Shown here: piece by piece, positions 1 through 64,000 of the stretch | Layout of the letters: each line of letters opens with the position of its first letter | How positions within the stretch are numbered: the first letter of the stretch is position 1 | DNA from: Hyphomonadaceae bacterium | Lineage (GTDB): Bacteria > Pseudomonadota > Alphaproteobacteria > Caulobacterales > Aquidulcibacteraceae | DNA: 64,000 nucleotides | Direction of reading: 5' to 3' | Assembly (NCBI GenBank): GCA_016791385.1 | Contig: JAEUMR010000049.1 | Span: 1-64,000, forward strand | The notes under the pieces: generated by a model | Told to the model about the DNA's origin: nothing | Seen by the model: only the letters and a program-made list of their open reading frames with translations | Databases searched by the model: none | Position numbers and translations under genes: made by a program

Positions 1-1
1 A

Positions 2-877
2 AAGCTCGCGAAGGCAAATTATGCGCTGATGGGCGGCGGCTCGCCGATCTTGCCGGAAACGCTGAAGCAAGCGGAAGCGCTGGAAGCGGCAATCACGAAG
101 CGCGTCAGCAACGTGACCTTCAAGTGCTTCCCGGCGATGCGTTATTGGAAGCCATTCGTGAAGGATGCGGCCAAGGCGGCGGAAGCGTGGGGCGCTACGG
201 ATGCGATCCTGCTGCCGCTCTATCCGCAATTCTCGAGCACGACGACAGCGTCCTCGCTGCGCGCGTGGCGGCGCGCCTCGGACCTGCCCTGCTCCACGAT
301 TTGCTGCTACCCTGCCGGCCGCGCCTTCGCCGAAGCGCATGCGCAAGCGATCCTCGACACCTGGCGCAATGCTGGCTCGCCGCCTAATCCGCGCGTGTTG
401 TTCTCTGCGCATGGTCTGCCGCAAAACGTGGTCGACCGCGGCGATCCCTATCAAGCGCAGGTCGAGATGAGCGTCGCCGCGGTGCGCAAGCTGTTGCCGC
501 CGGATTGGCAAACCCGCACCTGTTACCAGTCGCGCGTGGGTCCGCTGAAATGGATTGGCCCGTCGACGGAGGAGGAGATCCACGCTGCCGGCAAGGAAGG
601 CGCGGGCGTCATCGTCTCGCCCATCGCCTTCGTTTCCGAGCACGTCGAGACGCTGGTGGAGCTCGACATTGAGTACGCGCAACTCGCGCGCACGCTGAAG
701 CTGCCATTTTACCTGCGCGCGCCCGCCCCTGGCGCCGCCCCGCGCTTCATCGACGCGCTGGCCGAATTGGCCGAGCGGGCTCTTGCCGAGCCGGGTAGGA
801 TGCAATCAGAGAATGGCGGCCGGATTTGCCCGGCGGGGGCCAAGCTGTGCGCCCAGGGGGTGAGTGAGCATGCCTGA
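2..877 (+). CDS. hemH: Ferrochelatase (5'-truncated by window edge)
   Basis: Inserts Fe2+ into protoporphyrin IX, the last step of haem synthesis. The reading frame is already open at base 2, before the first Met at 29, so the N-terminus (probably about 50 residues of a roughly 340-residue enzyme) lies outside the window. Visible family motifs: GGGSPI near the left edge; LFSAHGLP, whose His (codon near 410) is the catalytic metal-site residue; TCYQSRVGPLKW; and SEHVETLVELDIEY, which carries the second conserved acidic residue. The C-terminus has a Cys pair spaced C-X6-C (ICPAGAKLC), resembling part of the [2Fe-2S] ligand set reported for some bacterial ferrochelatases, including that of Caulobacter. 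The stop overlaps the start region of hemJ, so the two are translationally coupled. Confidence 0.95.
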   Translation, partial: KLAKANYALMGGGSPILPETLKQAEALEAAITKRVSNVTFKCFPAMRYWKPFVKDAAKAAEAWGATDAILLPLYPQFSSTTTASSLRAWRRASDLPCSTICCYPAGRAFAEAHAQAILDTWRNAGSPPNPRVLFSAHGLPQNVVDRGDPYQAQVEMSVAAVRKLLPPDWQTRTCYQSRVGPLKWIGPSTEEEIHAAGKEGAGVIVSPIAFVSEHVETLVELDIEYAQLARTLKLPFYLRAPAPGAAPRFIDALAELAERALAEPGRMQSENGGRICPAGAKLCAQGVSEHA

Positions 878-1343
878 GCACGTGATCGGCTACGACCTCG
901 CGCGCGGCCTGCACATTATCGCCGTCATCGCCTGGATTTCCGGGCTGCTGATGCTGCCTCGCTTTTACGCCTACATCACCGCCTCCCAGCCCGGCGGCGA
1001 GCTTGAGGCGGCCATGCTGAAGGCGGCGCGGAGCCTCAGGATGATCATCCTGACCCCCGCCCTGATCGTGGCCTGGGCCTTTGGCCTGTTCCTGTTCGCC
1101 ACCTACATCGCCGGCGACTGGAGCCGGCCCCTGCCGGAGGTGTTCGCCACCGTGCCGCACTGGTTCTGGGCCAAGCTTTTGCTGGTCCTGGGCTTGAGTG
1201 GCTACCACGGCTACCTATCTGCTGAGGGACGGCGCATCGCCAAGGGCGAGCGCCGGCGCAGCGAACGATTCTGGCGTCTGATGAGCGAGGTTCCTTTCCT
1301 CGTCGCCATCGCCGCGGTGCTCCTGGCGACCCTGGAGCCCTAA
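870..1343 (+). CDS. hemJ: Protoporphyrinogen IX oxidase HemJ
   Basis: Small inner-membrane protein (157 residues from ATG 870; a GTG at 864 would add two) that oxidises protoporphyrinogen IX, the step before ferrochelatase. It has about four hydrophobic segments. The first is LHIIAVIAWISGLLMLPR, with a His conserved in the family; the others lie near residues 55-75, 92-110 and 135-155. The stretch KLLLVLGLSGYHGYLSAEGR is typical of HemJ. The start overlaps the last codons of hemH by 8 bases, so the two consecutive haem enzymes are made from one transcript. HemJ is the usual protoporphyrinogen oxidase in alphaproteobacteria that lack HemG and HemY. Confidence 0.93.
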   Translation: MPEHVIGYDLARGLHIIAVIAWISGLLMLPRFYAYITASQPGGELEAAMLKAARSLRMIILTPALIVAWAFGLFLFATYIAGDWSRPLPEVFATVPHWFWAKLLLVLGLSGYHGYLSAEGRRIAKGERRRSERFWRLMSEVPFLVAIAAVLLATLEP

Positions 1344-1389
1344 GCGCAGGCGCTTGACGCCACCCCGTTTTCTGTGGTGTCCATGCCCG

Positions 1390-1405
1390 GCGCGCTTCGG
1401 CGCGC
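1390..1405 (+). promoter_or_regulatory. Hairpin with UUCG loop in the rho leader
   Basis: Perfect 6-bp stem GCGCGC/GCGCGC closed by TTCG, giving the very stable C(UUCG)G tetraloop. It lies about 100 bases upstream of the rho start, in the 165-base gap after hemJ. rho mRNA leaders are sites of Rho autoregulation in several bacteria, so a structured leader is plausible. There is no T-run, so it is not an obvious intrinsic terminator for hemJ. Function is inferred. Confidence 0.35.
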
Positions 1406-1447
1406 ACGCGACGGCGGCGCTCTCATCCCTCCTTTCCGCCGGAACCT

Positions 1448-1472
1448 CTTTCCACAGGACGTCTTCTCCACA
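1448..1472 (+). promoter_or_regulatory. Two DnaA-box-like 9-mers before rho
   Basis: CTTTCCACA (1448-1456) matches the DnaA box TTATCCACA at 7 of 9 positions, and TTCTCCACA (1464-1472) matches at 8 of 9. Both are in the same orientation, 16 bases apart, within 65 bases of the rho start. Given the inferred closeness to oriC, DnaA binding is possible, but two short matches are weak evidence. Confidence 0.2.
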
Positions 1473-1508
1473 CGGCATGGCGCGTGGGGTGCGTCTCCCG
1501 AGACCCAC

Positions 1509-2801
1509 ATGACTGAAACACAAGCCCTCGAAGAGCTGACCCAACTCACGCTGCAAGAGCTGAAGCGCAAGCCGCCAGCGGAGCTGCTGGCGCTGGCGGA
1601 ATCGCTCGAGATCGAGGGCGCCAACACCCTGCGCACGCAGGACATGCTGTTCGCCATCCTGAAGCAGGTGGCTGAGCGCGGCGTCGAGATCGGCGGCTCC
1701 GGCGTGGTTGAGATTTTGCCGGACGGCTTCGGCTTCCTGCGCTCGCCGCAGTCGAATTACCTGCCGGGCCCCGACGACATTTACGTTTCCCCGCAGCAGA
1801 TCCGCAAATTCGGCCTGCGCACCGGCGATACGGTTGAGGGCCAGATCCGCGCGCCGAAAGACGGCGAGCGCTATTTCGCGCTGATCAAGGTCAACTCGAT
1901 CAATTTCGAAGATCCAGACCGCGTTCGTCACAAGGTCCACTTCGATAATCTGACGCCGCTCTATCCGACCGAGCGGTTGAAGATGGAGATCGACGACCCG
2001 ACGCTGAAAGACAAAACCGGGCGCATCATCGACATCGTCGCGCCGATCGGCAAAGGCCAGCGCTCGCTGATCGTCGCCCAGCCGCGGACGGGTAAGACCG
2101 TCATCATGCAGAACATCGCCAAGGCGATCGAAGCCAACCACCCCGAGGTATTCCTCATCGTTCTGCTGATCGACGAGCGCCCGGAAGAAGTCACCGACAT
2201 GCAGCGCACGGTGAAGGGCGAGGTGATTTCCTCGACCTTCGACGAGCCGGCGACGCGCCACGTTCAAGTGGCTGAAATGGTGATCGAAAAGGCCAAGCGC
2301 CTGGCCGAGCATGGCAAGGACGTCGTGATCCTGCTCGACTCCGTCACGCGCCTGGGCCGCGCCTACAACACAGTCGTGCCCTCTTCCGGCAAGGTGCTAA
2401 CGGGCGGCGTCGACGCCAACGCGCTACAGCGTCCGAAGCGCTTCTTCGGCGCGGCGCGCAACCTCGAAGAAGGCGGCTCGCTGACCATCATCGCCACCGC
2501 GCTGATCGACACCGGCTCGCGCATGGACGAAGTCATCTTTGAAGAGTTCAAGGGCACGGGTAACTCGGAGCTGCAACTCGACCGCAAGGTCGCGGACCGC
2601 CGCATCTTCCCGGCCATCGACGTGCTCAAGTCCGGCACGCGCAAGGACGAGCTCATCACGCCGAAGGAGCACCTGCAGAAGATGTACGTGCTGCGCCGCA
2701 TCCTCTCGCCGATGGGGACGCAGGACGCGATCGAGTTCCTGCTCGACAAGCTCAAGGGCTCGAAGAACAACGACGACTTCTTCCAGTCGATGAACACCTA
2801 A
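1509..2801 (+). CDS. rho: Transcription termination factor Rho
   Basis: Hexameric RNA-dependent ATPase that terminates transcription. I place the start at ATG 1509 (430 residues). An upstream ATG at 1374 is in frame, but the added 45 residues do not resemble Rho, and the family is about 420 residues long. Domain order: an N-terminal helical Rho_N segment ([20 protein letters not shown]); a cold-shock-like RNA-binding domain around residues 55-125 ([16 protein letters not shown]); and the RecA-like ATPase with Walker A QPRTGKT near residue 192 and Walker [18 protein letters not shown]. Its place after hemH-hemJ matches the origin-proximal order in Caulobacter. Confidence 0.97.
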
Positions 2802-2846
2802 AGCCGGCGCTGGATCGCCGCGCAGCCAAAGAGTTGAGGGCGGTCC

Positions 2847-3458
2847 ATGCTGACCATTCACAATTTCGAACGCAGCGGCCGCGGCCTACGCATCGCATGG
2901 CTGTGCGAAGAGATGGGCCTGCCCTACGCGCTGCGGCTGTTCGGCTATCCTCCGCCCGCCGACTATCTGGCGCTGCATCCGCTGGGCAACGTGCCGTTCC
3001 TCGAAGACGGCGAGGTGAAGATCCACGAGTCCGTCGCCATCGCGCTCCACATCGCCTCTCGCTACGGCCCGACGCCGCTGCTGCCGCCTCTTACGCATCC
3101 TGACTACGCGCGCGTGCTCGAACTCACAGTGTTCTCGGAAGCCTCGTTCGGCGGTCTCCTCAACACCCTGATGGGCGCGCACTTCATGGCCCCGGAGGGA
3201 GAGAAGCAGAACTGGTCCATCCGAGGCGCGACGATGCGATGCGAGCAGCAGCTCGGCTACCTAGAAGCCAGGCTCGGCGACCGGTCCTACCTCGTGGGGG
3301 ACGAACTCACCTTGGCCGATATCGCCATCGCCACGGCGCTTGGCGTCTGGCGCGGCGCGCTTGGCAGGGACATTCCGCCGAAGCTGGCGGCTTATCGCGA
3401 CCGGCTGCTACAGCGGCCCGCCTATCAGCGCGCCGCCAAGGCCAACGGCAACATCTGA
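2847..3458 (+). CDS. Glutathione S-transferase family protein (copy 1)
   Basis: A 203-residue cytosolic GST. The N-terminal thioredoxin-like domain is MLTIHNFERSGRGLRIAWLC, followed by LHPLGNVPFLEDGEV (the cis-Pro of the glutathione site) and the ESVAIALHIASRYG stretch, which contacts the gamma-Glu of GSH. The C-terminal helical domain contains DELTLADIAIATALGVW, the usual N-capping motif. The substrate cannot be told from sequence. It lies 58 bases before a second GST of the same architecture, so this is a tandem duplication whose copies have diverged considerably. Confidence 0.88.
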   Translation: MLTIHNFERSGRGLRIAWLCEEMGLPYALRLFGYPPPADYLALHPLGNVPFLEDGEVKIHESVAIALHIASRYGPTPLLPPLTHPDYARVLELTVFSEASFGGLLNTLMGAHFMAPEGEKQNWSIRGATMRCEQQLGYLEARLGDRSYLVGDELTLADIAIATALGVWRGALGRDIPPKLAAYRDRLLQRPAYQRAAKANGNI

Positions 3459-3516
3459 AGCCGCTCCCTCTCGCCTATCGTTTGCGCTAAGAGCGAACCT
3501 CTGAAGGAGGCCGCTC

Positions 3517-4122
3517 ATGATCAAGATCTATCACGCGCAAGGCGCACGCTCGCTGCGGGTGGTCTGGCTCTGCGAAGAGATGGGCGTGCCGTATGAGACG
3601 GCGGAAGCCTCCTTCATGAAGCCGAGCGATGCGTTCAAGGCGGTCAATCCGCTGAAGACCGTGCCGGCGCTGCAGGACGGCGACGTGAACATGATCGAGT
3701 CCGTGGCGATGATGATCTACATCATGGCCAAGTACGGCCCGACCGACCTTGAAGTGAAGCCGAACGAGCCGGGCTATCCGGACTATCTGCAATACCTGAT
3801 GTTCGGCGAGGCGGGGCTCGCGGCCTACGGCAATCCGCTCGTCGCCACCCGCTTCATGGCCCCCGACGACCAGAAGCAGAACTTCACGGCGGGCTATCTC
3901 AAGAACGCGATTTTGAAGCGGCTGGAGTTCGTCGGCGAGCGCTTGGCGGGCAAGCCCTATGTCGCCGCCAACCGCTTCACTGCCGCGGATATCTCGATCG
4001 CCTACATCGCCAACGGCGCGCGCTATGCCGGCATCGAAAAGGAAATCCCCGCGCCGGTGATGGCCTACATCGAGAACCTCTGGCAGCGCCCTGCTTACCA
4101 GCGCGCGGCCGCGGTAAAATGA
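3517..4122 (+). CDS. Glutathione S-transferase family protein (copy 2)
   Basis: A 201-residue GST paralogous to the gene just upstream. Both share the RSLRVVWLCEEMGVPYE-type N-terminus, NPLKTVPALQDGDV at the cis-Pro, the IESVAMMIYIMAKYGP glutathione-site segment, and the FMAPDDQKQN region matching FMAPEGEKQN in copy 1. The start at ATG 3517 follows a strong GAAGGAGG ribosome-binding site. The C-terminal domain holds NRFTAADISIAYIANGARYA. The gene ends in front of a paired-hairpin repeat that separates it from a convergent gene. Substrate unknown. Confidence 0.88.
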   Translation: MIKIYHAQGARSLRVVWLCEEMGVPYETAEASFMKPSDAFKAVNPLKTVPALQDGDVNMIESVAMMIYIMAKYGPTDLEVKPNEPGYPDYLQYLMFGEAGLAAYGNPLVATRFMAPDDQKQNFTAGYLKNAILKRLEFVGERLAGKPYVAANRFTAADISIAYIANGARYAGIEKEIPAPVMAYIENLWQRPAYQRAAAVK

Positions 4123-4126
4123 TGCC

Positions 4127-4184
4127 GGAGCGCGGGTCTTCAGACCCGCATTCATGGCAGAAGCGGCGGACCTGAAGGTCCGCA
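4127..4184. repeat. REP-like paired palindrome, copy 1
   Basis: Two perfect 8-bp-stem palindromes, each with a 2-base loop: GCGGGTCTTCAGACCCGC (4132-4149) and GCGGACCTGAAGGTCCGC (4166-4183). The same pair recurs in opposite orientation at 8545-8615, including the flanking GGAGC and ATT. It fills the gap between two convergent genes (GST copy 2 and the quinone oxidoreductase), where it could also stop transcription from both sides. Two copies with conserved arm sequences but different spacers indicate a dispersed element rather than a chance hairpin. Confidence 0.75.
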
Positions 4185-4187
4185 GTC

Positions 4188-5162
4188 CTATTGCGGCGTC
4201 AGCACCAGGCTGCCGGTGGTCTTGCGCGCTTCCAGATCGCGGTGCGCTTGGGCGGCGTCCGCCAGCGCGTAGCGCTGCGGCGGCGTGATCTTCACCGCCC
4301 CGCTCTCGATCACCGCAAATAGATCCGCCGCCGTTTCATCGAGCTGCTCGGTGGTCGCCGTGTAGTGAAACAGCGTCGGGCGCGTGAGGAGCAGCGAGCC
4401 CTTGTGCGACAGCACGAGCGGAGAGAATGGCGGCACAGCGCCAGACGCATTGCCGTAGCTCACCATCATGCCGAGTGGGCGCAAGCTGTCGAGCGAGGCT
4501 TCGAACGTGTCTTTGCCGACGCCGTCATAGACAACATGCGCGCCAACGCCGTTGGTGATTTCGCGTACACGCGCAGCGATGTTTTCGCGCGCGGTGACGA
4601 CGACATGATCTGCGCCGAGCGCGCGCGCGATCGCCGCTTTCGCATCGCTGCCCACCGTTGCGATCACTTCAGCGCCAAGGTGCTTGGCCCATTGCACTAG
4701 GATCTGGCCAACGCCGCCGGCGGCTGCGTGGATCAGCACAACATGCTGACGTTCCACGCGAAACGTCTTTCTCAGAAGATAACGCGCTGTCATGCCCTTG
4801 AGCATCGACGCAGCTGCGACGTCGAACGCGATGGCGTCCGGCAGCTTCACCGCGCGGTTCTCCGGCACGACATGCATCTCCGCGTAAGCGCCAATCGGGC
4901 CGCTGCAATAGGCGATGCGATCGCCGGGCTTGAAGCGCCTGACGTTGGCGCCCACAGCGTCGACGACCCCCGCACCCTCAAGCCCCAGGCCTGTTGGCAG
5001 CGGATTCTTGTAGAGGCCAGTGCGGTGATAGACGTCGATAAAATTGACGCCAATCGCGGCGTGCTTGATGCGCACGTCATTAGCGCCAGGCTCGGGCGTG
5101 GCGACGACCGTAAGCGCCATCACCTCAGGCCCGCCATTCTCAGCGATGCGTATCGCCTTCAT
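4188..5162 (-). CDS. Quinone oxidoreductase, zinc-independent MDR family
   Basis: A 324-residue NADPH:quinone oxidoreductase of the medium-chain dehydrogenase/reductase superfamily. The N-terminal GroES-like half carries FIDVYHRTGLYKNPLPTGLG, typical of the QOR subfamily, and lacks the zinc-binding Cys/His set of alcohol dehydrogenases. The Rossmann domain has the nucleotide motif AAAGGVGQ (about residues 146-153). It is the last gene of a three-gene minus-strand operon, 12 bases downstream of the glycerophosphodiesterase. The protein contains, antisense, one of the parS-like sequences of this region (4750-4765). The physiological substrate is not deducible. Confidence 0.88.
   Translation of the reverse strand: MKAIRIAENGGPEVMALTVVATPEPGANDVRIKHAAIGVNFIDVYHRTGLYKNPLPTGLGLEGAGVVDAVGANVRRFKPGDRIAYCSGPIGAYAEMHVVPENRAVKLPDAIAFDVAAASMLKGMTARYLLRKTFRVERQHVVLIHAAAGGVGQILVQWAKHLGAEVIATVGSDAKAAIARALGADHVVVTARENIAARVREITNGVGAHVVYDGVGKDTFEASLDSLRPLGMMVSYGNASGAVPPFSPLVLSHKGSLLLTRPTLFHYTATTEQLDETAADLFAVIESGAVKITPPQRYALADAAQAHRDLEARKTTGSLVLTPQ
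4750..4765. promoter_or_regulatory. parS-like site (CGTTCCACGCGAAACG)
   Basis: Matches the parS consensus TGTTCCACGTGAAACA at 13 of 16 positions and lies inside the quinone oxidoreductase gene. It belongs to a group of six such matches between 4.7 and 11.3 kb, next to parAB. ParB-family proteins nucleate on near-palindromes of this type. A single match would carry little weight; the clustering is the evidence. Confidence 0.45.
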
Positions 5163-5174
5163 TGCAGCCTCCTC

Positions 5175-6086
5175 TTACCGGACGCACTGGAGCGCCGCGT
5201 GTCCGTGCGCGCCGTCCGCCGCATCGAGGTCGCGCCCCGCTTCGGCCGGATCGTCGACCGCCACCATCTGCGCATGCGCGCGGAGCGCGTTGGCGTAGTC
5301 GCGATTGGCGCCAAACATGCCGAAGCGCGTTTCGACGCCCCGCTCGGCTAGCGCCTGAACTAGGGCGCCGCCCGGCGCATCCGTGCCAACCCACGCCACA
5401 ATGTGGCTGAGATCGACGCCGCGCCGTTCCAGCACGTCGAGTTCGCGCGGGCTGGAGATGCTGGTGTAGATCATCGCCTCTGGCGCCAGCCGGGCCAGGC
5501 GTGCGGCGCCGTCGATGCTGTAGGTGACGAACACGACGCGATGCATCGCGCCAGCATCCTCCACGACGCGCACCACGTCCTCGTAGGCAACGCTGCGCTT
5601 GATATCGAGCTCAAGCACCGTCTTGCCGTCCGCCCACGCCAGCGCCTGTTCCAGGCTCGGCGGAGAGGTCTCCAGCACCGCGCCGTCGCCATCGCGCAGA
5701 CGCAGCGTCTGAAACTGCGCCAGCGTCAGCGCGGACACCGCGCCCTGGCCGTTGGTGGTGCGATCGACCGTGTCGTCGTGCATCAACACCAGCGCGCCAT
5801 CGCGCGTGCGCGAAACGTCGGTCTCCATGAAGGCGGGCGTTTCAGCGAGCGTGGCTTCGAACGTCTCGATCGCGTTTTCGCTCAAGCCTGGCCGCGGCCC
5901 GCCGCGATGGGCGGAGACCAACGTTGCGCCCCGTTCGCGCAAGCAATCGAAGAAAGCCGGCAAGTCAGCGGGCGCGATGCGTGCAGGGCCGCCTAGGCGG
6001 CCATTGCCGACATCGACGATGGAATCGTCCGGGGCGGGCCCACACGCAGCCAACAGCAGCGCTGCTGCGGCGAGCAGGCGCCTCAT
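5175..6086 (-). CDS. Glycerophosphodiester phosphodiesterase, putative lipoprotein
   Basis: A 303-residue GDPD-family protein expected to hydrolyse glycerophosphodiesters to glycerol-3-phosphate and an alcohol. The N-terminus MRRLLAAAALLLAACG is a lipoprotein signal with the lipobox Cys at residue 15, so it should be anchored in the envelope. Catalytic motifs visible: SAHRGG, ENAIETF, METDVSRTRDG, MHDDTVDRTTNG and LELDIK; together these hold the HxR, E-x-D and HD residues of the TIM-barrel active site. Its ATG overlaps the stop of the upstream dienelactone hydrolase gene (ATGA), and qor follows 12 bases later, so the three form an operon. Confidence 0.85.
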   Translation of the reverse strand: MRRLLAAAALLLAACGPAPDDSIVDVGNGRLGGPARIAPADLPAFFDCLRERGATLVSAHRGGPRPGLSENAIETFEATLAETPAFMETDVSRTRDGALVLMHDDTVDRTTNGQGAVSALTLAQFQTLRLRDGDGAVLETSPPSLEQALAWADGKTVLELDIKRSVAYEDVVRVVEDAGAMHRVVFVTYSIDGAARLARLAPEAMIYTSISSPRELDVLERRGVDLSHIVAWVGTDAPGGALVQALAERGVETRFGMFGANRDYANALRAHAQMVAVDDPAEAGRDLDAADGAHGHAALQCVR

Positions 6087-6772
6087 GCGAGGTTCTTGTT
6101 GAAGAACGCGATGGTGCGGCCGTCGGCGAGTTGCTTTGCCGCCTCGTCGTAATGCGCCCCGCCTTCGCGGGTGAAGGCGTGGTCCTGCTCGGCGTATTCG
6201 TGCACGATCGCCAGCGGATTGCTCTTCAGCGTCTCGCGGATGGTGTTGAGCGCCTCGACCGGGATGAAGCCGTCCTTCATCGGGTTGTGCAGCATCACCG
6301 GTTTTTTGATCTTGCCGGCTTCATCGAGCGCCGTGTGAATGCCGCCGCCATGATACGCGACCGTCGCGTCGCTGTCGGTTCTGCAGGCGGCGAGGAAGGC
6401 GATGTAGCCGCCCATGCAATAGCCCATCACGCCGGCCTTGCCGACGCCCTGACCGCGCGCCCAGGTCAAGCTCGCCTGCACGTCTTTGACGGCGGCGTTC
6501 TTGTCGAGCTGGTTCATGTAATCGATCGCCTGCTTCCACTCGGCCTCGGTCTGATCGGTGAGGTCGATGCCCGGCTTGATGCGCCAGAACAGCTCCGGCG
6601 CCACCGCCAGGAAGCCCTCGCGCGCCATCCAATCGGCCTTGCCGCGCATCACCTTGTTGACGCCGAAAATCTCTTGCACGGCCACCACGGCCGCTTTCGG
6701 CTTGCCGGCGGGCCGCGCCACGTAAGCCTTGAAGGCGCCGTCGGGGCCCGCAATCTCAACCCACTCACCCAT
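6083..6772 (-). CDS. Dienelactone hydrolase family protein
   Basis: A 229-residue alpha/beta hydrolase of the carboxymethylenebutenolidase (DLH) family. The catalytic triad is visible: nucleophile Cys in VMGYCMGGYIAF, Asp in NPMKDGFIPVE, and His in AEQDHAFTREGG. The start is ATG 6772, with GGAG 8-10 bases upstream. The frame extends further upstream, but that part has no family similarity. Many DLH-like proteins act outside aromatic degradation, so the substrate is open. First gene of the minus-strand DLH-GDPD-QOR operon, transcribed divergently from the small gene at 6854. Confidence 0.87.
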   Translation of the reverse strand: MGEWVEIAGPDGAFKAYVARPAGKPKAAVVAVQEIFGVNKVMRGKADWMAREGFLAVAPELFWRIKPGIDLTDQTEAEWKQAIDYMNQLDKNAAVKDVQASLTWARGQGVGKAGVMGYCMGGYIAFLAACRTDSDATVAYHGGGIHTALDEAGKIKKPVMLHNPMKDGFIPVEALNTIRETLKSNPLAIVHEYAEQDHAFTREGGAHYDEAAKQLADGRTIAFFNKNLA

Positions 6773-6853
6773 GGCCAAGCTCCGTCTCTGTCTAATGGGG
6801 ACCGGGCGCGTTATAGACGCGTTGAGCGCGCGGTGCGCAAAGGATTTGGACCC

Positions 6854-7102
6854 ATGAAGTTCACCGTCAATGTCGAATGCTCGCCCGAGGAAGCGCGCCG
6901 GTTCATGGGCCTTCCGGACGTCACGCCGATCAACGAGCAGCTCGTCGCCGAGATGGGCAAGCGGATGGAGAAGAACATCGCGCTGATGAGCCCGGAGACG
7001 ATGATGCAGTCCTGGATGAGCGTCGGCACGCAGGCTCAAGATGCTTTCGTCAAGCTAATGACCTCGGGCGTGGCGGCGGCCGCTCCACGTGAAAAGCCCT
7101 AA
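6854..7102 (+). CDS. Small conserved alphaproteobacterial protein (82 aa)
   Basis: Begins MKFTVNVECSPEEARRFMGL, then PDVTPINEQLVAEMGKRMEK. A protein with this start is, as I recall, widespread in alphaproteobacteria next to mnmE, possibly DUF6489; I cannot verify the family number. It has a predicted strand followed by mostly helical sequence, no signal peptide and no membrane segment. A long frame runs in from upstream, but ATG 6854 is preceded by AAGGA and gives the expected length. It sits 21 bases upstream of mnmE and is probably co-transcribed with it. Function unknown. Confidence 0.75.
   Translation: MKFTVNVECSPEEARRFMGLPDVTPINEQLVAEMGKRMEKNIALMSPETMMQSWMSVGTQAQDAFVKLMTSGVAAAAPREKP
7081..7096. 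promoter_or_regulatory. parS-like site (CGCTCCACGTGAAAAG)
   Basis: Contains the exact core CCACGTGAAA and matches the parS consensus at 12 of 16 positions. It lies at the 3' end of the small gene before mnmE, 19 bases from a second parS-like site. Part of the cluster near parAB. Confidence 0.4.
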
Positions 7103-7115
7103 TCCGGCCTTAGCT

Positions 7116-7131
7116 GTTTTCACATGAAACC
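7116..7131. promoter_or_regulatory. parS-like site overlapping the mnmE start (GTTTTCACATGAAACC)
   Basis: Matches TGTTTCACGTGAAACA at 12 of 16 positions, with both half-sites TTTCAC and TGAAAC intact. The site contains the mnmE start codon (ATG at 7124), so ParB binding here could affect mnmE expression. Forms a close pair with 7081-7096. Confidence 0.4.
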
Positions 7132-8461
7132 CGGCACCATCGTCGCCCTGGCGTCCGGCGCGGGCCGCGCCGGCGTTGCTGTGATCCGCCTCTCCGGACC
7201 GGCGGCTGGCGATGTGCTGCGGGCGATGACCGACCGCGATCCGCCGCCGCCGCGCCGCGCCGCGCGCCGGGCCTTTTGCCATCCCGACGGCGGGCTTTCG
7301 CTCGATGACGGCATCGCCCTCTGGTTTCCGGGCCCAGCCAGCTTCACCGGCGAGGATGTCGCCGAGCTGCAGGTGCATGGCGGGCCGGCGGTCGTGGCCG
7401 CCATCATAGACGCCGCTTTGAGCCTGCCGGGCGTGCGGGCGGCGGAGCCCGGCGAGTTCACCCGCCGCGCCTTCGAGAACGGCAAGCTCGACCTGGCCGA
7501 GGCCGAGGGCCTGGCCGACCTCGTGGACGCTGAAACCGAGGCCCAGCGCCGCCAAGCCCTGCGCCAGCGCCGCGGCGCGCTGTCGGCGCTCTACGAAACG
7601 TGGCGCGACAAGCTGATCGAAGCGGCGGCGCTGATCGAAGCGGAGATCGACTTCCCGGATGAGGATCTGCCGGGCGAGCTTTCCCGCCGGGCCGGGCCGC
7701 TGCTCAAAGTGCTGGCTTACGACATGGGCCGCCATCTCGATGACGCGCACCGCGGCGAGCGCGTCCGCGACGGCTATCGCATCGCCATTATCGGCCCGCC
7801 CAACGCCGGCAAGTCGAGCCTCCTGAACGCGCTGGCTCAGCGCGAGGCGGCGATCGTCTCCGACATCCCAGGCACCACAAGGGACGTGGTGGAGGTGCGC
7901 CTGGTGCTGGCTGGCTTCCCGGTCTGGATCGCCGACACCGCCGGGCTGCGCGAGGCGGCGGACGCGATCGAGGCGGAAGGCGTGCGCAGGGCGCTGGAGC
8001 GGGCCGAGGAGGCCGATCTGCGCATCGGCGTGGCCGAAGCCTGCGCCAAGCCGCCCGAGAGCCTGAAAAGCGCGCTGAGGCCCGGCGACATCCTGGTCGC
8101 CTCCAAGGACGACCTCGCCGGCCTCGCCATCGAGCCGGTCGCGACCGATGGCGTCACCGTGCTCTCCGTCTCGGCCAAGACCGGCCAGGGCCTCGCCGCG
8201 CTGGAAGCGCTGCTGAGCCAGCGTGTCAGCGATGCGCTTGGCCTCGAGGAGGCGCCGGTGCTGACCCGCGCGCGCCATCGCCGCCTGGTGGAAGAGGCGC
8301 GCGCGGCGCTGGAGCGGGCGATCCCAGCGCTCGCACAAGGGCCGGAACTCGCCGCTGAAGATGTCCGCGTGGCGGCGGCGGCAATCGGCCGGCTCACAGG
8401 CCGCATCGATGTCGAAGATCTGCTCGACGAAATTTTTTCGAGCTTTTGCATCGGCAAATGA
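7124..8461 (+). CDS. mnmE: tRNA U34 carboxymethylaminomethyl-modifying GTPase MnmE
   Basis: A 445-residue GTPase that, with MnmG, makes (carboxymethyl)aminomethyl-uridine at the wobble position of tRNAs. The N-terminal tetrahydrofolate-binding domain (about residues 1-120) includes TIVALASGAGRAGVAVIRLS. The central helical part is interrupted by the G domain: G1 GPPNAGKSS near residue 224, then the G2/G3 region DIPGTTRD and DTAGLREA. The protein ends in FCIGK, the invariant C-terminal motif with the catalytic Cys. It is slightly shorter than usual in the G4/G5 region (no clear NKxD; only SKDD). Start ATG 7124. Partner mnmG follows after 230 bases. Confidence 0.96.
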   Translation: MKPGTIVALASGAGRAGVAVIRLSGPAAGDVLRAMTDRDPPPPRRAARRAFCHPDGGLSLDDGIALWFPGPASFTGEDVAELQVHGGPAVVAAIIDAALSLPGVRAAEPGEFTRRAFENGKLDLAEAEGLADLVDAETEAQRRQALRQRRGALSALYETWRDKLIEAAALIEAEIDFPDEDLPGELSRRAGPLLKVLAYDMGRHLDDAHRGERVRDGYRIAIIGPPNAGKSSLLNALAQREAAIVSDIPGTTRDVVEVRLVLAGFPVWIADTAGLREAADAIEAEGVRRALERAEEADLRIGVAEACAKPPESLKSALRPGDILVASKDDLAGLAIEPVATDGVTVLSVSAKTGQGLAALEALLSQRVSDALGLEEAPVLTRARHRRLVEEARAALERAIPALAQGPELAAEDVRVAAAAIGRLTGRIDVEDLLDEIFSSFCIGK

Positions 8462-8490
8462 GACCGCGCGAAAACCCGCATTTTTTGCGG

Positions 8491-8506
8491 CGTTTCACGC
8501 GAAACT
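8491..8506. promoter_or_regulatory. parS-like site (CGTTTCACGCGAAACT)
   Basis: Matches the parS consensus at 13 of 16 positions and contains the perfect inverted repeat GTTTC-ACGC-GAAAC. It lies in the mnmE-mnmG gap, 19 bases from a second match at 8525. With no coding constraint here, it is among the better candidates for a functional ParB site. Confidence 0.5.
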
Positions 8507-8524
8507 GGTGAACCGAAATTAGCG

Positions 8525-8540
8525 GGTTGCACGTGAAAGG
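8525..8540. promoter_or_regulatory. parS-like site (GGTTGCACGTGAAAGG)
   Basis: Carries the core GCACGTGAAA and matches the parS consensus at 12 of 16 positions. Intergenic between mnmE and mnmG, immediately before the second copy of the paired-palindrome repeat. Confidence 0.4.
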
Positions 8541-8543
8541 GGG

Positions 8544-8620
8544 CGCGGACCTTCAGGTCCGCATCGACGTTGTCACGCTGGCGCCTGAAGGTGAAATGCG
8601 GGTCTGAAGACCCGCGCTCC
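8544..8620. repeat. REP-like paired palindrome, copy 2 (inverted)
   Basis: Palindromes GCGGACCTTCAGGTCCGC (8545-8562) and GCGGGTCTGAAGACCCGC (8598-8615), followed by GCTCC, are the reverse complement of copy 1 at 4127-4184, here with a longer 35-base spacer. The spacer contains CGCCTGAAGGTGAAAT, which partly repeats the arm sequence. It occupies the mnmE-mnmG gap. The repeat is palindromic, non-coding and without a transposase nearby, as in REP/BIME elements. Confidence 0.75.
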
Positions 8621-8691
8621 AGCAGCCGCCGAGCGCGCTGTCAGCGCATCGCAGTGACGCGCTTGCACCGCTCCTATATGAAGCCCAGCAC

Positions 8692-10560
8692 ATGAGTTCT
8701 GAGCGTTCCTTCGACGTCATCGTCATCGGTGGCGGCCACGCTGGCTGCGAGGCGGCTGCGGCCGCTGCGCGTCTCGGCGCGCGCACGCTGCTGCTGACGC
8801 ACAAGCTTGAGACCATCGGCGAAATGAGCTGCAACCCGGCCATTGGCGGCTTGGGGAAGGGCCACCTCGTCCGCGAGATCGACGCGCTGGATGGCGTCAT
8901 GGGCCGGGTGGCCGACGCCGCCGGCATCCAGTTCCGGCTGCTCAACCGCTCCAAGGGCCCAGCCGTGCGCGGCCCCCGCGCCCAGTCTGACCGCAAGCTG
9001 TATCGCCAAGCCATGCAGGCAGCGCTGGCGGCGCAGGAGGGGCTGACGATTGGGGCGGCGGCCGTGGAGGATCTGGTCTTGGCGGACGGCGCCGTGGTTG
9101 GCGTGACGACTGCCGACGGCCGCGAACACAGCGCCCCCCGCGTCGTTCTCACCACCGGCACGTTCCTGAAGGGCGTCATCCATATCGGCGACAAGCGCAT
9201 CCCGGCGGGCCGCCACGGCGAGGCGCCGGCCATCGGGCTCTCTGATCGCTTGTATGGCGCAGGTTTCGCGTTGGGCCGGCTCAAGACCGGCACGCCGGCG
9301 CGGCTCCAATCCAGCTCTATCGATTGGGCCTCGCTGGAGAAGCAATACGCTGACGAGGACCCCTCGCCATTCTCATTCCTGACCGAGCACATCACCAACG
9401 CGCAGGTGGCCTGCGGCGTCACCTACACGAACGAAGAGACGCACCGGATCATCGAGCAATCACTGTCGAAGAGCGCTGTCTATTCCGGCGCCATCAGCGG
9501 GCGAGGGCCGCGCTATTGCCCTTCGATCGAGGACAAGGTCGTCCGCTTCGCCGACAAGAACGCGCACCAGATCTTCCTCGAACCGGAAGGCCTGGACGAC
9601 GACACCGTCTATCCAAACGGCATCAGCACCTCGTTGCCGGAAGACGTGCAAGAGCGCTTCATCCGCACCATTGCAGGGCTTGAGAACGTGCGCATCAAGC
9701 GCCACGCCTATGCGATCGAATACGATTATGTCGATCCGCGCGAGCTGATGCCGACGCTGGAGACCAAGCGCATCAAGGGCCTCTATCTCGCTGGCCAGAT
9801 CAACGGCACCACCGGCTACGAAGAAGCGGCGGCGCAAGGCTTGATCGCCGGCCTCAACGCAGCGCGTGCGGCCGGCGGGGGAGCGCCGTTCGAGGTGACG
9901 CGCGCTGAGGGCTATATCGGCGTGATGATCGATGACCTCGTCACACGCGGCGTCACCGAGCCCTATCGCATGTTCACCTCGCGCGCCGAATATCGGTTGT
10001 CGCTGCGCGCCGATAACGCGGACCAGCGCCTCACGCCCAAGGGCATCGAGCTTGGCTGTGTAGGCAGCGAGCGTTCGCGCAAATTCGCCGATAAAATGCG
10101 GGAAATCGCGAGGGCGCGCGAATTGGCGCGCACGCTCAATCTGACCCCCGCGCAAGCAGAAGCGCGCGGGCTCAAGGTCAATCAGGATGGCCAACGCCGC
10201 GATGCGTTGCAGCTGCTGGCCTATCCTTCCATCAGCTACGAACAGCTGGCCGCGATCTGGCCCGAACTCGGCGGCTTGAGCGCGCAAGCGCGCGAACAGC
10301 TTGAGATCGATGCGATGTACTCGGGCTATCTCGAACGCCAGGCGCTCGACGTTGAAGCCTTCAAACGCGACGAAGATCTGCGCCTCTCGCCCGATCTCGA
10401 TTACGCCAGCGTCGGCGGCCTTTCCAACGAAGTCCGCGAGAAGCTGGCGGCGGCGCGCCCGGTCACGCTCGGCCAAGCCTCGCGCATCGAAGGCGTGACG
10501 CCCGGCGCGCTCACGGCGTTGCTGGCGCATGTCAAACGCGACAAGAGGAAACGTGCATGA
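8692..10560 (+). CDS. mnmG: tRNA U34 modification enzyme MnmG (GidA)
   Basis: A 622-residue FAD enzyme, partner of MnmE in wobble-uridine modification. The N-terminal FAD dinucleotide motif is [16 protein letters not shown] (residues 8-23). Also visible: the GidA signature [20 protein letters not shown] with the catalytic Cys, [30 protein letters not shown], and [20 protein letters not shown] in the FAD domain. The C-terminal helical domain binds tRNA and MnmE. Length is normal. The ATG at 8692 lacks an obvious strong ribosome-binding site. The stop overlaps the next gene (ATGA at 10557). Confidence 0.97.
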
Positions 10561-10907
10561 AGCTCGCCCGAGACACGCTCTTCGTCATCAAGGCGCCGTT
10601 CGAAGACGCGGCGCTTGATGGCACGTGGTTCTGCGCTTCGTGCGCGACCATGGAAGGTGCGCTGCTCGCCAATCCGCATTGGGCTACGCACATCGATGTG
10701 AAGCGCATGCCGTTTCCGCGCCCGCGCGCCGAGATGATTGCGTTGCTCGGCGAAGCTAACCAGTCGATGCCGGCGCTGGTGCTGGCGGACAGCTCGAAAC
10801 CGCCGGTCGACGCCAAGGTTTTCGAGGGCCGTTATTATCTCGATGAGCCCAAGCCGATCACCCGCTACCTGGCTGCCGCCTACGGCGGAGCAGGACCACA
10901 TCCGTGA
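10557..10907 (+). CDS. DUF3088-type small protein
   Basis: A 116-residue protein starting [20 protein letters not shown], then [38 protein letters not shown] and [11 protein letters not shown]. This pattern (a redox-like CASC after the first strand, PRPR, and an xPxLVL strand) fits the DUF3088 family and resembles a thioredoxin/glutaredoxin fold. Assignment is from memory of the family and is uncertain. Start overlaps the mnmG stop by 4 bases and its own end overlaps the next gene by 4 bases, so it is tightly coupled within the mnmG-rsmG operon. Role unknown; the C-x-x-C pair suggests redox activity or metal binding. Confidence 0.7.
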
Positions 10908-11260
10908 GCCCGCGTCAGGTCGTTGAAAACTGGGTCGACGCGTTCAACCGCGCGGACGCCGAGGCCCTGGGCGCGCTGTACTTGGAGGACGCCATCAACC
11001 ACCAGGTGGCCAATGAGCCGGTGGAGGGGCGGGCGGCTATTCAAGCTATGTTCGAACGCGAGTTCGCGACGGCGGAAATGCAATGCATCCCCGGGAACCT
11101 ATTCGAGGACGGCGCTTGGGCGATCCTGGAGTGGCGCGACCCGAACGGATTGCGCGGCTGCGGCTTCTTTCAGGTGATTGACGGCAAGATCGCCTTCCAG
11201 CGGGGCTATTGGGACAAGCTCTCGTTTCTGAGGCTGCAGGTGATGGAGCTGAAGCTGTGA
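10904..11260 (+). CDS. SnoaL-like / NTF2-fold protein
   Basis: A 118-residue protein with the SnoaL-like cone-fold pattern: [50 protein letters not shown], then strands ending in DGKIAFQRGYWDKLSFLR. Such proteins are small isomerases, hydrolases or ligand binders; nothing here fixes the substrate. GTG start at 10904 overlaps the previous stop, and its own stop overlaps the rsmG start, so it is embedded in the mnmG-rsmG transcription unit, where I would not expect it by function. Confidence 0.75.
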   Translation: MSPRQVVENWVDAFNRADAEALGALYLEDAINHQVANEPVEGRAAIQAMFEREFATAEMQCIPGNLFEDGAWAILEWRDPNGLRGCGFFQVIDGKIAFQRGYWDKLSFLRLQVMELKL

Positions 11261-11889
11261 CGGAATACGGCCCGGCTGAGTTCCAGCAGGCGCTCGGTGT
11301 TTCACAGGAAACGATGCAGCGCCTTGAAGCCTACCGCCAGCTGCTGGCGGAATGGTCCGAGCGCATCAACCTGATCGGCCCCAAGGAGCTGGACCTGTTC
11401 TGGTCCCGCCACGCCCTGGATAGCGCCCAGCTGCTGAAATTCGCCCCGGAGGCGAAGAGGTGGGTCGATTTGGGGGCGGGCGCCGGGTTCCCAGGCCTCG
11501 TCCTAGCTTGCTTCCTGGCTGATCGGCCGGGCGCCAGCGTTCATCTGGTCGAGGCTACCGGCAAGAAGGCGCGCTTCCTCCAGGCGGTAGCCGATGACCT
11601 CCATCTGCCCGCCAAGGTCTTCAACGTCCGGATCGAGGCCTTTGGCGTTGGCGAGGGACCCTATGAGGTGGTTACTGCGCGTGCGCTGGCTCCCTTGAAC
11701 CGACTCATCCCCTATGCGAAGCCGATTCTCGATCGCGGCGCGATCGGGCTCTTCCCCAAAGGCGCGAATCTAGACGCCGAGCTGGCCGCCGCGACAGACG
11801 TCCTGATTGGTGGGGCGTACCGGGCAGACGTGCTGGAGAGCCTGAGCGATCCGCGCGGCCGCATTGTGCGCATCAGCAAGGCCGCCTGA
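11257..11889 (+). CDS. rsmG: 16S rRNA m7G527 methyltransferase RsmG (GidB)
   Basis: A 210-residue SAM-dependent methyltransferase modifying G527 of 16S rRNA. GTG 11257 is chosen because it overlaps the preceding stop and matches the usual N-terminal length; an in-frame ATG-type extension to 11209 looks spurious. Motifs: RINLIGPKELDLFWSRHALD, the SAM-binding motif WVDLGAGAGFPGLVLA, and the acidic strand HLVEATGKKARFL. A parS-like sequence lies within the first 20 codons. The order mnmG-rsmG-parA-parB is conserved near origins in many bacteria. Confidence 0.95.
   Translation: MTEYGPAEFQQALGVSQETMQRLEAYRQLLAEWSERINLIGPKELDLFWSRHALDSAQLLKFAPEAKRWVDLGAGAGFPGLVLACFLADRPGASVHLVEATGKKARFLQAVADDLHLPAKVFNVRIEAFGVGEGPYEVVTARALAPLNRLIPYAKPILDRGAIGLFPKGANLDAELAAATDVLIGGAYRADVLESLSDPRGRIVRISKAA
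11298..11313. promoter_or_regulatory. parS-like site in rsmG (TGTTTCACAGGAAACG)
   Basis: Matches the parS consensus at 13 of 16 positions, with an intact left half TGTTTCAC and right half GAAAC. It lies in the rsmG coding region, about 660 bases upstream of parA. In the cluster of six, this is the site closest to parAB. Confidence 0.45.
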
Positions 11890-11974
11890 CCGCTCCTGCC
11901 TCCGGATTCTAGTGGCGGGCGCGCGGACACAAACCGGTGTCCGTCTTCGTTGCTCGCCCGAGGAGGAGTGGGAC

Positions 11975-12763
11975 ATGCGCGCTTTGGCGATCGCCAACCA
12001 GAAGGGCGGCGTTGGCAAGACGACGACAGCGATCAATCTCGGCACCGCGCTGGCCGCGGCCGGGAAGGGTGTACTGATCTTCGACACCGACCCGCAGGGC
12101 AATGCCTCGACCGGCATCGACATCCATCCGCATGATCGCACGGTGACGAGCTATGACGTGCTCGTCGGACAGCTGCCGCTGTCGAAAGCGATCCTGCCGA
12201 CCAAGGTGCCCAATCTGTACATCACGCCCGGCGATGCGCGTCTTTCCGGCGTCGAAGGCGAGTTGATGGGCGAAGCGCAGCCGCAATTCTTTCTGCGCAA
12301 CGCGATTGAGCTTTTCCGCAAAGAATCCACGCTTGGCGTCGATTACATCCTGATCGACTGCCCGCCGTCTTTGAACGTTCTGACGGTCAATGCGCTCACT
12401 GCCGCCGACGGCGTGCTGGTGCCGCTGCAGACGGAATACTTCGCGCTCGAAGGGCTCGCGCAATTGCTGGCGACCATCAACGCGGTGAAGGTGAACCTCA
12501 ATCCGACGCTCGACATCCAAGGCGTCGTGCTGACCATGTACGACAAGCGCACCTCGCTCTCGGAGCAGGTGGCGCAAGAGGTGAGGACGCACTTCCCGGA
12601 CAAGGTCTACGAGACGGTGATCCCGCGCAACGTGCGCATCAGCGAGGCGCCGAGCCACGGCCTGCCCGCCATCATCTACGACCAGAACGCCGCTGGCAGC
12701 AAAGCGTACATCCAGCTTGCCAAAGAGCTGATCGAACGCGAGCGGATGCTCAACGCCGCATAG
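11975..12763 (+). CDS. parA: Chromosome-partitioning ATPase ParA
   Basis: A 262-residue deviant-Walker ATPase that moves ParB-parS complexes. Start ATG 11975 follows GAGGAGGAG; the in-frame upstream stretch is not ParA-like. Motifs: deviant Walker A KGGVGKTT (residues 10-17, with the signature Lys10), FDTDPQGNASTGI (switch I), and YILIDCPPSLNVL (Walker B). C-terminal basic residues support non-specific DNA binding. It has no N-terminal HTH domain, so this is the chromosomal type. parB follows after 90 bases. Confidence 0.97.
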   Translation: MRALAIANQKGGVGKTTTAINLGTALAAAGKGVLIFDTDPQGNASTGIDIHPHDRTVTSYDVLVGQLPLSKAILPTKVPNLYITPGDARLSGVEGELMGEAQPQFFLRNAIELFRKESTLGVDYILIDCPPSLNVLTVNALTAADGVLVPLQTEYFALEGLAQLLATINAVKVNLNPTLDIQGVVLTMYDKRTSLSEQVAQEVRTHFPDKVYETVIPRNVRISEAPSHGLPAIIYDQNAAGSKAYIQLAKELIERERMLNAA

Positions 12764-12786
12764 TGAAAGACCCGGAAATTTTTACC

Positions 12787-12807
12787 GGTGGGCAAGGATT
12801 TCCCACC
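12787..12807. promoter_or_regulatory. Inverted repeat between parA and parB
   Basis: GGTGGG (12787-12792) and CCCACC (12802-12807) form a 6-bp inverted repeat around a 9-base loop, about 47 bases upstream of parB. It could be an RNA hairpin setting the ParA:ParB ratio or a protein site. No T-tract follows. Confidence 0.3.
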
Positions 12808-12853
12808 AAAGCTTTAAGCATACCGAATCGGGTCGGGCGCAGGAGAGGGTTAG

Positions 12854-13954
12854 ATGAGCGAGTTTGCGAGACCACGGGGATTAGGGCGCGGGCTCTCGGC
12901 TCTGCTCGGCGAGCCGGTGCGCACCGAATCGCCGCGGCCAGCGAATGCGTTCGCTGCCCCGCAGCCGCAAGCCCAACCCGAAGCGCCGCGCGCGCCGATC
13001 GAGCCGCCGCGCAACGTGTTCGAATTGCCCATCACCAACACGCCGCCCGTGGCTCCTGCCGCGCCGGTCTTTGCTGTCGAGCCGCCGGCGCCTGAAGCTG
13101 TGGCGGCAGCGCCGGAGCCCGTTGCCGCCCCCGAGCTGGCAGCCACGCCCGTTCAGGCCGCAAGCGACGCCGGCCCGCGTTCGATCCCGATCGACCTGGT
13201 GCAACGCAACCCGCAACAGCCGCGCCGTCATTTCGACGAAGCGGAGCTGAACGAGCTTTCCGGCTCGATCCGTACGCATGGCGTGTTGCAGCCGATCCTG
13301 GTGCGCCCGATCAGCGACGGAAGATACGAGATCGTCGCCGGCGAGCGCCGCTGGCGCGCCGCGCAACGCGCGGGCTTGCATTCGATCCCGGCCGTCATCC
13401 GCGAGCTCAACGAAGTCGAAGTGCTCGAGATTGCCATCGTCGAAAACGTCCAGCGGACCGACCTCAATCCGATCGAAGAAGCGCAGGGCTTCCAAGCGCT
13501 GATCGATCGCTTCGGCCGCACGCAGCAAGACATTGCCGACGCTGTCGGCAAGTCGCGTCCGCATATCGCCAACATGCTGCGGCTGCTGTCGCTGCCGGAC
13601 GATCTGCAGGAAATGGTGCGCGACGGCCGCCTCAGCGCTGGCCATGCGCGCGCCATCCTCACTGCGCCCGATCCGCGCGGCCTCGCTCAACGCGCCATCA
13701 GCGAAGGGCTGAACGTGCGCGACGTCGAGCGCTTGGCGCAGCAGGCGAAGGACGAAAAGCACGGCCCGCGCGTGACGCCCGGCGCCGCCGAGTCGAAGAG
13801 CGCGGACACGCGCGCGCTGGAGCAGAGCTTGTCCAACGCGCTCGGCCTCGATGTCACGATCAACGACAAGAGCGGCGCGGGGGAGGTGAAGATCTCCTAC
13901 AAGACGCTCGATCAGCTCGACGACGTGATCCGGCGTCTGCGCGGCGGGTTCTAA
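12854..13954 (+). CDS. parB: Chromosome-partitioning protein ParB (CTPase)
   Basis: A 366-residue ParB, the centromere-binding CTP switch. The N-terminal RGLGRGLSALLGE is the conserved segment that stimulates ParA. A long Ala/Pro-rich linker (about residues 25-107) follows, longer than in many ParBs. The CTP-binding core has GERRWRAAQRAG near residue 163 and ENVQRTDLNPIEEA near 197. The HTH parS-binding domain reads TQQDIADAVGKSRPHIANML, and the C-terminal dimerisation domain ends DVIRRLRGGF. It converges with a minus-strand gene, and the two stop codons lie inside one palindrome. Confidence 0.97.
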   Translation: MSEFARPRGLGRGLSALLGEPVRTESPRPANAFAAPQPQAQPEAPRAPIEPPRNVFELPITNTPPVAPAAPVFAVEPPAPEAVAAAPEPVAAPELAATPVQAASDAGPRSIPIDLVQRNPQQPRRHFDEAELNELSGSIRTHGVLQPILVRPISDGRYEIVAGERRWRAAQRAGLHSIPAVIRELNEVEVLEIAIVENVQRTDLNPIEEAQGFQALIDRFGRTQQDIADAVGKSRPHIANMLRLLSLPDDLQEMVRDGRLSAGHARAILTAPDPRGLAQRAISEGLNVRDVERLAQQAKDEKHGPRVTPGAAESKSADTRALEQSLSNALGLDVTINDKSGAGEVKISYKTLDQLDDVIRRLRGGF

Positions 13955-13966
13955 CGTAGAACCCGC
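13944..13966. terminator. Bidirectional terminator-like palindrome over two stop codons
   Basis: GCGGGTTCT, loop AACGT, AGAACCCGC: a perfect 9-bp stem. It contains both the parB stop (TAA, 13952-13954) and the stop of the convergent gene (TAG on the minus strand, 13951-13953). The flanks carry no long T-tract. The symmetry and location suggest bidirectional transcription termination or 3'-end protection for both messages. Confidence 0.55.
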
Positions 13967-15042
13967 GTCGCATCGACGATTTCGACATCGCTCATCATGC
14001 TGAGATAGGCGTCGAGCCAAGCCTTATGCGCTGAGCCGACGATCACGAGCACACGCCCGCCCGGCTTGAACGAGGCGACTTCGCGGATGTTTGCCGCCAT
14101 GCGCAGATTGCGCGCTTCCCAGGTCGCTACGCGGGTGCGTCCGACATCTGCCGGGCTCGGGCGGTTGATCATGTTGAGCCATTGGCCGTCTGCATCAACG
14201 TGACCGGCCGCGGGCCGGTTGAGCATTCTGTAGGTGTCGAGCGCTTGCGTTGGCGTCGTCAGATGCTGGCCTGCTTCGCGCAGCGGTGTGAATGAAGGAT
14301 CCGCCAGAAGCTGTGCGACCCAGGGCTGCTCCGTGAACGTTTGCATGTTCTGTTCGAAGTCTGGCCCGACATCGTCGCTCTGGTCGTCCATCGGATAGAC
14401 GCGCTCAAGTCCAAGCCGGACAGCGAGCCGCGATGCGATCAACTGGTTCTCGTTGCGCCGCGCCGGCGTTTCGTAGGTCGCGAATTGCTCGGCCAACAGC
14501 GCGGGTACGCTTTCGTCAGCAACGCGTTCACTCGGCTCAAGTCGCCACCATTGCACGATCGCCGAAGCAGGATCGCCTGCCGCCGCGAACAGCGCAGCAA
14601 GACGCCTGCGTTGCGCGGGCGTGGGGGAGGCGGGCCAGTTCGAGAGCGTGCGGCGCAGCTCGGCCTCGGCTTGCGGCATGTCCATCTGCAGTCCGGGCCG
14701 GGCCAGCGCGGAAAGCGCCATTGCCCGCGCGCCGTAAGAGCTTGCGACGTCCGGATGGCTCTCGCGATACTCCCACATCTGCGAAATGCTTCGGCCGGGA
14801 AGCGCCTCGATGGCGATAGCGTCGGGGTGGAAGGCGGCGAGCCGTGCGAGCAGGGGCTCCAACACGGCCGGATCGAAATCATCCGGCGTGCCGCTGAGGT
14901 GCGGCGTGCCGATCACCAGGATCTGCGTTGGCTCGCCAACATGGCGGCTCTGATACGCGCGCGGATCGAATGGCCGGTTCTGCGCCAGCGCAGGCGTGAT
15001 GAGGGCGAGCGCCAGCGCCGCGCCAATGACGATTGATTTCAT
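13951..15042 (-). CDS. Exported DUF5694-type protein
   Basis: A 363-residue protein whose N-terminus MKSIVIGAALALALITPALA is a Sec signal peptide. The start at 15042 follows GGGAGGACC. Two conserved blocks, ILVIGTPHLSG near the mature N-terminus and RVLVIVGSAHKAWLDAYL near the C-terminus with nearby NMINRPSP and RNLRMAANI, fit the TraB/GumN-like DUF5694 group; the number is from memory. The two His-containing blocks (GTPH, GSAH) are the typical distant pair proposed as metal ligands in TraB-like proteins. Likely periplasmic, function unknown. Confidence 0.7.
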   Translation of the reverse strand: MKSIVIGAALALALITPALAQNRPFDPRAYQSRHVGEPTQILVIGTPHLSGTPDDFDPAVLEPLLARLAAFHPDAIAIEALPGRSISQMWEYRESHPDVASSYGARAMALSALARPGLQMDMPQAEAELRRTLSNWPASPTPAQRRRLAALFAAAGDPASAIVQWWRLEPSERVADESVPALLAEQFATYETPARRNENQLIASRLAVRLGLERVYPMDDQSDDVGPDFEQNMQTFTEQPWVAQLLADPSFTPLREAGQHLTTPTQALDTYRMLNRPAAGHVDADGQWLNMINRPSPADVGRTRVATWEARNLRMAANIREVASFKPGGRVLVIVGSAHKAWLDAYLSMMSDVEIVDATRVLR

Positions 15043-15122
15043 GGATGGTCCTCCCGCTCCGGAGGACGCATCCGCAGGGCTCTTTGGATGCAAAGCCGGA
15101 CCGCCTGGGCGATAATGTCGCG

Positions 15123-16271
15123 ATGAACAGCATCTATGCCTTGCTCGGCACGACCGTCTTTGAAGCGATGTCGCGCCTTGCGGCCGAGCGGGGCGCGGTC
15201 AATCTGGGGCAGGGGTTTCCCGAGGAAGACGGTCCGCGCGATATCCTCGAAGCGGCGGCGCGGGCAACGCTTGACGGCCCGAACCAATACCCGCCGATGC
15301 GTGGCCTGCCCGATCTGCGCGCGGCCGTCGCCGCACACTATAACGCCCATCATGGGTTCGATCTCGATTGGCAGCGCGAGGTGACAATCACCTCCGGCGC
15401 CACAGAGGCGATCGCCGCGGCCCTGCTCGCCTTCATCGAGCCGGGCGACGAGGTGGTGCTGTTCGAGCCGCTTTATGATGCGTATCTGCCCATGGTCAGA
15501 AGGGCAGGCGGCGTGCCGCGCATCGTGCGCCTGCATCCGCCGCACTGGCGCTTCGAGCGTGAAACAATTGCGGCGGCGTTCAACGCGAAGACGCGCGTCG
15601 TTGTCATCAACACGCCGCTCAATCCCAGCGCCAGCATGATGAACCGCGACGAGCTGACGATGCTGGCCGAACTCTGCCGCGCTCATGACGCGATTTGCGT
15701 CAGTGACGAGGTATGGGAGCATTTGACATTCGACGGCGCGCGGCACGTCTCAATGCTTGAAGCCTTACGTGATCGCACGCTGAAGATCGGTTCGGCGGGA
15801 AAGATGTTTTCTCTCACCGGGTGGAAGGTCGGCTTCGCGTGTGGCGCGCCGGTGCTGATGGATCAGTTCGCCAAGGCGCACCAGTTCCTCACCTTTACCA
15901 CACCGCCGAATTTGCAGCGCGCGGTGACCTACGCGCTCAGCAAGCCGGCTGCGTATTATAATGAGATGTGCGCAGCGTTTCAGCGTTCGCGCGATCGTCT
16001 CGTTGCTGCGCTTGAAGGGGAGGGCTTCATCACCCTGCCCGCGCGCGGCGCTTATTTCGTAAGCGTTGATCTGGCCGCTTCGGGCATCGCCATGAGCGAT
16101 GAAGAGTTTGCGCGGCATGCCATCGAGCATGGTGTCGCCACCATACCGTACTCTGCCTTCTACGCTGGGCCCGGCGCGCCGGCGCTGTTGCGTCTGTGCT
16201 TTGCTAAGAAGGACGCCACGCTCGATCGCGGCGCTGAGGCGCTGATCAAAGCCAAGCGCGCGCTCGCCTAG
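15123..16271 (+). CDS. PLP-dependent aminotransferase, class I/II
   Basis: A 382-residue fold-type I aminotransferase. Visible: AVNLGQGFPEEDGP; ITSGATEAIAAALLAF; the NTPLNPS loop; SDEVWEHLTFD, with the Asp-x-x-Tyr/Trp pyridine contact; and the PLP Lys in IGSAGKMFSLTGWKVG. The FPEED and SAGKMFSLTGWK patterns are closest to the methionine/kynurenine/glutamine aminotransferase subgroup (YbdL-like), so a keto-methylthiobutyrate or glutamine-keto role is possible but not proven. Start ATG 15123, divergent from the exported protein with an 80-base shared promoter region. The gene ends before a strong hairpin. Confidence 0.85.
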   Translation: MNSIYALLGTTVFEAMSRLAAERGAVNLGQGFPEEDGPRDILEAAARATLDGPNQYPPMRGLPDLRAAVAAHYNAHHGFDLDWQREVTITSGATEAIAAALLAFIEPGDEVVLFEPLYDAYLPMVRRAGGVPRIVRLHPPHWRFERETIAAAFNAKTRVVVINTPLNPSASMMNRDELTMLAELCRAHDAICVSDEVWEHLTFDGARHVSMLEALRDRTLKIGSAGKMFSLTGWKVGFACGAPVLMDQFAKAHQFLTFTTPPNLQRAVTYALSKPAAYYNEMCAAFQRSRDRLVAALEGEGFITLPARGAYFVSVDLAASGIAMSDEEFARHAIEHGVATIPYSAFYAGPGAPALLRLCFAKKDATLDRGAEALIKAKRALA

Positions 16272-16277
16272 ACATGA

Positions 16278-16315
16278 AGAAGGGCGCGGAGGGGGAGCAT
16301 CCTCCGCGCCCTTCT
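16278..16315. terminator. Strong hairpin between convergent genes
   Basis: AGAAGGGCGCGGAGG pairs perfectly with CCTCCGCGCCCTTCT: a 15-bp stem with an 8-base loop (16293-16300). It starts 6 bases after the aminotransferase stop and lies about 40 bases downstream of the second minus-strand microprotein, so it can end transcription from both directions. The AGAAG arm gives a CTTCT tail in one direction and its complement in the other. Confidence 0.75.
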
Positions 16316-16355
16316 CATCCCCGTTATTGGGGTGGGCCAAGCCTGTCGCAGGGAG

Positions 16356-16448
16356 CTATGCGACGATCAGGGCAGCTTGGTTCAAGGTCGCCATCGCCAT
16401 TGGTGCGAACGCGGCGCAGGCGGCGATCAGGGCGTAAAATTTGGTCAT
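16356..16448 (-). CDS. Microprotein, 30 aa, paralogue 2
   Basis: Encodes MTKFYALIAACAAFAPMAMA followed by TLNQAALIVA and a TAG stop. It aligns without gaps to the 29-residue product immediately upstream (16484-16573): 17 of 29 positions are identical, including MTKFY, FAPMA and LNQAA. Both have a charged Lys3, a hydrophobic core and an A-x-A motif near residue 20, as in a Sec signal peptide or a single-span membrane peptide. The 35-base gap to copy 1 suggests one transcript. The ribosome-binding site is not obvious. Function unknown; conservation of the pair is the main evidence that it is translated. Confidence 0.65.
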   Translation of the reverse strand: MTKFYALIAACAAFAPMAMATLNQAALIVA

Positions 16449-16483
16449 CGGACGAGCTTTCGAGTGAAATAGGGAAGGGCGGG

Positions 16484-16573
16484 TCAGATCATCTGCGCGG
16501 CTTGGTTCAGCGCGGCGTAGGCCATCGGCGCGAACATCAGGGCGGCCAACACGATCGAATAGAACTTGGTCAT
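16484..16573 (-). CDS. Microprotein, 29 aa, paralogue 1
   Basis: Encodes MTKFYSIVLAALMFAPMAYA followed by ALNQAAQMI and a TGA stop. The ATG at 16573 is preceded by GAGGAGCAAGCGCA, a good ribosome-binding site. It is the first of two tandem paralogues on the minus strand, between the aminotransferase and a divergent secreted protein. It looks like a signal-peptide-length hydrophobic peptide with a possible cleavage site after AYA; cleavage would leave only ALNQAAQMI, so the product is either a membrane microprotein or a precursor of a short exported peptide. I do not recognise a family. Confidence 0.68.
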   Translation of the reverse strand: MTKFYSIVLAALMFAPMAYAALNQAAQMI

Positions 16574-16643
16574 TGCGCTTGCTCCTCAGTCCGAAGCGCC
16601 ATCGCTTCGATGAGGAGAAACTAGTCGCGCCCCGCCCCGCCCG

Positions 16644-16661
16644 CCGTGACGGTGGTCACGG
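16644..16661. promoter_or_regulatory. Inverted repeat in divergent promoter region
   Basis: CCGTGAC-GGTG-GTCACGG: a perfect 7-bp inverted repeat with a 4-base centre, in the 136-base region between the first microprotein (minus) and the secreted protein (plus). A GAATC (GANTC, the CcrM methylation target in Caulobacter-type bacteria) lies just downstream. This looks like an operator for a dimeric regulator, or an RNA hairpin; the regulator is unknown. Confidence 0.4.
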
Positions 16662-16709
16662 GCTGAATCTGGGGTAGTTTCTGCGCCCAAGAGGTCATTG
16701 GAGGCCGAC

Positions 16710-17075
16710 ATGAGAAAGCTCGCCGTCTGCTTATTTATCCTCGCCGCGATGGGCGCCCCGGCGCTGGCCCAAACGGCGGGCACGCTGACCTACAGCCAGG
16801 ATGCGCGCACCGAAGCCAGCGACGCGGATGTCCGCGTAGCCCGCCGCGCCTATCGCGCCGCCTGCGAGCAGCATCAAACTGCCGGCTATTGCGAGTGCAT
16901 GACCGGCGGCATGGCGCAATCGCTGGCCCCGAACGATCTCGGCACAGCAACCCGGTTACTCGCCCACGATCTCGGCAACGCGGCGATGCCATCGGGGCTC
17001 GATCGGGCTTCGGTTGAGCGGGCGCGCGCCGCGTCGGCGACCTACGAGCCCGGTTGCGCCCAGTTCCGCAGCTGA
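16710..17075 (+). CDS. Small secreted protein with Cys residues
   Basis: A 121-residue protein. MRKLAVCLFILAAMGAPALA is a clear Sec signal peptide with cleavage near ALA-Q. The mature part contains AACEQHQTAGYCECMTGGMA and a final CAQF; four cysteines outside the signal suggest disulfides or metal binding in the periplasm. ATG 16710 follows TTGGAGG. It is divergent from the microprotein pair and 60 bases upstream of the histidine kinase. I do not recognise a family. Confidence 0.65.
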   Translation: MRKLAVCLFILAAMGAPALAQTAGTLTYSQDARTEASDADVRVARRAYRAACEQHQTAGYCECMTGGMAQSLAPNDLGTATRLLAHDLGNAAMPSGLDRASVERARAASATYEPGCAQFRS

Positions 17076-17134
17076 GGCGAGCGCTCGCGCTCAAGACCCA
17101 AGCTTTATTAACGTCTGCCGGGCTTGATCGGGGG

Positions 17135-18910
17135 ATGCGCCAGGCCGCGGCCGCCCAACCCTTTGACGCGTTCGACGCACTGCCGGATCCTGCTGCAATT
17201 CTGGCGGCGGACGGGGCGTTGTTGCGCGCCAATCCCGCTTTCCGCGCCGTGTTCCGGCATTGGATCGGGCCACAGCGGCCGCCGTGGGGGAGGGTGCCGC
17301 CGCCGCCGCTTGTTGACGGCGAGCGCCGCTTCGTTGCGCCCGCGCCGGATGGGCGCCGTTTCGAATGGTGCGAGCGCGTGCTCGCCGATGGCGCACGCTA
17401 TGTGGTGGCGCGGGACATCACCGCGCATGTCCAGGCCGCCGAGGACGCGCTGCGCGCAAAGACGACGCTGTTCGCCACGCTCACCCATGAATTGCGCACG
17501 CCGCTGAATGGCATTCTCGGCATGGCGGGTCTGCTGGAGCACGGCAAACTCGAAGCTAATGCCCGCACCTATGTCGGCGCGATAAAACAATCCGGCGAAC
17601 ACCTGCTCGATCTCATCACCGAGATTCTCGACTATTCACGCCTTGAGGCGGGGCGCCTCGCGCTTGAGGCGGCGCCGTTCGATCCCGAAGCAGTGATGCA
17701 GGATGTCGCCGAGTTGCTGTCGCCCAAGGCGCATGCAAAGGGCCTGGAGATCGCCGTCACCGTGCGCGGCGACGTGCCCACGCGCGTTATTGGCGATGAC
17801 GGCCGGTTGCGTCAGATCTTGTTCAACCTCGCCGGCAACGCAGTGAAGTTCACCGAGAAGGGCGGGGTGCTGCTTGAACTCGCGCCGCGGCCGGGCAATC
17901 GCTTGCGCTTCAATGTGCGCGACACCGGCCCCGGCGTGCCGCCCGAGAAGCAAGCGCTGATCTACGAAGAATTCTCGCAAGCCGACGCGGGCGTCGCCCG
18001 ACGCCATGGCGGCACCGGGCTTGGACTGGCTATCGTGCGCCGCCTGGCGCAGGCGATGGGCGGGGAAACGGGCCTCGCCTCCAAGCCGGGGCATGGCGCG
18101 AACTTCTGGGTCGAATTGCCATTGTCCGCGGATGGCGCCGCTCCCGAGCCGGCGACGCCGCTGCTCGGCGTCACCATCAGCGTGATCAGCCGATCTACGC
18201 TGCTGGCGCAGGCGCTGCGGGCGACTGCGTCCGCACTCGGCGCGCATGTGGTGGAGCCGGGCGACCGCGCTGACGTGATCCTGTTCGACTGGCGCGATGA
18301 TGTGGACGGCGAAGAAATCCTGGCGATGCATCGCAATGCACGCGCGGTGATCGCGCTAACACCACAAGAGCAGCGCGAGGCGATCGAAGCGTGCCGCGCC
18401 GCCGGCATTGTCCATTACGCGTTGAAACCGGTGCGCCGCCGCTCGCTCGCCGAGCGCGTGAACACGGCGCTGTCCGGAGAGATCGAGGCGCTTGAGGCGC
18501 CGCAAGAAGAAGGCCAACCCAAGCTGGCGGGTCTGCGCGTGCTGCTCGCCGAGGACAATCCGATCAACGCTCTGCTGGCGCGCACCTTGCTGACGCGCGA
18601 GGGCTGCATCGTCACTGCTGTGCAAGATGGCGAGGAAGCAATCACGGTCGCCTCCGCAGGCCGCTACGATCTGCTCTTGCTCGACATCCGCATGCCGCGC
18701 ATCGACGGGCTGGAGGCGGCCGCGCGCATCCGCGCCGGAGGAGGGCCCTCCGCGGGCGCGCCGATCATTGCGCTCACCGCCGACGCCGGCGAGGGCGAAC
18801 GCAACCGCGCGCTCCTGGCCGGCATGGACGATTTCATCACCAAGCCGATCGACGCCGCGCATCTGCTGGCGGTCGCCGCCCGCTTTACTCAACGCGCGAA
18901 CGGAGAGTAG
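17135..18910 (+). CDS. Soluble hybrid histidine kinase with two receiver domains
   Basis: About 591 residues, with no membrane segment. An N-terminal PAS-like region (PFDAFDALPDPAAILAADGA to RYVVARDITAH) is followed by HisKA with the phospho-His in LTHELRTPLNG (about residue 118). The HATPase has NLAGNAVKF (N box), DTGPGVP (G1) and GGTGLGLAIV (G2). A degenerate receiver (about 335-450) retains DVILFDWRDD and YALKPV, and a full C-terminal receiver has LLAEDN, the phospho-Asp in LLLLDIRMP and Lys in FITKPID. The true start is uncertain: an in-frame TTG at 17054 also exists. No cognate regulator is adjacent. Confidence 0.88.
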   Translation: MRQAAAAQPFDAFDALPDPAAILAADGALLRANPAFRAVFRHWIGPQRPPWGRVPPPPLVDGERRFVAPAPDGRRFEWCERVLADGARYVVARDITAHVQAAEDALRAKTTLFATLTHELRTPLNGILGMAGLLEHGKLEANARTYVGAIKQSGEHLLDLITEILDYSRLEAGRLALEAAPFDPEAVMQDVAELLSPKAHAKGLEIAVTVRGDVPTRVIGDDGRLRQILFNLAGNAVKFTEKGGVLLELAPRPGNRLRFNVRDTGPGVPPEKQALIYEEFSQADAGVARRHGGTGLGLAIVRRLAQAMGGETGLASKPGHGANFWVELPLSADGAAPEPATPLLGVTISVISRSTLLAQALRATASALGAHVVEPGDRADVILFDWRDDVDGEEILAMHRNARAVIALTPQEQREAIEACRAAGIVHYALKPVRRRSLAERVNTALSGEIEALEAPQEEGQPKLAGLRVLLAEDNPINALLARTLLTREGCIVTAVQDGEEAITVASAGRYDLLLLDIRMPRIDGLEAAARIRAGGGPSAGAPIIALTADAGEGERNRALLAGMDDFITKPIDAAHLLAVAARFTQRANGE

Positions 18911-18914
18911 CGCT

Positions 18915-20621
18915 CTAAGCCGGTTTTTCGGCTGCCGCCGCTTTGTCCTTGGCGGCGATCACTACCGCCAGGATGATGCCGGCGACACCGATGATCGCCG
19001 AGTAGATAAAGAACACCACATAGCCGACGCCCAACGCGGCCGGGCTCACGCTTAGGTCGGCGGAACGCGTGTACGCTTCGGCGGGCAGGTGACCGAACAG
19101 GCCCTTGAGCGGTCCGAATACGCCTCCCGCTTCCGCGCCGGTGGCGGAGCTTTCAACGATGCGGCCCGATTGCGATGCGATGATTTTGCCGAAGAGCGAG
19201 TAGAGGGAAGAGAACAACGCGTATTGTGACGCCGTAAAGCCGATCGAGGTCAGGCCCGACATGTAGGCGATGAGGCACGTGCCCGCGAATCCCGAAGCGA
19301 CGTTGTCCAAGCCAATGGCAATGAACAGCGCCGGCATGTGATGGCCCTCGGTCGCCAGCCAAATGAAGCCGATGTGGCTGACCGGTTGCGCGAACGCACC
19401 GACGATCAGCGCGGGCATCAGCCCAAAACGGGTGATCGCAACCCCGCCCGCCGAGACGCCGATCAGGGTCGCCAGCACGCCGAAGAGTTTGCGCACTTCC
19501 GCAATCTCAGTGAGCGAAAACCCGAGATCGAGATAGAACGGGTTCATGATGTTGAGCACCGACTCGGCCAGCCGGTAAACGCACACCAGCGCCAGGATCA
19601 GCGTCGCAGTGCCGCGATGCCGCTTGAAGAAATCTTGCAGCGGATCGCCGAGCAGGTGCGAGAGGTAGGCGCCCGGCCAAGTCTTTACTCCGGGCAGCGG
19701 CAGCGTGGCCGCAACCAGCAAGGCAAAGCCCGTCACCACGAACAGCAGCTGCAGCCAGATGCCATCGGGTCGCGCGGTGAAGGCTGAAACGAACGCGGCG
19801 CTCGCGTCGGCGCCCAAGAGGGGAGCGGTGAGGAAGCCGAGGAAGGCGCCGTTGCCGGTCAAGCCGAGGCCGATCACGATCGCGGACAGCACCAGGATGC
19901 CCAGCCGCACCACCCATTCGGCGATCTCAAGCACTTGGCGGCGTGGCACGCCGTCGGTCGGCACCGCGCGCACGACGTGGGCCTGCTCGCGCGGCGCCAG
20001 CAGTACGGCGGCGACGCCGATGGCCATCATCGCCGCCATCACCGTGTAGGAGAGGGCCCAGCCGAACGCGTCGGCGAGCGCCAGCGCCAGCGCGCCCGCC
20101 ACGATTTGCGCGATGCGGTAACCCCACTGGTAGGAGGCCGCCATCATCCCTTGACGTTCGGCCTCGGCGGCTTCGATCCGCCACGCGTCGATGACGATGT
20201 CTTGTGTCGCTGACGCGAAGCCGATGCACACGGCGAACACCGCGACGAGGCCCAGATTCTCAGCCGGATTTGAGCCCGCGATCAGCCAAAGGCCGAGAAT
20301 GATCGCCGCTTGTGAAACCAGCATCCACGAGCGCCGGTGGCCGAGCGCCTGCGTGAGTCCTGGAATGGAGGCGCGGTCGATCAGCGGCGCCCACAGAAAC
20401 TTCAGCGACGAGGCGATGGTTGCGAGGCTGAAATAACCGATCACCTCGATGGAAAGGTTCGCCACGCGCAGCCATGCCGACAGCGTGTCGAACACGAGCA
20501 GATAGGGAAGTCCCGCCGAGAAACCGAGCGCCAGCATTACGAGCGCGCGGCGGTCACCAAAGAAAGCCAAGGCCGAAAGCACGCTCCGGCGCTGTTCCGC
20601 CGGGGGTTGCTGATCAGACAT
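18915..20621 (-). CDS. ampG: AmpG-family muropeptide permease (MFS)
   Basis: A 568-residue membrane protein of the major facilitator superfamily. AmpG hallmarks: LGFSAGLPYLLVFDTLSAWL, SLKFLWAPLIDR, LGHRRSWMLVSQAAI, and SATQDIVIDAWRIE. AmpG imports anhydro-muropeptides from the periplasm for cell-wall recycling, which also feeds beta-lactamase signalling in some species. It is longer than E. coli AmpG because of a central loop and C-terminal extension. Its ATG directly abuts the stop of maeB with no gap, so it is translated from the maeB transcript. Confidence 0.85.
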   Translation of the reverse strand: MSDQQPPAEQRRSVLSALAFFGDRRALVMLALGFSAGLPYLLVFDTLSAWLRVANLSIEVIGYFSLATIASSLKFLWAPLIDRASIPGLTQALGHRRSWMLVSQAAIILGLWLIAGSNPAENLGLVAVFAVCIGFASATQDIVIDAWRIEAAEAERQGMMAASYQWGYRIAQIVAGALALALADAFGWALSYTVMAAMMAIGVAAVLLAPREQAHVVRAVPTDGVPRRQVLEIAEWVVRLGILVLSAIVIGLGLTGNGAFLGFLTAPLLGADASAAFVSAFTARPDGIWLQLLFVVTGFALLVAATLPLPGVKTWPGAYLSHLLGDPLQDFFKRHRGTATLILALVCVYRLAESVLNIMNPFYLDLGFSLTEIAEVRKLFGVLATLIGVSAGGVAITRFGLMPALIVGAFAQPVSHIGFIWLATEGHHMPALFIAIGLDNVASGFAGTCLIAYMSGLTSIGFTASQYALFSSLYSLFGKIIASQSGRIVESSATGAEAGGVFGPLKGLFGHLPAEAYTRSADLSVSPAALGVGYVVFFIYSAIIGVAGIILAVVIAAKDKAAAAEKPA

Positions 20622-22913
20622 CTAGGCTCCCTTCTTGTTCTCGCCGTTCTCCGCCGCCTGGAAAGCGGCCAGCGTCGCGTAGGTGACGATGTCCGACACC
20701 GTGCCGCCGAGCGGCGCGATCTGGATCGGTTTCGCCAGGCCCGTCAACACCGGCCCGATGACGGTTGCGCCGCCGGCGGTGGTCAGCAGGCTGGTTGCGA
20801 TCGAGGCCGAATGAAGCGCCGGCATCACCAGCACGTTGGCCGGCTCTGACAGGCGCGAGAACGGATAGAGTTCGCGCATGTTCGGATTCAGCGCGACATC
20901 GACGTTCAGCTCGCCTTCGTACTCGAAATCGAGTTCCTCGCGCCGGTCGAGCAAGCTGACGGCGTCGCGAATCTTCTCGGAGCGCTCCATCAGCGGATTG
21001 CCGAAATTAGAGTGCGAGAGGAGGGCCACGCGCGGCGTCGCGCCAAATTGGCGCGCCATCGCCGCCGATTGCAGCGTGATTTGCGCTAGCTCCTGCGCAT
21101 CGGGGAATTCCGCTACCGCCGTGTCGGCGACAAAGAGCGTGCGGCCCTTCATCAGCACGATCGACATGCCCATGATGCGCTCGCCGCGCGCTGGATCGAT
21201 GGCTTTGAGCACGTCGCTGAGTGCTGTGGCGTAATTGCGCGTAACGCCTGTCACCATGCCGTCAGCGTGGCCAAGCGCAACCATGCAAGCAGCGAACGCG
21301 TTGCGGTCTTGGTTCACCAGACGCAGCACGTCGCGGTAAAGATAGCCGAAGCGCTGCAGCCGCTTGTAGAGGAAGTCGGCATAGAGCGCGTTGTTCTCAG
21401 ACAGGCGCGCATTGACCACCTTGAGCGTCGCGCCCTCAGGTACGCCGGCCTGGGCCATGTTCGAACGCACCAGCTCCTCGCGCCCGACCAGCACCGCCTT
21501 GCCGAGGCCTTGCTCCTGAAATGCGTAGGCCGCACGGATTACGGACGGCTCTTCGCCTTCGGCGAACACGATGCATCGCGGCGCGCGCCGCACCACGGTC
21601 TGCACGCGCTGCATCATCGCAGCGGTCGGATCGAGCCGCTGCGCGAGGCTGTGCTTGTATGCCTCCATGTCCTCGATCGGCTTGCGGGCGACGCCGCTAT
21701 CCATCGCCGCTTGCGCGACGAAAGGCGGAATTTCCGAAATCAGCCGCGGATCGAAAGGCGAGGGGATAATGTAATCGGGGCCGAACTTAAGGCGTTTGCC
21801 CTGATAAGCGGCGGCGACCTCGTCCGGCACGTCCTGCTTGGCCAGCTCTGCCAAAGCGCGCGCGGCGGCGACCTTCATCTCTTCGTTTATGGTGCGCGCG
21901 CGCACATCGAGCGCGCCCCGGAAGATGTAAGGAAAGCCGAGAACATTGTTGACCTGGTTCGGATAGTCCGAGCGGCCAGTGGCGACGATGGCGTCGTTGC
22001 GGACAGCGTGCACGTCTTCCGGCGTGATCTCCGGATCGGGATTGGCCATGGCGAAGATGATCGGCTTCTTCGCCATCGACTTGACCATTTCCTGCGACAT
22101 CGCGCCGGCGACGGACAGGCCCATGAACACGTCCGCGCCCTTCAGCGCATCGGCCAGCGTCCGCGCCTTGGTCTCAACTGCGTGCGGCGCCTTGAATTGG
22201 TCAACGCCCTTTTCGCGGCCGCGATAGATCACGCCCTCGCGGTCGCACACGATCACGTTCTCATGCGGCACGCCCAGATGCTTGATCAGGCTGACGCAGG
22301 AAAGGCCCGCCGCGCCCGCGCCGCTGACGACCACCTTGATGTCCGAAAGCTTTCGCCCAGTGAGTTCGCAAGCGTTGAGCAGGCCAGCCGCGGCGATGAT
22401 CGCCGTGCCGTGCTGGTCGTCGTGAAACACCGGGATGTCGAGTTCATCGCGCAGCCGGCTCTCGATGATGAAGCACTCGGGGCTCTTGATGTCTTCGAGA
22501 TTGATGCCGCCGAAAGTCGGGCCGATGTTGCGGACCGTGGTGACGAACTCTTCGACATCCTGCGTCGTGACTTCGATGTCGATCGAATCCACGTCGGCAA
22601 AGCGCTTGAAGAGAACGCTCTTGCCTTCCATCACAGGCTTCGATGCCATCGCGCCGAGATTGCCAAGGCCGAGGATCGCGGTGCCGTTGGAGATCACGGC
22701 GACGAGGTTGCCCTTTGACGTATAATCGTAGGCGCGGTCGGCGTCCTGGGCGATGGCCTTCACCGGCACAGCGACGCCCGGCGAGTACGCTAGCGAGAGG
22801 TCGCGCTGCGTAGCCATCGGCTTGGTCGGCGTGATGGAAATCTTTCCGGGGGTAGGGGCGCGGTGAAAGTCCAGCGCCTCTTCGTCGGTGAAGCTCTTTT
22901 TCGGGTCTGGCAT
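20622..22913 (-). CDS. maeB: NADP-dependent malic enzyme with phosphotransacetylase-like domain
   Basis: A 763-residue two-domain protein that decarboxylates malate to pyruvate with NADP reduction. The N-terminal malic-enzyme part (about 1-430) has LAYSPGVAVP (catalytic Tyr), SNGTAILGLGNLG, PVFHDDQHGTAII and the Rossmann motif VVSGAGAAGLSC. The C-terminal part (about 430-763) resembles phosphate acetyltransferase (FAEGEEPSVIRAA, MVTGVTRNYA, GPVLTGLAKPIQI) and in this family is usually regulatory and without Pta activity. Start ATG 22913; divergent from mutS. Transcribed with ampG. Confidence 0.94.
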   Translation of the reverse strand: MPDPKKSFTDEEALDFHRAPTPGKISITPTKPMATQRDLSLAYSPGVAVPVKAIAQDADRAYDYTSKGNLVAVISNGTAILGLGNLGAMASKPVMEGKSVLFKRFADVDSIDIEVTTQDVEEFVTTVRNIGPTFGGINLEDIKSPECFIIESRLRDELDIPVFHDDQHGTAIIAAAGLLNACELTGRKLSDIKVVVSGAGAAGLSCVSLIKHLGVPHENVIVCDREGVIYRGREKGVDQFKAPHAVETKARTLADALKGADVFMGLSVAGAMSQEMVKSMAKKPIIFAMANPDPEITPEDVHAVRNDAIVATGRSDYPNQVNNVLGFPYIFRGALDVRARTINEEMKVAAARALAELAKQDVPDEVAAAYQGKRLKFGPDYIIPSPFDPRLISEIPPFVAQAAMDSGVARKPIEDMEAYKHSLAQRLDPTAAMMQRVQTVVRRAPRCIVFAEGEEPSVIRAAYAFQEQGLGKAVLVGREELVRSNMAQAGVPEGATLKVVNARLSENNALYADFLYKRLQRFGYLYRDVLRLVNQDRNAFAACMVALGHADGMVTGVTRNYATALSDVLKAIDPARGERIMGMSIVLMKGRTLFVADTAVAEFPDAQELAQITLQSAAMARQFGATPRVALLSHSNFGNPLMERSEKIRDAVSLLDRREELDFEYEGELNVDVALNPNMRELYPFSRLSEPANVLVMPALHSASIATSLLTTAGGATVIGPVLTGLAKPIQIAPLGGTVSDIVTYATLAAFQAAENGENKKGA

Positions 22914-23012
22914 GTCGTCTCGGGGTGGATTTGCCTCAACGTAACGGTGGCGGGCGCCCCGTCAATGGAAGTCCGCGTGACAAGCGTCTAAACGGTGTTC
23001 GTGGCCGATTCC

Positions 23013-25685
23013 ATGCACACGCCGCCGCAGCGGACGACGCCGTTCATGGCGCAATATCTCGCCGCCAAGAGCGAGCATGCCGACGCGCTCCTCTTCTTCC
23101 GCATGGGCGACTTCTACGAGCTCTTCTTCGAAGACGCCGAGAAGGCGGCGGGCGCACTCGGCATCGCCCTGACCAAACGCGGGCAGCATGGCGGCGAGCC
23201 GATCCCGATGGCGGGCGTGCCTTGGCACCAGGCCGAGGGCTATCTGGCCAAGCTCATTCGCGCCGGGTTCAAGGTGGCGATCTGCGAGCAGTTGGAGGAT
23301 CCGGCTGAGGCCAAGAAGCGCGGCGCGAAATCGATCGTTCAGCGCGGCGTGGTCCGGGTCGTCACCCCCGGGACGCTGACGGAAGAGGGGCTGCTCGATG
23401 CGCGCGCGGCCAACCGCTTGGCGGCGGTCGCCTTTGCGGACGGCGAGGCGGCGATCGCCTGGGCCGATGTCTCCACCGGTGCGTTCGAAACCCGCGCCGT
23501 CTCATCGCGTGCTGTTGAGGAAGAACTCGCGGCCTTGGCGCCGGCCGAGCTGCTCGCTGTGGATAATGACGCGGTGCGGCTGAACGAAGCCGCGCGCGCA
23601 ATCGGCGCAGCAATGACGCCGCGGCCCGCGGTGAAGGGCGATGCGCGCGCGGCCGAGCGGCGGATCAAGGCGCTGTTCGAGGTGGCTGCGCTCGACGCGT
23701 TCGGTGAGTTTGGCCCTGCCGAACTCTCGGCCATGGGGCTGCTGCTCGACTACATCGAACTGACGCAAGCCGGCGCTGCCCCGCGCCTGACGCCGCCGCG
23801 GCGCAATGGCGCGCTCGCCTTCATGGCGATCGATGCAGCGACGCGTGCTGCGCTGGAGATCGAGCGCTCCGTGCGCGGTGGACGAGAAGGCTCCTTGCTG
23901 GGCTGCGTCGACCGCACCGCGACGGCCGCTGGCGGGCGCATGCTGGCGGAGCGGCTGGCGCGGCCGCTCACCGATGTCGCCGCCATCAATGCGCGGCTCG
24001 ATGAGGTTTCCTTCTTTCTCGACGCGCGCGACCGGCGCGCCGCCATACGCAAAGAGCTGCGTTCCGCGGGCGATCTCTCGCGCGCGCTGACGCGCCTCGC
24101 GCTCGGCCGCGGCGGACCGCGCGATCTGGCGCAATTGCGCGACGGCCTCTTTGCCGGCGATCGCGCTGCGGCGCTTTGTCTGGGGCTCAGCGCCGAGGCG
24201 CCAGCGGGTATCCTAGAAGCTTGCCAAGCGCTGTCGCTCGCTGCGCATCCTGAGAGCGGCAAACTCGCGCAGACGCTGCAGCTAGCGCTTGCGCCGGACC
24301 TACCGCTGCTTGCGCGCGATGGCGGTTTCATCGCGCCGGGCTACGACGCCGCGCTCGATGAGGCCCGTGCGCTGCGCGACGACAGCCGCAAGGTGATCGC
24401 CGCGCTGCAGGCGAGTTATGCGCAAGAGACCAACATTCCGGGGCTTAAGCTGAAGCACAATAACGTGCTTGGCTATCACATCGACGCGACGACCAAACAG
24501 GCCGAGGCGCTGATGGCGCCCCCGCTCAATGCGCGCTTCATTCACCGGCAAACCAATGCCGGTTCGATCCGCTTCACCACGACCGAACTGGCCGAACTCG
24601 ACGCCAAGATCGCGCGCGCCGGCGAGGCCACGCTGGCGCGCGAGCTTGCCTTGTTCAAGGAATTCGCTGCACGCGCTGCCGTGAACGAAACCGCGATCCG
24701 CGCCGCGGCGGAAGCGCTTGCTGCGCTCGATGTCGCTGCTGGATTGGCGGAATGGGCGGACGAAACGCAGGCGATGCGTCCTGTGGTCGATGCGTCGTCA
24801 ACGCTGCTGGCGGAGGGCGCGCGCCACCCGGTGGTCGAGCACGCGGTGCGGCGCGAAGGGCAGGGCTTCACGCCGAACGATGCGCGCCTCGACGGCGAAG
24901 GCCGGTCCGGTCCGCGCCTGCTCGTGGTCACCGGGCCGAACATGGCTGGCAAGAGCACCTATCTTCGGCAGATCGCGCTGCTCGCGATCCTGGCGCAGGC
25001 GGGGTCGTTCGTGCCGGCCCGCAAGCTGCGCCTGGGCGTGGTCGACCGCGTGTTCGCGCGCGTGGGCGCCTCGGACGATCTCGCCCGCGGGCGTTCCACC
25101 TTCATGATGGAGATGGTGGAGACCGCCGCCATATTGCATCAGGCAGGGCCGCGCGCGCTGGTGGTGCTGGACGAGATCGGCCGCGGCACGGCGACTTTCG
25201 ATGGCCTAGCGATCGCCTGGGCCGTGGCCGAGCACCTGCATGAGGCCAATCGCTGCCGCGCGGTGTTCGCTACCCACTACCACGAACTGACGCGCCTCGC
25301 GGACAAGTTGGAGGCCGGCGCTAACGCGCACTTGCGCGCCAAAGAATGGAAGGGCGACCTCGTCTTCTTACACGAGGTCTCGCCGGGCCCGGCGGACCGT
25401 TCATACGGCATCCAGGTCGCCAAACTGGCCGGATTGCCCAGAAGCGCGGTGGAGCGGGCGAGGGGGGTGCTGGCTCGGCTCGAAGCCAATGGCGGCTCGA
25501 CACGGGCCGAAATCGCGGACGATCTGCCGCTGTTCGCCCAGGTCATGGCCGAGACAGCGCCGTCCGCGCTGGAAGCTGCTTTGGATGAAGTCGACCCGGA
25601 CCGGCTTACCCCAAAGGAAGCGCTGGACCTGATCTACCGCCTCAAGGCTGTCGCTGCTGCTGTTGTTGATCCTGAGGATCGCTGA
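23013..25685 (+). CDS. mutS: DNA mismatch-repair protein MutS
   Basis: About 890 residues. The N-terminal mismatch-recognition domain has [18 protein letters not shown], containing the Phe-x-Glu that stacks on mismatches. The ABC-type ATPase near the C-terminus has Walker [15 protein letters not shown], the Q-loop to signature region [14 protein letters not shown], Walker [17 protein letters not shown] and the His switch ATHYHELT. Start: ATG 23013 begins [16 protein letters not shown], close to other MutS N-termini; a GTG at 22995 would add six residues. Neither has a strong ribosome-binding site. The 3' end overlaps a minus-strand ORF by 44 bases. Confidence 0.96.
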
Positions 25686-26007
25686 GCAATGGCTCGCGAT
25701 TGTTCACGCTCTGGCGCGCCTGCTCGACGGCCATGCCGCGGGTGACTGCTTCCGAGGCCAGCGGCAGCGAGGAATCCATCGCCACATACATCATGTAAGC
25801 GCCGAGGATGCCGCCGAGCACCAATCCCGTAACGCCCCACAGGGAAGCCGCGAACCAATAGGCCGAGGACCGCTCGCTACGGATGCGCTGCGCGAACAGC
25901 TTCTGGTCCATCAGCGCTTCGAGGTTGGCGCGCGCCGGATGATCATGCACCTGATGATCCTCATCGACTGGGTTCAGCCGGATCGTCTTGCTGCCCTTAT
26001 TCCGCAT
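25642..26007 (-). CDS. Small single-span membrane protein, unknown
   Basis: A 121-residue [15 protein letters not shown]..., with a hydrophilic N-terminal part (about 55 residues), one clear transmembrane segment ([20 protein letters not shown]) and a hydrophilic tail ending in a Gln-rich [16 protein letters not shown] lies about 10 bases before ATG 26007; a GTG at 26022 is an alternative. The last 44 bases overlap the mutS 3' end on the opposite strand, but the membrane segment lies outside mutS, so it is not a shadow of it. It is divergent from glnD. I recognise no family. Confidence 0.55.
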
Positions 26008-26150
26008 CGAGGAGGTCTCCACAGCCTGTCGCTGTTACTTTTGGCTGTGCTCGCAGATTGAGGCAAGTTTGCGTTCTGCGTTTTACCAAGAAGTCACCTG
26101 AGTTGGCGCGCCCTGTGGCGCCGTGTCCCCAGATGGACGAAATATAGAGC

Positions 26151-28940
26151 ATGACCTCCCCTCCCAAGTCCGCCAAAGCCGAACGAATTCCGGACCGTGA
26201 GGCGCTGCGCCAGGCGCTCTCCGCCAACGCCAAGCCCGGTGCGGCCGACCGGACGGCGGTCAGGAACCTGCTCAACGACACTTTGTTGCGGGTCCGAAGC
26301 GTCGCCATGTCGCGCCTGGAGGCGGGCGACAAGGGGCTCGCGGTCGCGCGCCTGCTCGGCAGCGTCACCGAGGACATTATCTGCGCGCTTTACGAGCACG
26401 CCCGGATGCTCTCGGGCGCCGATCCATCCAGCCGGGGCTTTGCCCTCGTTGCGGTCGGCGGCTTTGGCCGCGGCGAGCTGGCGCCCTTTTCCGATGTCGA
26501 TCTTTTGTTCGTGCGCGCCAGCGAGATGTCGCCCAAAGACGCGGCGGCGGTCGAGTACATGCTCTACATGCTGTGGGACCTTGGGCTGAAGGTCGGTCAC
26601 TCATCGCGCACGGTCGATGAATGCCTCAAGCTGGCGCGCGGCGATCACACCATCGAAACGGCGCTGCTTGAGCTGCGCTATCTCACCGGCGACAAGGCGC
26701 TCGCGGACAAGCTGGAGCAGCGCTTCCGCACTGAATTGGCCAACAAGGGTCACGCCCGCTTCATCGCCGCCAAGCTGAGAGAGCGCGACGAGCGGCATGC
26801 ACGCATCGGCGCCTCGCGCTATATGGTCGAGCCGAACATCAAGGAAGGGAAGGGCGGGCTGCGCGACCTGCACACGCTGTTCTGGCTTGCCCGCCATCGC
26901 TACGGCTTTTCCCGTCTCTCAGAATATGTCGCCGCAGGCGTGCTGACGCAGGACGAGCGCCGCGCCTTCCGCCGCGCGCTGGAGTTTCTCTGGGCGGTGC
27001 GCTGTCATCTGCACTTCATTGCCGGCCGCGCTGAAGAAAAGCTCACCTTCGACCTGCAGCCCGAACTCGCCAAGCGCATGGGCTACAGCGACCGCACCGA
27101 GTACAGCGGCGTCGAGCGCTTCATGAAGCGTTACTTCCTGGTGGCGAAGGGGGTCGGCACACTCACGCGCATCCTTTGCGCCAAGCTCGAAGAAGATGAC
27201 GCCAAGAGCGCGCCGCGCGGCCTAAAGCGGTTGATGCCCTCACGCCGCGCGCGCCCAGAAGAAGTGGCGCCGGGCTTTCAGGTCGAGCAGGGGCGGCTCA
27301 GCATCAACTCGACACGGGTGTTGGCAAAGCCCGCCAACTTGCTGCGTCTCTTCAGCATCGCCGCTTCGCTCAATGTCGATGTCCACCCCGACGCGCTGCG
27401 CGAGGTGACGCAGCGCGCGCGCACGTTCCAGCCGGCATGGCGCAAGGATGGGGCCGTCCGCGAAGCGCTCCTCGCCATCCTCACCGAGTCCCGCCATCCC
27501 GGCGCGGCGCTCAGGCTGATGAACGAAGCGGGCCTGCTCGGCAAAGTCGTGCCCGAAGTCGGCCGTATCGTCGCGCAGATGCAGTTCAATATGTACCACC
27601 ACTACACGGTGGACGAGCATACGCTGCAGGCAATCGAGACGATTTCCGAAATCGAGCACGGCCGGCACAAGAAGCAGCATCCGCTGGCGACCGAACTCTT
27701 CCCCAAGATCATCAATCGCCGCGCGCTGTACCTAGCCATGCTGCTGCACGACACCGGCAAAGGCGGCGGCGATCAGCAGATCGAAGGGGAGAAGTCCGCG
27801 CGCGCGGCGTGCGAGCGGCTCGGCTTGCCTGCCGAGGAAGTGGATCTCGTCGGCTGGCTCGTGCGCCACCACCTCGAAATGAGCGACATCGCCCAGAAGC
27901 GAGACATCAGCGATCCGCGCACGATCTCGAACTTCGCGCGCATGGTCGAGACGCTGGAACGGCTGCGCCTGCTGCTCGTGCTCACGGTGGCGGACATTCG
28001 CGCCGTTGGCCCCAACGTCTGGAACGACTGGAAAGGCCAATTGCTGCGCGACCTGTACCGGCTGACCGAGACCGCCTTGCGGGGCGGCCGTTCCGACGAA
28101 GACAGCGTGCGCATGCATCTGGACGAAATGGCCGCCAACGCCATGCAGAAGCTACACGAAGAGCTCGGCGATCTTGCCGGTCTCGACCAGTGGCTCGACG
28201 CGCACGAGGTTTCCTACTGGCTCAACCACGACGCCGAGGCGCTGACCTGGCATGCGCGCGAAGTGCTGGGCGCGCGCGCCGCTCACGCGCTGCCGCACAT
28301 CGCCGCGCGTTTGCGCCCGGTGCAAGGCGTCACCGAGGTGCTGGTCTATGCCGGCGACCGGCCCGGCCTGTTCGCCAGCCTTGCCGCCGCCATCTCCAGC
28401 TGCGGCGCCAATATCGCCGGCGCGCGCGTGCAAACGACGCGCGATGGCGCGGCGTTCGACATCTTCTCGATCCAAACCTCGGATATGCGCCCCTTCGGCG
28501 CCGATAATCCTGGCGCCATCGAGACTTTGATTACGCGCCTGCACGGCGCCGTCTTCTCCGACCACGCCACCCCGCCCGCGCCCGCGCTGTCGCGCCGCCG
28601 CGCTGCGTTTGCGATCGAGCCGTGGGTGCGCATCGACAACGACATCACCCCGCACGCCACCGTCATCGAAGCCTCGGGCAGGGACCGCCTCGGTCTCTTG
28701 GCCGATCTTGCCCGCGCCTGCACGCAAGCGGGGCTCTCCATCGCCAGCGCCCACATCGATACCTACGGCGAACGCGCGGCGGACGTGTTTTATGTCACCA
28801 TCAAGGGCGAGCAGCTCAGTCCCTCCCGCATCGTTTCGGTGCGCGCCAAGCTGGAGGAGGTGCTGCGCGCCGCTGAACCGTCCTCGCCCGGGCAGTCCAA
28901 GTCGCGCCTCGCGGTGGCGCCCGCCTCGACGGCGCGCTAG
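26151..28940 (+). CDS. glnD: Bifunctional uridylyltransferase/uridylyl-removing enzyme GlnD
   Basis: A 929-residue nitrogen sensor that uridylylates PII proteins when glutamine is low and removes UMP when it is high. Domains in order: nucleotidyltransferase with GGFGRGELAPFSDVDLLF (about residues 103-120); a GlnE-like helical region; an HD domain with LHDTGKGGGD (about 529), which performs the removal; and two C-terminal ACT domains starting near VTEVLVYAGDRPGLFA (about 725) and ATVIEASGRDRLGLLA (about 835), which bind glutamine. Length is normal for alphaproteobacteria. murJ follows after 33 bases, an arrangement common in this class. Confidence 0.96.
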   Translation: MTSPPKSAKAERIPDREALRQALSANAKPGAADRTAVRNLLNDTLLRVRSVAMSRLEAGDKGLAVARLLGSVTEDIICALYEHARMLSGADPSSRGFALVAVGGFGRGELAPFSDVDLLFVRASEMSPKDAAAVEYMLYMLWDLGLKVGHSSRTVDECLKLARGDHTIETALLELRYLTGDKALADKLEQRFRTELANKGHARFIAAKLRERDERHARIGASRYMVEPNIKEGKGGLRDLHTLFWLARHRYGFSRLSEYVAAGVLTQDERRAFRRALEFLWAVRCHLHFIAGRAEEKLTFDLQPELAKRMGYSDRTEYSGVERFMKRYFLVAKGVGTLTRILCAKLEEDDAKSAPRGLKRLMPSRRARPEEVAPGFQVEQGRLSINSTRVLAKPANLLRLFSIAASLNVDVHPDALREVTQRARTFQPAWRKDGAVREALLAILTESRHPGAALRLMNEAGLLGKVVPEVGRIVAQMQFNMYHHYTVDEHTLQAIETISEIEHGRHKKQHPLATELFPKIINRRALYLAMLLHDTGKGGGDQQIEGEKSARAACERLGLPAEEVDLVGWLVRHHLEMSDIAQKRDISDPRTISNFARMVETLERLRLLLVLTVADIRAVGPNVWNDWKGQLLRDLYRLTETALRGGRSDEDSVRMHLDEMAANAMQKLHEELGDLAGLDQWLDAHEVSYWLNHDAEALTWHAREVLGARAAHALPHIAARLRPVQGVTEVLVYAGDRPGLFASLAAAISSCGANIAGARVQTTRDGAAFDIFSIQTSDMRPFGADNPGAIETLITRLHGAVFSDHATPPAPALSRRRAAFAIEPWVRIDNDITPHATVIEASGRDRLGLLADLARACTQAGLSIASAHIDTYGERAADVFYVTIKGEQLSPSRIVSVRAKLEEVLRAAEPSSPGQSKSRLAVAPASTAR

Positions 28941-28973
28941 GCAGATGGGCCCTTACGTGAGTCGCACGCCCGC

Positions 28974-30578
28974 ATGAGTCTTGCCCGCAATACATTCGTG
29001 CAGGCGTCCTTGACGCTTGCGAGCCGCGTGCTCGGCTTTGCCCGCGATCTTGTCGCCAACGCTCAATTCGGCGGGCAGGGGCCGCTGATGGACGCGTTCG
29101 CCACCGCGCTCATGTTCCCGAATCTGTTCCGCCGCCTGTTCGCCGAGGGCGCGTTCGCGCAGGCCTTCGTGCCGATCTACGCGCGCGACCGCGCCGAGCA
29201 CGGCGCTGATTCAGCCGACCACATCGCCTCGGAAGCGATGTCGTTCTTGCTGTTCGTCGTCGCCGTCTTCTGCGTCGTCGCACAGGTCGCGATGCCGTTC
29301 CTGATGCCGTGGCTGCTTTCGGCATACACCGACGACCCCGGCGTGCTCACCACCGCGACTTTGATGACGCAGCTCACCATGCCGTATCTCGCGTGCATGA
29401 CGCTGGCCTCGCTGCTCTCCGGCGTGCTCAACACGATGGGGCGCTTTGCACTCTCCGCCGGCGTGCCGACCTTGCTCAATGTCTGCACCATCGCGGCGCT
29501 GTTGTTGGCGCCCGACAGCGCCGCTGCAGCGATTTGGGTGTCGGTCGCCGTCACCATCGCGGGCGTGTTGCAGGCGGGATTGTTGTGGTGGGGCGCCCAG
29601 CGCATGGGTGCGCGTCTGCGCTTCGGCCTGCCGCGCATAACGCCGGCGGTGAGCCGCGTCCTGCTGCTCGCCATTCCTGGCGCGCTGGCGGGCGGGGCGA
29701 TGCAGATCAATTCGCTGGTGTCGCAACTTCTCACCGGCACTGACGAAGGCGCCCGCTCGGTGCTCTACAATTCTGACCGGCTCTACCAATTGCCGCTCGG
29801 CCTCATCGGCGTCGCCGTCGGCCTTGCGCTGGTGCCGCGCCTGTCGCGTCACCACGCGGCAGGGGAGGTCGAGGCTGGCAGCGCGGCGATGGACGATGCG
29901 ATCGGCCTCTCGATGGCGCTGACCGTGCCGGCGGCGATCGCCTACATCGTCATGCCGTACTTCATCATCGACGCCACAGTGACGCGCGGCGCGTTTACAC
30001 ACGACGACGCGCATCGCACTGCGGAGGTATTGCGCCAGTTCGCCTGGGGCGTGCCGGCCTTCGTGTTGGCGAAGGTGTTCACCCCGCCGTTCTTTGCGCG
30101 GCAGGACACGCGCCGGCCGATGCAGTTCGCGGTGACCACTGTGATCGTGAACACGCTGCTCGGCGCAGGCCTCTTCTTCACGCTGCCGCGCTTCGGCGTC
30201 GACGGCGTGATCGGGCTCGGCATGGCCACCAGCGTGGCTGGCTGGCTCAATGTGCTGCTGCTGTCGTCGACGCTGGCGCGCGAGGGAACTTATCGCATCA
30301 GCGCCCAGGCCTGGGGCCGTCTGGCGCGGCTCGGCGTCGCCTGCCTGATCATGGGCGTGTTCGCTGGCGTCTGCGCGATGAACTACGCCGCCTTGTCGCA
30401 GCTGCTGTGGCGCAAGGAAGTGGCGGTGCTCGTCGTCGCCTTCGCCGCTTTCGTGCTCTATTGCATCGCCGCCCTGGCGCTGCGCGCGGTGACCATCCGC
30501 GAAGTCCGCAACGCGCTGCGGCGCGAGCGCGGCGCGCCAGCCGGGGGAGGCGCCTTGCAGTCAGGCATGGAGGGCTGA
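28974..30578 (+). CDS. murJ: Lipid II flippase MurJ (MviN)
   Basis: A 534-residue polytopic membrane protein of the MATE-like MviN family that moves lipid II across the inner membrane for peptidoglycan synthesis. The N-terminus RNTFVQASLTLASRVLGFAR, then the MDAFATALMFPNLFRRLFAEGAFAQAFVP block, is highly characteristic. Expected 14 membrane segments are consistent with the hydrophobic runs. RLYQLPLGLIGVAVGLALVP is the other family signature. Located 33 bases after glnD and upstream of the trpS leader region. Confidence 0.95.
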   Translation: MSLARNTFVQASLTLASRVLGFARDLVANAQFGGQGPLMDAFATALMFPNLFRRLFAEGAFAQAFVPIYARDRAEHGADSADHIASEAMSFLLFVVAVFCVVAQVAMPFLMPWLLSAYTDDPGVLTTATLMTQLTMPYLACMTLASLLSGVLNTMGRFALSAGVPTLLNVCTIAALLLAPDSAAAAIWVSVAVTIAGVLQAGLLWWGAQRMGARLRFGLPRITPAVSRVLLLAIPGALAGGAMQINSLVSQLLTGTDEGARSVLYNSDRLYQLPLGLIGVAVGLALVPRLSRHHAAGEVEAGSAAMDDAIGLSMALTVPAAIAYIVMPYFIIDATVTRGAFTHDDAHRTAEVLRQFAWGVPAFVLAKVFTPPFFARQDTRRPMQFAVTTVIVNTLLGAGLFFTLPRFGVDGVIGLGMATSVAGWLNVLLLSSTLAREGTYRISAQAWGRLARLGVACLIMGVFAGVCAMNYAALSQLLWRKEVAVLVVAFAAFVLYCIAALALRAVTIREVRNALRRERGAPAGGGALQSGMEG

Positions 30579-30592
30579 TAGAGAGCCGCCCC

Positions 30593-30631
30593 ATGAACGT
30601 GACGAACAAACTCTGGCGATGGCGGGCCTGA
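30593..30631 (+). CDS. Candidate trpS leader peptide (12 aa, Trp-Arg-Trp)
   Basis: Short ORF ATG...TGA encoding MNVTNKLWRWRA in the 123-base gap between murJ and trpS. Two of 12 codons are TGG, separated by one Arg codon, and the ORF ends 15 bases before a terminator-like hairpin. Trp is the rarest amino acid, so two in so short an ORF directly before the tryptophanyl-tRNA synthetase gene is a strong hint of ribosome-mediated attenuation, in which scarcity of charged tRNA-Trp stalls the ribosome at the Trp codons. The ribosome-binding site (AGAGAG, about 8 bases upstream) is modest. Inference; not tested. Confidence 0.55.
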   Translation: MNVTNKLWRWRA

Positions 30632-30646
30632 CCTGACGCCGCTTCC

Positions 30647-30676
30647 GCGCGCCTGAAGAGCGTCTTCCTAGCGCGC
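30647..30676 (+). terminator. Candidate attenuator hairpin upstream of trpS
   Basis: GCGCGC (30647-30652) pairs with GCGCGC (30671-30676), and inside it GAAGA (30655-30659) pairs with TCTTC (30663-30667) around a GCG loop: an 11-bp stem with one internal loop. It is followed by CTGTTCTC, a weak T-rich tract, and ends 15 bases before the trpS ribosome-binding site (GGAG at 30692). Its position 15 bases after the leader ORF stop fits a transcription attenuator. I did not find a convincing long antiterminator by eye; GGCG/CGCC pairing at 30621-30640 is a weak candidate. Confidence 0.45.
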
Positions 30677-30701
30677 CTGTTCTCATGTTCCGGAGTTTCC
30701 C

Positions 30702-31736
<1,035 letters not shown>

Positions 31737-31757
31737 TCCGGTGCTAACATCGCGCCC

Positions 31758-32279
31758 ATGAGCGACCGGTACGCCTGTCTCGTCATCGCCGACGAGAGTG
31801 AAGAATTTCCCGACGCCCTGATCTATGCCGGGCTGATCTGCCGCAGCACCAGCTGGCGGCTGGTGATGCTGCGCGTGATCGAACCTTCGGACCCCGCGCC
31901 CTGGGCCTCGATCACGGAAGAGATGCGCCGCCAGGCGCGCGATGCGGCGGAATCGCTGACCCAGCGTTTCGCCGCCGAGGTCTGGGCCGAGTGCGGCGTC
32001 AGCGCCGAGCCAGTGCTGCGCGAGGGTGACCTGAAGCCCGAACTGCGCAAGCTCCTGGAGCAAGATGCGTCGATCAAGCTGGTGGTGCTGGCGGCGGGCG
32101 AGGGGCCGGGTGGCCCCGGGCCGCTGGTGACGCAGCTTGGAAAGACAGCGGGGCTGGGCGCCCGGCCGGTGCCGGTGCTGGTGGTGCCAGGCGCCCTCTC
32201 GCGCGAAGAGGTGCGTAAGCTGGCGTTGCCGATCATCCAGGCTGCGGCTGCGGTCGCGGAGGAGCCGCCCTCGGCTTGA
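31758..32279 (+). CDS. Universal stress protein family
   Basis: A 173-residue UspA-like protein with the alpha/beta nucleotide-binding fold: an N-terminal strand YACLVIADESEEFPDALIYA, the central KLVVLAAGEGPGGPGPLVTQL, and PVPVLVVPGALS near the C-terminus. The usual ATP-binding G-2x-G-9x-G(S/T) appears only loosely as GEGPGGPGPLVTQLG, so nucleotide binding is uncertain. It lies 21 bases after trpS and 31 before nfu. Stress role inferred from family only. Confidence 0.75.
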   Translation: MSDRYACLVIADESEEFPDALIYAGLICRSTSWRLVMLRVIEPSDPAPWASITEEMRRQARDAAESLTQRFAAEVWAECGVSAEPVLREGDLKPELRKLLEQDASIKLVVLAAGEGPGGPGPLVTQLGKTAGLGARPVPVLVVPGALSREEVRKLALPIIQAAAAVAEEPPSA

Positions 32280-32310
32280 CCCTCCGGAGGCAAAGGGCCA
32301 CCTGACGGTC

Positions 32311-32892
32311 ATGTTCATTCAGACGGAATCCACGCCAAACCCGCGCACGCTGAAGTTCCTGCCCGGCCGCGACGTGCTGGGGCAGGGCAGCCGCGAGTTC
32401 GCGGATGCGGACGCGGCGCTGGCTTCTCCGCTCGCGCACGCGCTGTTCGGCATCGACGGGGTCGAGCGCGTCTATCTGGGCTCGGATTTCCTCACCATCA
32501 CCAAGAGCGATGCGATCGAGTGGCAGCATCTGAAGCCGCACGCGCTCGCAGCGATCATGGATCACTTCACCGCTGGCCGGCCCGTGCTGCTGGGGGATGG
32601 CGCGCCGGCCGATGACGCGGACGAGGCTGACATCGCCTATGAAGGCGAAGCCGCCGAGATCGTGAAGGAGCTCAAGGAAATCATCGATGCGCGCGTGCGC
32701 CCCGCGGTCGCGCGCGACGGCGGCGACATCACCTTCCATTCCTGGGACCACGAACAGGGCGTTGTCCGTCTCAACATGCGCGGCGCCTGCGCTGGCTGCC
32801 CGTCTTCGACGCTGACGCTGAAGCAGGGCATCGAAAACATGCTCCGCCACTACGTGCCGGAAGTGAACCGCGTCGAGCAGGTTCTGGGTTGA
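32311..32892 (+). CDS. Nfu-type Fe-S cluster scaffold/carrier
   Basis: A 193-residue NifU-family protein. The N-terminal Nfu domain begins [20 protein letters not shown]; the C-terminal NifU domain contains [20 protein letters not shown] and [20 protein letters not shown]. The C-x-x-C there binds a [4Fe-4S] cluster at the dimer interface for delivery to client enzymes. Radical-SAM miaB, a client type, lies in the same gene run. ATG 32311 gives the family's N-terminus; a longer in-frame reading is not supported. Starts 31 bases after the universal stress gene. Confidence 0.92.
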
Positions 32893-32905
32893 GCATGGGC
32901 GCGCC

Positions 32906-33505
32906 GTGATCGTTCTCGGCATCGATACGGCGCTCGACGCGTGCTCGGCGGCCATTGTCGCCGACGGCTCGGTGCTGGCGCACATCAGCGACCGCATGGA
33001 GCGCGGTCAGGCGGAGCACCTGGCGCCGATGGCGCAGGAAGCAGCACGGCAAGCGGGCGTCAGCTTCGCGCGCCTCGATCGCATCACCGTCACCACCGGG
33101 CCGGGCTCGTTCACCGGCGTGCGCGTGGGGCTTTCCTTCGCCCGCGCCTTGGCGCTGGCGCTTGGCAAGCCCTGCATCGGCGTCTCAACGCTGGAAGCGC
33201 TCGCGCTTGGCGAGAGCGAAGCGGGGTTGCGCGGCGCGCTGATAGAAACGCCGGGCGCGGCTTACCTCGCGCTCTTCGAACACGGTGTGCCGCTGATCGC
33301 GCCGCGCGGCGTTGAGCGCGGCGAAGCCGAAGCGCTCTTCGCGGCGGCGGCTGGTGGTCGCGGCTTCAGCGTTGTTGGCCCTGGCGCTTTGGTGGACGCA
33401 TCGCTGCTGGCGCGCCGGGCGGCGCGGCTCGATCCCGCGCGCTACGCGCCGCACCCAGCCTATCTGCGCGCGCCGCACGTCACGCTGCCGGGCGCTCCGG
33501 CGTGA
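32906..33505 (+). CDS. tsaB: tRNA t6A synthesis protein TsaB
   Basis: A 199-residue ASKHA-fold pseudo-protease that partners TsaD in making threonylcarbamoyl-adenosine at tRNA position 37. N-terminus [16 protein letters not shown] (GTG start 32906), and the signature [20 protein letters not shown]. It lacks the metal-binding His pair of TsaD, as expected. Its stop overlaps the rimI GTG start, and tsaB-rimI coupling is common. Confidence 0.94.
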
Positions 33506-33951
33506 TCGAGCGTGTCGGCGCCGAGGCCTGCGCGCTGCTCGCGGACATCCACGCGCGCGCATTCGACAGGCCCTGGACCGCGGAAGAGATCGCCAAATTG
33601 CTGCAGAACGACGCCGTGTTCGCTCTGGTTTCGCGCACCGACGAGATTCAGGGTTTCGTGCTGGCCTGGACCGCAGCGGGCGACGCGGAACTCTTGACCG
33701 TCGCCGTTGCGCCGGAAGCGCGCCGCCGCGGCGTGGGCGCCTCTCTCGTGACGGCTGCGGGTGTCACGGCGCTCGCGCGCGGGGCGGCCAGTATGCATCT
33801 GGAGGTCGCCGAGGATAATGAGGCCGCCCGCGCGCTTTATTCGAAGCTCGGCTACGAGGAGGCGGGCCGGCGCCGCGCCTATTATGCAGGCGCTGACGGC
33901 GCCGTCGACGCCATCGTCATGCGCCGGACCTTGCCGCGGCCGATCGTTTGA
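33502..33951 (+). CDS. rimI: Ribosomal-protein N-acetyltransferase RimI-like (GNAT)
   Basis: A 149-residue GNAT acetyltransferase. Motif A is [20 protein letters not shown], with the R-R-x-G-x-G/A acetyl-CoA loop; motif B is [19 protein letters not shown]. It fits RimI, which acetylates the N-terminus of ribosomal protein S18, supported by position directly after tsaB. GTG start at 33502 overlaps the tsaB stop by 4 bases. Confidence 0.88.
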
Positions 33952-34010
33952 TCCGGCCCGGTGGACAGTGGAGACGGCGAGGGAGTAGCTTCCGCGCCAC
34001 AGAGGACGTG

Positions 34011-34442
34011 ATGGACCGGATCGAAAAACTCTGCGTCGAGAAGGGCATGCGCATGACCGAGCAGCGCCGCGTGATCGCGCGCGTTGTCTCGACCAGCCAC
34101 GACCATCCGGACGTTGAGGAGCTGCATCGCCGCGCTGCGGCGATCGATCCGGGCATCTCCATCGCCACTGTCTACCGCACCGTGCGGCTGTTCGAGGAAG
34201 CCGGCATTCTTGAGCGGCACGATTTCCGCGACGGCCGCTCGCGCTACGAAGAAATGCCCGAGCGCCACCACGATCATTTGATCGACATGAAGTCGGGCCA
34301 GGTGATTGAGTTCGTCGACGCCGAGATCGAGCGCCTGCAGCACGAGATCGCGCGCCGCCTTGGCTACAAGCTGGTCGATCATCGGCTTGAGCTCTACGGC
34401 GTGCCGCTCGATGAAAAAGCCGCCGGCAAGAAGGCGGTCTGA
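34011..34442 (+). CDS. fur: Fur family metal-responsive regulator
   Basis: A 143-residue Fur-type repressor. The winged helix has MRMTEQRRVIARVVSTSHDH and ISIATVYRTVRLFEEAGI; the dimerisation/metal domain has ERHHDHLIDMKSGQVIEF. The structural CxxC present in E. coli Fur is absent (DMKS at that place), as is usual for alphaproteobacterial Fur/Mur. So whether it senses Fe2+ or Mn2+ cannot be told from sequence. ATG 34011 follows AGAGGA; a longer in-frame start at 33948 would overlap rimI but lacks family similarity. Conserved order rimI-fur-miaB. Confidence 0.92.
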   Translation: MDRIEKLCVEKGMRMTEQRRVIARVVSTSHDHPDVEELHRRAAAIDPGISIATVYRTVRLFEEAGILERHDFRDGRSRYEEMPERHHDHLIDMKSGQVIEFVDAEIERLQHEIARRLGYKLVDHRLELYGVPLDEKAAGKKAV

Positions 34443-34448
34443 GTCCGC

Positions 34449-35804
34449 ATGACCGATCGCCAAACGCCTCAGCCGAAGCGTCTGTTCATCGAGACGTACG
34501 GCTGTCAGATGAACGCTTATGACAGCGAGCGCATGCGCGATGTGCTCGGCCCGCTCGGCTATGCGGTGACAGACAAGCCGGACGACGCCGACCTCGTCAT
34601 CCTCAACACCTGCCACATTCGCGAGAAGGCGACCGAGAAGGTCTATTCCGAAATCGGCCGCCTGCGCGCGCACAAGGAGCGCCGCCAGGCCGAAGGGAAG
34701 GGGATGACCATCGCCATTGCTGGCTGCGTTGCGCAGGCCGAAGGCGAAGAGATCGTGGCGCGCGCGCCGGCCGTCGATCTCGTGGTCGGTCCGCAGGCGT
34801 ACCACAAGCTGCCGGAACTGATTGCGCGCGCCGCGCGCAAGACCGGCGAGCGCCTCGCCGCCGACTTCACCGCGCAGGAAAAATTCGACGCGCTGCCGGA
34901 GCGTGCGCCGGACGGGGTCACCGCATTCCTCTCGATCCAGGAAGGCTGCGACAAGTTCTGTACCTTCTGCGTCGTGCCCTACACGCGCGGCGCCGAATAT
35001 TCGCGCCCGCTGGCAGACGTGCTCGCCGAAGCCCAAGCGCTGGCGGACAAGGGCGTGCGTGAAATCACGCTGCTCGGCCAGAACGTGAATGCCTATCACG
35101 GCGACGGCGGCGCCGGCTTCGCCGACCTGCTCGCGCGCCTTGCGCGCATCGAGGGCGTCGAGCGGTTGCGCTACACCACCTCGCATCCAGTCGAGATGAC
35201 CGATGAGCTGATCGCGCTGCATGGCGATGAGCCGAAGCTGATGCCCTATCTGCATCTGCCGGTTCAGTCGGGCTCGGACCGCATCCTCAAAGCCATGAAC
35301 CGTAAGCACGACAGCGCCTTCTATCGCGACATCATTGCGCGCCTCCGGGCCGCGCGGCCCGACATTGCGCTGTCGACGGATTTCATTGTCGGCTTCCCGG
35401 GCGAGAGCGACAAAGAATTCGAAGCCACACTGAGCTTGGTTCAGGACGTCAATTTCGCCTCGGCGTTTTCGTTCAGGTATTCGGCACGCCCAGGCACGCC
35501 CGCCGCGGCGATGATGGCGCAGGTGGGTGAGGAGGCGAAGGCCGAGCGCTTGGCGCGCCTGCAGATGCTGCTGTCGGAGCAACAGCGCGCCTTCAATGCC
35601 GCGCAAATCGGCCGCGTGTTGCCCGTGCTGGTGACAGGGCAGGGCCGCAAAGCCGGCCAGGCGCATGGCCGCTCGCCTTATCTGCAAGCGGTGCATTTCG
35701 ACGCCCCAAGCGCCCGCCCCGGCGAAATTGTGCCGGTGCGCATCGTCGCCAGCTCGCAAAACTCGCTGAGCGGCGAACTTGCGCGCACGCCGGTGATCGC
35801 GTGA
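34449..35804 (+). CDS. miaB: tRNA-2-methylthio-N6-dimethylallyladenosine synthase MiaB
   Basis: A 451-residue radical-SAM methylthiotransferase acting on i6A37 of tRNAs. The N-terminal UPF0004 domain supplies three cluster Cys: [25 protein letters not shown] and [11 protein letters not shown]. The radical-SAM cluster motif is [15 protein letters not shown] (CxxxCxxC). A C-terminal TRAM domain (about 385-450) follows [18 protein letters not shown]. Length normal. Starts 6 bases after fur; its stop overlaps phoH by 4 bases. Confidence 0.97.
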
Positions 35805-36814
35805 GCGGCGCTTCCGCCGGCGGCGAGCTGACTCGCACCATCGCGCTTGGCGATGCGAATGTGGCGCAGGCCGTGTTCGGCCCGCTGCATCGCCACCTCG
35901 CGCACATCCAGGAGGCGTTCCGCGATCCGAACGCGCCGCGCGGCGCGCCGGTCTACCGGGTGACGCTCGATGCGCAAGGCGACCGCATTCTCGTTCGTGC
36001 GCGCGCTGACGGCGGCGCCGATCTCGAACGCGTGCAGCGCATCGTCGATGCGCTTGCCGACCTCGCGCGCCGCAAGGGCCGCATCCGCGAAGGCGAAGTG
36101 CTGGCCGCAATCTCCTTCTCGGAAGGGCCGAACCAAGCGCAGGGGCCGATGACCTTGCCCCAGCTTGGCGGCCTCACGCTGCGCACGCCGCGCCAGGTCC
36201 ATTATGTCGAAGCGCTGCGCGACGAGAACATCGACCTCATCTTCGGCGTCGGCCCGGCTGGCACGGGCAAGACATTCCTCGCGGTGGCTGCGGCGGTTGA
36301 GGCGCTGAAGCAGGATCGCGTCGATCGCATCGTCGTCACCCGCCCGGCGGTCGAGGCCGGCGAAAAGCTCGGCTATCTGCCGGGCGACTTGGCCGAGAAG
36401 GTCGATCCGTATCTGCAGCCGATCTGGGATGCGTTCCGCAGCCAGATGGGCGAGAACGATCTCAAAGCACGCCGCGAGCGGCGCCAGATCGAGGTGGCGC
36501 CGCTTGCCTTCATGCGCGGGCGCACGCTGTCGAACGCGTTCGTCATCTGCGATGAAGCGCAGAATGCGACCATTCTGCAGATGAAGATGGTGCTGACGCG
36601 CCTCGGCGAAGGCTCACGCATGGTCGTCACCGGCGACCCTTCGCAGATTGACTTGGTGCGGCCGGATCAATCCGGCCTTTCGCACGCGATCGCGATCCTG
36701 GAGCGGATGCAGGGCGTTGAAGTGATCCGCTTCTCCGGCCAGGACGTTGTGCGTCATCGCCTGGTCGCGCGAATCGTCGAAGCCTATGAGCGCGATGAGG
36801 CTGGCCGTGTCTGA
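35801..36814 (+). CDS. PhoH-like ATPase (YbeZ type)
   Basis: A 337-residue P-loop ATPase. N-terminal KH-like region, then [20 protein letters not shown]; Walker [15 protein letters not shown] (about residue 151); [20 protein letters not shown]; and Walker [14 protein letters not shown]. It is usually paired with ybeY, as here, where they overlap, and is implicated in RNA metabolism and ribosome maturation. GTG start 35801 overlaps the miaB stop. The gene name phoH/ybeZ is used for the family. Confidence 0.93.
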
Positions 36815-37265
36815 AGCGCGTCCGTTCGAAGTCGATATTGTCGGCGGCGACGAACTTTGGCGGGGCAAGGAAGAGATGCTTGCGCGTACGCTGGCGGCGG
36901 CCGCCGCCGCCGAGGGCGTAGGCGGCACGGTGTCGCTGCTCCTGGGCGGCGACATGCAGGTCGCGGGCCTCAACAAGCAATTTCGCGGCAAGGACGGGCC
37001 GACCAACGTGCTGTCGTTTCCGCCCGCCGCCGATGAGCCGAGCGAACCCGGCTTTCTGGGCGATATCGCAATGGCGGCGGAAACCATTGCTGTGGAAGCG
37101 GATTTTCAGGGCAAGAGCTTCGATAACCATGCCGCGCACATCGCCGTGCATGGGTTTTTGCATCTGTTGGGCTATGATCACCTGAACGAAGCGGATGCAG
37201 CGGTCATGGAGGCGAAAGAGATCGCCATCCTGGCCGCGCTGGGGATTGAAGACCCCTACAACTGA
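36795..37265 (+). CDS. ybeY: Endoribonuclease YbeY
   Basis: A 156-residue single-strand-specific RNase involved in 16S rRNA 3'-end maturation and ribosome quality control. The zinc motif HIAVHGFLHLLGYDH (H-x3-H-x5-H) is near residues 115-129, preceded by the conserved FRGKDGPTNVLSFP. Start is ambiguous: ATG 36795 overlaps phoH by 20 bases, and GTG 36807 by 8; the protein reads well from either. Confidence 0.94.
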   Translation: MRLAVSEARPFEVDIVGGDELWRGKEEMLARTLAAAAAAEGVGGTVSLLLGGDMQVAGLNKQFRGKDGPTNVLSFPPAADEPSEPGFLGDIAMAAETIAVEADFQGKSFDNHAAHIAVHGFLHLLGYDHLNEADAAVMEAKEIAILAALGIEDPYN

Positions 37266-37291
37266 CACGCAAGGACCTGATCGCAACGCCG

Positions 37292-38227
37292 ATGGCTGAC
37301 ATTGGAGAAGACGCCGAACTTCCCTCGCGAAGACGCGCGGGCCTGATTAAGAAACTGACGCGCGTGTTTGCGCGGCAAAAGGGTGGCTCCGCCGAAGCCG
37401 TCGAGGAAGCGCTGCGCGCCGGCGAAGAAGGCGGCGAGAGCATGGAATTGGCGCAGAAGGACATGATCCTGCGCGCCGCGCGCTTTGACCGCTTACGCGT
37501 CGCCGATGTCATGCGGCCGCGCGCCGAGATCGTCGCTATCGAAGCTTCGGCGAGCTTGGGGGAGGCGGCCCAAGTCTTCTCCGAGAGCCAGCACTCGCGT
37601 CTGCCGATCTATGGCGAAACACTCGACGATCCGCAGGGCTTTGTGCACGTGCGCGACGTGCTCGCGCTGCTCGCGCCCAATGCCGAGGGCGAGGCGCAGG
37701 GCACGTTCGCCGATCGCTCGCTCGGGCGCATCCGGCGCGACATTCTGTTCGTGCCGCAATCGATGACGCTGGCGACGCTGTTCCTGAAAATGCAGTCGAG
37801 CCGCATCCATCTCGCGCTCGTCGTCGATGAGTATGGCGGCACCGACGGCCTCGTCTCGATGGAGGATCTGGTCGAGCAGATCGTCGGCGCCATCGAAGAC
37901 GAGCATGATGTCGATGCTGGACTGGTGCTGGAGCGCCCCGGCGGCGCGTTCGAAGTCGACGGCCGTGCATCCATCGACGAGTTGCAGGCGGCGCTCTCCG
38001 CCGATCTCAGCTTGCCCCATCATGAGGATGAGTTCGACACAGCGGGCGGTCTCGCTGTGGCGCTTGCGGGCCGCCTGCCGCAGCGCGGCGAAATCCTGCA
38101 TCATCCCGCCGGTTTCGATCTTGAGATCGTCGATGCCGATCCGCGCCGCGTGAAACGCATCCGCATCAAGCGCGTCGGCGAGGCGCAGGCGCCGCCGTCA
38201 GAACAACGCCTCAAGTCGAGCGCGTAG
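37292..38227 (+). CDS. CorC/HlyC-family CBS-domain protein
   Basis: A 311-residue cytoplasmic protein with a CBS pair (about residues 70-210; VADVMRPRAEIVAI, SESQHSRLPIYGETLDDPQG, LALVVDEYGGTDGLVSMEDL) and a C-terminal CorC_HlyC domain (about 225-300; EVDGRASIDEL to RRVKRIRIKRV). This family is associated with Mg2+/Co2+ efflux or with organic-acid tolerance. The N-terminal DUF21 membrane domain of larger relatives is absent. Its position between ybeY and lnt is conserved. Confidence 0.9.
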   Translation: MADIGEDAELPSRRRAGLIKKLTRVFARQKGGSAEAVEEALRAGEEGGESMELAQKDMILRAARFDRLRVADVMRPRAEIVAIEASASLGEAAQVFSESQHSRLPIYGETLDDPQGFVHVRDVLALLAPNAEGEAQGTFADRSLGRIRRDILFVPQSMTLATLFLKMQSSRIHLALVVDEYGGTDGLVSMEDLVEQIVGAIEDEHDVDAGLVLERPGGAFEVDGRASIDELQAALSADLSLPHHEDEFDTAGGLAVALAGRLPQRGEILHHPAGFDLEIVDADPRRVKRIRIKRVGEAQAPPSEQRLKSSA

Positions 38228-38301
38228 ACGTTGTCGGCGCAGCGCGCACGCGCGCTAAACGCGATCTGTTTTCCACCACTCGCGCGCATTTCTCCGGGAG
38301 T

Positions 38302-39930
38302 ATGCACTTGAACGACTCGGTCGCCGCTTCGACGTCGCGCATTCACGCTTGGCTGGGGGCTCGAACGGTTTGGCAGCGCCGTGGCCTTGCCTTTCTCGCA
38401 GGCGCGCTGGCGACGCTTGGGCACGCGCCGTTTCAGTTCACGCTCGTTTTTTTCGCCGCCATCACACTGCTGATCTGGCTGTTCGACGGCGCCAGCGAAC
38501 GCGACAAGCCAATCCGCCGCGGCTTCGCGCTCGGCTGGTGCTTCGGCTTCGGCCATATGCTGACCGGGCTCTACTGGGTTGCATCCGCCTTCAACGTGGA
38601 TTCCCAGGCGTGGGGCCCAATCTGGGGCATTCCCGCGACCATCGCATTGGCTGGCGGCGCGGCGCTCTATTTCGGGCTCGCCGGCGCGCTCGCACTGAGC
38701 TTCTGGACGCGGGACTTGCGCCGGCTCGCTTGGTTCGCCGCGGTGTTCACTGCAACCGAGTGGCTGCGCGGGCATTTGTTTGGCGGCTTCCCGTGGCTGC
38801 TTGCCGGCTATGTCTGGACGCCTGGCGAGCCGATCTCGCAGCTCGCTTCGATCATCGGCATCTACGGCCTTACTCTGCTCACCTATGCGGTCGCGGCGAC
38901 GCCGGCGGCGATCGGTGATTCCGGTCTTGCTGCGGGCCGCCGCTTTGCTCCGGTGCTCGGGGCCGCGCTGCTTGTGGGCCTCGCCTGGGGGTGGGGGGTG
39001 CAGCGCCTGGCGCAGGCCCCAGTCGAACCGCCAGGGGCGAAGCCGATCATCCGCGTCGCCGATTCCGGGCTCAGCCAGGCGGAAAAGTGGGAGGGGCGTG
39101 TCGATCAAGAGTGGCGGGTGCTCGACCGCTATCTGGAGGAGAGCGGCCCGCCGGATACGAGCCGCGCCTCCGTAGTGATTTGGCCGGAAGGGGCCATCCC
39201 GGTCGTGAATTTCTTCATGCTGGAGAACCCATCCTTCATGCAGGCGCTCGGTCGTGGGCTGGGCGACCGCGTCTTAGTGACCGGGCTCACGCGGCGTGAA
39301 GTGCGCGGCCAGGAATTGCTTTATTTCAATTCGGCAGCGGTGATCGACGGCGTCAGCGGCCAGCCGCGCCTCTCTCAAACCTACGACAAGAACCACCTCG
39401 TGCCGTTCGGGGAATACATTCCGCTCTGGTCGCTGGTCAGCTCGCTCAACATCGCTCCGCTGCAGCGCATCGGCGCTGGCTTCGAGGCTGGGCCGCCGCC
39501 CACCCGCCTGGTGATCCCCGACGCCCCGGAGGCCGTAATACTCATTTGTTATGAGGCGATTTTTCCTGGCATGGTTCCAGAGGGCGACGAACGCCCGGGC
39601 TGGATCATCAGCGTCACCAATGACGCGTGGTTCGGGCACGGCACCGGCCCCTATCAGCACTATGCGATGGCGCGGTACCGCTCGATCGAAGAGGGGCTGC
39701 CGATGGCGCGCGCAGCCTCCGGCGGCATCTCCGCAATCATCGATTCTTACGGGAGGGAAGTCCGCGCGACGGGGCATGGCGCGCTGTTTGCCGAAGCGCA
39801 ATTACCACCCGCACTGATTGAAACTGCACATTCCTGGGGTGCAAAACTTTTGTTCCCCTTGATTCTTGTATTCATTGCATGCTTGCGGTTTCTTCCGGTC
39901 ACGTCCCGGGGAAGGACAGATATAAGATGA
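38302..39930 (+). CDS. lnt: Apolipoprotein N-acyltransferase
   Basis: A 542-residue inner-membrane enzyme that adds the third acyl chain to lipoproteins. About six N-terminal membrane segments (roughly residues 25-225) precede the nitrilase-fold domain with the catalytic triad: Glu in VVIWPEGAIPV (about 295), Lys in YDKNHLVPFGEYIP (about 362) and Cys in LICYEAIFPG (about 415). The C-terminal segment returns to the membrane. Its stop overlaps the next gene by 4 bases (ATGA). A second Lnt-like gene occurs at 58682. Confidence 0.95.
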   Translation: MHLNDSVAASTSRIHAWLGARTVWQRRGLAFLAGALATLGHAPFQFTLVFFAAITLLIWLFDGASERDKPIRRGFALGWCFGFGHMLTGLYWVASAFNVDSQAWGPIWGIPATIALAGGAALYFGLAGALALSFWTRDLRRLAWFAAVFTATEWLRGHLFGGFPWLLAGYVWTPGEPISQLASIIGIYGLTLLTYAVAATPAAIGDSGLAAGRRFAPVLGAALLVGLAWGWGVQRLAQAPVEPPGAKPIIRVADSGLSQAEKWEGRVDQEWRVLDRYLEESGPPDTSRASVVIWPEGAIPVVNFFMLENPSFMQALGRGLGDRVLVTGLTRREVRGQELLYFNSAAVIDGVSGQPRLSQTYDKNHLVPFGEYIPLWSLVSSLNIAPLQRIGAGFEAGPPPTRLVIPDAPEAVILICYEAIFPGMVPEGDERPGWIISVTNDAWFGHGTGPYQHYAMARYRSIEEGLPMARAASGGISAIIDSYGREVRATGHGALFAEAQLPPALIETAHSWGAKLLFPLILVFIACLRFLPVTSRGRTDIR

Positions 39931-40334
39931 ATGATGAGCGGGCGGCGAACGCAATCGATAGAAAAATAGGCCAGCGCGTCAGGTCTCGCCGCCTCGAAAT
40001 CGGCATGAGTCAAGAACGACTCGCAGAATTACTTGGCGTCACCTTTCAGCAGGTTCAGAAATACGAGAAGGGCGTGAATCGAATAGCGGCGAGCCGCTTG
40101 TTCGACATTGCGGGCGCGCTCGATCTGCCAGCCGCGCGCTTCTTCGAAGGTCTCACCTCACGCGGGGGAGTCGCCGAGCCCAAGCAAGAATATTCCGCTG
40201 ACGTATTGTCCACGCCGGAAGGCGTGCAGCTGATCAGCCTGTTCGCCTCGATCAAGAGTGTGAAGGTGCGCCGCCGCGTGGTTGAGTTGGTGAAGGCGCT
40301 GGCAGACGAGACCGCGGAAAACAAGCGCAGCTAG
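39927..40334 (+). CDS. XRE-family HTH regulator (PhrR-like)
   Basis: A 135-residue protein with an N-terminal Cro/CI-type HTH: IGQRVRSRRLEIGMSQERLA then ELLGVTFQQVQKYEKGVNRI. The C-terminal part, STPEGVQLISLFASIKSVKV, is typical of the alphaproteobacterial lnt-metK regulator described as PhrR in Sinorhizobium, where it is low-pH inducible. Start ATG 39927 overlaps the lnt stop and follows GAAGGA. It probably regulates envelope or acid-stress functions; targets unknown. Confidence 0.85.
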   Translation: MNDERAANAIDRKIGQRVRSRRLEIGMSQERLAELLGVTFQQVQKYEKGVNRIAASRLFDIAGALDLPAARFFEGLTSRGGVAEPKQEYSADVLSTPEGVQLISLFASIKSVKVRRRVVELVKALADETAENKRS

Positions 40335-40411
40335 ACTTTAGCGGCAGGCATTTGCACGGCTGCGCAGTTCTCCCTAAGAGCATGCGCTGAATCTTGGGCC
40401 GGAGAACCCGC

Positions 40412-41632
40412 GTGGCGAGAAGCGATTACGTATTCACCAGCGAAAGTGTGTCTGAGGGTCACCCCGACAAGGTTGCTGACCGCATCTCCGACACCGTTGT
40501 TGACGCCTTCATCGAGGCCGATCCCGAAGCGCGCGTTGCGTGTGAAACTTTGGTTACAACCAACCGCATCATTCTCGCCGGTGAAGTGCGCGCCGGAAAG
40601 GCGGGCAAGAGCAAGGCCGAAAACAAGGCTTTCACCAAGGAAATCATTGCCTCGTTGCAGCCGAAGGTGCGCGAAGCGGTGAAAGACATCGGCTACGCGC
40701 AGAAGGGCTTCCATTGGGAGAAGGCGAAATACGCCTGCTATTTGCACGGCCAGTCTGCGCACATCGCGCAAGGCGTCGACGCAACGGAGAAGAAGGACGA
40801 AGGTGCTGGCGATCAGGGCATCATGTTCGGCTACGCCTGCAGCGAAACGCCGGAGATGATGCCGGCCACGCTCCAATTTTCGCACAACGTTCTGAAAAAA
40901 CTCGCCGACGCACGTCACTCTGGCGAGCGCCCGGAGCTTGAGCCGGACGCCAAGAGCCAAGTCACGCTGCGCTATGCCAACGGCAAGCCGGCCGAAGTGG
41001 TCGCGATCGTCGTCAGCCATCAGCACAAGAAGAAGCTCGGTGAGCAAAGCTACTCGAGCAAGCGCATGCGCGATCTGCTTGAGCCTTACATCCGCTCGGT
41101 GTTCCCGGATGGGCTCATTACCAAGAAGACGCAGTTTCTTGTGAACCCGACCGGCAAGTTCGAGATCGGCGGTCCCGACGGCGACACTGGTCTGACTGGC
41201 CGCAAAATCATCGTTGACACGTATGGCGGCGCGGCGCCCCACGGCGGCGGCGCATTTTCCGGCAAGGACCCGACCAAGGTCGACCGTTCGGCTGCCTACG
41301 CTTGCCGCTATCTGGCGAAGAATGTCGTGGCCGCCGGCTTGGCCCAGCGCTGCACCATCCAGATCAGCTACGCTATCGGCGTCGCCCGCCCGACCAGCTT
41401 CTATGTCGACCTGCACGGCGCCGACACGATCGATCCCGCCAAGCTGGAAAAGGCGTTGCCCGAGATGATCGGCGGCGCCACGCCGCGGGCGATCCGCACG
41501 CACCTGAAGCTCAATCGCCCGATCTATGCGCGCACCGCCGCCTACGGCCATTTCGGCCGTCAGCCCGACAACGAGGGCGGTTTCACCTGGGAGCGCGACG
41601 ACCTAGTGGCTGAGCTGAAGCGGCTGGCTTAG
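40412..41632 (+). CDS. metK: S-adenosylmethionine synthetase
   Basis: A 406-residue enzyme making SAM from methionine and ATP. N-terminus [20 protein letters not shown] from GTG 40412 with GGAG upstream; [20 protein letters not shown]; the P-loop-like [20 protein letters not shown]; and C-terminal [12 protein letters not shown]. Length is slightly over the E. coli enzyme (384) owing to the [14 protein letters not shown] insertion typical of alphaproteobacteria. The 77-base leader shows no SAM-riboswitch fold that I can recognise. Confidence 0.96.
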
Positions 41633-41644
41633 TGTCGGCGGACT

Positions 41645-42312
41645 ATGTCCGCTTCACTTGGTTTGTCGCCGGAACTGATCGGCTATCTCGCTCAGGCCAA
41701 TCCGCCTGAGCATCCGGTTTTGGCGCGCTGCCGCGCCGAGACGGCGGCGCTGCCGATGGCGCGCATGCAGATCAGCCCGGAGCAGGGCGCCTTCATGCAA
41801 TTCATCGCGCGCATGCTCAACGCTAAGCGCGCCTTCGAAGTCGGCGTGTTCACCGGCTATTCCTCGCTCGCCACGGCGCTGGCGATGAAAGAGATGCATC
41901 CGCTCGGCGCGCATCTGCTCGCCTGCGATGTTTCCGAAGAATGGACCTTGCAGGCGCGCGGCTATTGGCGCGAGGCGCAGGTCGATGACGTGATTGAGCT
42001 GAAGCTCGCGCCGGCGACAGAGACGCTGCAGCAGCGGCTCGATGCGGGCCAGGGCGGCGCCTACGACATGGGCTTCATCGACGCCGACAAAAGCAGCTCC
42101 GACGCCTATTACGAACGCGGCCTCAAATTGCTGCGGCCGGGCGGCGTGCTCTTGTTCGACAACGTGCTCTGGTCCGGCCGCGTCGCTGACCCCGCCGACA
42201 CAACGCCCGACACCACCGCGCTGCGCGCTCTGGCGCAAAAGGCCAGAAGCGATGCGCGCGTCCACGCCGTCATGACCAGCGTGGGCGATGGTCTGTTGAT
42301 GATGCTAAAGCG

Positions 42313-42316
<4 letters not shown>
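41645..42316 (+). CDS. Class I SAM-dependent O-methyltransferase (CCoAOMT-like)
   Basis: A 223-residue methyltransferase of the caffeoyl-CoA/catechol O-methyltransferase family: AFEVGVFTGYSSLATALAM (SAM site), LLACDVSEEW, MGFIDADKSSSDAYYERGL (metal-binding Asp) and LLFDNVLWSGRVADP. It starts 12 bases after metK, so a SAM user is made along with the SAM maker. The acceptor cannot be inferred. Its stop overlaps the next gene (ATGA). Confidence 0.85.
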
Positions 42317-43807
<1,491 letters not shown>

Positions 43808-43835
43808 GGTTGCGCTCGCTTGTTTGGGCGCAATC

Positions 43836-44219
43836 ATGGTGGTTGCGCTCATCACGGCGCCTGCCTGGCGGCCTCGCATCGATACGTGTGCGTCTCTTCG
43901 AGACAATGTCGAGGCGGTGCGCTCTGCGAGCGCGACGCACCGTGTTTCGGACACCTGGATTCGTCACGAGCGGCGCGAGAAGTATGGCTGGAGCCAGTCG
44001 CGCTTCGTGGAGGAGCGAGGCGACTTCCATGAGTACCTGACGCAATATGCCGTCAGGACATGTTTGGGCAGTGAGTGGACCGAAAGCCACTCATACCCGC
44101 GACGCTCTTGGGTGCGCGAGGAGTGGACTTATAGCCGCGTCGGGTGGCCAGAGGTTCACTACCGCGTCGGGATCGACGGCGGGCAAAGGGTACAGATTGT
44201 CGTAGGTGAGGAAGCATGA
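43836..44219 (+). CDS. Hypothetical membrane-anchored protein
   Basis: About 127 residues from ATG 43836. The frame is open upstream to an ATG at 43773, overlapping mdh, which would give 148 residues and a fuller hydrophobic N-terminal segment (KVALACLGAIMVVALITAPA). The rest is hydrophilic, rich in Trp, Arg and Glu, with two Cys (IDTCASL, VRTCLGS), suggesting a periplasmic domain held by one N-terminal helix. The end overlaps the next gene by 4 bases. It is less GC-rich than its neighbours. I recognise no family; start uncertain. Confidence 0.5.
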   Translation: MVVALITAPAWRPRIDTCASLRDNVEAVRSASATHRVSDTWIRHERREKYGWSQSRFVEERGDFHEYLTQYAVRTCLGSEWTESHSYPRRSWVREEWTYSRVGWPEVHYRVGIDGGQRVQIVVGEEA

Positions 44220-44773
44220 TCCTCGGCCCAACCCTCACCACTGCGCGCCTCATCTTGCGTCCGCCGCAGCAAGACGACATCGAAGGCTTTGCTGCGATGG
44301 CGCGGGAAGAAGAGACCATGCGCTTCATCGGCGGCGTCACCACGCGCGATGGGGCGTGGCGCACGATGGCGGCGCTGACCGGCGCGTGGGCGCTGCTCGG
44401 CTATTCGATGTTCTCGGTGCTGCGGCGCGACACCGGCGAATGGATCGGTCGCTTGGGCCCATGGCGGCCGGGCGGCGAGCAAGGCTCTTGGCCCGGGACG
44501 GAAGTGGGCTGGGGGCTCAAGGCCAGCGCGATGGGGCAGGGCTTCGCCGCCGAAGGCGCTGCAGCCGCCATCGACTGGGCCTTCGATCATCTCGGCTGGG
44601 ATGACGTGATCCACTGCATCGACAAGAACAACACGCCCTCGATCGCGCTGGCCGAGCGCTTGGGCTCAACGCTGCAGCGAGAGGACGTGTCGTTGCCCGC
44701 ACCGTTTCAGGATCACCTGGTCGATCTCTACGGCCAGTCGAAGACGCAGTGGCGCGCGCGGCGCGGCGCCTGA
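44216..44773 (+). CDS. GNAT N-acetyltransferase (RimJ/RimL-like)
   Basis: A 185-residue acetyltransferase with LTTARLILRPPQQDDIEGFA at the N-terminus, EVGWGLKASAMGQGFAAEGA as the acetyl-CoA motif A, and IDKNNTPSIALAERLG as motif B. This pattern is that of RimL-type proteins acting on protein N-termini or small amines. Start ATG 44216 overlaps the preceding ORF stop. Substrate unknown. Confidence 0.87.
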   Translation: MILGPTLTTARLILRPPQQDDIEGFAAMAREEETMRFIGGVTTRDGAWRTMAALTGAWALLGYSMFSVLRRDTGEWIGRLGPWRPGGEQGSWPGTEVGWGLKASAMGQGFAAEGAAAAIDWAFDHLGWDDVIHCIDKNNTPSIALAERLGSTLQREDVSLPAPFQDHLVDLYGQSKTQWRARRGA

Positions 44774-44840
44774 TCGTCGCTGTGCGCTTGTATAAGCGGC
44801 GCGGGGCGCCACTATAACGCCAAGCAGTTTGGGGACACGC

Positions 44841-46304
44841 ATGCAGAAGATCGTTATTGGACTGGCGGCGCTTGCGTTCGCCTCTGGCGCGAGCGCGCAG
44901 ACAGCGGCGCCGGCGCCCGGTTTTGTGCAGGCCATCAATCCGGCGCGCGAACAGCCGCAAGCGGCGCCGGTCACGCCCGCGCAGCAGCGCACGATCGATC
45001 GCCTGCAAGCCGCCGCGCTGCAAAGCGACCACGCTTACGAGATCGTCGAGGATTTGGTGACGCAGGTTGGCCCGCGCCTTGCCGCTTCTGAAGCAGAAGC
45101 ACGCGCGCGCGATTGGGCCGTTGCGATGCTGCGCGCCAACGGCCTCAGCAATGTCCGCATCGAGCCGTTCACGATCCCGTACTGGGATGCAACGCGCGAA
45201 GAAGCGCACATTGTCGGCGCAAACGGTGAGCGCGCCATGGTCGCCGCCGCGCTCGGCGGCTCGCCCTCAACGCCTGAAGGCGGCGTCACCGCCGAAGTGG
45301 TGCGTTTTGCTGACATGGCCGCGCTCGAAGCGGCGCCCGCAAGCGCTGTTAGTGGCCGGATCGTTTTCATCGATGAGCACATGAACCGCGCACAGGATGG
45401 CGCGGGCTATGGCGTCGCTGTGCGCAAGCGCGGCCGTTGCGCGCCGGTGGCGCAAGGCAAGGGCGCCGTGGGCTGCCTGATCCGCGCCGTCGGCACCGAC
45501 ACGCATCGCTTCGCGCACCAGGGCGGCTCCTCGCGGCAAGCCGACGGCGCCTCGCTGCCGGCGATGTCGATTTCGCCGGCGGACGCCGATGTGCTTGCAA
45601 ACCTGGTTCAGCGCGGCGCCGTGCGTGTGCGCCTCGATATCCGCGCCGACATCCGCGACAATGCGCAGTCCGGCAACGTGATCGCTGAAATCCGTGGCCG
45701 CGAACGGCCGGACGAAATCGTCCTGCTCGCCGCGCACCTGGATTCCTGGGACATGGGCCAGGGCGCCATCGATGACGGCGCCGGAGTCGCCATCATCACC
45801 GCCGCTGCGCGCTTGATCCGCGAGCTGCCGAGCCGTCCACGCCGCACCATCCGCATTCTGCTCGCCGGCTCGGAAGAGAACGGCGTGCATGGCGGCGCTG
45901 CTTATGGCCGTGCGCATGCAAACGAGAACCACATCGTCGCGCTGGAGAGCGATTTCGGCGCCGGCCGCGTCTGGCGTTTCGACACGCGTTTCTCCGACAG
46001 CGCCATGCCGTATGCGCGCGCGTTCCAGCGCACGCTTGCCCCGCTTGGCATCCTGCCGGGCAACAACGAAGCCGACGGCGGCGCCGATGTGGGCGCCATC
46101 CGCCAAGCTGGCGCGCCGGTGGTCGATCTCAGCCAGGATGGCAGCGACTATTTCGACTATCATCACACGCCGGACGACACGCTTTACGCCATCGATCCGG
46201 CCGCGCTTCGTCAGAACGTCGCGGCCTGGGCGACCTTCGTGTACCTCGCCGCTGATAGCGATTGGGTGTTCCGCGATCCGCCTGCCGCCGCTGCGGCGCA
46301 CTAA
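44841..46304 (+). CDS. Secreted M28-family zinc peptidase
   Basis: A 487-residue exported aminopeptidase-like enzyme. Signal peptide MQKIVIGLAALAFASGASA with cleavage before Q. A PA-type inserted domain (about residues 130-250) precedes the catalytic domain. Zinc ligands and catalytic residues are visible in LLAAHLDSWDMGQGAIDDGA (His and Asp), AGSEENGVHG (Glu pair), ALESDFGAG (Asp) and DYHHTPDDT (His). Start at ATG 44841. It faces a minus-strand LytTR gene; the two stops overlap by 4 bases. Confidence 0.88.
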   Translation: MQKIVIGLAALAFASGASAQTAAPAPGFVQAINPAREQPQAAPVTPAQQRTIDRLQAAALQSDHAYEIVEDLVTQVGPRLAASEAEARARDWAVAMLRANGLSNVRIEPFTIPYWDATREEAHIVGANGERAMVAAALGGSPSTPEGGVTAEVVRFADMAALEAAPASAVSGRIVFIDEHMNRAQDGAGYGVAVRKRGRCAPVAQGKGAVGCLIRAVGTDTHRFAHQGGSSRQADGASLPAMSISPADADVLANLVQRGAVRVRLDIRADIRDNAQSGNVIAEIRGRERPDEIVLLAAHLDSWDMGQGAIDDGAGVAIITAAARLIRELPSRPRRTIRILLAGSEENGVHGGAAYGRAHANENHIVALESDFGAGRVWRFDTRFSDSAMPYARAFQRTLAPLGILPGNNEADGGADVGAIRQAGAPVVDLSQDGSDYFDYHHTPDDTLYAIDPAALRQNVAAWATFVYLAADSDWVFRDPPAAAAAH

Positions 46305-47119
46305 AGCCAGCCGGCCTCGCGCAGAGGCCGCACATTGGGCCGGCTCACTGGCGCCTCGGCGCCGCCCTTGAGCACCAGCACGGCGCGATCGCCTTCGCGC
46401 CGTGCGCTCTCCACCGCCTCGCGCGCCACCCACCAGGAGCGGTGCGTCTGCGCGCCCTCGAGGCCATCGAGTTCAGCGATAGCGTCGGCGAGCCGCATCA
46501 GAATGAGGTCGCTGCCCTTGGAGGTGTGAAGGCGCAGATAGTGGTCCTCGGCTGAAACGGCGTAGAGCACTGCGCCCTTCAGCTTTGGCGGCAGCCGTTC
46601 CAGAAAGCGCACCGCTGCTGGTGCTGCGCCCGCCGCCGGCGCGTGCGTTACCCGTCCCGGCCAATTCACCAGCACCATCAGTGCGGTCATGGCGCAGCAG
46701 ATCACCAGCACGCTGCCGAACAGTGCGGGCAGGGCGCCCACGCCCAGGTGCGCGGCAAAGACGAGGTTGGTGTAACCCCAGACAAAGAGCGTCGACGGCA
46801 CGCTCATGACCAGCGCCAGGATCGCCCCGAACAGCCATGGGTTCATGCGCGCGTTCGGAATCCGTGCGACCAGCAGCGCCGTGAAATTGCCCAGCACGCC
46901 GCCCGCCATCATCAGCGGCGCCCAATAGAGCAGGCGGGTGAGCAGGGGCGTTTGCCCGGTGCCCATCGCGCCCACGAACGCCAAGAATGCGCCAGCTGCG
47001 CCGGCGATGCCTAGATTGCGCGCCCAGGCCTGCCAATTCGGCGGCGGATCGCCCGCATCTGGCGCTTCGCCAACCGCCTCTTGGGTCGTTTCGCGTATCG
47101 GATCGGCAGGTCCACGCAT
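46301..47119 (-). CDS. Membrane-bound LytTR DNA-binding regulator
   Basis: About 272 residues: an N-terminal region with four hydrophobic segments (roughly residues 35-55, 65-85, 95-120 and 130-155), a linker, and a C-terminal LytTR domain (about 170-270) with LYAVSAEDHYLRLHTSKGSD, MRLADAIAELDGLEGAQTHR and SWWVAREAV, the typical HRSWWV ending. Such proteins sense at the membrane and bind DNA in direct repeats. Start at ATG 47119 lacks a good ribosome-binding site; upstream in-frame starts exist. Divergent from the DUF2306 gene, with 67 bases between starts, so that gene is its likeliest target. Confidence 0.85.
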   Translation of the reverse strand: MRGPADPIRETTQEAVGEAPDAGDPPPNWQAWARNLGIAGAAGAFLAFVGAMGTGQTPLLTRLLYWAPLMMAGGVLGNFTALLVARIPNARMNPWLFGAILALVMSVPSTLFVWGYTNLVFAAHLGVGALPALFGSVLVICCAMTALMVLVNWPGRVTHAPAAGAAPAAVRFLERLPPKLKGAVLYAVSAEDHYLRLHTSKGSDLILMRLADAIAELDGLEGAQTHRSWWVAREAVESARREGDRAVLVLKGGAEAPVSRPNVRPLREAGWL

Positions 47120-47186
47120 GTTCGGGTGCAACGGCTCCACGGTTCGGAGAGGGCTTCTAGCAGAGCCGAGTTGGAGCTTCGATCCC

Positions 47187-47723
47187 GTGACCACAAAGCA
47201 ATCCGTCCTGAGCGCCGCCCGTCCTTACCTCCCCTGGGCTGTGTTCGCGCTTATCCTTGGCGCCGTCTTCGTCCCCAACTGGCGGCTGTTCGTCGGTTAT
47301 TTCGAGCAGCACCCGGTCACGCCCCACGCGCCGGACTGGGCCCTGGCCGCGCGCTTGCCGCTCATGATTAAGCTGCATGTGCTGGCCGCGCTATCGGCGC
47401 TCGTGATCGGCGGCGTCATCCTGTTCAAACCGAAGGGAAGCGGTTTCCACCGGACGCTTGGCTGGGCCTGGGTGCTGGCCATGGCGGCAGCCGCCATCTC
47501 CAGCCTTTTCATCACGGAGCTCAATCGCGGCGCCTGGTCGATCATCCATCTGCTCAGCGGCTGGACCATCATCGGCCTGCCGATGGCGATCTATGCGATC
47601 CGGCGCAAGCAAGTGCAGACGCACCAACGGGCGATGACGGGCATGTTTATAGGCGGCCTGATCGTCGCCGGCGTGCTTGCCTTCATGCCGGGCCGTTTCA
47701 TGTTTGACTTCCTGCTCGGCTGA
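47187..47723 (+). CDS. DUF2306-type membrane protein
   Basis: A 178-residue protein with about four membrane segments: LPWAVFALILGAVFVPN, LHVLAALSALVIGGVILFKP, HRTLGWAWVLAMAAAAISSL, and later IIGLPMAIYAI plus a final GMFIGGLIVAGVLAFMP. The spacing of His residues (KLHVL, FHRTLGW, IIHLLSGW, THQRAMTG) matches the DUF2306 family, which is cytochrome-like in appearance; whether haem is bound is unknown. GTG start 47187 with TTGGAG upstream. Shares its promoter region with the LytTR gene. Confidence 0.75.
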   Translation: MTTKQSVLSAARPYLPWAVFALILGAVFVPNWRLFVGYFEQHPVTPHAPDWALAARLPLMIKLHVLAALSALVIGGVILFKPKGSGFHRTLGWAWVLAMAAAAISSLFITELNRGAWSIIHLLSGWTIIGLPMAIYAIRRKQVQTHQRAMTGMFIGGLIVAGVLAFMPGRFMFDFLLG

Positions 47724-47810
47724 GGCGGCCCGGAAGCGGCCTGTCCACCGCTTTGCTCACATTTCTGAATGGCGCGGGGCGGCGGATCACCCTAAGAAAA
47801 CGCCGCTCCC

Positions 47811-49076
47811 ATGCCCAACCAATTGCGCAACGTCGCTACGCTGATCGCAGCTGTGACGATCCTGCAGATCGCAGGCGGGCTCTTAGGCGTGCGTCTGCCG
47901 CTGGCGTTCGCCGCCGAAGGCCATTCGCGCACCGCGCTCGGCTTGGTCGCAGCATCCTACTCGGCCGGCTTCATGATGGGGGCGATGATCGCGACGACAT
48001 TGCTCGCGCGCGTCGGCCACATCCGCGTCTACGCCGCCAGCGCCGCCATCTTCGCGGTGACGACGCTGATGCTGCACTTCGCGGGCGATGTCTGGAGCTG
48101 GGGCTTTGCGCGCATGTGCGCGGGCGTGGCGGTGGCGCTGATGTTCGCCGTTGTCGAAAGCTGGATGAGCCACTCGATCTCATCGAACGCGCGCGGGGAG
48201 GTGATGAGCATCTATATGGTGCTCACCAAGGGCGCGATCGCCATCGGCCCTTTCTTCGCCGCCACTTATGCGCCGCAAGCGCCCGAGCCGTGGATGATCT
48301 CGGCCGCGCTCGCCGCGCTGTCGATGGTGCCGGTGTGCTTCACCGCCGCTGAGCAGCCCGCGCCGCCCAAGGCGCAGCCGCTGGCGCTGGTCGAGCAATT
48401 CGCCACCGCGCCCGCAGCCGTCATCGGCAGCTTCGGCGCCGGGCTGGTGAATGGCGGCGTGCTGGCGCTCGCGCCGCTCTACGCCTCGCAGCATTATGGA
48501 CCGGCCGCGGCGGCCAATTTCTATGCGGCGGCCTTTACCGGCTCTTTGTTGCTGCAATGGCCGGCTGGACGCGTCTCGGATCGCGTCGACCGCCGGCTCG
48601 TCATCGCCGCGCTAGCCGGGCTCGCTGCTGTGTGCGCGTTCGCGTTGGCGCTTTGGAGCGGGGCGCTCTCCAACGTGCAGGCGATCCTGTTGTTCTTCGG
48701 CTGGGGCGCAGGCGCGCTCAGCTTCTACGGAATCGCCGTCGCGCACATGGCCGACCGCGCCGAGCCTGGCCGTCTCGCACAATCAGCAGCGGGGCTATTG
48801 TTCGTCTGGGCGAGCGGATCGGTGATCGGGCCGCTGCTGATGGGCCCGTTGGTGGATTGGTTCGGCATCGCCGGCATGTTCTGGTTCGCGGGCGCTGCGG
48901 CGCTGCTGGTTGCGCTGGCCATGTTCTGGCGCCGCACCACGCGTGAGCCGGCGACCACCAAGGAAGAGTTCGCACCGCAGCTCGGCACCAGCGTCGCCGC
49001 AGGCGAAATCGCCTATGGCGACGAAGACGCAAAGCCGGCCCCAGGCGCGATTGCAGGCGTCAGCAATCCGCGCTAG
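47811..49076 (+). CDS. MFS transporter (YcaD-like)
   Basis: A 421-residue major-facilitator protein with 12 hydrophobic segments. N-terminal LPLAFAAEGHSRTALGLVAA, MIATTLLARVGHIRVYAASA (motif A-like loop) and FAVVESWMSHSISSNARGEV are characteristic of the YcaD subgroup of MFS carriers (WMS and NARGEVMSIYM), as are WPAGRVSDRVDRRLV and QSAAGLLFVWASGSVIGPLL. Substrate unknown. Starts 87 bases after the DUF2306 gene and ends 8 bases before the chromate transporter. Confidence 0.85.
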   Translation: MPNQLRNVATLIAAVTILQIAGGLLGVRLPLAFAAEGHSRTALGLVAASYSAGFMMGAMIATTLLARVGHIRVYAASAAIFAVTTLMLHFAGDVWSWGFARMCAGVAVALMFAVVESWMSHSISSNARGEVMSIYMVLTKGAIAIGPFFAATYAPQAPEPWMISAALAALSMVPVCFTAAEQPAPPKAQPLALVEQFATAPAAVIGSFGAGLVNGGVLALAPLYASQHYGPAAAANFYAAAFTGSLLLQWPAGRVSDRVDRRLVIAALAGLAAVCAFALALWSGALSNVQAILLFFGWGAGALSFYGIAVAHMADRAEPGRLAQSAAGLLFVWASGSVIGPLLMGPLVDWFGIAGMFWFAGAAALLVALAMFWRRTTREPATTKEEFAPQLGTSVAAGEIAYGDEDAKPAPGAIAGVSNPR

Positions 49077-49084
49077 CGGCGCAT

Positions 49085-50326
49085 GTGGTCTCGCTCGCGA
49101 CCCTCTTTCGTGACTCGCTGAAGATCGGCTGCCTTGGCTTCGGCGGACCGGCCGGTCAGATCGCGCTCATGCACCGCGTGTTCGTTGACGAGCGCGGCTG
49201 GATCGATGACGCGCGCTTCCAGCGCATGCTCGCCTTCTGCATGGTGTTGCCCGGCCCGGAAGCGCAGCAGCTCGCGACCTATGTCGGCTGGCGCCTGCGC
49301 GGCTGGCAAGGCGCGTTGATCGCCGGTTGGCTGTTCGTCATCCCCGGTGCGCTGGTCGTGCTCGCACTCTCGTGGCTCTACGTGAATTTCGGCGCCGTGC
49401 CGCTGGTGGCGGCTGCGTTCGACGGCGTGAAATGCGCGGTGGTCGCGCTTGTGGCGGAAGCGTTGATCAAGATCGCCAAGCGCGCGCTGAAGACGAAGCT
49501 TGCTTTGCTGATCGCCGCCGCCGCGTTCGCCGCGCTCGTTCTCGGCGCGCCGTTCCCACTTGTGATCGTGGCGGCAGGCTTGGTCGGCGCGTTCTCCAAC
49601 GCAGGGGTGGGCGCGCGCGCCGTGGCCGCGCAACCCACGGCCCTCGGGGGGAAGGGGCCTGCGCTGCTCTGGCTCATTCTCTGGCTCGCGCCGCCCGCGC
49701 TGATCGCCGTCACGCTCGGCCCCGATCACGTGCTGTTCCAGATCGCGCTGGTGTTCTCGGTGCTGGCCTGCGTGACCTTCGGCGGCGCCTACGCGCTGCT
49801 GGCCTACCTCACCACCGAAGCTGCAGCGCGCGGCTGGCTGACGCCGCCGCAGATGATCGACGGCCTCGGTCTCGCAGAAACGACGCCTGGCCCGCTCATC
49901 CTCGTCAACGAGTTCGCCGGCTACCTCGCTGGCTGGAACGCGGGCGGCGGCGCGCTGGCGTTTGCGGGCGCGGCTGTCGCGCTGTGGTGCACGTTCGCGC
50001 CGAGCTTTGTCTGGATCTTCGCCGCCGCGCCGTTCGCCGAGCGCCTGGAGCACAACCGCCGCGCTGCCGGCGCGCTGGCCGCCATCACCGCCGCCGTGCT
50101 CGGCGTCATCGCCAAGCTGGCGCTGTTCTTCGCTTCGCACGCGCTGTTCGCCCGCCAGTTCGCCCTCGGCCCGCTCGAGCTGCCGGACCTCGCGTCAGTC
50201 CGGCCCTGGATGGCGGCGCTGGCCTTCGGCGCGGCGCTCGCTCTGATCCGCTTCCGGCTGAACCTGCTACTCGCGCTGGCGATTTGCGCGGTCTTGGGCT
50301 TGGCGGCGCGGGCGCTCGGCCTGTAA
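49085..50326 (+). CDS. chrA: Chromate transporter ChrA, two-domain
   Basis: A 413-residue CHR-family membrane protein with two homologous halves. The N-terminal CHR domain has [40 protein letters not shown] and [15 protein letters not shown]; the C-terminal copy has [19 protein letters not shown] and [20 protein letters not shown]. Long-chain CHR proteins efflux chromate. The start is GTG 49085, 8 bases after the MFS gene. Whether it confers chromate resistance here cannot be known from sequence. Confidence 0.9.
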
Positions 50327-50358
50327 GAGGTCCGCTCCGATTTCCCGAAGGGTCGCCG

Positions 50359-51552
<1,194 letters not shown>

Positions 51553-51679
51553 AGCTGCGGCGCCAGCTGAAATCTTGGTGAGGCGCTCCCTCCGTGGCCG
51601 GCTGTCTCAACGTGCGTTCTGCCGCGCATGCGCAAGAAGCTAGCAGCCATTGAACGCATGCCGCACGCCGAACGCGCCG

Positions 51680-51805
51680 AGGCCCGAATTCGGCGGATCG
51701 ACACGCCCTCACGTATCTGGCCCGTACGTTCTCTATGTGCAGGTAAGCGCCGACCGCGTAGAGGTGCTACGCATCCTGCACGCGGCGCAGGACCGCGACG
51801 CCATC
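51680..51805 (+). pseudogene. Possible ParE/RelE-type toxin C-terminal remnant
   Basis: The frame encodes [20 protein letters not shown] followed by [20 protein letters not shown], which resembles the last 40-45 residues of ParE-type toxins (a G-x-x-R segment, a PYVLYY-like strand and a DRVEVLRVLHGARD-like end). A stop lies 12 codons upstream of the N-terminal edge, so about half the toxin is missing, and no antitoxin gene is seen. It has no stop of its own and runs in frame into the VOC gene. Identification is by pattern and should be treated as tentative. Confidence 0.45.
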
Positions 51806-51823
51806 ATGTCTGGGATGGAAGAA

Positions 51824-52192
51824 ATGATCGGCTATGTAACGCTCGGCACGAACGACCTTCAGCGCGCAGCGGCGTTCTACGACAAGATCGCCGGTGCGTT
51901 CGGCGTGAAGCGGATGATGGAGAACGACACCTTCATCGCCTGGGGCGAGCCCGGCGGCGGCCCCGGCATCGGGCTCACCAAGCCGTTCGACGGCAAGTCG
52001 GCCACGATTGGCAATGGCGTGATGGTGGCGCTGGAGTGCAAGGACCGCGCCCAGGTGGACGCGCTTTACAAGCTGGCGATGTCGCTCGGCGCGCAGGACG
52101 AAGGTGGCCCTGGCGATCGCGGCGGCGGCTTCTACGCTGCTTACTTCCGCGACCCGGACGGCAACAAGCTCAACGCCTTCGTGATGGGCTAA
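51824..52192 (+). CDS. VOC-family (glyoxalase-like) protein
   Basis: A 122-residue vicinal-oxygen-chelate protein starting MIGYVTLGTNDLQRAAAFYD, with FIAWGEPGGGPGIGLTKPFD, IGNGVMVALECKDRAQVDAL, and a final AAYFRDPDGNKLNAFVMG. The FRDPDGNK ending is the usual VOC signature. ATG 51824 is preferred because it matches the family N-terminus; in-frame ATGs at 51806 and 51815 are also possible, and the frame continues upstream through a toxin-like remnant. Inserted between sucC and sucD. Substrate unknown. Confidence 0.82.
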   Translation: MIGYVTLGTNDLQRAAAFYDKIAGAFGVKRMMENDTFIAWGEPGGGPGIGLTKPFDGKSATIGNGVMVALECKDRAQVDALYKLAMSLGAQDEGGPGDRGGGFYAAYFRDPDGNKLNAFVMG

Positions 52193-52252
52193 TCTTCAGC
52201 TCAGCGTCGCGCCGCTGAACATACGCTCCACGTCCGGCATCAGCGTTGCGTC

Positions 52253-52274
52253 CGCGGCACAATAATTTGCCGCG
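52253..52274. promoter_or_regulatory. Inverted repeat upstream of sucD
   Basis: CGCGGCA (52253-52259), loop CAATAATT, TGCCGCG (52268-52274): a perfect 7-bp inverted repeat with an AT-rich centre. It lies 104 bases before the sucD start in the 185-base gap after the VOC gene, which otherwise holds no recognisable gene. It may be an operator at a separate sucD promoter or an RNA hairpin. No T-tract follows. Confidence 0.4.
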
Positions 52275-52377
52275 AGAGGCCGTTCTAGAGCGCCGTGCGG
52301 GGCAGGGATTTGCATCCGCGCGCGGTGGGCGCTAGGACGGCCACCGCTTCGCGCGAGCGCCGCGCCTGGGGGCCGAT

Positions 52378-53262
52378 TTGTCTATTCTCGTCAACGCCAA
52401 TACCCGCGTCATCTGCCAAGGTTTCACCGGCAAGAACGGCACGTTCCATTCCGAGCAGGCGATCGCCTACGGCACCAAGATGACGGGCGGCGTCAGCCCC
52501 GGCAAAGCCGGCACAACCCATCTCGGTCTGCCGGTGTTCGCCTCCGTGGCCGAGGCGAAGGAGAAGGCGGGCGCCGACGCGACCGTGATCTACGTGCCCC
52601 CGCCGGGCGCCGCCGCCGCTATCGAAGAGGCGATCGACGCCGAGATCCCGTTCATCGTCTGCATCACCGAAGGCATCCCGGTGCTCGATATGGTGCGGGT
52701 GAAGGCCAAGCTGCAGAAATCGAAGTCGATTTTGCTCGGCCCGAACTGCCCGGGCGTGCTCACGCCGAACGAGTGCAAGATCGGCATCATGCCGGGCCAA
52801 ATCTTCCGCAAGGGCAAGGTCGGCGTCGTTTCACGCTCCGGCACGCTGACTTACGAAGCCGTGTTCCAGACCACCAATGAGGGCCTGGGCCAGACCACCG
52901 CGGTCGGCATCGGCGGCGACCCGGTGAAGGGGACGGAATTCATCGACGTTCTGGAGCGCTTCCTGGCCGACGCCGAGACCCAAGCCATCATCATGATCGG
53001 CGAAATCGGCGGTTCGGCCGAAGAAGACGCCGCCCAGTTTCTGGCCGACGAGAAGAAGAAGGGCCGCTGGAAGCCGACCGTCGGCTTCATCGCCGGCCGC
53101 ACCGCGCCTCCGGGCCGGCGCATGGGCCACGCCGGCGCCATCATTTCCGGCGGCAAGGGCGACGCGGAATCGAAGATCGCCGCCATGGAAGCGGCCGGAA
53201 TCAAGGTCGCTCCGCACCCGGCGGCGCTGGGGCGGACCATGAGCGAGCTGCTCAAGGCCTAA
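52378..53262 (+). CDS. sucD: Succinyl-CoA synthetase alpha subunit
   Basis: A 294-residue CoA-binding subunit. [20 protein letters not shown] at the N-terminus, the CoA domain with [14 protein letters not shown] and [20 protein letters not shown], and the phospho-His in [13 protein letters not shown] (about residue 250). The start is TTG at 52378, preceded by GGGGG; there is no ATG or GTG at the family start position. Partner of sucC, from which it is separated by about 825 bases. Confidence 0.96.
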
Positions 53263-53386
53263 TCGCAGCTTTGCGCCAATGCAGCGCTTCAATCCTCCGG
53301 CGACGCACTTTAGAAGGGGCGCCGCTCCGGGCGCGCGCCTATATCCCCCTCAGATGCGCACGGAATTTCCGAGAGGTTAGCGTTCC

Positions 53387-56359
53387 ATGGCGGATGACGC
53401 CCGCAGCCTGCCGAACACCGCAATGCTGGAAACCAGCTTCCTGTACGGCGGCAATGCTCAATTCGTCGAAGACATGCATGCCCGCTATCTGGAAGATCCC
53501 AATTCGGTCGATCCCAGCTGGCGCCACTTCTTCGATCAAGTGCGCGACAATCCCGATGCGGTGCGCCGCGCTGTCGCCGGGCCTTCGTGGTATCGCGCCG
53601 ATCTCGCCGCACCGAAGACGACGGAAACGACGCGCCTGCTAGACGGCGGCTGGGCCGGGCTTTCAGATCACCTTGAAAAGCGCGTGCAGCAGCGTCTGCC
53701 GGGCGCCTCCAAGCAAGACGTGCAGCAAGCCGCGCGCGACAGCGTGCGCGCGCTGATGATGATCCGCGCCTACAGAACGCGCGGCCACCTCGCCGCCAAT
53801 CTCGATCCGCTCGGCATCGAAACGCGCCCGTATGCGCCGGAGCTCGATCCGGCGACGCATGGCTTTGGCCCAAACGACCTCGACCGTCCGATCTTCATCG
53901 ACGGCGTGCTCGGCCTCGAAACCGCGACCATCAATCAGATGCTCGCGATCCTGAAGCGCACCTATTGCTCGACCTTCGGCGTCGAGTTCATGCACATCAC
54001 CGATCCGGCCGAGAAGAGCTGGATCCAGGAGCGCATCGAAGGTCCCGACAAGGAGATCGCCTTCACCACCGAAGGTAAGCGCGCGATCCTGCGCAAGCTG
54101 ATCGAAGGCGAAGCGTTCGAGAAGTTCGTGCACAAGCGCCATCCCGGCACCAAGCGCTTCGGTCTCGATGGCGGCGAAGCGATGCTTCCTGCGCTCGAAC
54201 AGATCATCAAGCGCGGCGGCGCGCTCGGCGTCGAAGAGATCATCTTCGGCATGGCCCACCGCGGCCGCCTCAACGTGCTCGCCGCAGTGATGGGCAAGCC
54301 GTACCAGGCCATCTTCCACGAATTTCAGGGCGGTTCATCCACGCCCGATGACGTGCTCGGTTCGGGCGATGTGAAATACCACCTCGGCGCCTCGAGCGAC
54401 CGCGCGTTCGACGGCAACAACGTCCACCTGTCGCTGACGGCGAACCCTTCGCACCTCGAAATCGTCAACCCGGTCGTGCTCGGCAAATCGCGCGCCAAGC
54501 AAGCGCAGCGCGCGACCTGGACCGAAGAGGGCCAGGACCTGTTCGACCTGCGCGCACGGGTGATGCCTCTGCTTATTCATGGCGACGCGGCCTTCGCAGG
54601 GCAGGGCGTCGTCGCCGAGTGCTTCGCGCTCTCCGGTCTGCGCGGCTACCGCACCGGCGGCACCATGCACTTCATCATCAACAATCAGATCGGCTTCACC
54701 ACCGCGCCGCACTATTCGCGCTCGTCGCCGTATCCGTCCGACGTTGCATTGATGGTGCAGGCGCCGATTTTCCACGTGAACGGCGACGATCCGGAAGCGG
54801 TCGTGTTCGCGGCCAAGATCGGCACGGAATATCGCCAGCGTTTCGGCAAGGACGTCGTCATCGACATGTTCTGCTATCGCCGCTTCGGCCACAACGAAGG
54901 CGACGATCCGACGATGACGCAGCCGATCATGTACCGGCGCGTGAAGGATCAGCCGACGACACTGGAAATCTACGCCAGCCGCCTGATCAAAGAAGGCGTT
55001 GTCACCCAGGCCGATGTCGACGGCTGGCAGAGCGAGTTCAACAGCTTCCTCGACCGCGAGTTCGAGGCCGGCAAAGGCTATCGCAGCAACAAGGCCGATT
55101 GGCTCGATGGGGTCTGGTCAGGCTTTGCGTTGCCGGCGGACGATGATCGGCGTGGCAAGACCGAAGTGCCGCTGAGCAAGCTGCAGCAGATCGGCCGCCG
55201 CATCACCGAGATTCCGGCTAATTTCGACATGCACAAGACCGTCCAGCGCGTCGTCGAGGCGCGCCGCAAGGCGATCGATGAAGGCCGCAATGTCGATTGG
55301 GCGCTGGCCGAGCATCTCGCGTTTGGCACGCTGCTCGATGAAGGCTTCCATGTGCGCCTGTCCGGCCAGGATTCCTGCCGCGGCACGTTCAGCCAGCGTC
55401 ACTCGCATTTCGTCGATCAGCAGAGCGAAGCGCGCTACACGCCGCTCAACAACATCCGCCCAGGCCAAGCGCACTACGAAGTAATCGACTCGCTTCTCTC
55501 CGAAGAAGCGGTGCTGGGCTTCGAGTATGGCTACTCGCTGGCCGAGCCGAAGACGCTGACTCTGTGGGAAGCGCAGTTCGGCGATTTCGTGAACGGCGCC
55601 CAGGTGGTGATCGATCAGTTCATTTCTTCGGGTGAGCGCAAATGGCTGCGCATGTCGGGCCTCGTCATGCTGCTGCCGCACGGCTACGAGGGGCAAGGTC
55701 CCGAGCACAGCTCAGCGCGCATCGAGCGCTTCCTGCAGCAATGCGCCGAAGACAATCTGCAAGTTGTCAACTGCACCACGCCGGCGAACTACTTTCACGT
55801 GCTGCGGCGTCAGCTCCATCGCGACTTCCGCAAGCCGCTGATCGTGTTCACGCCGAAATCGCTGCTGCGCCACAAGAAGTGCGTGTCTGACCTTGCTGAG
55901 ATGGGCGAGGGCGCCTCGTTCCATCGCGTGCTGTGGGACGACGCCCAGCTCGGCAACGGCCACACGGCGCTACGCCTCAAGCCCGACAGCGCGATCAAAC
56001 GCGTCGTGCTGTGCTCAGGCAAGGTCTATTTCGATCTGCTCGACGAGCGCGAAAAGCGGGGCCGCGACGACATCTATCTGCTGCGGCTGGAGCAATTCTA
56101 TCCCTGGCCGATGAAGTCGGTGATGCATGAACTGGCGCGGTTCCCGAACGCGGAGCTGGTGTGGTGTCAGGAAGAGCCAAAAAACATGGGCGGCTGGACC
56201 TTCGCCGATCCGTGGCTGGAGCTGACCCTGGACAAGCTCAACATCCGCGCCAAGCGCGCACGCTATGCCGGCCGTCCGGCGACGGCGTCGACCGCGGCGG
56301 GCTTGATGAGCAAGCATTTGAAGGAACTCGAAACGCTTCTCGAAGAAGCGTTGGGCTGA
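53387..56359 (+). CDS. sucA: 2-oxoglutarate dehydrogenase E1 component
   Basis: A 990-residue thiamine-diphosphate enzyme that decarboxylates 2-oxoglutarate and hands succinyl to the E2 lipoyl arm. The N-terminus contains FLYGGNAQFVEDMHARYLED, a conserved E2-docking segment; FGMAHRGRLNVLAAVMGKPY is the active-site His region; the ThDP motif is GDAAFAGQGVVAE to INNQIGFTT. The transketolase-like second half includes SLAEPKTLTLWEAQFGDFVN. Length normal. Starts 124 bases after sucD; sucB follows 14 bases later. Confidence 0.97.
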   Translation: MADDARSLPNTAMLETSFLYGGNAQFVEDMHARYLEDPNSVDPSWRHFFDQVRDNPDAVRRAVAGPSWYRADLAAPKTTETTRLLDGGWAGLSDHLEKRVQQRLPGASKQDVQQAARDSVRALMMIRAYRTRGHLAANLDPLGIETRPYAPELDPATHGFGPNDLDRPIFIDGVLGLETATINQMLAILKRTYCSTFGVEFMHITDPAEKSWIQERIEGPDKEIAFTTEGKRAILRKLIEGEAFEKFVHKRHPGTKRFGLDGGEAMLPALEQIIKRGGALGVEEIIFGMAHRGRLNVLAAVMGKPYQAIFHEFQGGSSTPDDVLGSGDVKYHLGASSDRAFDGNNVHLSLTANPSHLEIVNPVVLGKSRAKQAQRATWTEEGQDLFDLRARVMPLLIHGDAAFAGQGVVAECFALSGLRGYRTGGTMHFIINNQIGFTTAPHYSRSSPYPSDVALMVQAPIFHVNGDDPEAVVFAAKIGTEYRQRFGKDVVIDMFCYRRFGHNEGDDPTMTQPIMYRRVKDQPTTLEIYASRLIKEGVVTQADVDGWQSEFNSFLDREFEAGKGYRSNKADWLDGVWSGFALPADDDRRGKTEVPLSKLQQIGRRITEIPANFDMHKTVQRVVEARRKAIDEGRNVDWALAEHLAFGTLLDEGFHVRLSGQDSCRGTFSQRHSHFVDQQSEARYTPLNNIRPGQAHYEVIDSLLSEEAVLGFEYGYSLAEPKTLTLWEAQFGDFVNGAQVVIDQFISSGERKWLRMSGLVMLLPHGYEGQGPEHSSARIERFLQQCAEDNLQVVNCTTPANYFHVLRRQLHRDFRKPLIVFTPKSLLRHKKCVSDLAEMGEGASFHRVLWDDAQLGNGHTALRLKPDSAIKRVVLCSGKVYFDLLDEREKRGRDDIYLLRLEQFYPWPMKSVMHELARFPNAELVWCQEEPKNMGGWTFADPWLELTLDKLNIRAKRARYAGRPATASTAAGLMSKHLKELETLLEEALG

Positions 56360-56373
56360 ATCGGAGCTGAGAC

Positions 56374-57561
56374 GTGACCGACATCGTAGTGCCGACCTTG
56401 GGCGAGAGCGTCAGTGAAGCGACCGTCGCCAAATGGCTGAAGAAGGCCGGCGACAGCGTGCGCAAGGATGAAACGCTGGTCGAACTTGAGACGGATAAAG
56501 TCTCGGTCGAAGTCTCCGCGCCGGAGGCAGGCGTGCTGAGCGAGATCGTCGCCGGCGAAGGCTCGACCGTCAGTATCGGCGCTTTGCTCGGCCGCATGGG
56601 CGGCGCCGGCGCCCAGCCCGTGCAAGCCGCGCCGAAGGCGGAAGCGCCCAAGCCTGCGCCTGCGCCGCAGGCGACCGCCAAACCATCGCCGCCGTCGGTG
56701 CAACGCATCGCCGCTGAAGCCGGCGTCGACGTCACCGGCGTGTCCGGTTCGGGCAAGGACGGACGCCTGACCAAATCCGATGCGCTCGCTCTTATCGAGC
56801 AGCGCGCCGCGCAGCCGGCACCAGCGGGCGCGCATCCGCCGTTGCAGGCGCGCGTGGTCAGCGACCGCGAAGAGCGCGTGCCAATGACGCGCCTGCGTCA
56901 GACCATCGCCCGCCGCCTCAAGGAAGCGCAGAACACCGCCGCGATGCTGACCACGTTCAATGAGGCCGACATGTCGGCCATCATGGCGGCGCGCAACAAG
57001 TACAAGGACAGCTTCGAGAAGAAGCACGGCGTCAAGCTCGGCTTCATGAGCTTCTTCGTGAAGGCGTGCATCGCCGCGCTGAAGGAAATCCCGAACGTCA
57101 ACGCCGAGATCGACGGCAGCGACATCATCTACAAGAATTTCTACGACATCGGCATCGCTGTCGGCACCGATCGTGGCCTCGTGGTGCCGGTGGTGCGCGA
57201 CGCCGACCATAAATCGATGGCCGATATCGAGCGCGAAATCACCGAACTCGGCGTCAAGGCGCGCGACGGGCATTTGAAGCTCGAAGATCTGCAAGGCGCC
57301 ACGTTCACGATCTCGAACGGAGGCGTCTATGGCTCGCTGATGTCGACGCCGATCCTCAACGCGCCGCAATCGGGCATCCTCGGCATGCACAAAATTCAGG
57401 ACCGCCCGATCGTGATCGACAAGCAGGTGGTGGTGCGGCCGATGATGTACCTGGCCCTGAGCTACGATCACCGCATCGTCGACGGCAAGGAAGCCGTCAC
57501 ATTCCTCGTGCGCGTGAAGGAAGGCCTCGAAGATCCCGAGCGCATGCTGCTGGACCTGTAA
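56374..57561 (+). CDS. sucB: Dihydrolipoyl succinyltransferase (E2 of 2-oxoglutarate dehydrogenase)
   Basis: A 395-residue E2 with one lipoyl domain (residues 1-77; lipoylated Lys42 in [11 protein letters not shown]), an Ala/Pro-rich linker, a peripheral subunit-binding domain (about 107-143; [20 protein letters not shown]), and the catalytic acyltransferase domain with [13 protein letters not shown] (active His and Asp). A single lipoyl domain is normal for SucB. GTG start 56374. A bidirectional hairpin follows the stop. Confidence 0.97.
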
Positions 57562-57568
57562 GAGAAAC

Positions 57569-57586
57569 GCGGGCCGTCGGGCCCGC
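57569..57586. terminator. Hairpin between sucB and convergent gene
   Basis: GCGGGCC, loop GTCG, GGCCCGC: a perfect 7-bp stem in the 25-base gap between the sucB stop and the stop of the convergent small membrane protein, so it can terminate both. Flanking GTAAG and CTTAC, at 57558-57562 and 57586-57590, may extend the pairing. No strong T-tract. Confidence 0.55.
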
Positions 57587-57940
57587 TTACTTGCGCTCTT
57601 GGTGCAGCACGGTGAGCGCAAGCCCGCTGGCGGAGATCAGCGTGATCGCCGCCATGGCGTAGGCGAGGGGGCCGAAATCTTCGAAGAAGCTCTGTAGCGA
57701 GCCGGCCTGCACGATCGGGATCAGCGAATAGCCAGCCGCTAGGCCCCATGCGCCGCACAGCAAGCGCAGCCCGCCTGACATCTTGCGCAGGGTGCGAAAG
57801 CCCCCGAGCGCCAGCAGCGCGCCGATCACGGCCATCGCGATCAGGCCGATATCGCCGTCGAAGCTGAACACGGCGATGCCGACAAACACCGCCCCCAGCG
57901 CCAGCGCCGCGATCGCGCTCAGCTTGCCCATCCACATCAT
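57587..57940 (-). CDS. Small four-span membrane protein, unknown
   Basis: A 117-residue protein with about four hydrophobic segments: LSAIAALALGAVFVGIAVFS, IGLIAMAVIGALLALGGF, LRLLCGAWGLAAGYSLIPIV and AYAMAAITLISASGLALTVL. ATG 57940 follows GGAGGGAG, a good ribosome-binding site. It lies between sucB and a second membrane gene on the other strand. I recognise no family. Confidence 0.65.
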   Translation of the reverse strand: MMWMGKLSAIAALALGAVFVGIAVFSFDGDIGLIAMAVIGALLALGGFRTLRKMSGGLRLLCGAWGLAAGYSLIPIVQAGSLQSFFEDFGPLAYAMAAITLISASGLALTVLHQERK

Positions 57941-58059
57941 AGCCGCTCCCTCCGCGCGCGCAGCTTAGGGATCACACTCGCCAAAAAGAAGAGCGATGAA
58001 TCCAAACGGCTTTCCCCCGCCCATTGGCGAGCCGCAACGACCCCGATAGGATCAGCCAA

Positions 58060-58076
58060 GCCGCTGTCAAAGCGGC
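58060..58076. promoter_or_regulatory. Hairpin in leader of the three-span membrane protein
   Basis: GCCGCT, loop GTCAA, AGCGGC, ending 13 bases before the ATG at 58090 and directly before the GGGAGGGGAG ribosome-binding site. It could modulate access to that site, but short GC-rich stems are common here by chance. Confidence 0.25.
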
Positions 58077-58089
58077 GGGAGGGGAGCCC

Positions 58090-58593
58090 ATGACGTTCAT
58101 TCTGCGCCTGCCGGCCATTCTCGTGCTGTTCGCCGCCGCCGCGCTGAGCACGCTGGGCGCGCTCGGGGCTGCGGGCATCATCGCCAATTACACCGCGCCG
58201 GTGGCGCAAGTGGCCGAAGTGCAGGCGCAAGCCGCAGAGACCGGCGCCGCCGAAGCGGGCTGGATCGACGTGGGCTTGCTGGCGGCTGCGGCAGTCTTCT
58301 TCTTCGTCTCCGCCATTCGTCTCATACGCCGCACGCAAGGCTTCTGGACCTGGCTGCTCGGGTTCGCCTGCTATGGCGGCCGCTGGGCGTGGGAGCAGAG
58401 CAAGAGCGGCGACGTGATCGCGCTGCTGCGCTCGATCAACATCACCGACTACCTCAACCCGCAGGCGATCATCGCCGATCCTGGGTCGAGCGAAGCGCGG
58501 ATCGGCTTGCTGGCGATCTTGCTGATGGTTGGCCTGTTCACGCTGGTCATTGACGCGGCGGACCACGCGCACTGGGACAAGCAAGGCGCCTAG
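58090..58593 (+). CDS. Three-span membrane protein, unknown
   Basis: A 167-residue protein with hydrophobic segments at about residues 3-32 (FILRLPAILVLFAAAALSTL), 57-75 (GLLAAAAVFFFVSAIRLI) and 140-158 (GLLAILLMVGLFTLVIDAAD). The short soluble region between the second and third spans contains WAWEQSKSGDVIALLRSINI. ATG 58090 follows GGGAGGGGAG; an upstream in-frame start lacks support. No recognised family; it precedes the Lnt-like gene by 88 bases. Confidence 0.65.
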   Translation: MTFILRLPAILVLFAAAALSTLGALGAAGIIANYTAPVAQVAEVQAQAAETGAAEAGWIDVGLLAAAAVFFFVSAIRLIRRTQGFWTWLLGFACYGGRWAWEQSKSGDVIALLRSINITDYLNPQAIIADPGSSEARIGLLAILLMVGLFTLVIDAADHAHWDKQGA

Positions 58594-58681
58594 AGCCTTC
58601 GCTGCCGGCGCAACGCAGCCGCGCATAGCGGTGATGGCCGCGCGCGCCTAACATGGCGCAACGCTGATTTGTGGGGTGGGA

Positions 58682-60097
58682 ATGGCCGGCTTGGTGATCC
58701 GCTTGGTCGCGGCGCTGTTGAGCGGCGCCATGCTGGCGCAAGCGCACAGTCTCGAACCGCTTTGGCCGATCGCGTGGTTTGCGCCAATCCCGCTGCTGCT
58801 CGCTGTCGCCAACGCGCGCGCTTCGGTCGCCGCATTGCTTGGCGCCATCACCGGCGCCGCCTCCGTCGGCGGTCTGTTCGCCTATCTCTTGAGCCTCGGC
58901 GGCCCTGCACCGGTCGCGATCGTCGTCGCACTCGACGCGCTGACCTGGGGGTTGATCGCACTGGCGTGGCGCGCCGGGGTGCGCCGCCTGCCAACCTTCG
59001 CCGCCATCCTCGTGCTGCCCGCCATGGCGATGGGACTTGAGACGCTGATCGCCGCTTACTCGCCGCATGGCTCGGCCAATTCGCTTGCCTACAGCCAGAT
59101 GGACTTTCTGCCGGCGATCCAGGTCGCCGCGTTCGGCGGCGCGCCGGCGGTGACGTTCCTGGTCGCGCTGTTTGCGGCAACCGGCGCGATCATGATCATC
59201 CGGCGCAGCCTCTTCGCGGCTGTGGCGCCGGGGCTCATTCTCGCCGCTGCGCTCGGCTGGGGCTGGAGCCGCATTCCGCCGAGTGGGCCGCTGCGCGAAT
59301 CCGAGGTGTTGCACGTTGCGCTTTTGGCTGGCGACCAATTCGGCGGCGTGCCGCACGATTGGCGCCCGGTGTTCGAAGCCTATGCCGCGCAAGTCGAAAT
59401 GGCCGCCGACGGCGATCATCGCGTCATCGTCATGCCCGAGAAGATCGCGTTTCTCACCGAAGCGGAGCGCGAAGCCGCGCTTGAGCGCTTCGCCGAGATC
59501 GCGCGCCGGCGCGATGTGGTGATGGTTGTCGGCGTCGATGTCGAAGAGGAGGGCGCGCGCTACAATCGCGCCTATGTCTTCCGCTCCGACGGCGAGCGCC
59601 TGAGCTACGACAAGCGCCACATGATCCCGGGGCTGGAGCAGCGCTACACGCCCGGCCGCCAGTCGGTCAGCTTCGAGCGCGGCGCCAGCCGGCTCGGCGT
59701 CGCCATCTGCAAGGACATGGACTTCCCCGCGCTCGGCCGCTCTTATCCGGGCGCGCGCGTGATGCTGGTCCCAGCATGGGACTTTGGCGTCGACCGTTGG
59801 CTGCACAGCCGCATGGCCATCCTGCGCGGGGTCGAGAACGGCTACACCATCGTGCGCAGCGCCCGGAACGGGGCGCTCACGGTCAGCGACCGTTACGGCC
59901 GCGTGCTGGCCGAAGCGGTGAGCGGTCCGCAGACGCTGTTCGAGGCCGAGGCGCCGCTCGGCGCGCCGGGACCGACCATCTACGAACGTGTTGGCGACGT
60001 GTTCGGCTGGGTCTCGCTGGCGCTGTTCCTCTTGCTCGTCATCTGGGCCGGCTTCAGCCGCGCGCGGGCAGGGCAGAACCCCGCAAAGGCGGATTGA
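58682..60097 (+). CDS. Lnt-like membrane nitrilase-fold protein (second Lnt paralogue)
   Basis: A 471-residue protein with the Lnt layout: N-terminal membrane segments (about residues 5-205), then a CN-hydrolase domain (about 210-430) and a C-terminal membrane helix (VSLALFLLLVIWAGFSRARA). The Glu-Lys-Cys triad is kept: VIVMPEKIAF, SYDKRHMIPGLEQRYTPG and GVAICKDMDFP. But the Cys context (CKDMDFP) differs from canonical Lnt (CYEAIFP, as in the copy at 38302), and the membrane part is shorter. It may acylate a different substrate or be an amidase. ATG 58682. Sits between sucB and lpdA. Confidence 0.8.
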   Translation: MAGLVIRLVAALLSGAMLAQAHSLEPLWPIAWFAPIPLLLAVANARASVAALLGAITGAASVGGLFAYLLSLGGPAPVAIVVALDALTWGLIALAWRAGVRRLPTFAAILVLPAMAMGLETLIAAYSPHGSANSLAYSQMDFLPAIQVAAFGGAPAVTFLVALFAATGAIMIIRRSLFAAVAPGLILAAALGWGWSRIPPSGPLRESEVLHVALLAGDQFGGVPHDWRPVFEAYAAQVEMAADGDHRVIVMPEKIAFLTEAEREAALERFAEIARRRDVVMVVGVDVEEEGARYNRAYVFRSDGERLSYDKRHMIPGLEQRYTPGRQSVSFERGASRLGVAICKDMDFPALGRSYPGARVMLVPAWDFGVDRWLHSRMAILRGVENGYTIVRSARNGALTVSDRYGRVLAEAVSGPQTLFEAEAPLGAPGPTIYERVGDVFGWVSLALFLLLVIWAGFSRARAGQNPAKAD

Positions 60098-60178
60098 TCG
60101 CGCCGCGACCGGGCTTATGTTCCGCCCATCTCTTCGCCGCGCGCCGAAGCACGCGCCACCACCACCGCCGGAGCTTTC

Positions 60179-61579
60179 ATGTCGTACGATCTCGTCATCA
60201 TCGGGGGCGGCCCCGGAGGCTACAATTGCGCCATCCGCGCCGGTCAGCTCGGGCTGAAGACCGCGATCATCGAAAGCCGCGGCAAGCTCGGCGGAACCTG
60301 CCTCAATGTCGGTTGCATCCCCTCGAAGGCGCTGTTGCACGCGAGCGAATATTACGAGGCGGCGGCGAAGACGTTCCCGTCGATGGGTGTAAAGATCACC
60401 GGCCTGTCGCTCGATCTGCCGCAAATGCTGAAGCAGAAGGAAGACGCCGTCGACGGCCTCACCAAGGGCGTCGAATTCCTGATGCGCAAGAACAAGGTCG
60501 ATTACGTCAAGGGCTTTGGCCGCATCGCCGGTAAGGGCCGTGTCGAGGTGAAGCTCGCCGATGGCGGTTCGCAAACGCTTGAAACGAAAAACATCGTCAT
60601 CGCCACCGGCAGCGTGCCCACGCCGCTGCCGGGCGTCGACATCGACGAAGAACGCATCGTCAGCTCCACCGGCGCGCTGTCGCTGAAGCAAGTGCCGGGC
60701 AAGCTGATCGTGGTCGGCGCCGGCGTCATTGGCCTCGAACTTGGCAGCGTCTGGCGCCGGCTCGGCGCTGAAGTCACCGTGGTCGAATTCCTCGACAAGA
60801 TCACGCCGACGGTCGATGCGGAAATCTCCGCCGCCTTTCAGCGCGCGCTGAAGAAGCAGGGCATGAAGTTCGAGCTCGGGCACAAGGTCGCCGGCGTCGA
60901 AAAGACCAGCAGCGGCCTGTTGGTCACGATCGAACCGGCAAAGGGCGGGCCCGCGCGCACACTTGAAGCCGATGTCGTGCTGGTGGCGATCGGCCGCAAG
61001 CCGTTCACCGAAGGCCTCGGCCTCGACAGCGCCGGCGTCAAAGCCGATCCGCGCGGCTTCATCCCGCATGACGGTCACTTCAAGACCAATGTCGAGGGCG
61101 TCTATGTGATCGGCGACTGCACCACCGGTCCGATGCTCGCGCACAAAGCCGAAGACGAAGGCATCGCCGCCGCGCAGATCATCGCCGGCCAATGGGGCCA
61201 CGTGAATTACGACGTGATCCCGAACGTCATCTACACCGATCCCGAAGTCGCAACCGCCGGTAAGACGGAAGAAGAGCTGAAGGCCGCCGGCGTCGAATAC
61301 AAGGCCGGCAAGTTTCCGATGATGGCCAATTCGCGCGCGCGCACCAATCATCAGACCGAAGGCATGGTGAAGGTGCTCGAAGAGGTCGCGACCAAGAAGG
61401 TCGTCGGCGTGCACATGCTGGGCTCAGGCGTTGGCGAGATGATCGGCGAAGTCTGCGTCGCGATGGAGTTCGGCGCCAGCGCCGAAGACATCGCTCGCAC
61501 CTGCCACGCCCACCCGACCATGAGCGAAGCCATCAAGGAAGCCACCAAAGGCGTCGACGGCTGGACCATGCAGGCCTAG
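60179..61579 (+). CDS. lpdA: Dihydrolipoyl dehydrogenase (E3)
   Basis: A 466-residue flavoenzyme that reoxidises dihydrolipoamide in 2-oxo acid dehydrogenase complexes. FAD motif VIIGGGPGGYNCAIRA (residues 6-21), the redox-active pair in GGTCLNVGCIPSKALL (C-x4-C), NAD motif VVGAGVIGLELGSVW, GDCTTGPMLAHKAEDEG, and the catalytic His in CHAHPTMSEAIKEA. Completes the sucABlpd set, though it is separated from sucB by three membrane-protein genes. Confidence 0.97.
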   Translation: MSYDLVIIGGGPGGYNCAIRAGQLGLKTAIIESRGKLGGTCLNVGCIPSKALLHASEYYEAAAKTFPSMGVKITGLSLDLPQMLKQKEDAVDGLTKGVEFLMRKNKVDYVKGFGRIAGKGRVEVKLADGGSQTLETKNIVIATGSVPTPLPGVDIDEERIVSSTGALSLKQVPGKLIVVGAGVIGLELGSVWRRLGAEVTVVEFLDKITPTVDAEISAAFQRALKKQGMKFELGHKVAGVEKTSSGLLVTIEPAKGGPARTLEADVVLVAIGRKPFTEGLGLDSAGVKADPRGFIPHDGHFKTNVEGVYVIGDCTTGPMLAHKAEDEGIAAAQIIAGQWGHVNYDVIPNVIYTDPEVATAGKTEEELKAAGVEYKAGKFPMMANSRARTNHQTEGMVKVLEEVATKKVVGVHMLGSGVGEMIGEVCVAMEFGASAEDIARTCHAHPTMSEAIKEATKGVDGWTMQA

Positions 61580-61616
61580 GCTTGCAGTGCAGAGCGGGCA
61601 GGGGGATTACGCGGGA

Positions 61617-62366
61617 ATGACCAACGCACTCTCCGTTCGCGCGCTTACGAAGAAGTTCGGCGAGAAGACTGCCGTCGATGCGCTCGATCTCGATATCCGC
61701 GCCGGCGAGCTTTACGCGCTGCTCGGCCCCAATGGCGCGGGCAAGACGACGACGCTGCGCATGGTCACCGGGCTGTTGAAGCCCGATTCCGGCTCGATCC
61801 ATGTCTTCGGCGCCGACGCCGTCGCCGACCCGATCGCGGCCAAGCGCATGCTGGCCTGGCTGCCGGACGAGCCGGCGCTCTACGACAAGCTCACCGCCTG
61901 GGAATATCTCGAATTCATCGCCGGCCTCTGGGGCGTTGACGCCAAGGCGGCGGCGCCACGGGCGGAAGAGCTGCTGAAATTCCTCGGCCTCTGGGACAAT
62001 CGCGACGAGCGCACCGAAGGCTTCTCGCGCGGCATGAAGCAGAAAACCGCGCTCGCCGGCGCGCTGATCCACGATCCGAAGCTGCTCATGCTGGACGAGC
62101 CGCTCACCGGCCTCGACGCCGCCGTAGCGCGGCAAGTGAAAGACCTGTTGCAGCAGCGCGCACGCGCGGGCGGCTCGGTCATCCTCACCACCCACATCCT
62201 CGACGTGGCCGAGCGCGTCGCTGACCGCATCGGCATCATCCAGCACGGCAAACTGTTGGCCGAAGGCACGCTGGCCGATTTGCGCAGCAGGGCAGGCGGC
62301 GCCAGCGCGACGCTGGAAGATGTGTACCTGCAACTCGTCGGCGCCGCGCAGGCCGGAGCGCTGTGA
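61617..62366 (+). CDS. ABC transporter ATP-binding protein
   Basis: A 249-residue ATPase: Walker A LLGPNGAGKTTTLRMVTG, a Q-loop near LAWLPDEPALY, signature GFSRGMKQKTALAGALIH, Walker B LLMLDEPLTGLDA, and the His switch TTHILDVAERVAD. It is of the ABC-2 export type. ATG 61617 gives the family start; a GTG at 61587 is in frame. Its stop overlaps the permease start, so the two form one exporter unit. Confidence 0.92.
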   Translation: MTNALSVRALTKKFGEKTAVDALDLDIRAGELYALLGPNGAGKTTTLRMVTGLLKPDSGSIHVFGADAVADPIAAKRMLAWLPDEPALYDKLTAWEYLEFIAGLWGVDAKAAAPRAEELLKFLGLWDNRDERTEGFSRGMKQKTALAGALIHDPKLLMLDEPLTGLDAAVARQVKDLLQQRARAGGSVILTTHILDVAERVADRIGIIQHGKLLAEGTLADLRSRAGGASATLEDVYLQLVGAAQAGAL

Positions 62367-63907
62367 TGTTCGGGCCCGGGGGCGTGCTGTTCCTATTGCA
62401 GCATGAAATGCTGCTGACATGGCGCAATTTTCGCGCCTCCGGCAAAGGCCGCAACGTCCGCCGCGCCATCTTCTATTCGATCGTGATCACCGTGCTCGGC
62501 TTCGGCGGCTACTGGACCGCGCGTTTCCTCTCTGAGGTTCAGCCTGAGCCGACGCACTTCATGCTCGGCGCCGTCGGCGCCGTGTTCGCCATCCTGTTCT
62601 CGATCATGGTGGCGCAGGCGCTGATGCTGATCACGGAATCGCTCTATCAGCGCGGCGATCTCGATCTGTTGCTGTCATCGCCGGTGCCGCCCTGGCGCGT
62701 GCTGATGGTGCGCATGGGCGCGATCGCGATCAATGTTGGGCTGTTCTACCTCATCCTCGCCACCGCCGTGCTGGTGTGGCTGCCGCATTTCGGCGGCTGG
62801 GCCTGGCTGCCGTTCGCGCCGAGCATCTTCCTGCTCACCATCTTCTCGACCGCAATCGCGCTTCTGGTCGCGCGCGTGCTGTTCTGGCTGATCGGCCCGC
62901 GCAACACGCGCGTGGTTGCGCAAATCCTCGCCAGCATCGTTGGCGCTGCTTTCTTCGTTTCGACCCAAATCGAGCGCCTGACCGAAGACGAAAGCCGCTC
63001 GCAGGCGATGGCGGTAATGTTCAGCCGTCTCGTCGGTTTCCTCGGCAATGCGGCAAACCCGCTTTCGCTGCCGGCGCGCGCCGCCTTCGGCGTGGGCTTC
63101 GACATTTGGATCTGGGCCGCCGTCGCCATCGGCATCTATCTCGCCGCCGTCTGGTGGTATGCGTCGGGCTTTACCGCCGACGCGGCTGCGATCTCCGGGC
63201 TCGGCACGCGCAAGCGCCGTGTCGCGCGTGCAGCCAAGCCCATGCGCGGCGGCGTGATGGCGACCTTGCTCAGCAAGGAATGGCGCCTGCTTGGACGCGA
63301 CCCGCTATTGCTGTCGCAAATCCTGCTGCAATTATTCTACCTGATCCCGCTCTTCCTGGTGTTCGGCACGCGGTTGGGGGAGGGCAATCTCAACCGCCTC
63401 GCTGTCGCCGGCTTTGCTTCCGCCTTCGTGCTGTTGGTGACCTCGCTCGCCGCCAGCTTGGCTTGGCTCACGGTCTCGGCCGAAGACGCGCCTGATCTGA
63501 TCGCCAGCGCGCCGCTGGATCGCGATCAGATCGACAACGCCAAGGCAATCGCCGCCGCCATTCCCGCTGTCGCGCTGCTCGCGCCGCCGGTGCTGGGCGC
63601 GGCGATCGTGGTGTCGCCGATGGCGGGCTTTTGGCTGCTGCTCGGCGGCGGCGCGGCGATCGTTTCCACCTGCCTGATCGCCGTGTGGCACCAGACGCCG
63701 GGCAACCGCAAAGACTTCCGCCGCCGCACGCGCGGAAGTCTGATGCTCAATCTCGGCCGCTCATTCGTTGCGTTCGCCTGGATTGGCGCTACCGGGCTCG
63801 CTGTGTCCGGCTGGCCGCTAGCGGCGCTGATCCCGGCGCTGATCGCGCTCGGCCTGCTGCTGGCGCTGCACGAGAGCCGCCCGCGCGCCCAAGCGGCGGC
63901 TGCATAA
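62363..63907 (+). CDS. ABC-2 type membrane permease, large
   Basis: A 514-residue membrane protein with about 12 hydrophobic segments and a basic linker (GLGTRKRRVARAAKPMRGGV, about residues 278-297) between two halves. ERGDLDLLLSSP-type text (YQRGDLDLLLSSPVPPWRVL) and SKEWRLLGRDPLLLSQILLQ are typical of ABC-2 permeases of the large, two-half kind. GTG 62363 or ATG 62366; the former overlaps the ATPase stop. Substrate unknown. Confidence 0.85.
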   Translation: MMFGPGGVLFLLQHEMLLTWRNFRASGKGRNVRRAIFYSIVITVLGFGGYWTARFLSEVQPEPTHFMLGAVGAVFAILFSIMVAQALMLITESLYQRGDLDLLLSSPVPPWRVLMVRMGAIAINVGLFYLILATAVLVWLPHFGGWAWLPFAPSIFLLTIFSTAIALLVARVLFWLIGPRNTRVVAQILASIVGAAFFVSTQIERLTEDESRSQAMAVMFSRLVGFLGNAANPLSLPARAAFGVGFDIWIWAAVAIGIYLAAVWWYASGFTADAAAISGLGTRKRRVARAAKPMRGGVMATLLSKEWRLLGRDPLLLSQILLQLFYLIPLFLVFGTRLGEGNLNRLAVAGFASAFVLLVTSLAASLAWLTVSAEDAPDLIASAPLDRDQIDNAKAIAAAIPAVALLAPPVLGAAIVVSPMAGFWLLLGGGAAIVSTCLIAVWHQTPGNRKDFRRRTRGSLMLNLGRSFVAFAWIGATGLAVSGWPLAALIPALIALGLLLALHESRPRAQAAAA

Positions 63908-63946
63908 TCAGCTTGTGAAAATTGCCGAATCCTCACTTTGCCTTGC

Positions 63947-63974
63947 GCGGCGTTTGAGTTCTTCTCAACGCCGC
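63947..63974 (+). terminator. Hairpin downstream of the permease gene
   Basis: GCGGCGTT/AACGCCGC (8 bp), with a one-base bulge, then GAG/CTC and loop TTCTT. It lies 40 bases after the permease stop and about 10 bases before a GGGGAGG that could be the ribosome-binding site of the next, out-of-window gene. It may terminate the ABC operon or lie in the leader of the next gene. Confidence 0.4.
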
Positions 63975-64000
63975 CGAGCGAGGGGAGGACGGGACTTGCT

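Follow-up and report, generated by a model that had tools for sequence, protein, structure and literature searches.

A conserved Arg-Trp-Arg leader ORF and a long-range RNA stem before trpS in Caulobacterales suggest a translational attenuator

We asked whether a short open reading frame (ORF) that lies in front of the tryptophanyl-tRNA synthetase gene of a Hyphomonadaceae bacterium could serve to control this gene. The window, that is, the whole stretch of 64,000 nucleotides analysed here, carries murJ (28974..30578) and behind it trpS (30702..31736, ATG at 30702), the presumed target of regulation; all features described below lie on the + strand. An earlier note on this DNA had named both neighbours from the letters, and both exceed their NCBIfam cut-offs (murJ: TIGR01695, 338.7 bits versus 235.55; trpS: TIGR00233, 326.9 bits versus 176.75). 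The same note had described a 12-residue ORF with two TGG codons in the gap, an interrupted stem at 30647-30676, and 15 nt both between the end of the ORF and the stem and between the stem and the trpS ribosome-binding site. On recheck the ORF (30593..30631, MNVTNKLWRWRA, ATG at 30593, stop codon at 30629-30631), its two TGG codons, the stem and both spacings were all as described. The Shine-Dalgarno (SD) sequence of trpS is GGAG (30692..30695), invariant across the 24 rows of our genus alignment (A1). A scan of 30300-30900 against Rfam, with E values up to 5, contained no T-box, and the only known RNA family that it matched was mir-598, far below the gathering score of that family. A trpS match was found in 60 of 61 relatives; in one single-contig genome (L115, G023:C1:4047307-4048339) it consists of two adjacent pieces, perhaps because of an assembly error.

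As a single ORF of this kind might be due to chance, conservation decides whether the leader ORF is real. The note had proposed to compare the murJ-trpS gaps of related genomes, and in these the ORF turned out to be conserved: a short ORF with Arg-Trp-Arg (RWR) at or near its end precedes trpS in 24 of 29 readable genomes of the same genus (30 were searched; in G028 the contig ends inside trpS), in 7 of 13 genomes read from other genera of the family (L030, L146, L147 and L149-L152) and in 29 of 41 Caulobacteraceae genomes (family f3), which were chosen from the matches listed with leader presence ignored. It was present in none of seven genomes sampled from families f2, f4 and f5. Among 78 further named loci (from the best 80 of 586) 13 have the leader; those named to genus or family are Brevundimonas, Phenylobacterium, Caulobacter or Caulobacteraceae, and three are metagenome-assembled genomes named to class or phylum. 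The one named Caulobacter locus that was fetched (L058) has an RWR leader before trpS, and the leader region of L169 (G144) is the same as that of the Brevundimonas aurantiaca locus L040, in keeping with the assignment of f3 to Caulobacteraceae. For the distinct-leader table the duplicate regions L169 and L184 were removed, and one of the 71 distinct rows (L161, with CGC) was dropped from the recount and from the tests of pairing because it sits in murJ coding sequence, which left 70 leaders.

The nucleotide motif CGATGGCG occurs in 73 of 102 regions upstream of trpS, a count that is not a frequency because 13 of the 102 regions were added for already showing RWR. In 72 of the 73 cases an ATG and a nearby stop codon share its frame, while its other two frames are open in this way in 0 and 1 of 73. 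Since selection by RWR could be circular, we also listed short ATG ORFs with Trp without the RWR filter; RWR was found in 72 of the 102 regions, another Trp in 5 and none in 25. The stop codon varies among the 70 leaders (TGA in 64, TAG in 4, TAA in 2), the start codon in L151 is GTG, and in the genus member L028 the leader is longer by 12 bases, in frame. The kept frame, the varying stop codon and the in-frame change of length indicate a translated ORF; by its conservation, the leader ORF is genuine. The distance from its stop codon to trpS is 42-96 nt across the 70 tabulated leaders. Beyond this range, the leader of L146 (G079), MALNRFFLLAERWRA, ends 155 nt before trpS.

Is the leader indispensable? 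It is missing in 5 of 29 genomes of the genus (L019, L021, L022, L023 and L025, the last judged by eye) and in 12 of 41 sampled Caulobacteraceae genomes, and hence it can be dispensed with. In the five loci of the genus trpS begins 12-17 nt past the murJ stop codon. By eye, trpS follows directly upon murJ or upon a promoter-like box in L019, L021-L023, L025, L163, L164, L166, L179 and L186, a pattern that would fit loss of the leader cassette as a whole. As a separate observation, murJ of the window is 77-78% identical to murJ of L019 and L023, both leaderless, versus ∼42-53% to the other compared loci of the genus, and its trpS is closest to that of L004 (92%). This differing relatedness suggests that murJ of the window was recombined or replaced.

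Next to the frame, which part of the leader is constant? The note had counted on two Trp codons; the second one (30620..30622) is conserved, but the first (30614..30616) is optional, with Trp at this place in 30 of 70 leaders. The constant feature is no run of Trp codons; it is RWR close to the end of the peptide, written CGA-TGG-CGN. The residues ahead of RWR differ widely, and the tails behind it comprise 0 to 5 residues. The first Arg codon (30617..30619) is CGA in all 70 leaders, while the second is free (CGC in 36, CGG in 30, CGT in 3 and CGA in 1). In nearby genes CGA makes up 1.7-2.1% of Arg codons (3 of 177 in five genes of the window, 11 of 517 in trpS genes of the genus and 4 of 240 in trpS genes of Caulobacteraceae). 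As CGA is rare elsewhere and nevertheless present in 70 of 70 leaders, selection appears to act on the synonymous choice ahead of the Trp codon. A second ORF starting at the ATG within CGATGG was considered as the cause of this choice and discarded, since its length, frame and end all vary. No base-pairing partner of the core was recognised by eye, and pairing of the core with the region before trpS was no better in cognate than in swapped combinations (11,576 of 20,000 permutations, 30 representatives).

CGA is known from a bacterial his-leader attenuation assay as a codon that causes much stalling, according to the available part of that report (PMC4046918), and by analogy its slowness may extend to the trpS leader. 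In one single-contig genome of the genus the tRNA-Arg anticodons are ACG, CCG, TCT and CCT; tRNA-Arg TCG was not among the 51 tRNA matches, an incomplete set from which tRNA-Ile GAT and tRNA-Ala TGC are missing and in which one match was unconfirmed by ARAGORN. Judging from this set, CGA is likely read by the ACG (inosine) tRNA. A side observation from the ARAGORN search concerns L244 (G027:C1:611730-612140), where four tRNA-like genes, three for Leu of 76 nt and one for Ser, stand close together; this is unusual for Leu tRNAs and possibly a mobile element or a degenerate tRNA array.

Where would transcription of the leader start? A putative −35 box, TTGCAG (30555..30560), lies in the last murJ codons, and a putative −10 box, GATAGA (30577..30582), overlaps the murJ stop codon. 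In most of the genus the −35 box reads TTGCCG, and TGATAGA or near variants stand at −10. TTG[TC]C together with a −10-like tetramer was found before 49 of 70 leaders, 43 of them with one spacing, compared with 5 of 840 control windows; TTGCAG, with A at its fifth base, falls narrowly outside TTG[TC]C, so the window does not count towards the 49. The leader ATG follows the end of the −10 hexamer at 7-10 nt in 49 of 50 such cases (duplicates counted), so that the mRNA is probably leaderless or nearly so. The transcript thus probably starts a few nt before the leader ATG, and the promoter pattern makes it unlikely that a transcript start upstream of the leader is absent altogether. By eye, several genomes without the leader have a similar box directly before trpS.

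We then considered the RNA. The fold of the murJ-trpS gap as a whole is unremarkable (z −1.20; 25 of 200 shuffles were as good). Minimum free energy folding joins the first codons of the leader to the stretch immediately before the trpS SD in a long-range stem, which we call P1. Its 5′ strand (30595..30608) consists of GAACGUGA, the bulged C30603 and GAACA, and its 3′ strand (30678..30690) is UGUUCUCAUGUUC, ending one base before the SD. In the 24 sequences of the genus P1 is paired in 87.1% of cells versus 84.1 ± 0.6 in shuffles, slid registers pair in 26-51% of cells, and cells changed on both sides number 10 versus 4.5 ± 1.3 in shuffles (0 of 500). Counted as pairs with two-sided change, the number in A1 (4 versus 2.3 shuffled, 40 of 500) does not go beyond the shuffles. 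RNAalifold, unprompted, predicts 8 of the 13 P1 pairs, with a small covariation term (−0.1).

Because sequences outside the genus align poorly, we used a swap test in which the pairing of each leader start with the pre-trpS region of its own genome was set against its pairing with foreign ones. Cognate P1 duplexes beat swapped ones within the genus (p 0.00055, n = 24) and outside it (p 0.0028, n = 46), and overall the difference was reached in 0 of 20,000 permutations (n = 70). In a set of 30 representatives, all pairwise likenesses being below 0.75, the observed value was reached by 2 of 20,000 permutations, and the control pairings in the same set were not significant (leader start with trpS, 15,420 of 20,000; promoter with the pre-trpS region, 1,637 of 20,000). 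The same pairing is made by unrelated sequences in L046 (CUCCGGAAG with CUUCCGGAG) and, with one mismatch, in L151 (GAGACGAAAC with GUUUCGCCUC). Pairing is poor in certain lineages, for example L160, L181 and L185. Taken together, these comparisons support P1 as an RNA element of the trpS leader. The note had asked for covarying stems; covariation is seen, but in P1 and not in the hairpin at 30647-30676 that it had in mind.

How could the leader ORF, its core, P1 and the promoter, as genome comparison brought them out, work together? The reading that we prefer, with a probability of about 0.6, is a cis-acting translational attenuator that matches synthesis of the synthetase (TrpRS) to the supply of charged tRNA-Trp. 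From the promoter that overlaps the murJ end, transcription would begin a few nt ahead of the leader's start codon, and the first ribosome would translate the 12-codon leader. With ample Trp-tRNA this ribosome would finish the leader and depart, upon which the first leader codons could pair before the trpS SD as P1 and shut the starts of both the leader and trpS. With scarce Trp-tRNA the ribosome would wait at CGA-UGG, P1 would stay open, and trpS would be translated until charging is restored. With UGG in the A site, the invariant CGA would occupy the P site as a slow codon and probably sharpen the pause. We infer that the ribosome stalls, in which direction control runs and that it acts on translation. 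Translational attenuation is known from erm-type resistance genes, in which pausing of a ribosome on a leader ORF makes the start site of the following gene accessible; the signal there is a drug-bound ribosome, whereas here it would presumably be uncharged tRNA-Trp at the codon.

Thermodynamic predictions of the cost of opening the trpS start bear on this scheme. Over all 70 leaders the predicted cost is 9.4 kcal/mol for the free RNA, a ribosome placed on the stop codon lowers it to 8.5 and one on UGG to 7.0; with the leader starts of other genomes it is 7.8 kcal/mol. In the genus (n = 24) the values are 12.6, 10.4 and 7.2 kcal/mol, respectively, with UGG below the stop codon in 24 of 24, and in the window (L003) they are 12.7, 10.1 and 7.8 kcal/mol. 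According to these predictions, P1 makes the trpS start of the genus costlier to open. Outside the genus the three states, in the same order, differ little (7.8, 7.5 and 6.9 kcal/mol), the cost at UGG being below the free value in 30 of 46 leaders and below the value at the stop codon in 27 of 46. In some leaders, for example L046, a ribosome stalled at UGG would sit immediately downstream of P1 and would have to block the stem sterically.

Could the hairpin act instead, as the note had supposed, by classical transcription attenuation? The GC-rich interrupted hairpin, P2 (30647..30676), is enclosed by P1, and would in that case act as a terminator, except when stalling of a ribosome at the Trp codons shifts the RNA to another fold. 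A leader with Trp codons and a hairpin at a similar position are found in most of the genus, and trpE(G) of Sinorhizobium meliloti offers a precedent (PMC7298713, as far as the accessible text goes). P2 was nevertheless rejected as a terminator. The note had itself called the T-tract weak, correctly, as at least 6 T among the 10 nt after the last helix are present in 2 of 70 leaders and at least 5 in 11 of 70. A simple scan, a weak test, gave no terminator-like and no sigma-70-like site in the window (0.4 and 0.0 expected), and stems in the hairpin stretch are barely longer than in shuffles (mean 5.96 versus 5.45 bp in the genus, 6.0 versus 5.28 outside it; mean z −0.13 over 70). RNAalifold showed no covarying antiterminator to compete with the hairpin, and P1 and P2 are compatible in the window's own fold, so the covarying stem can coexist with the hairpin and need not compete with it. 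We therefore regard termination at P2 as unlikely. Pausing-based control of trpS transcription may also come into play. A conserved CCA loop, as in a tRNA-like hairpin that TrpRS might bind, was not seen by eye among the hairpins.

Slightly less likely still is attenuation by Rho, in which release of the leader ribosome would leave an untranslated segment that lets Rho stop transcription before trpS, and a stalled ribosome would prevent this; the lack of an intrinsic terminator and the pyrimidine-rich segment after the hairpin in the window would suit such a scheme, but the contact of P1 with the trpS start region fits control of translation better. About equally improbable is a peptide arrest of the TnaC kind, with Arg-Trp-Arg as an arrest motif that senses free tryptophan or another signal. 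RWR is indeed constant in an otherwise changing peptide, and its second Arg persists although the third base of the codon is free; the invariant third base of CGA, however, finds no explanation in this way, and neither the high variability of the residues ahead of RWR nor the varying tails are what an arrest peptide would lead one to expect. Translated leaders have also been proposed to boost translation of the next gene by reinitiation or by unfolding RNA upstream of it (PMC4833913, in the part available), but a trpS leader of this kind, insensitive to tryptophan, is very improbable here, as the distances from the leader stop codon to trpS are far from the proteobacterial peak of 10-13 nt given in the same source and constant Trp and CGA codons would be unnecessary.

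Returning to the translational attenuator, a lone Trp codon would be a weak sensor compared with the runs found in trp leaders. A tentative extension, to which we give somewhat less than even odds, is that the charging sensor is made from codon context: a selected rare CGA, read by inosine wobble in the P site, would stand directly before UGG and predispose the ribosome to pause there, with P1, which joins the 5′ end of the transcript to the trpS start, as the readout. If so, a synonymous codon would be the essential part of a natural attenuator. The invariant CGA would provide a natural and directly testable instance of codon context as the conserved part of a regulator. The data suggest that an essential tRNA synthetase is under feedback control in a large group, to which the model Caulobacter belongs, through a leader that would make do with one or two Trp codons and no intrinsic terminator.

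Finally, we asked how far this element has been met before. In the open-access literature we found no description of the CGA-UGG motif or of P1 at trpS in alphaproteobacteria. The note had thought a peptide attenuator on trpS unusual for an alphaproteobacterium, which is too strong, as ribosome profiling in Caulobacter crescentus has reported a small leader CDS in the trpS mRNA (PMC4117421). The gene, the order and a short ORF before trpS, translated in C. crescentus, are common to both cases; Trp codons, CGA, an RNA stem and regulation are not described in the accessible part of that report. Going by L058 and the 29 of 41 Caulobacteraceae genomes, the two are probably the same element, and regulation by the leader would give a function to a CDS whose role ribosome profiling had left open.

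Other systems share parts of the design. The trpL leader of Sinorhizobium is likewise a Trp leader peptide in an alphaproteobacterium, but it attenuates a different, biosynthetic gene, trpE(G), by transcription termination, and its class typically has several consecutive Trp codons (PMC7298713, in the text available). In the LEU element of actinobacterial leuA, as far as PMC1262725 could be consulted, the basal pairing likewise joins leader ORF sequence to the region of the downstream SD; there the run of Leu codons pairs with the SD, whereas in the trpS leader the first codons pair just upstream of it. Attenuators with a short leader peptide and a Trp codon before trpS have also been predicted in Streptomyces, namely S. 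avermitilis trpS2 (PMC1262725) and S. lividans trpL2-trpS (PMC8079986), where trpL2 encodes MMTRTCTQLWRAA and is reported to be leaderless and to have no U-rich stretch. These are actinobacterial and proposed to act on transcription, and in the available text trpL2 has no Arg before its Trp; the trpS leaders of Streptomyces and Caulobacterales probably arose independently. The trpL2 peptide ends in LWRAA, which resembles LWRWRA of the window, a likeness that is either convergent or due to chance.
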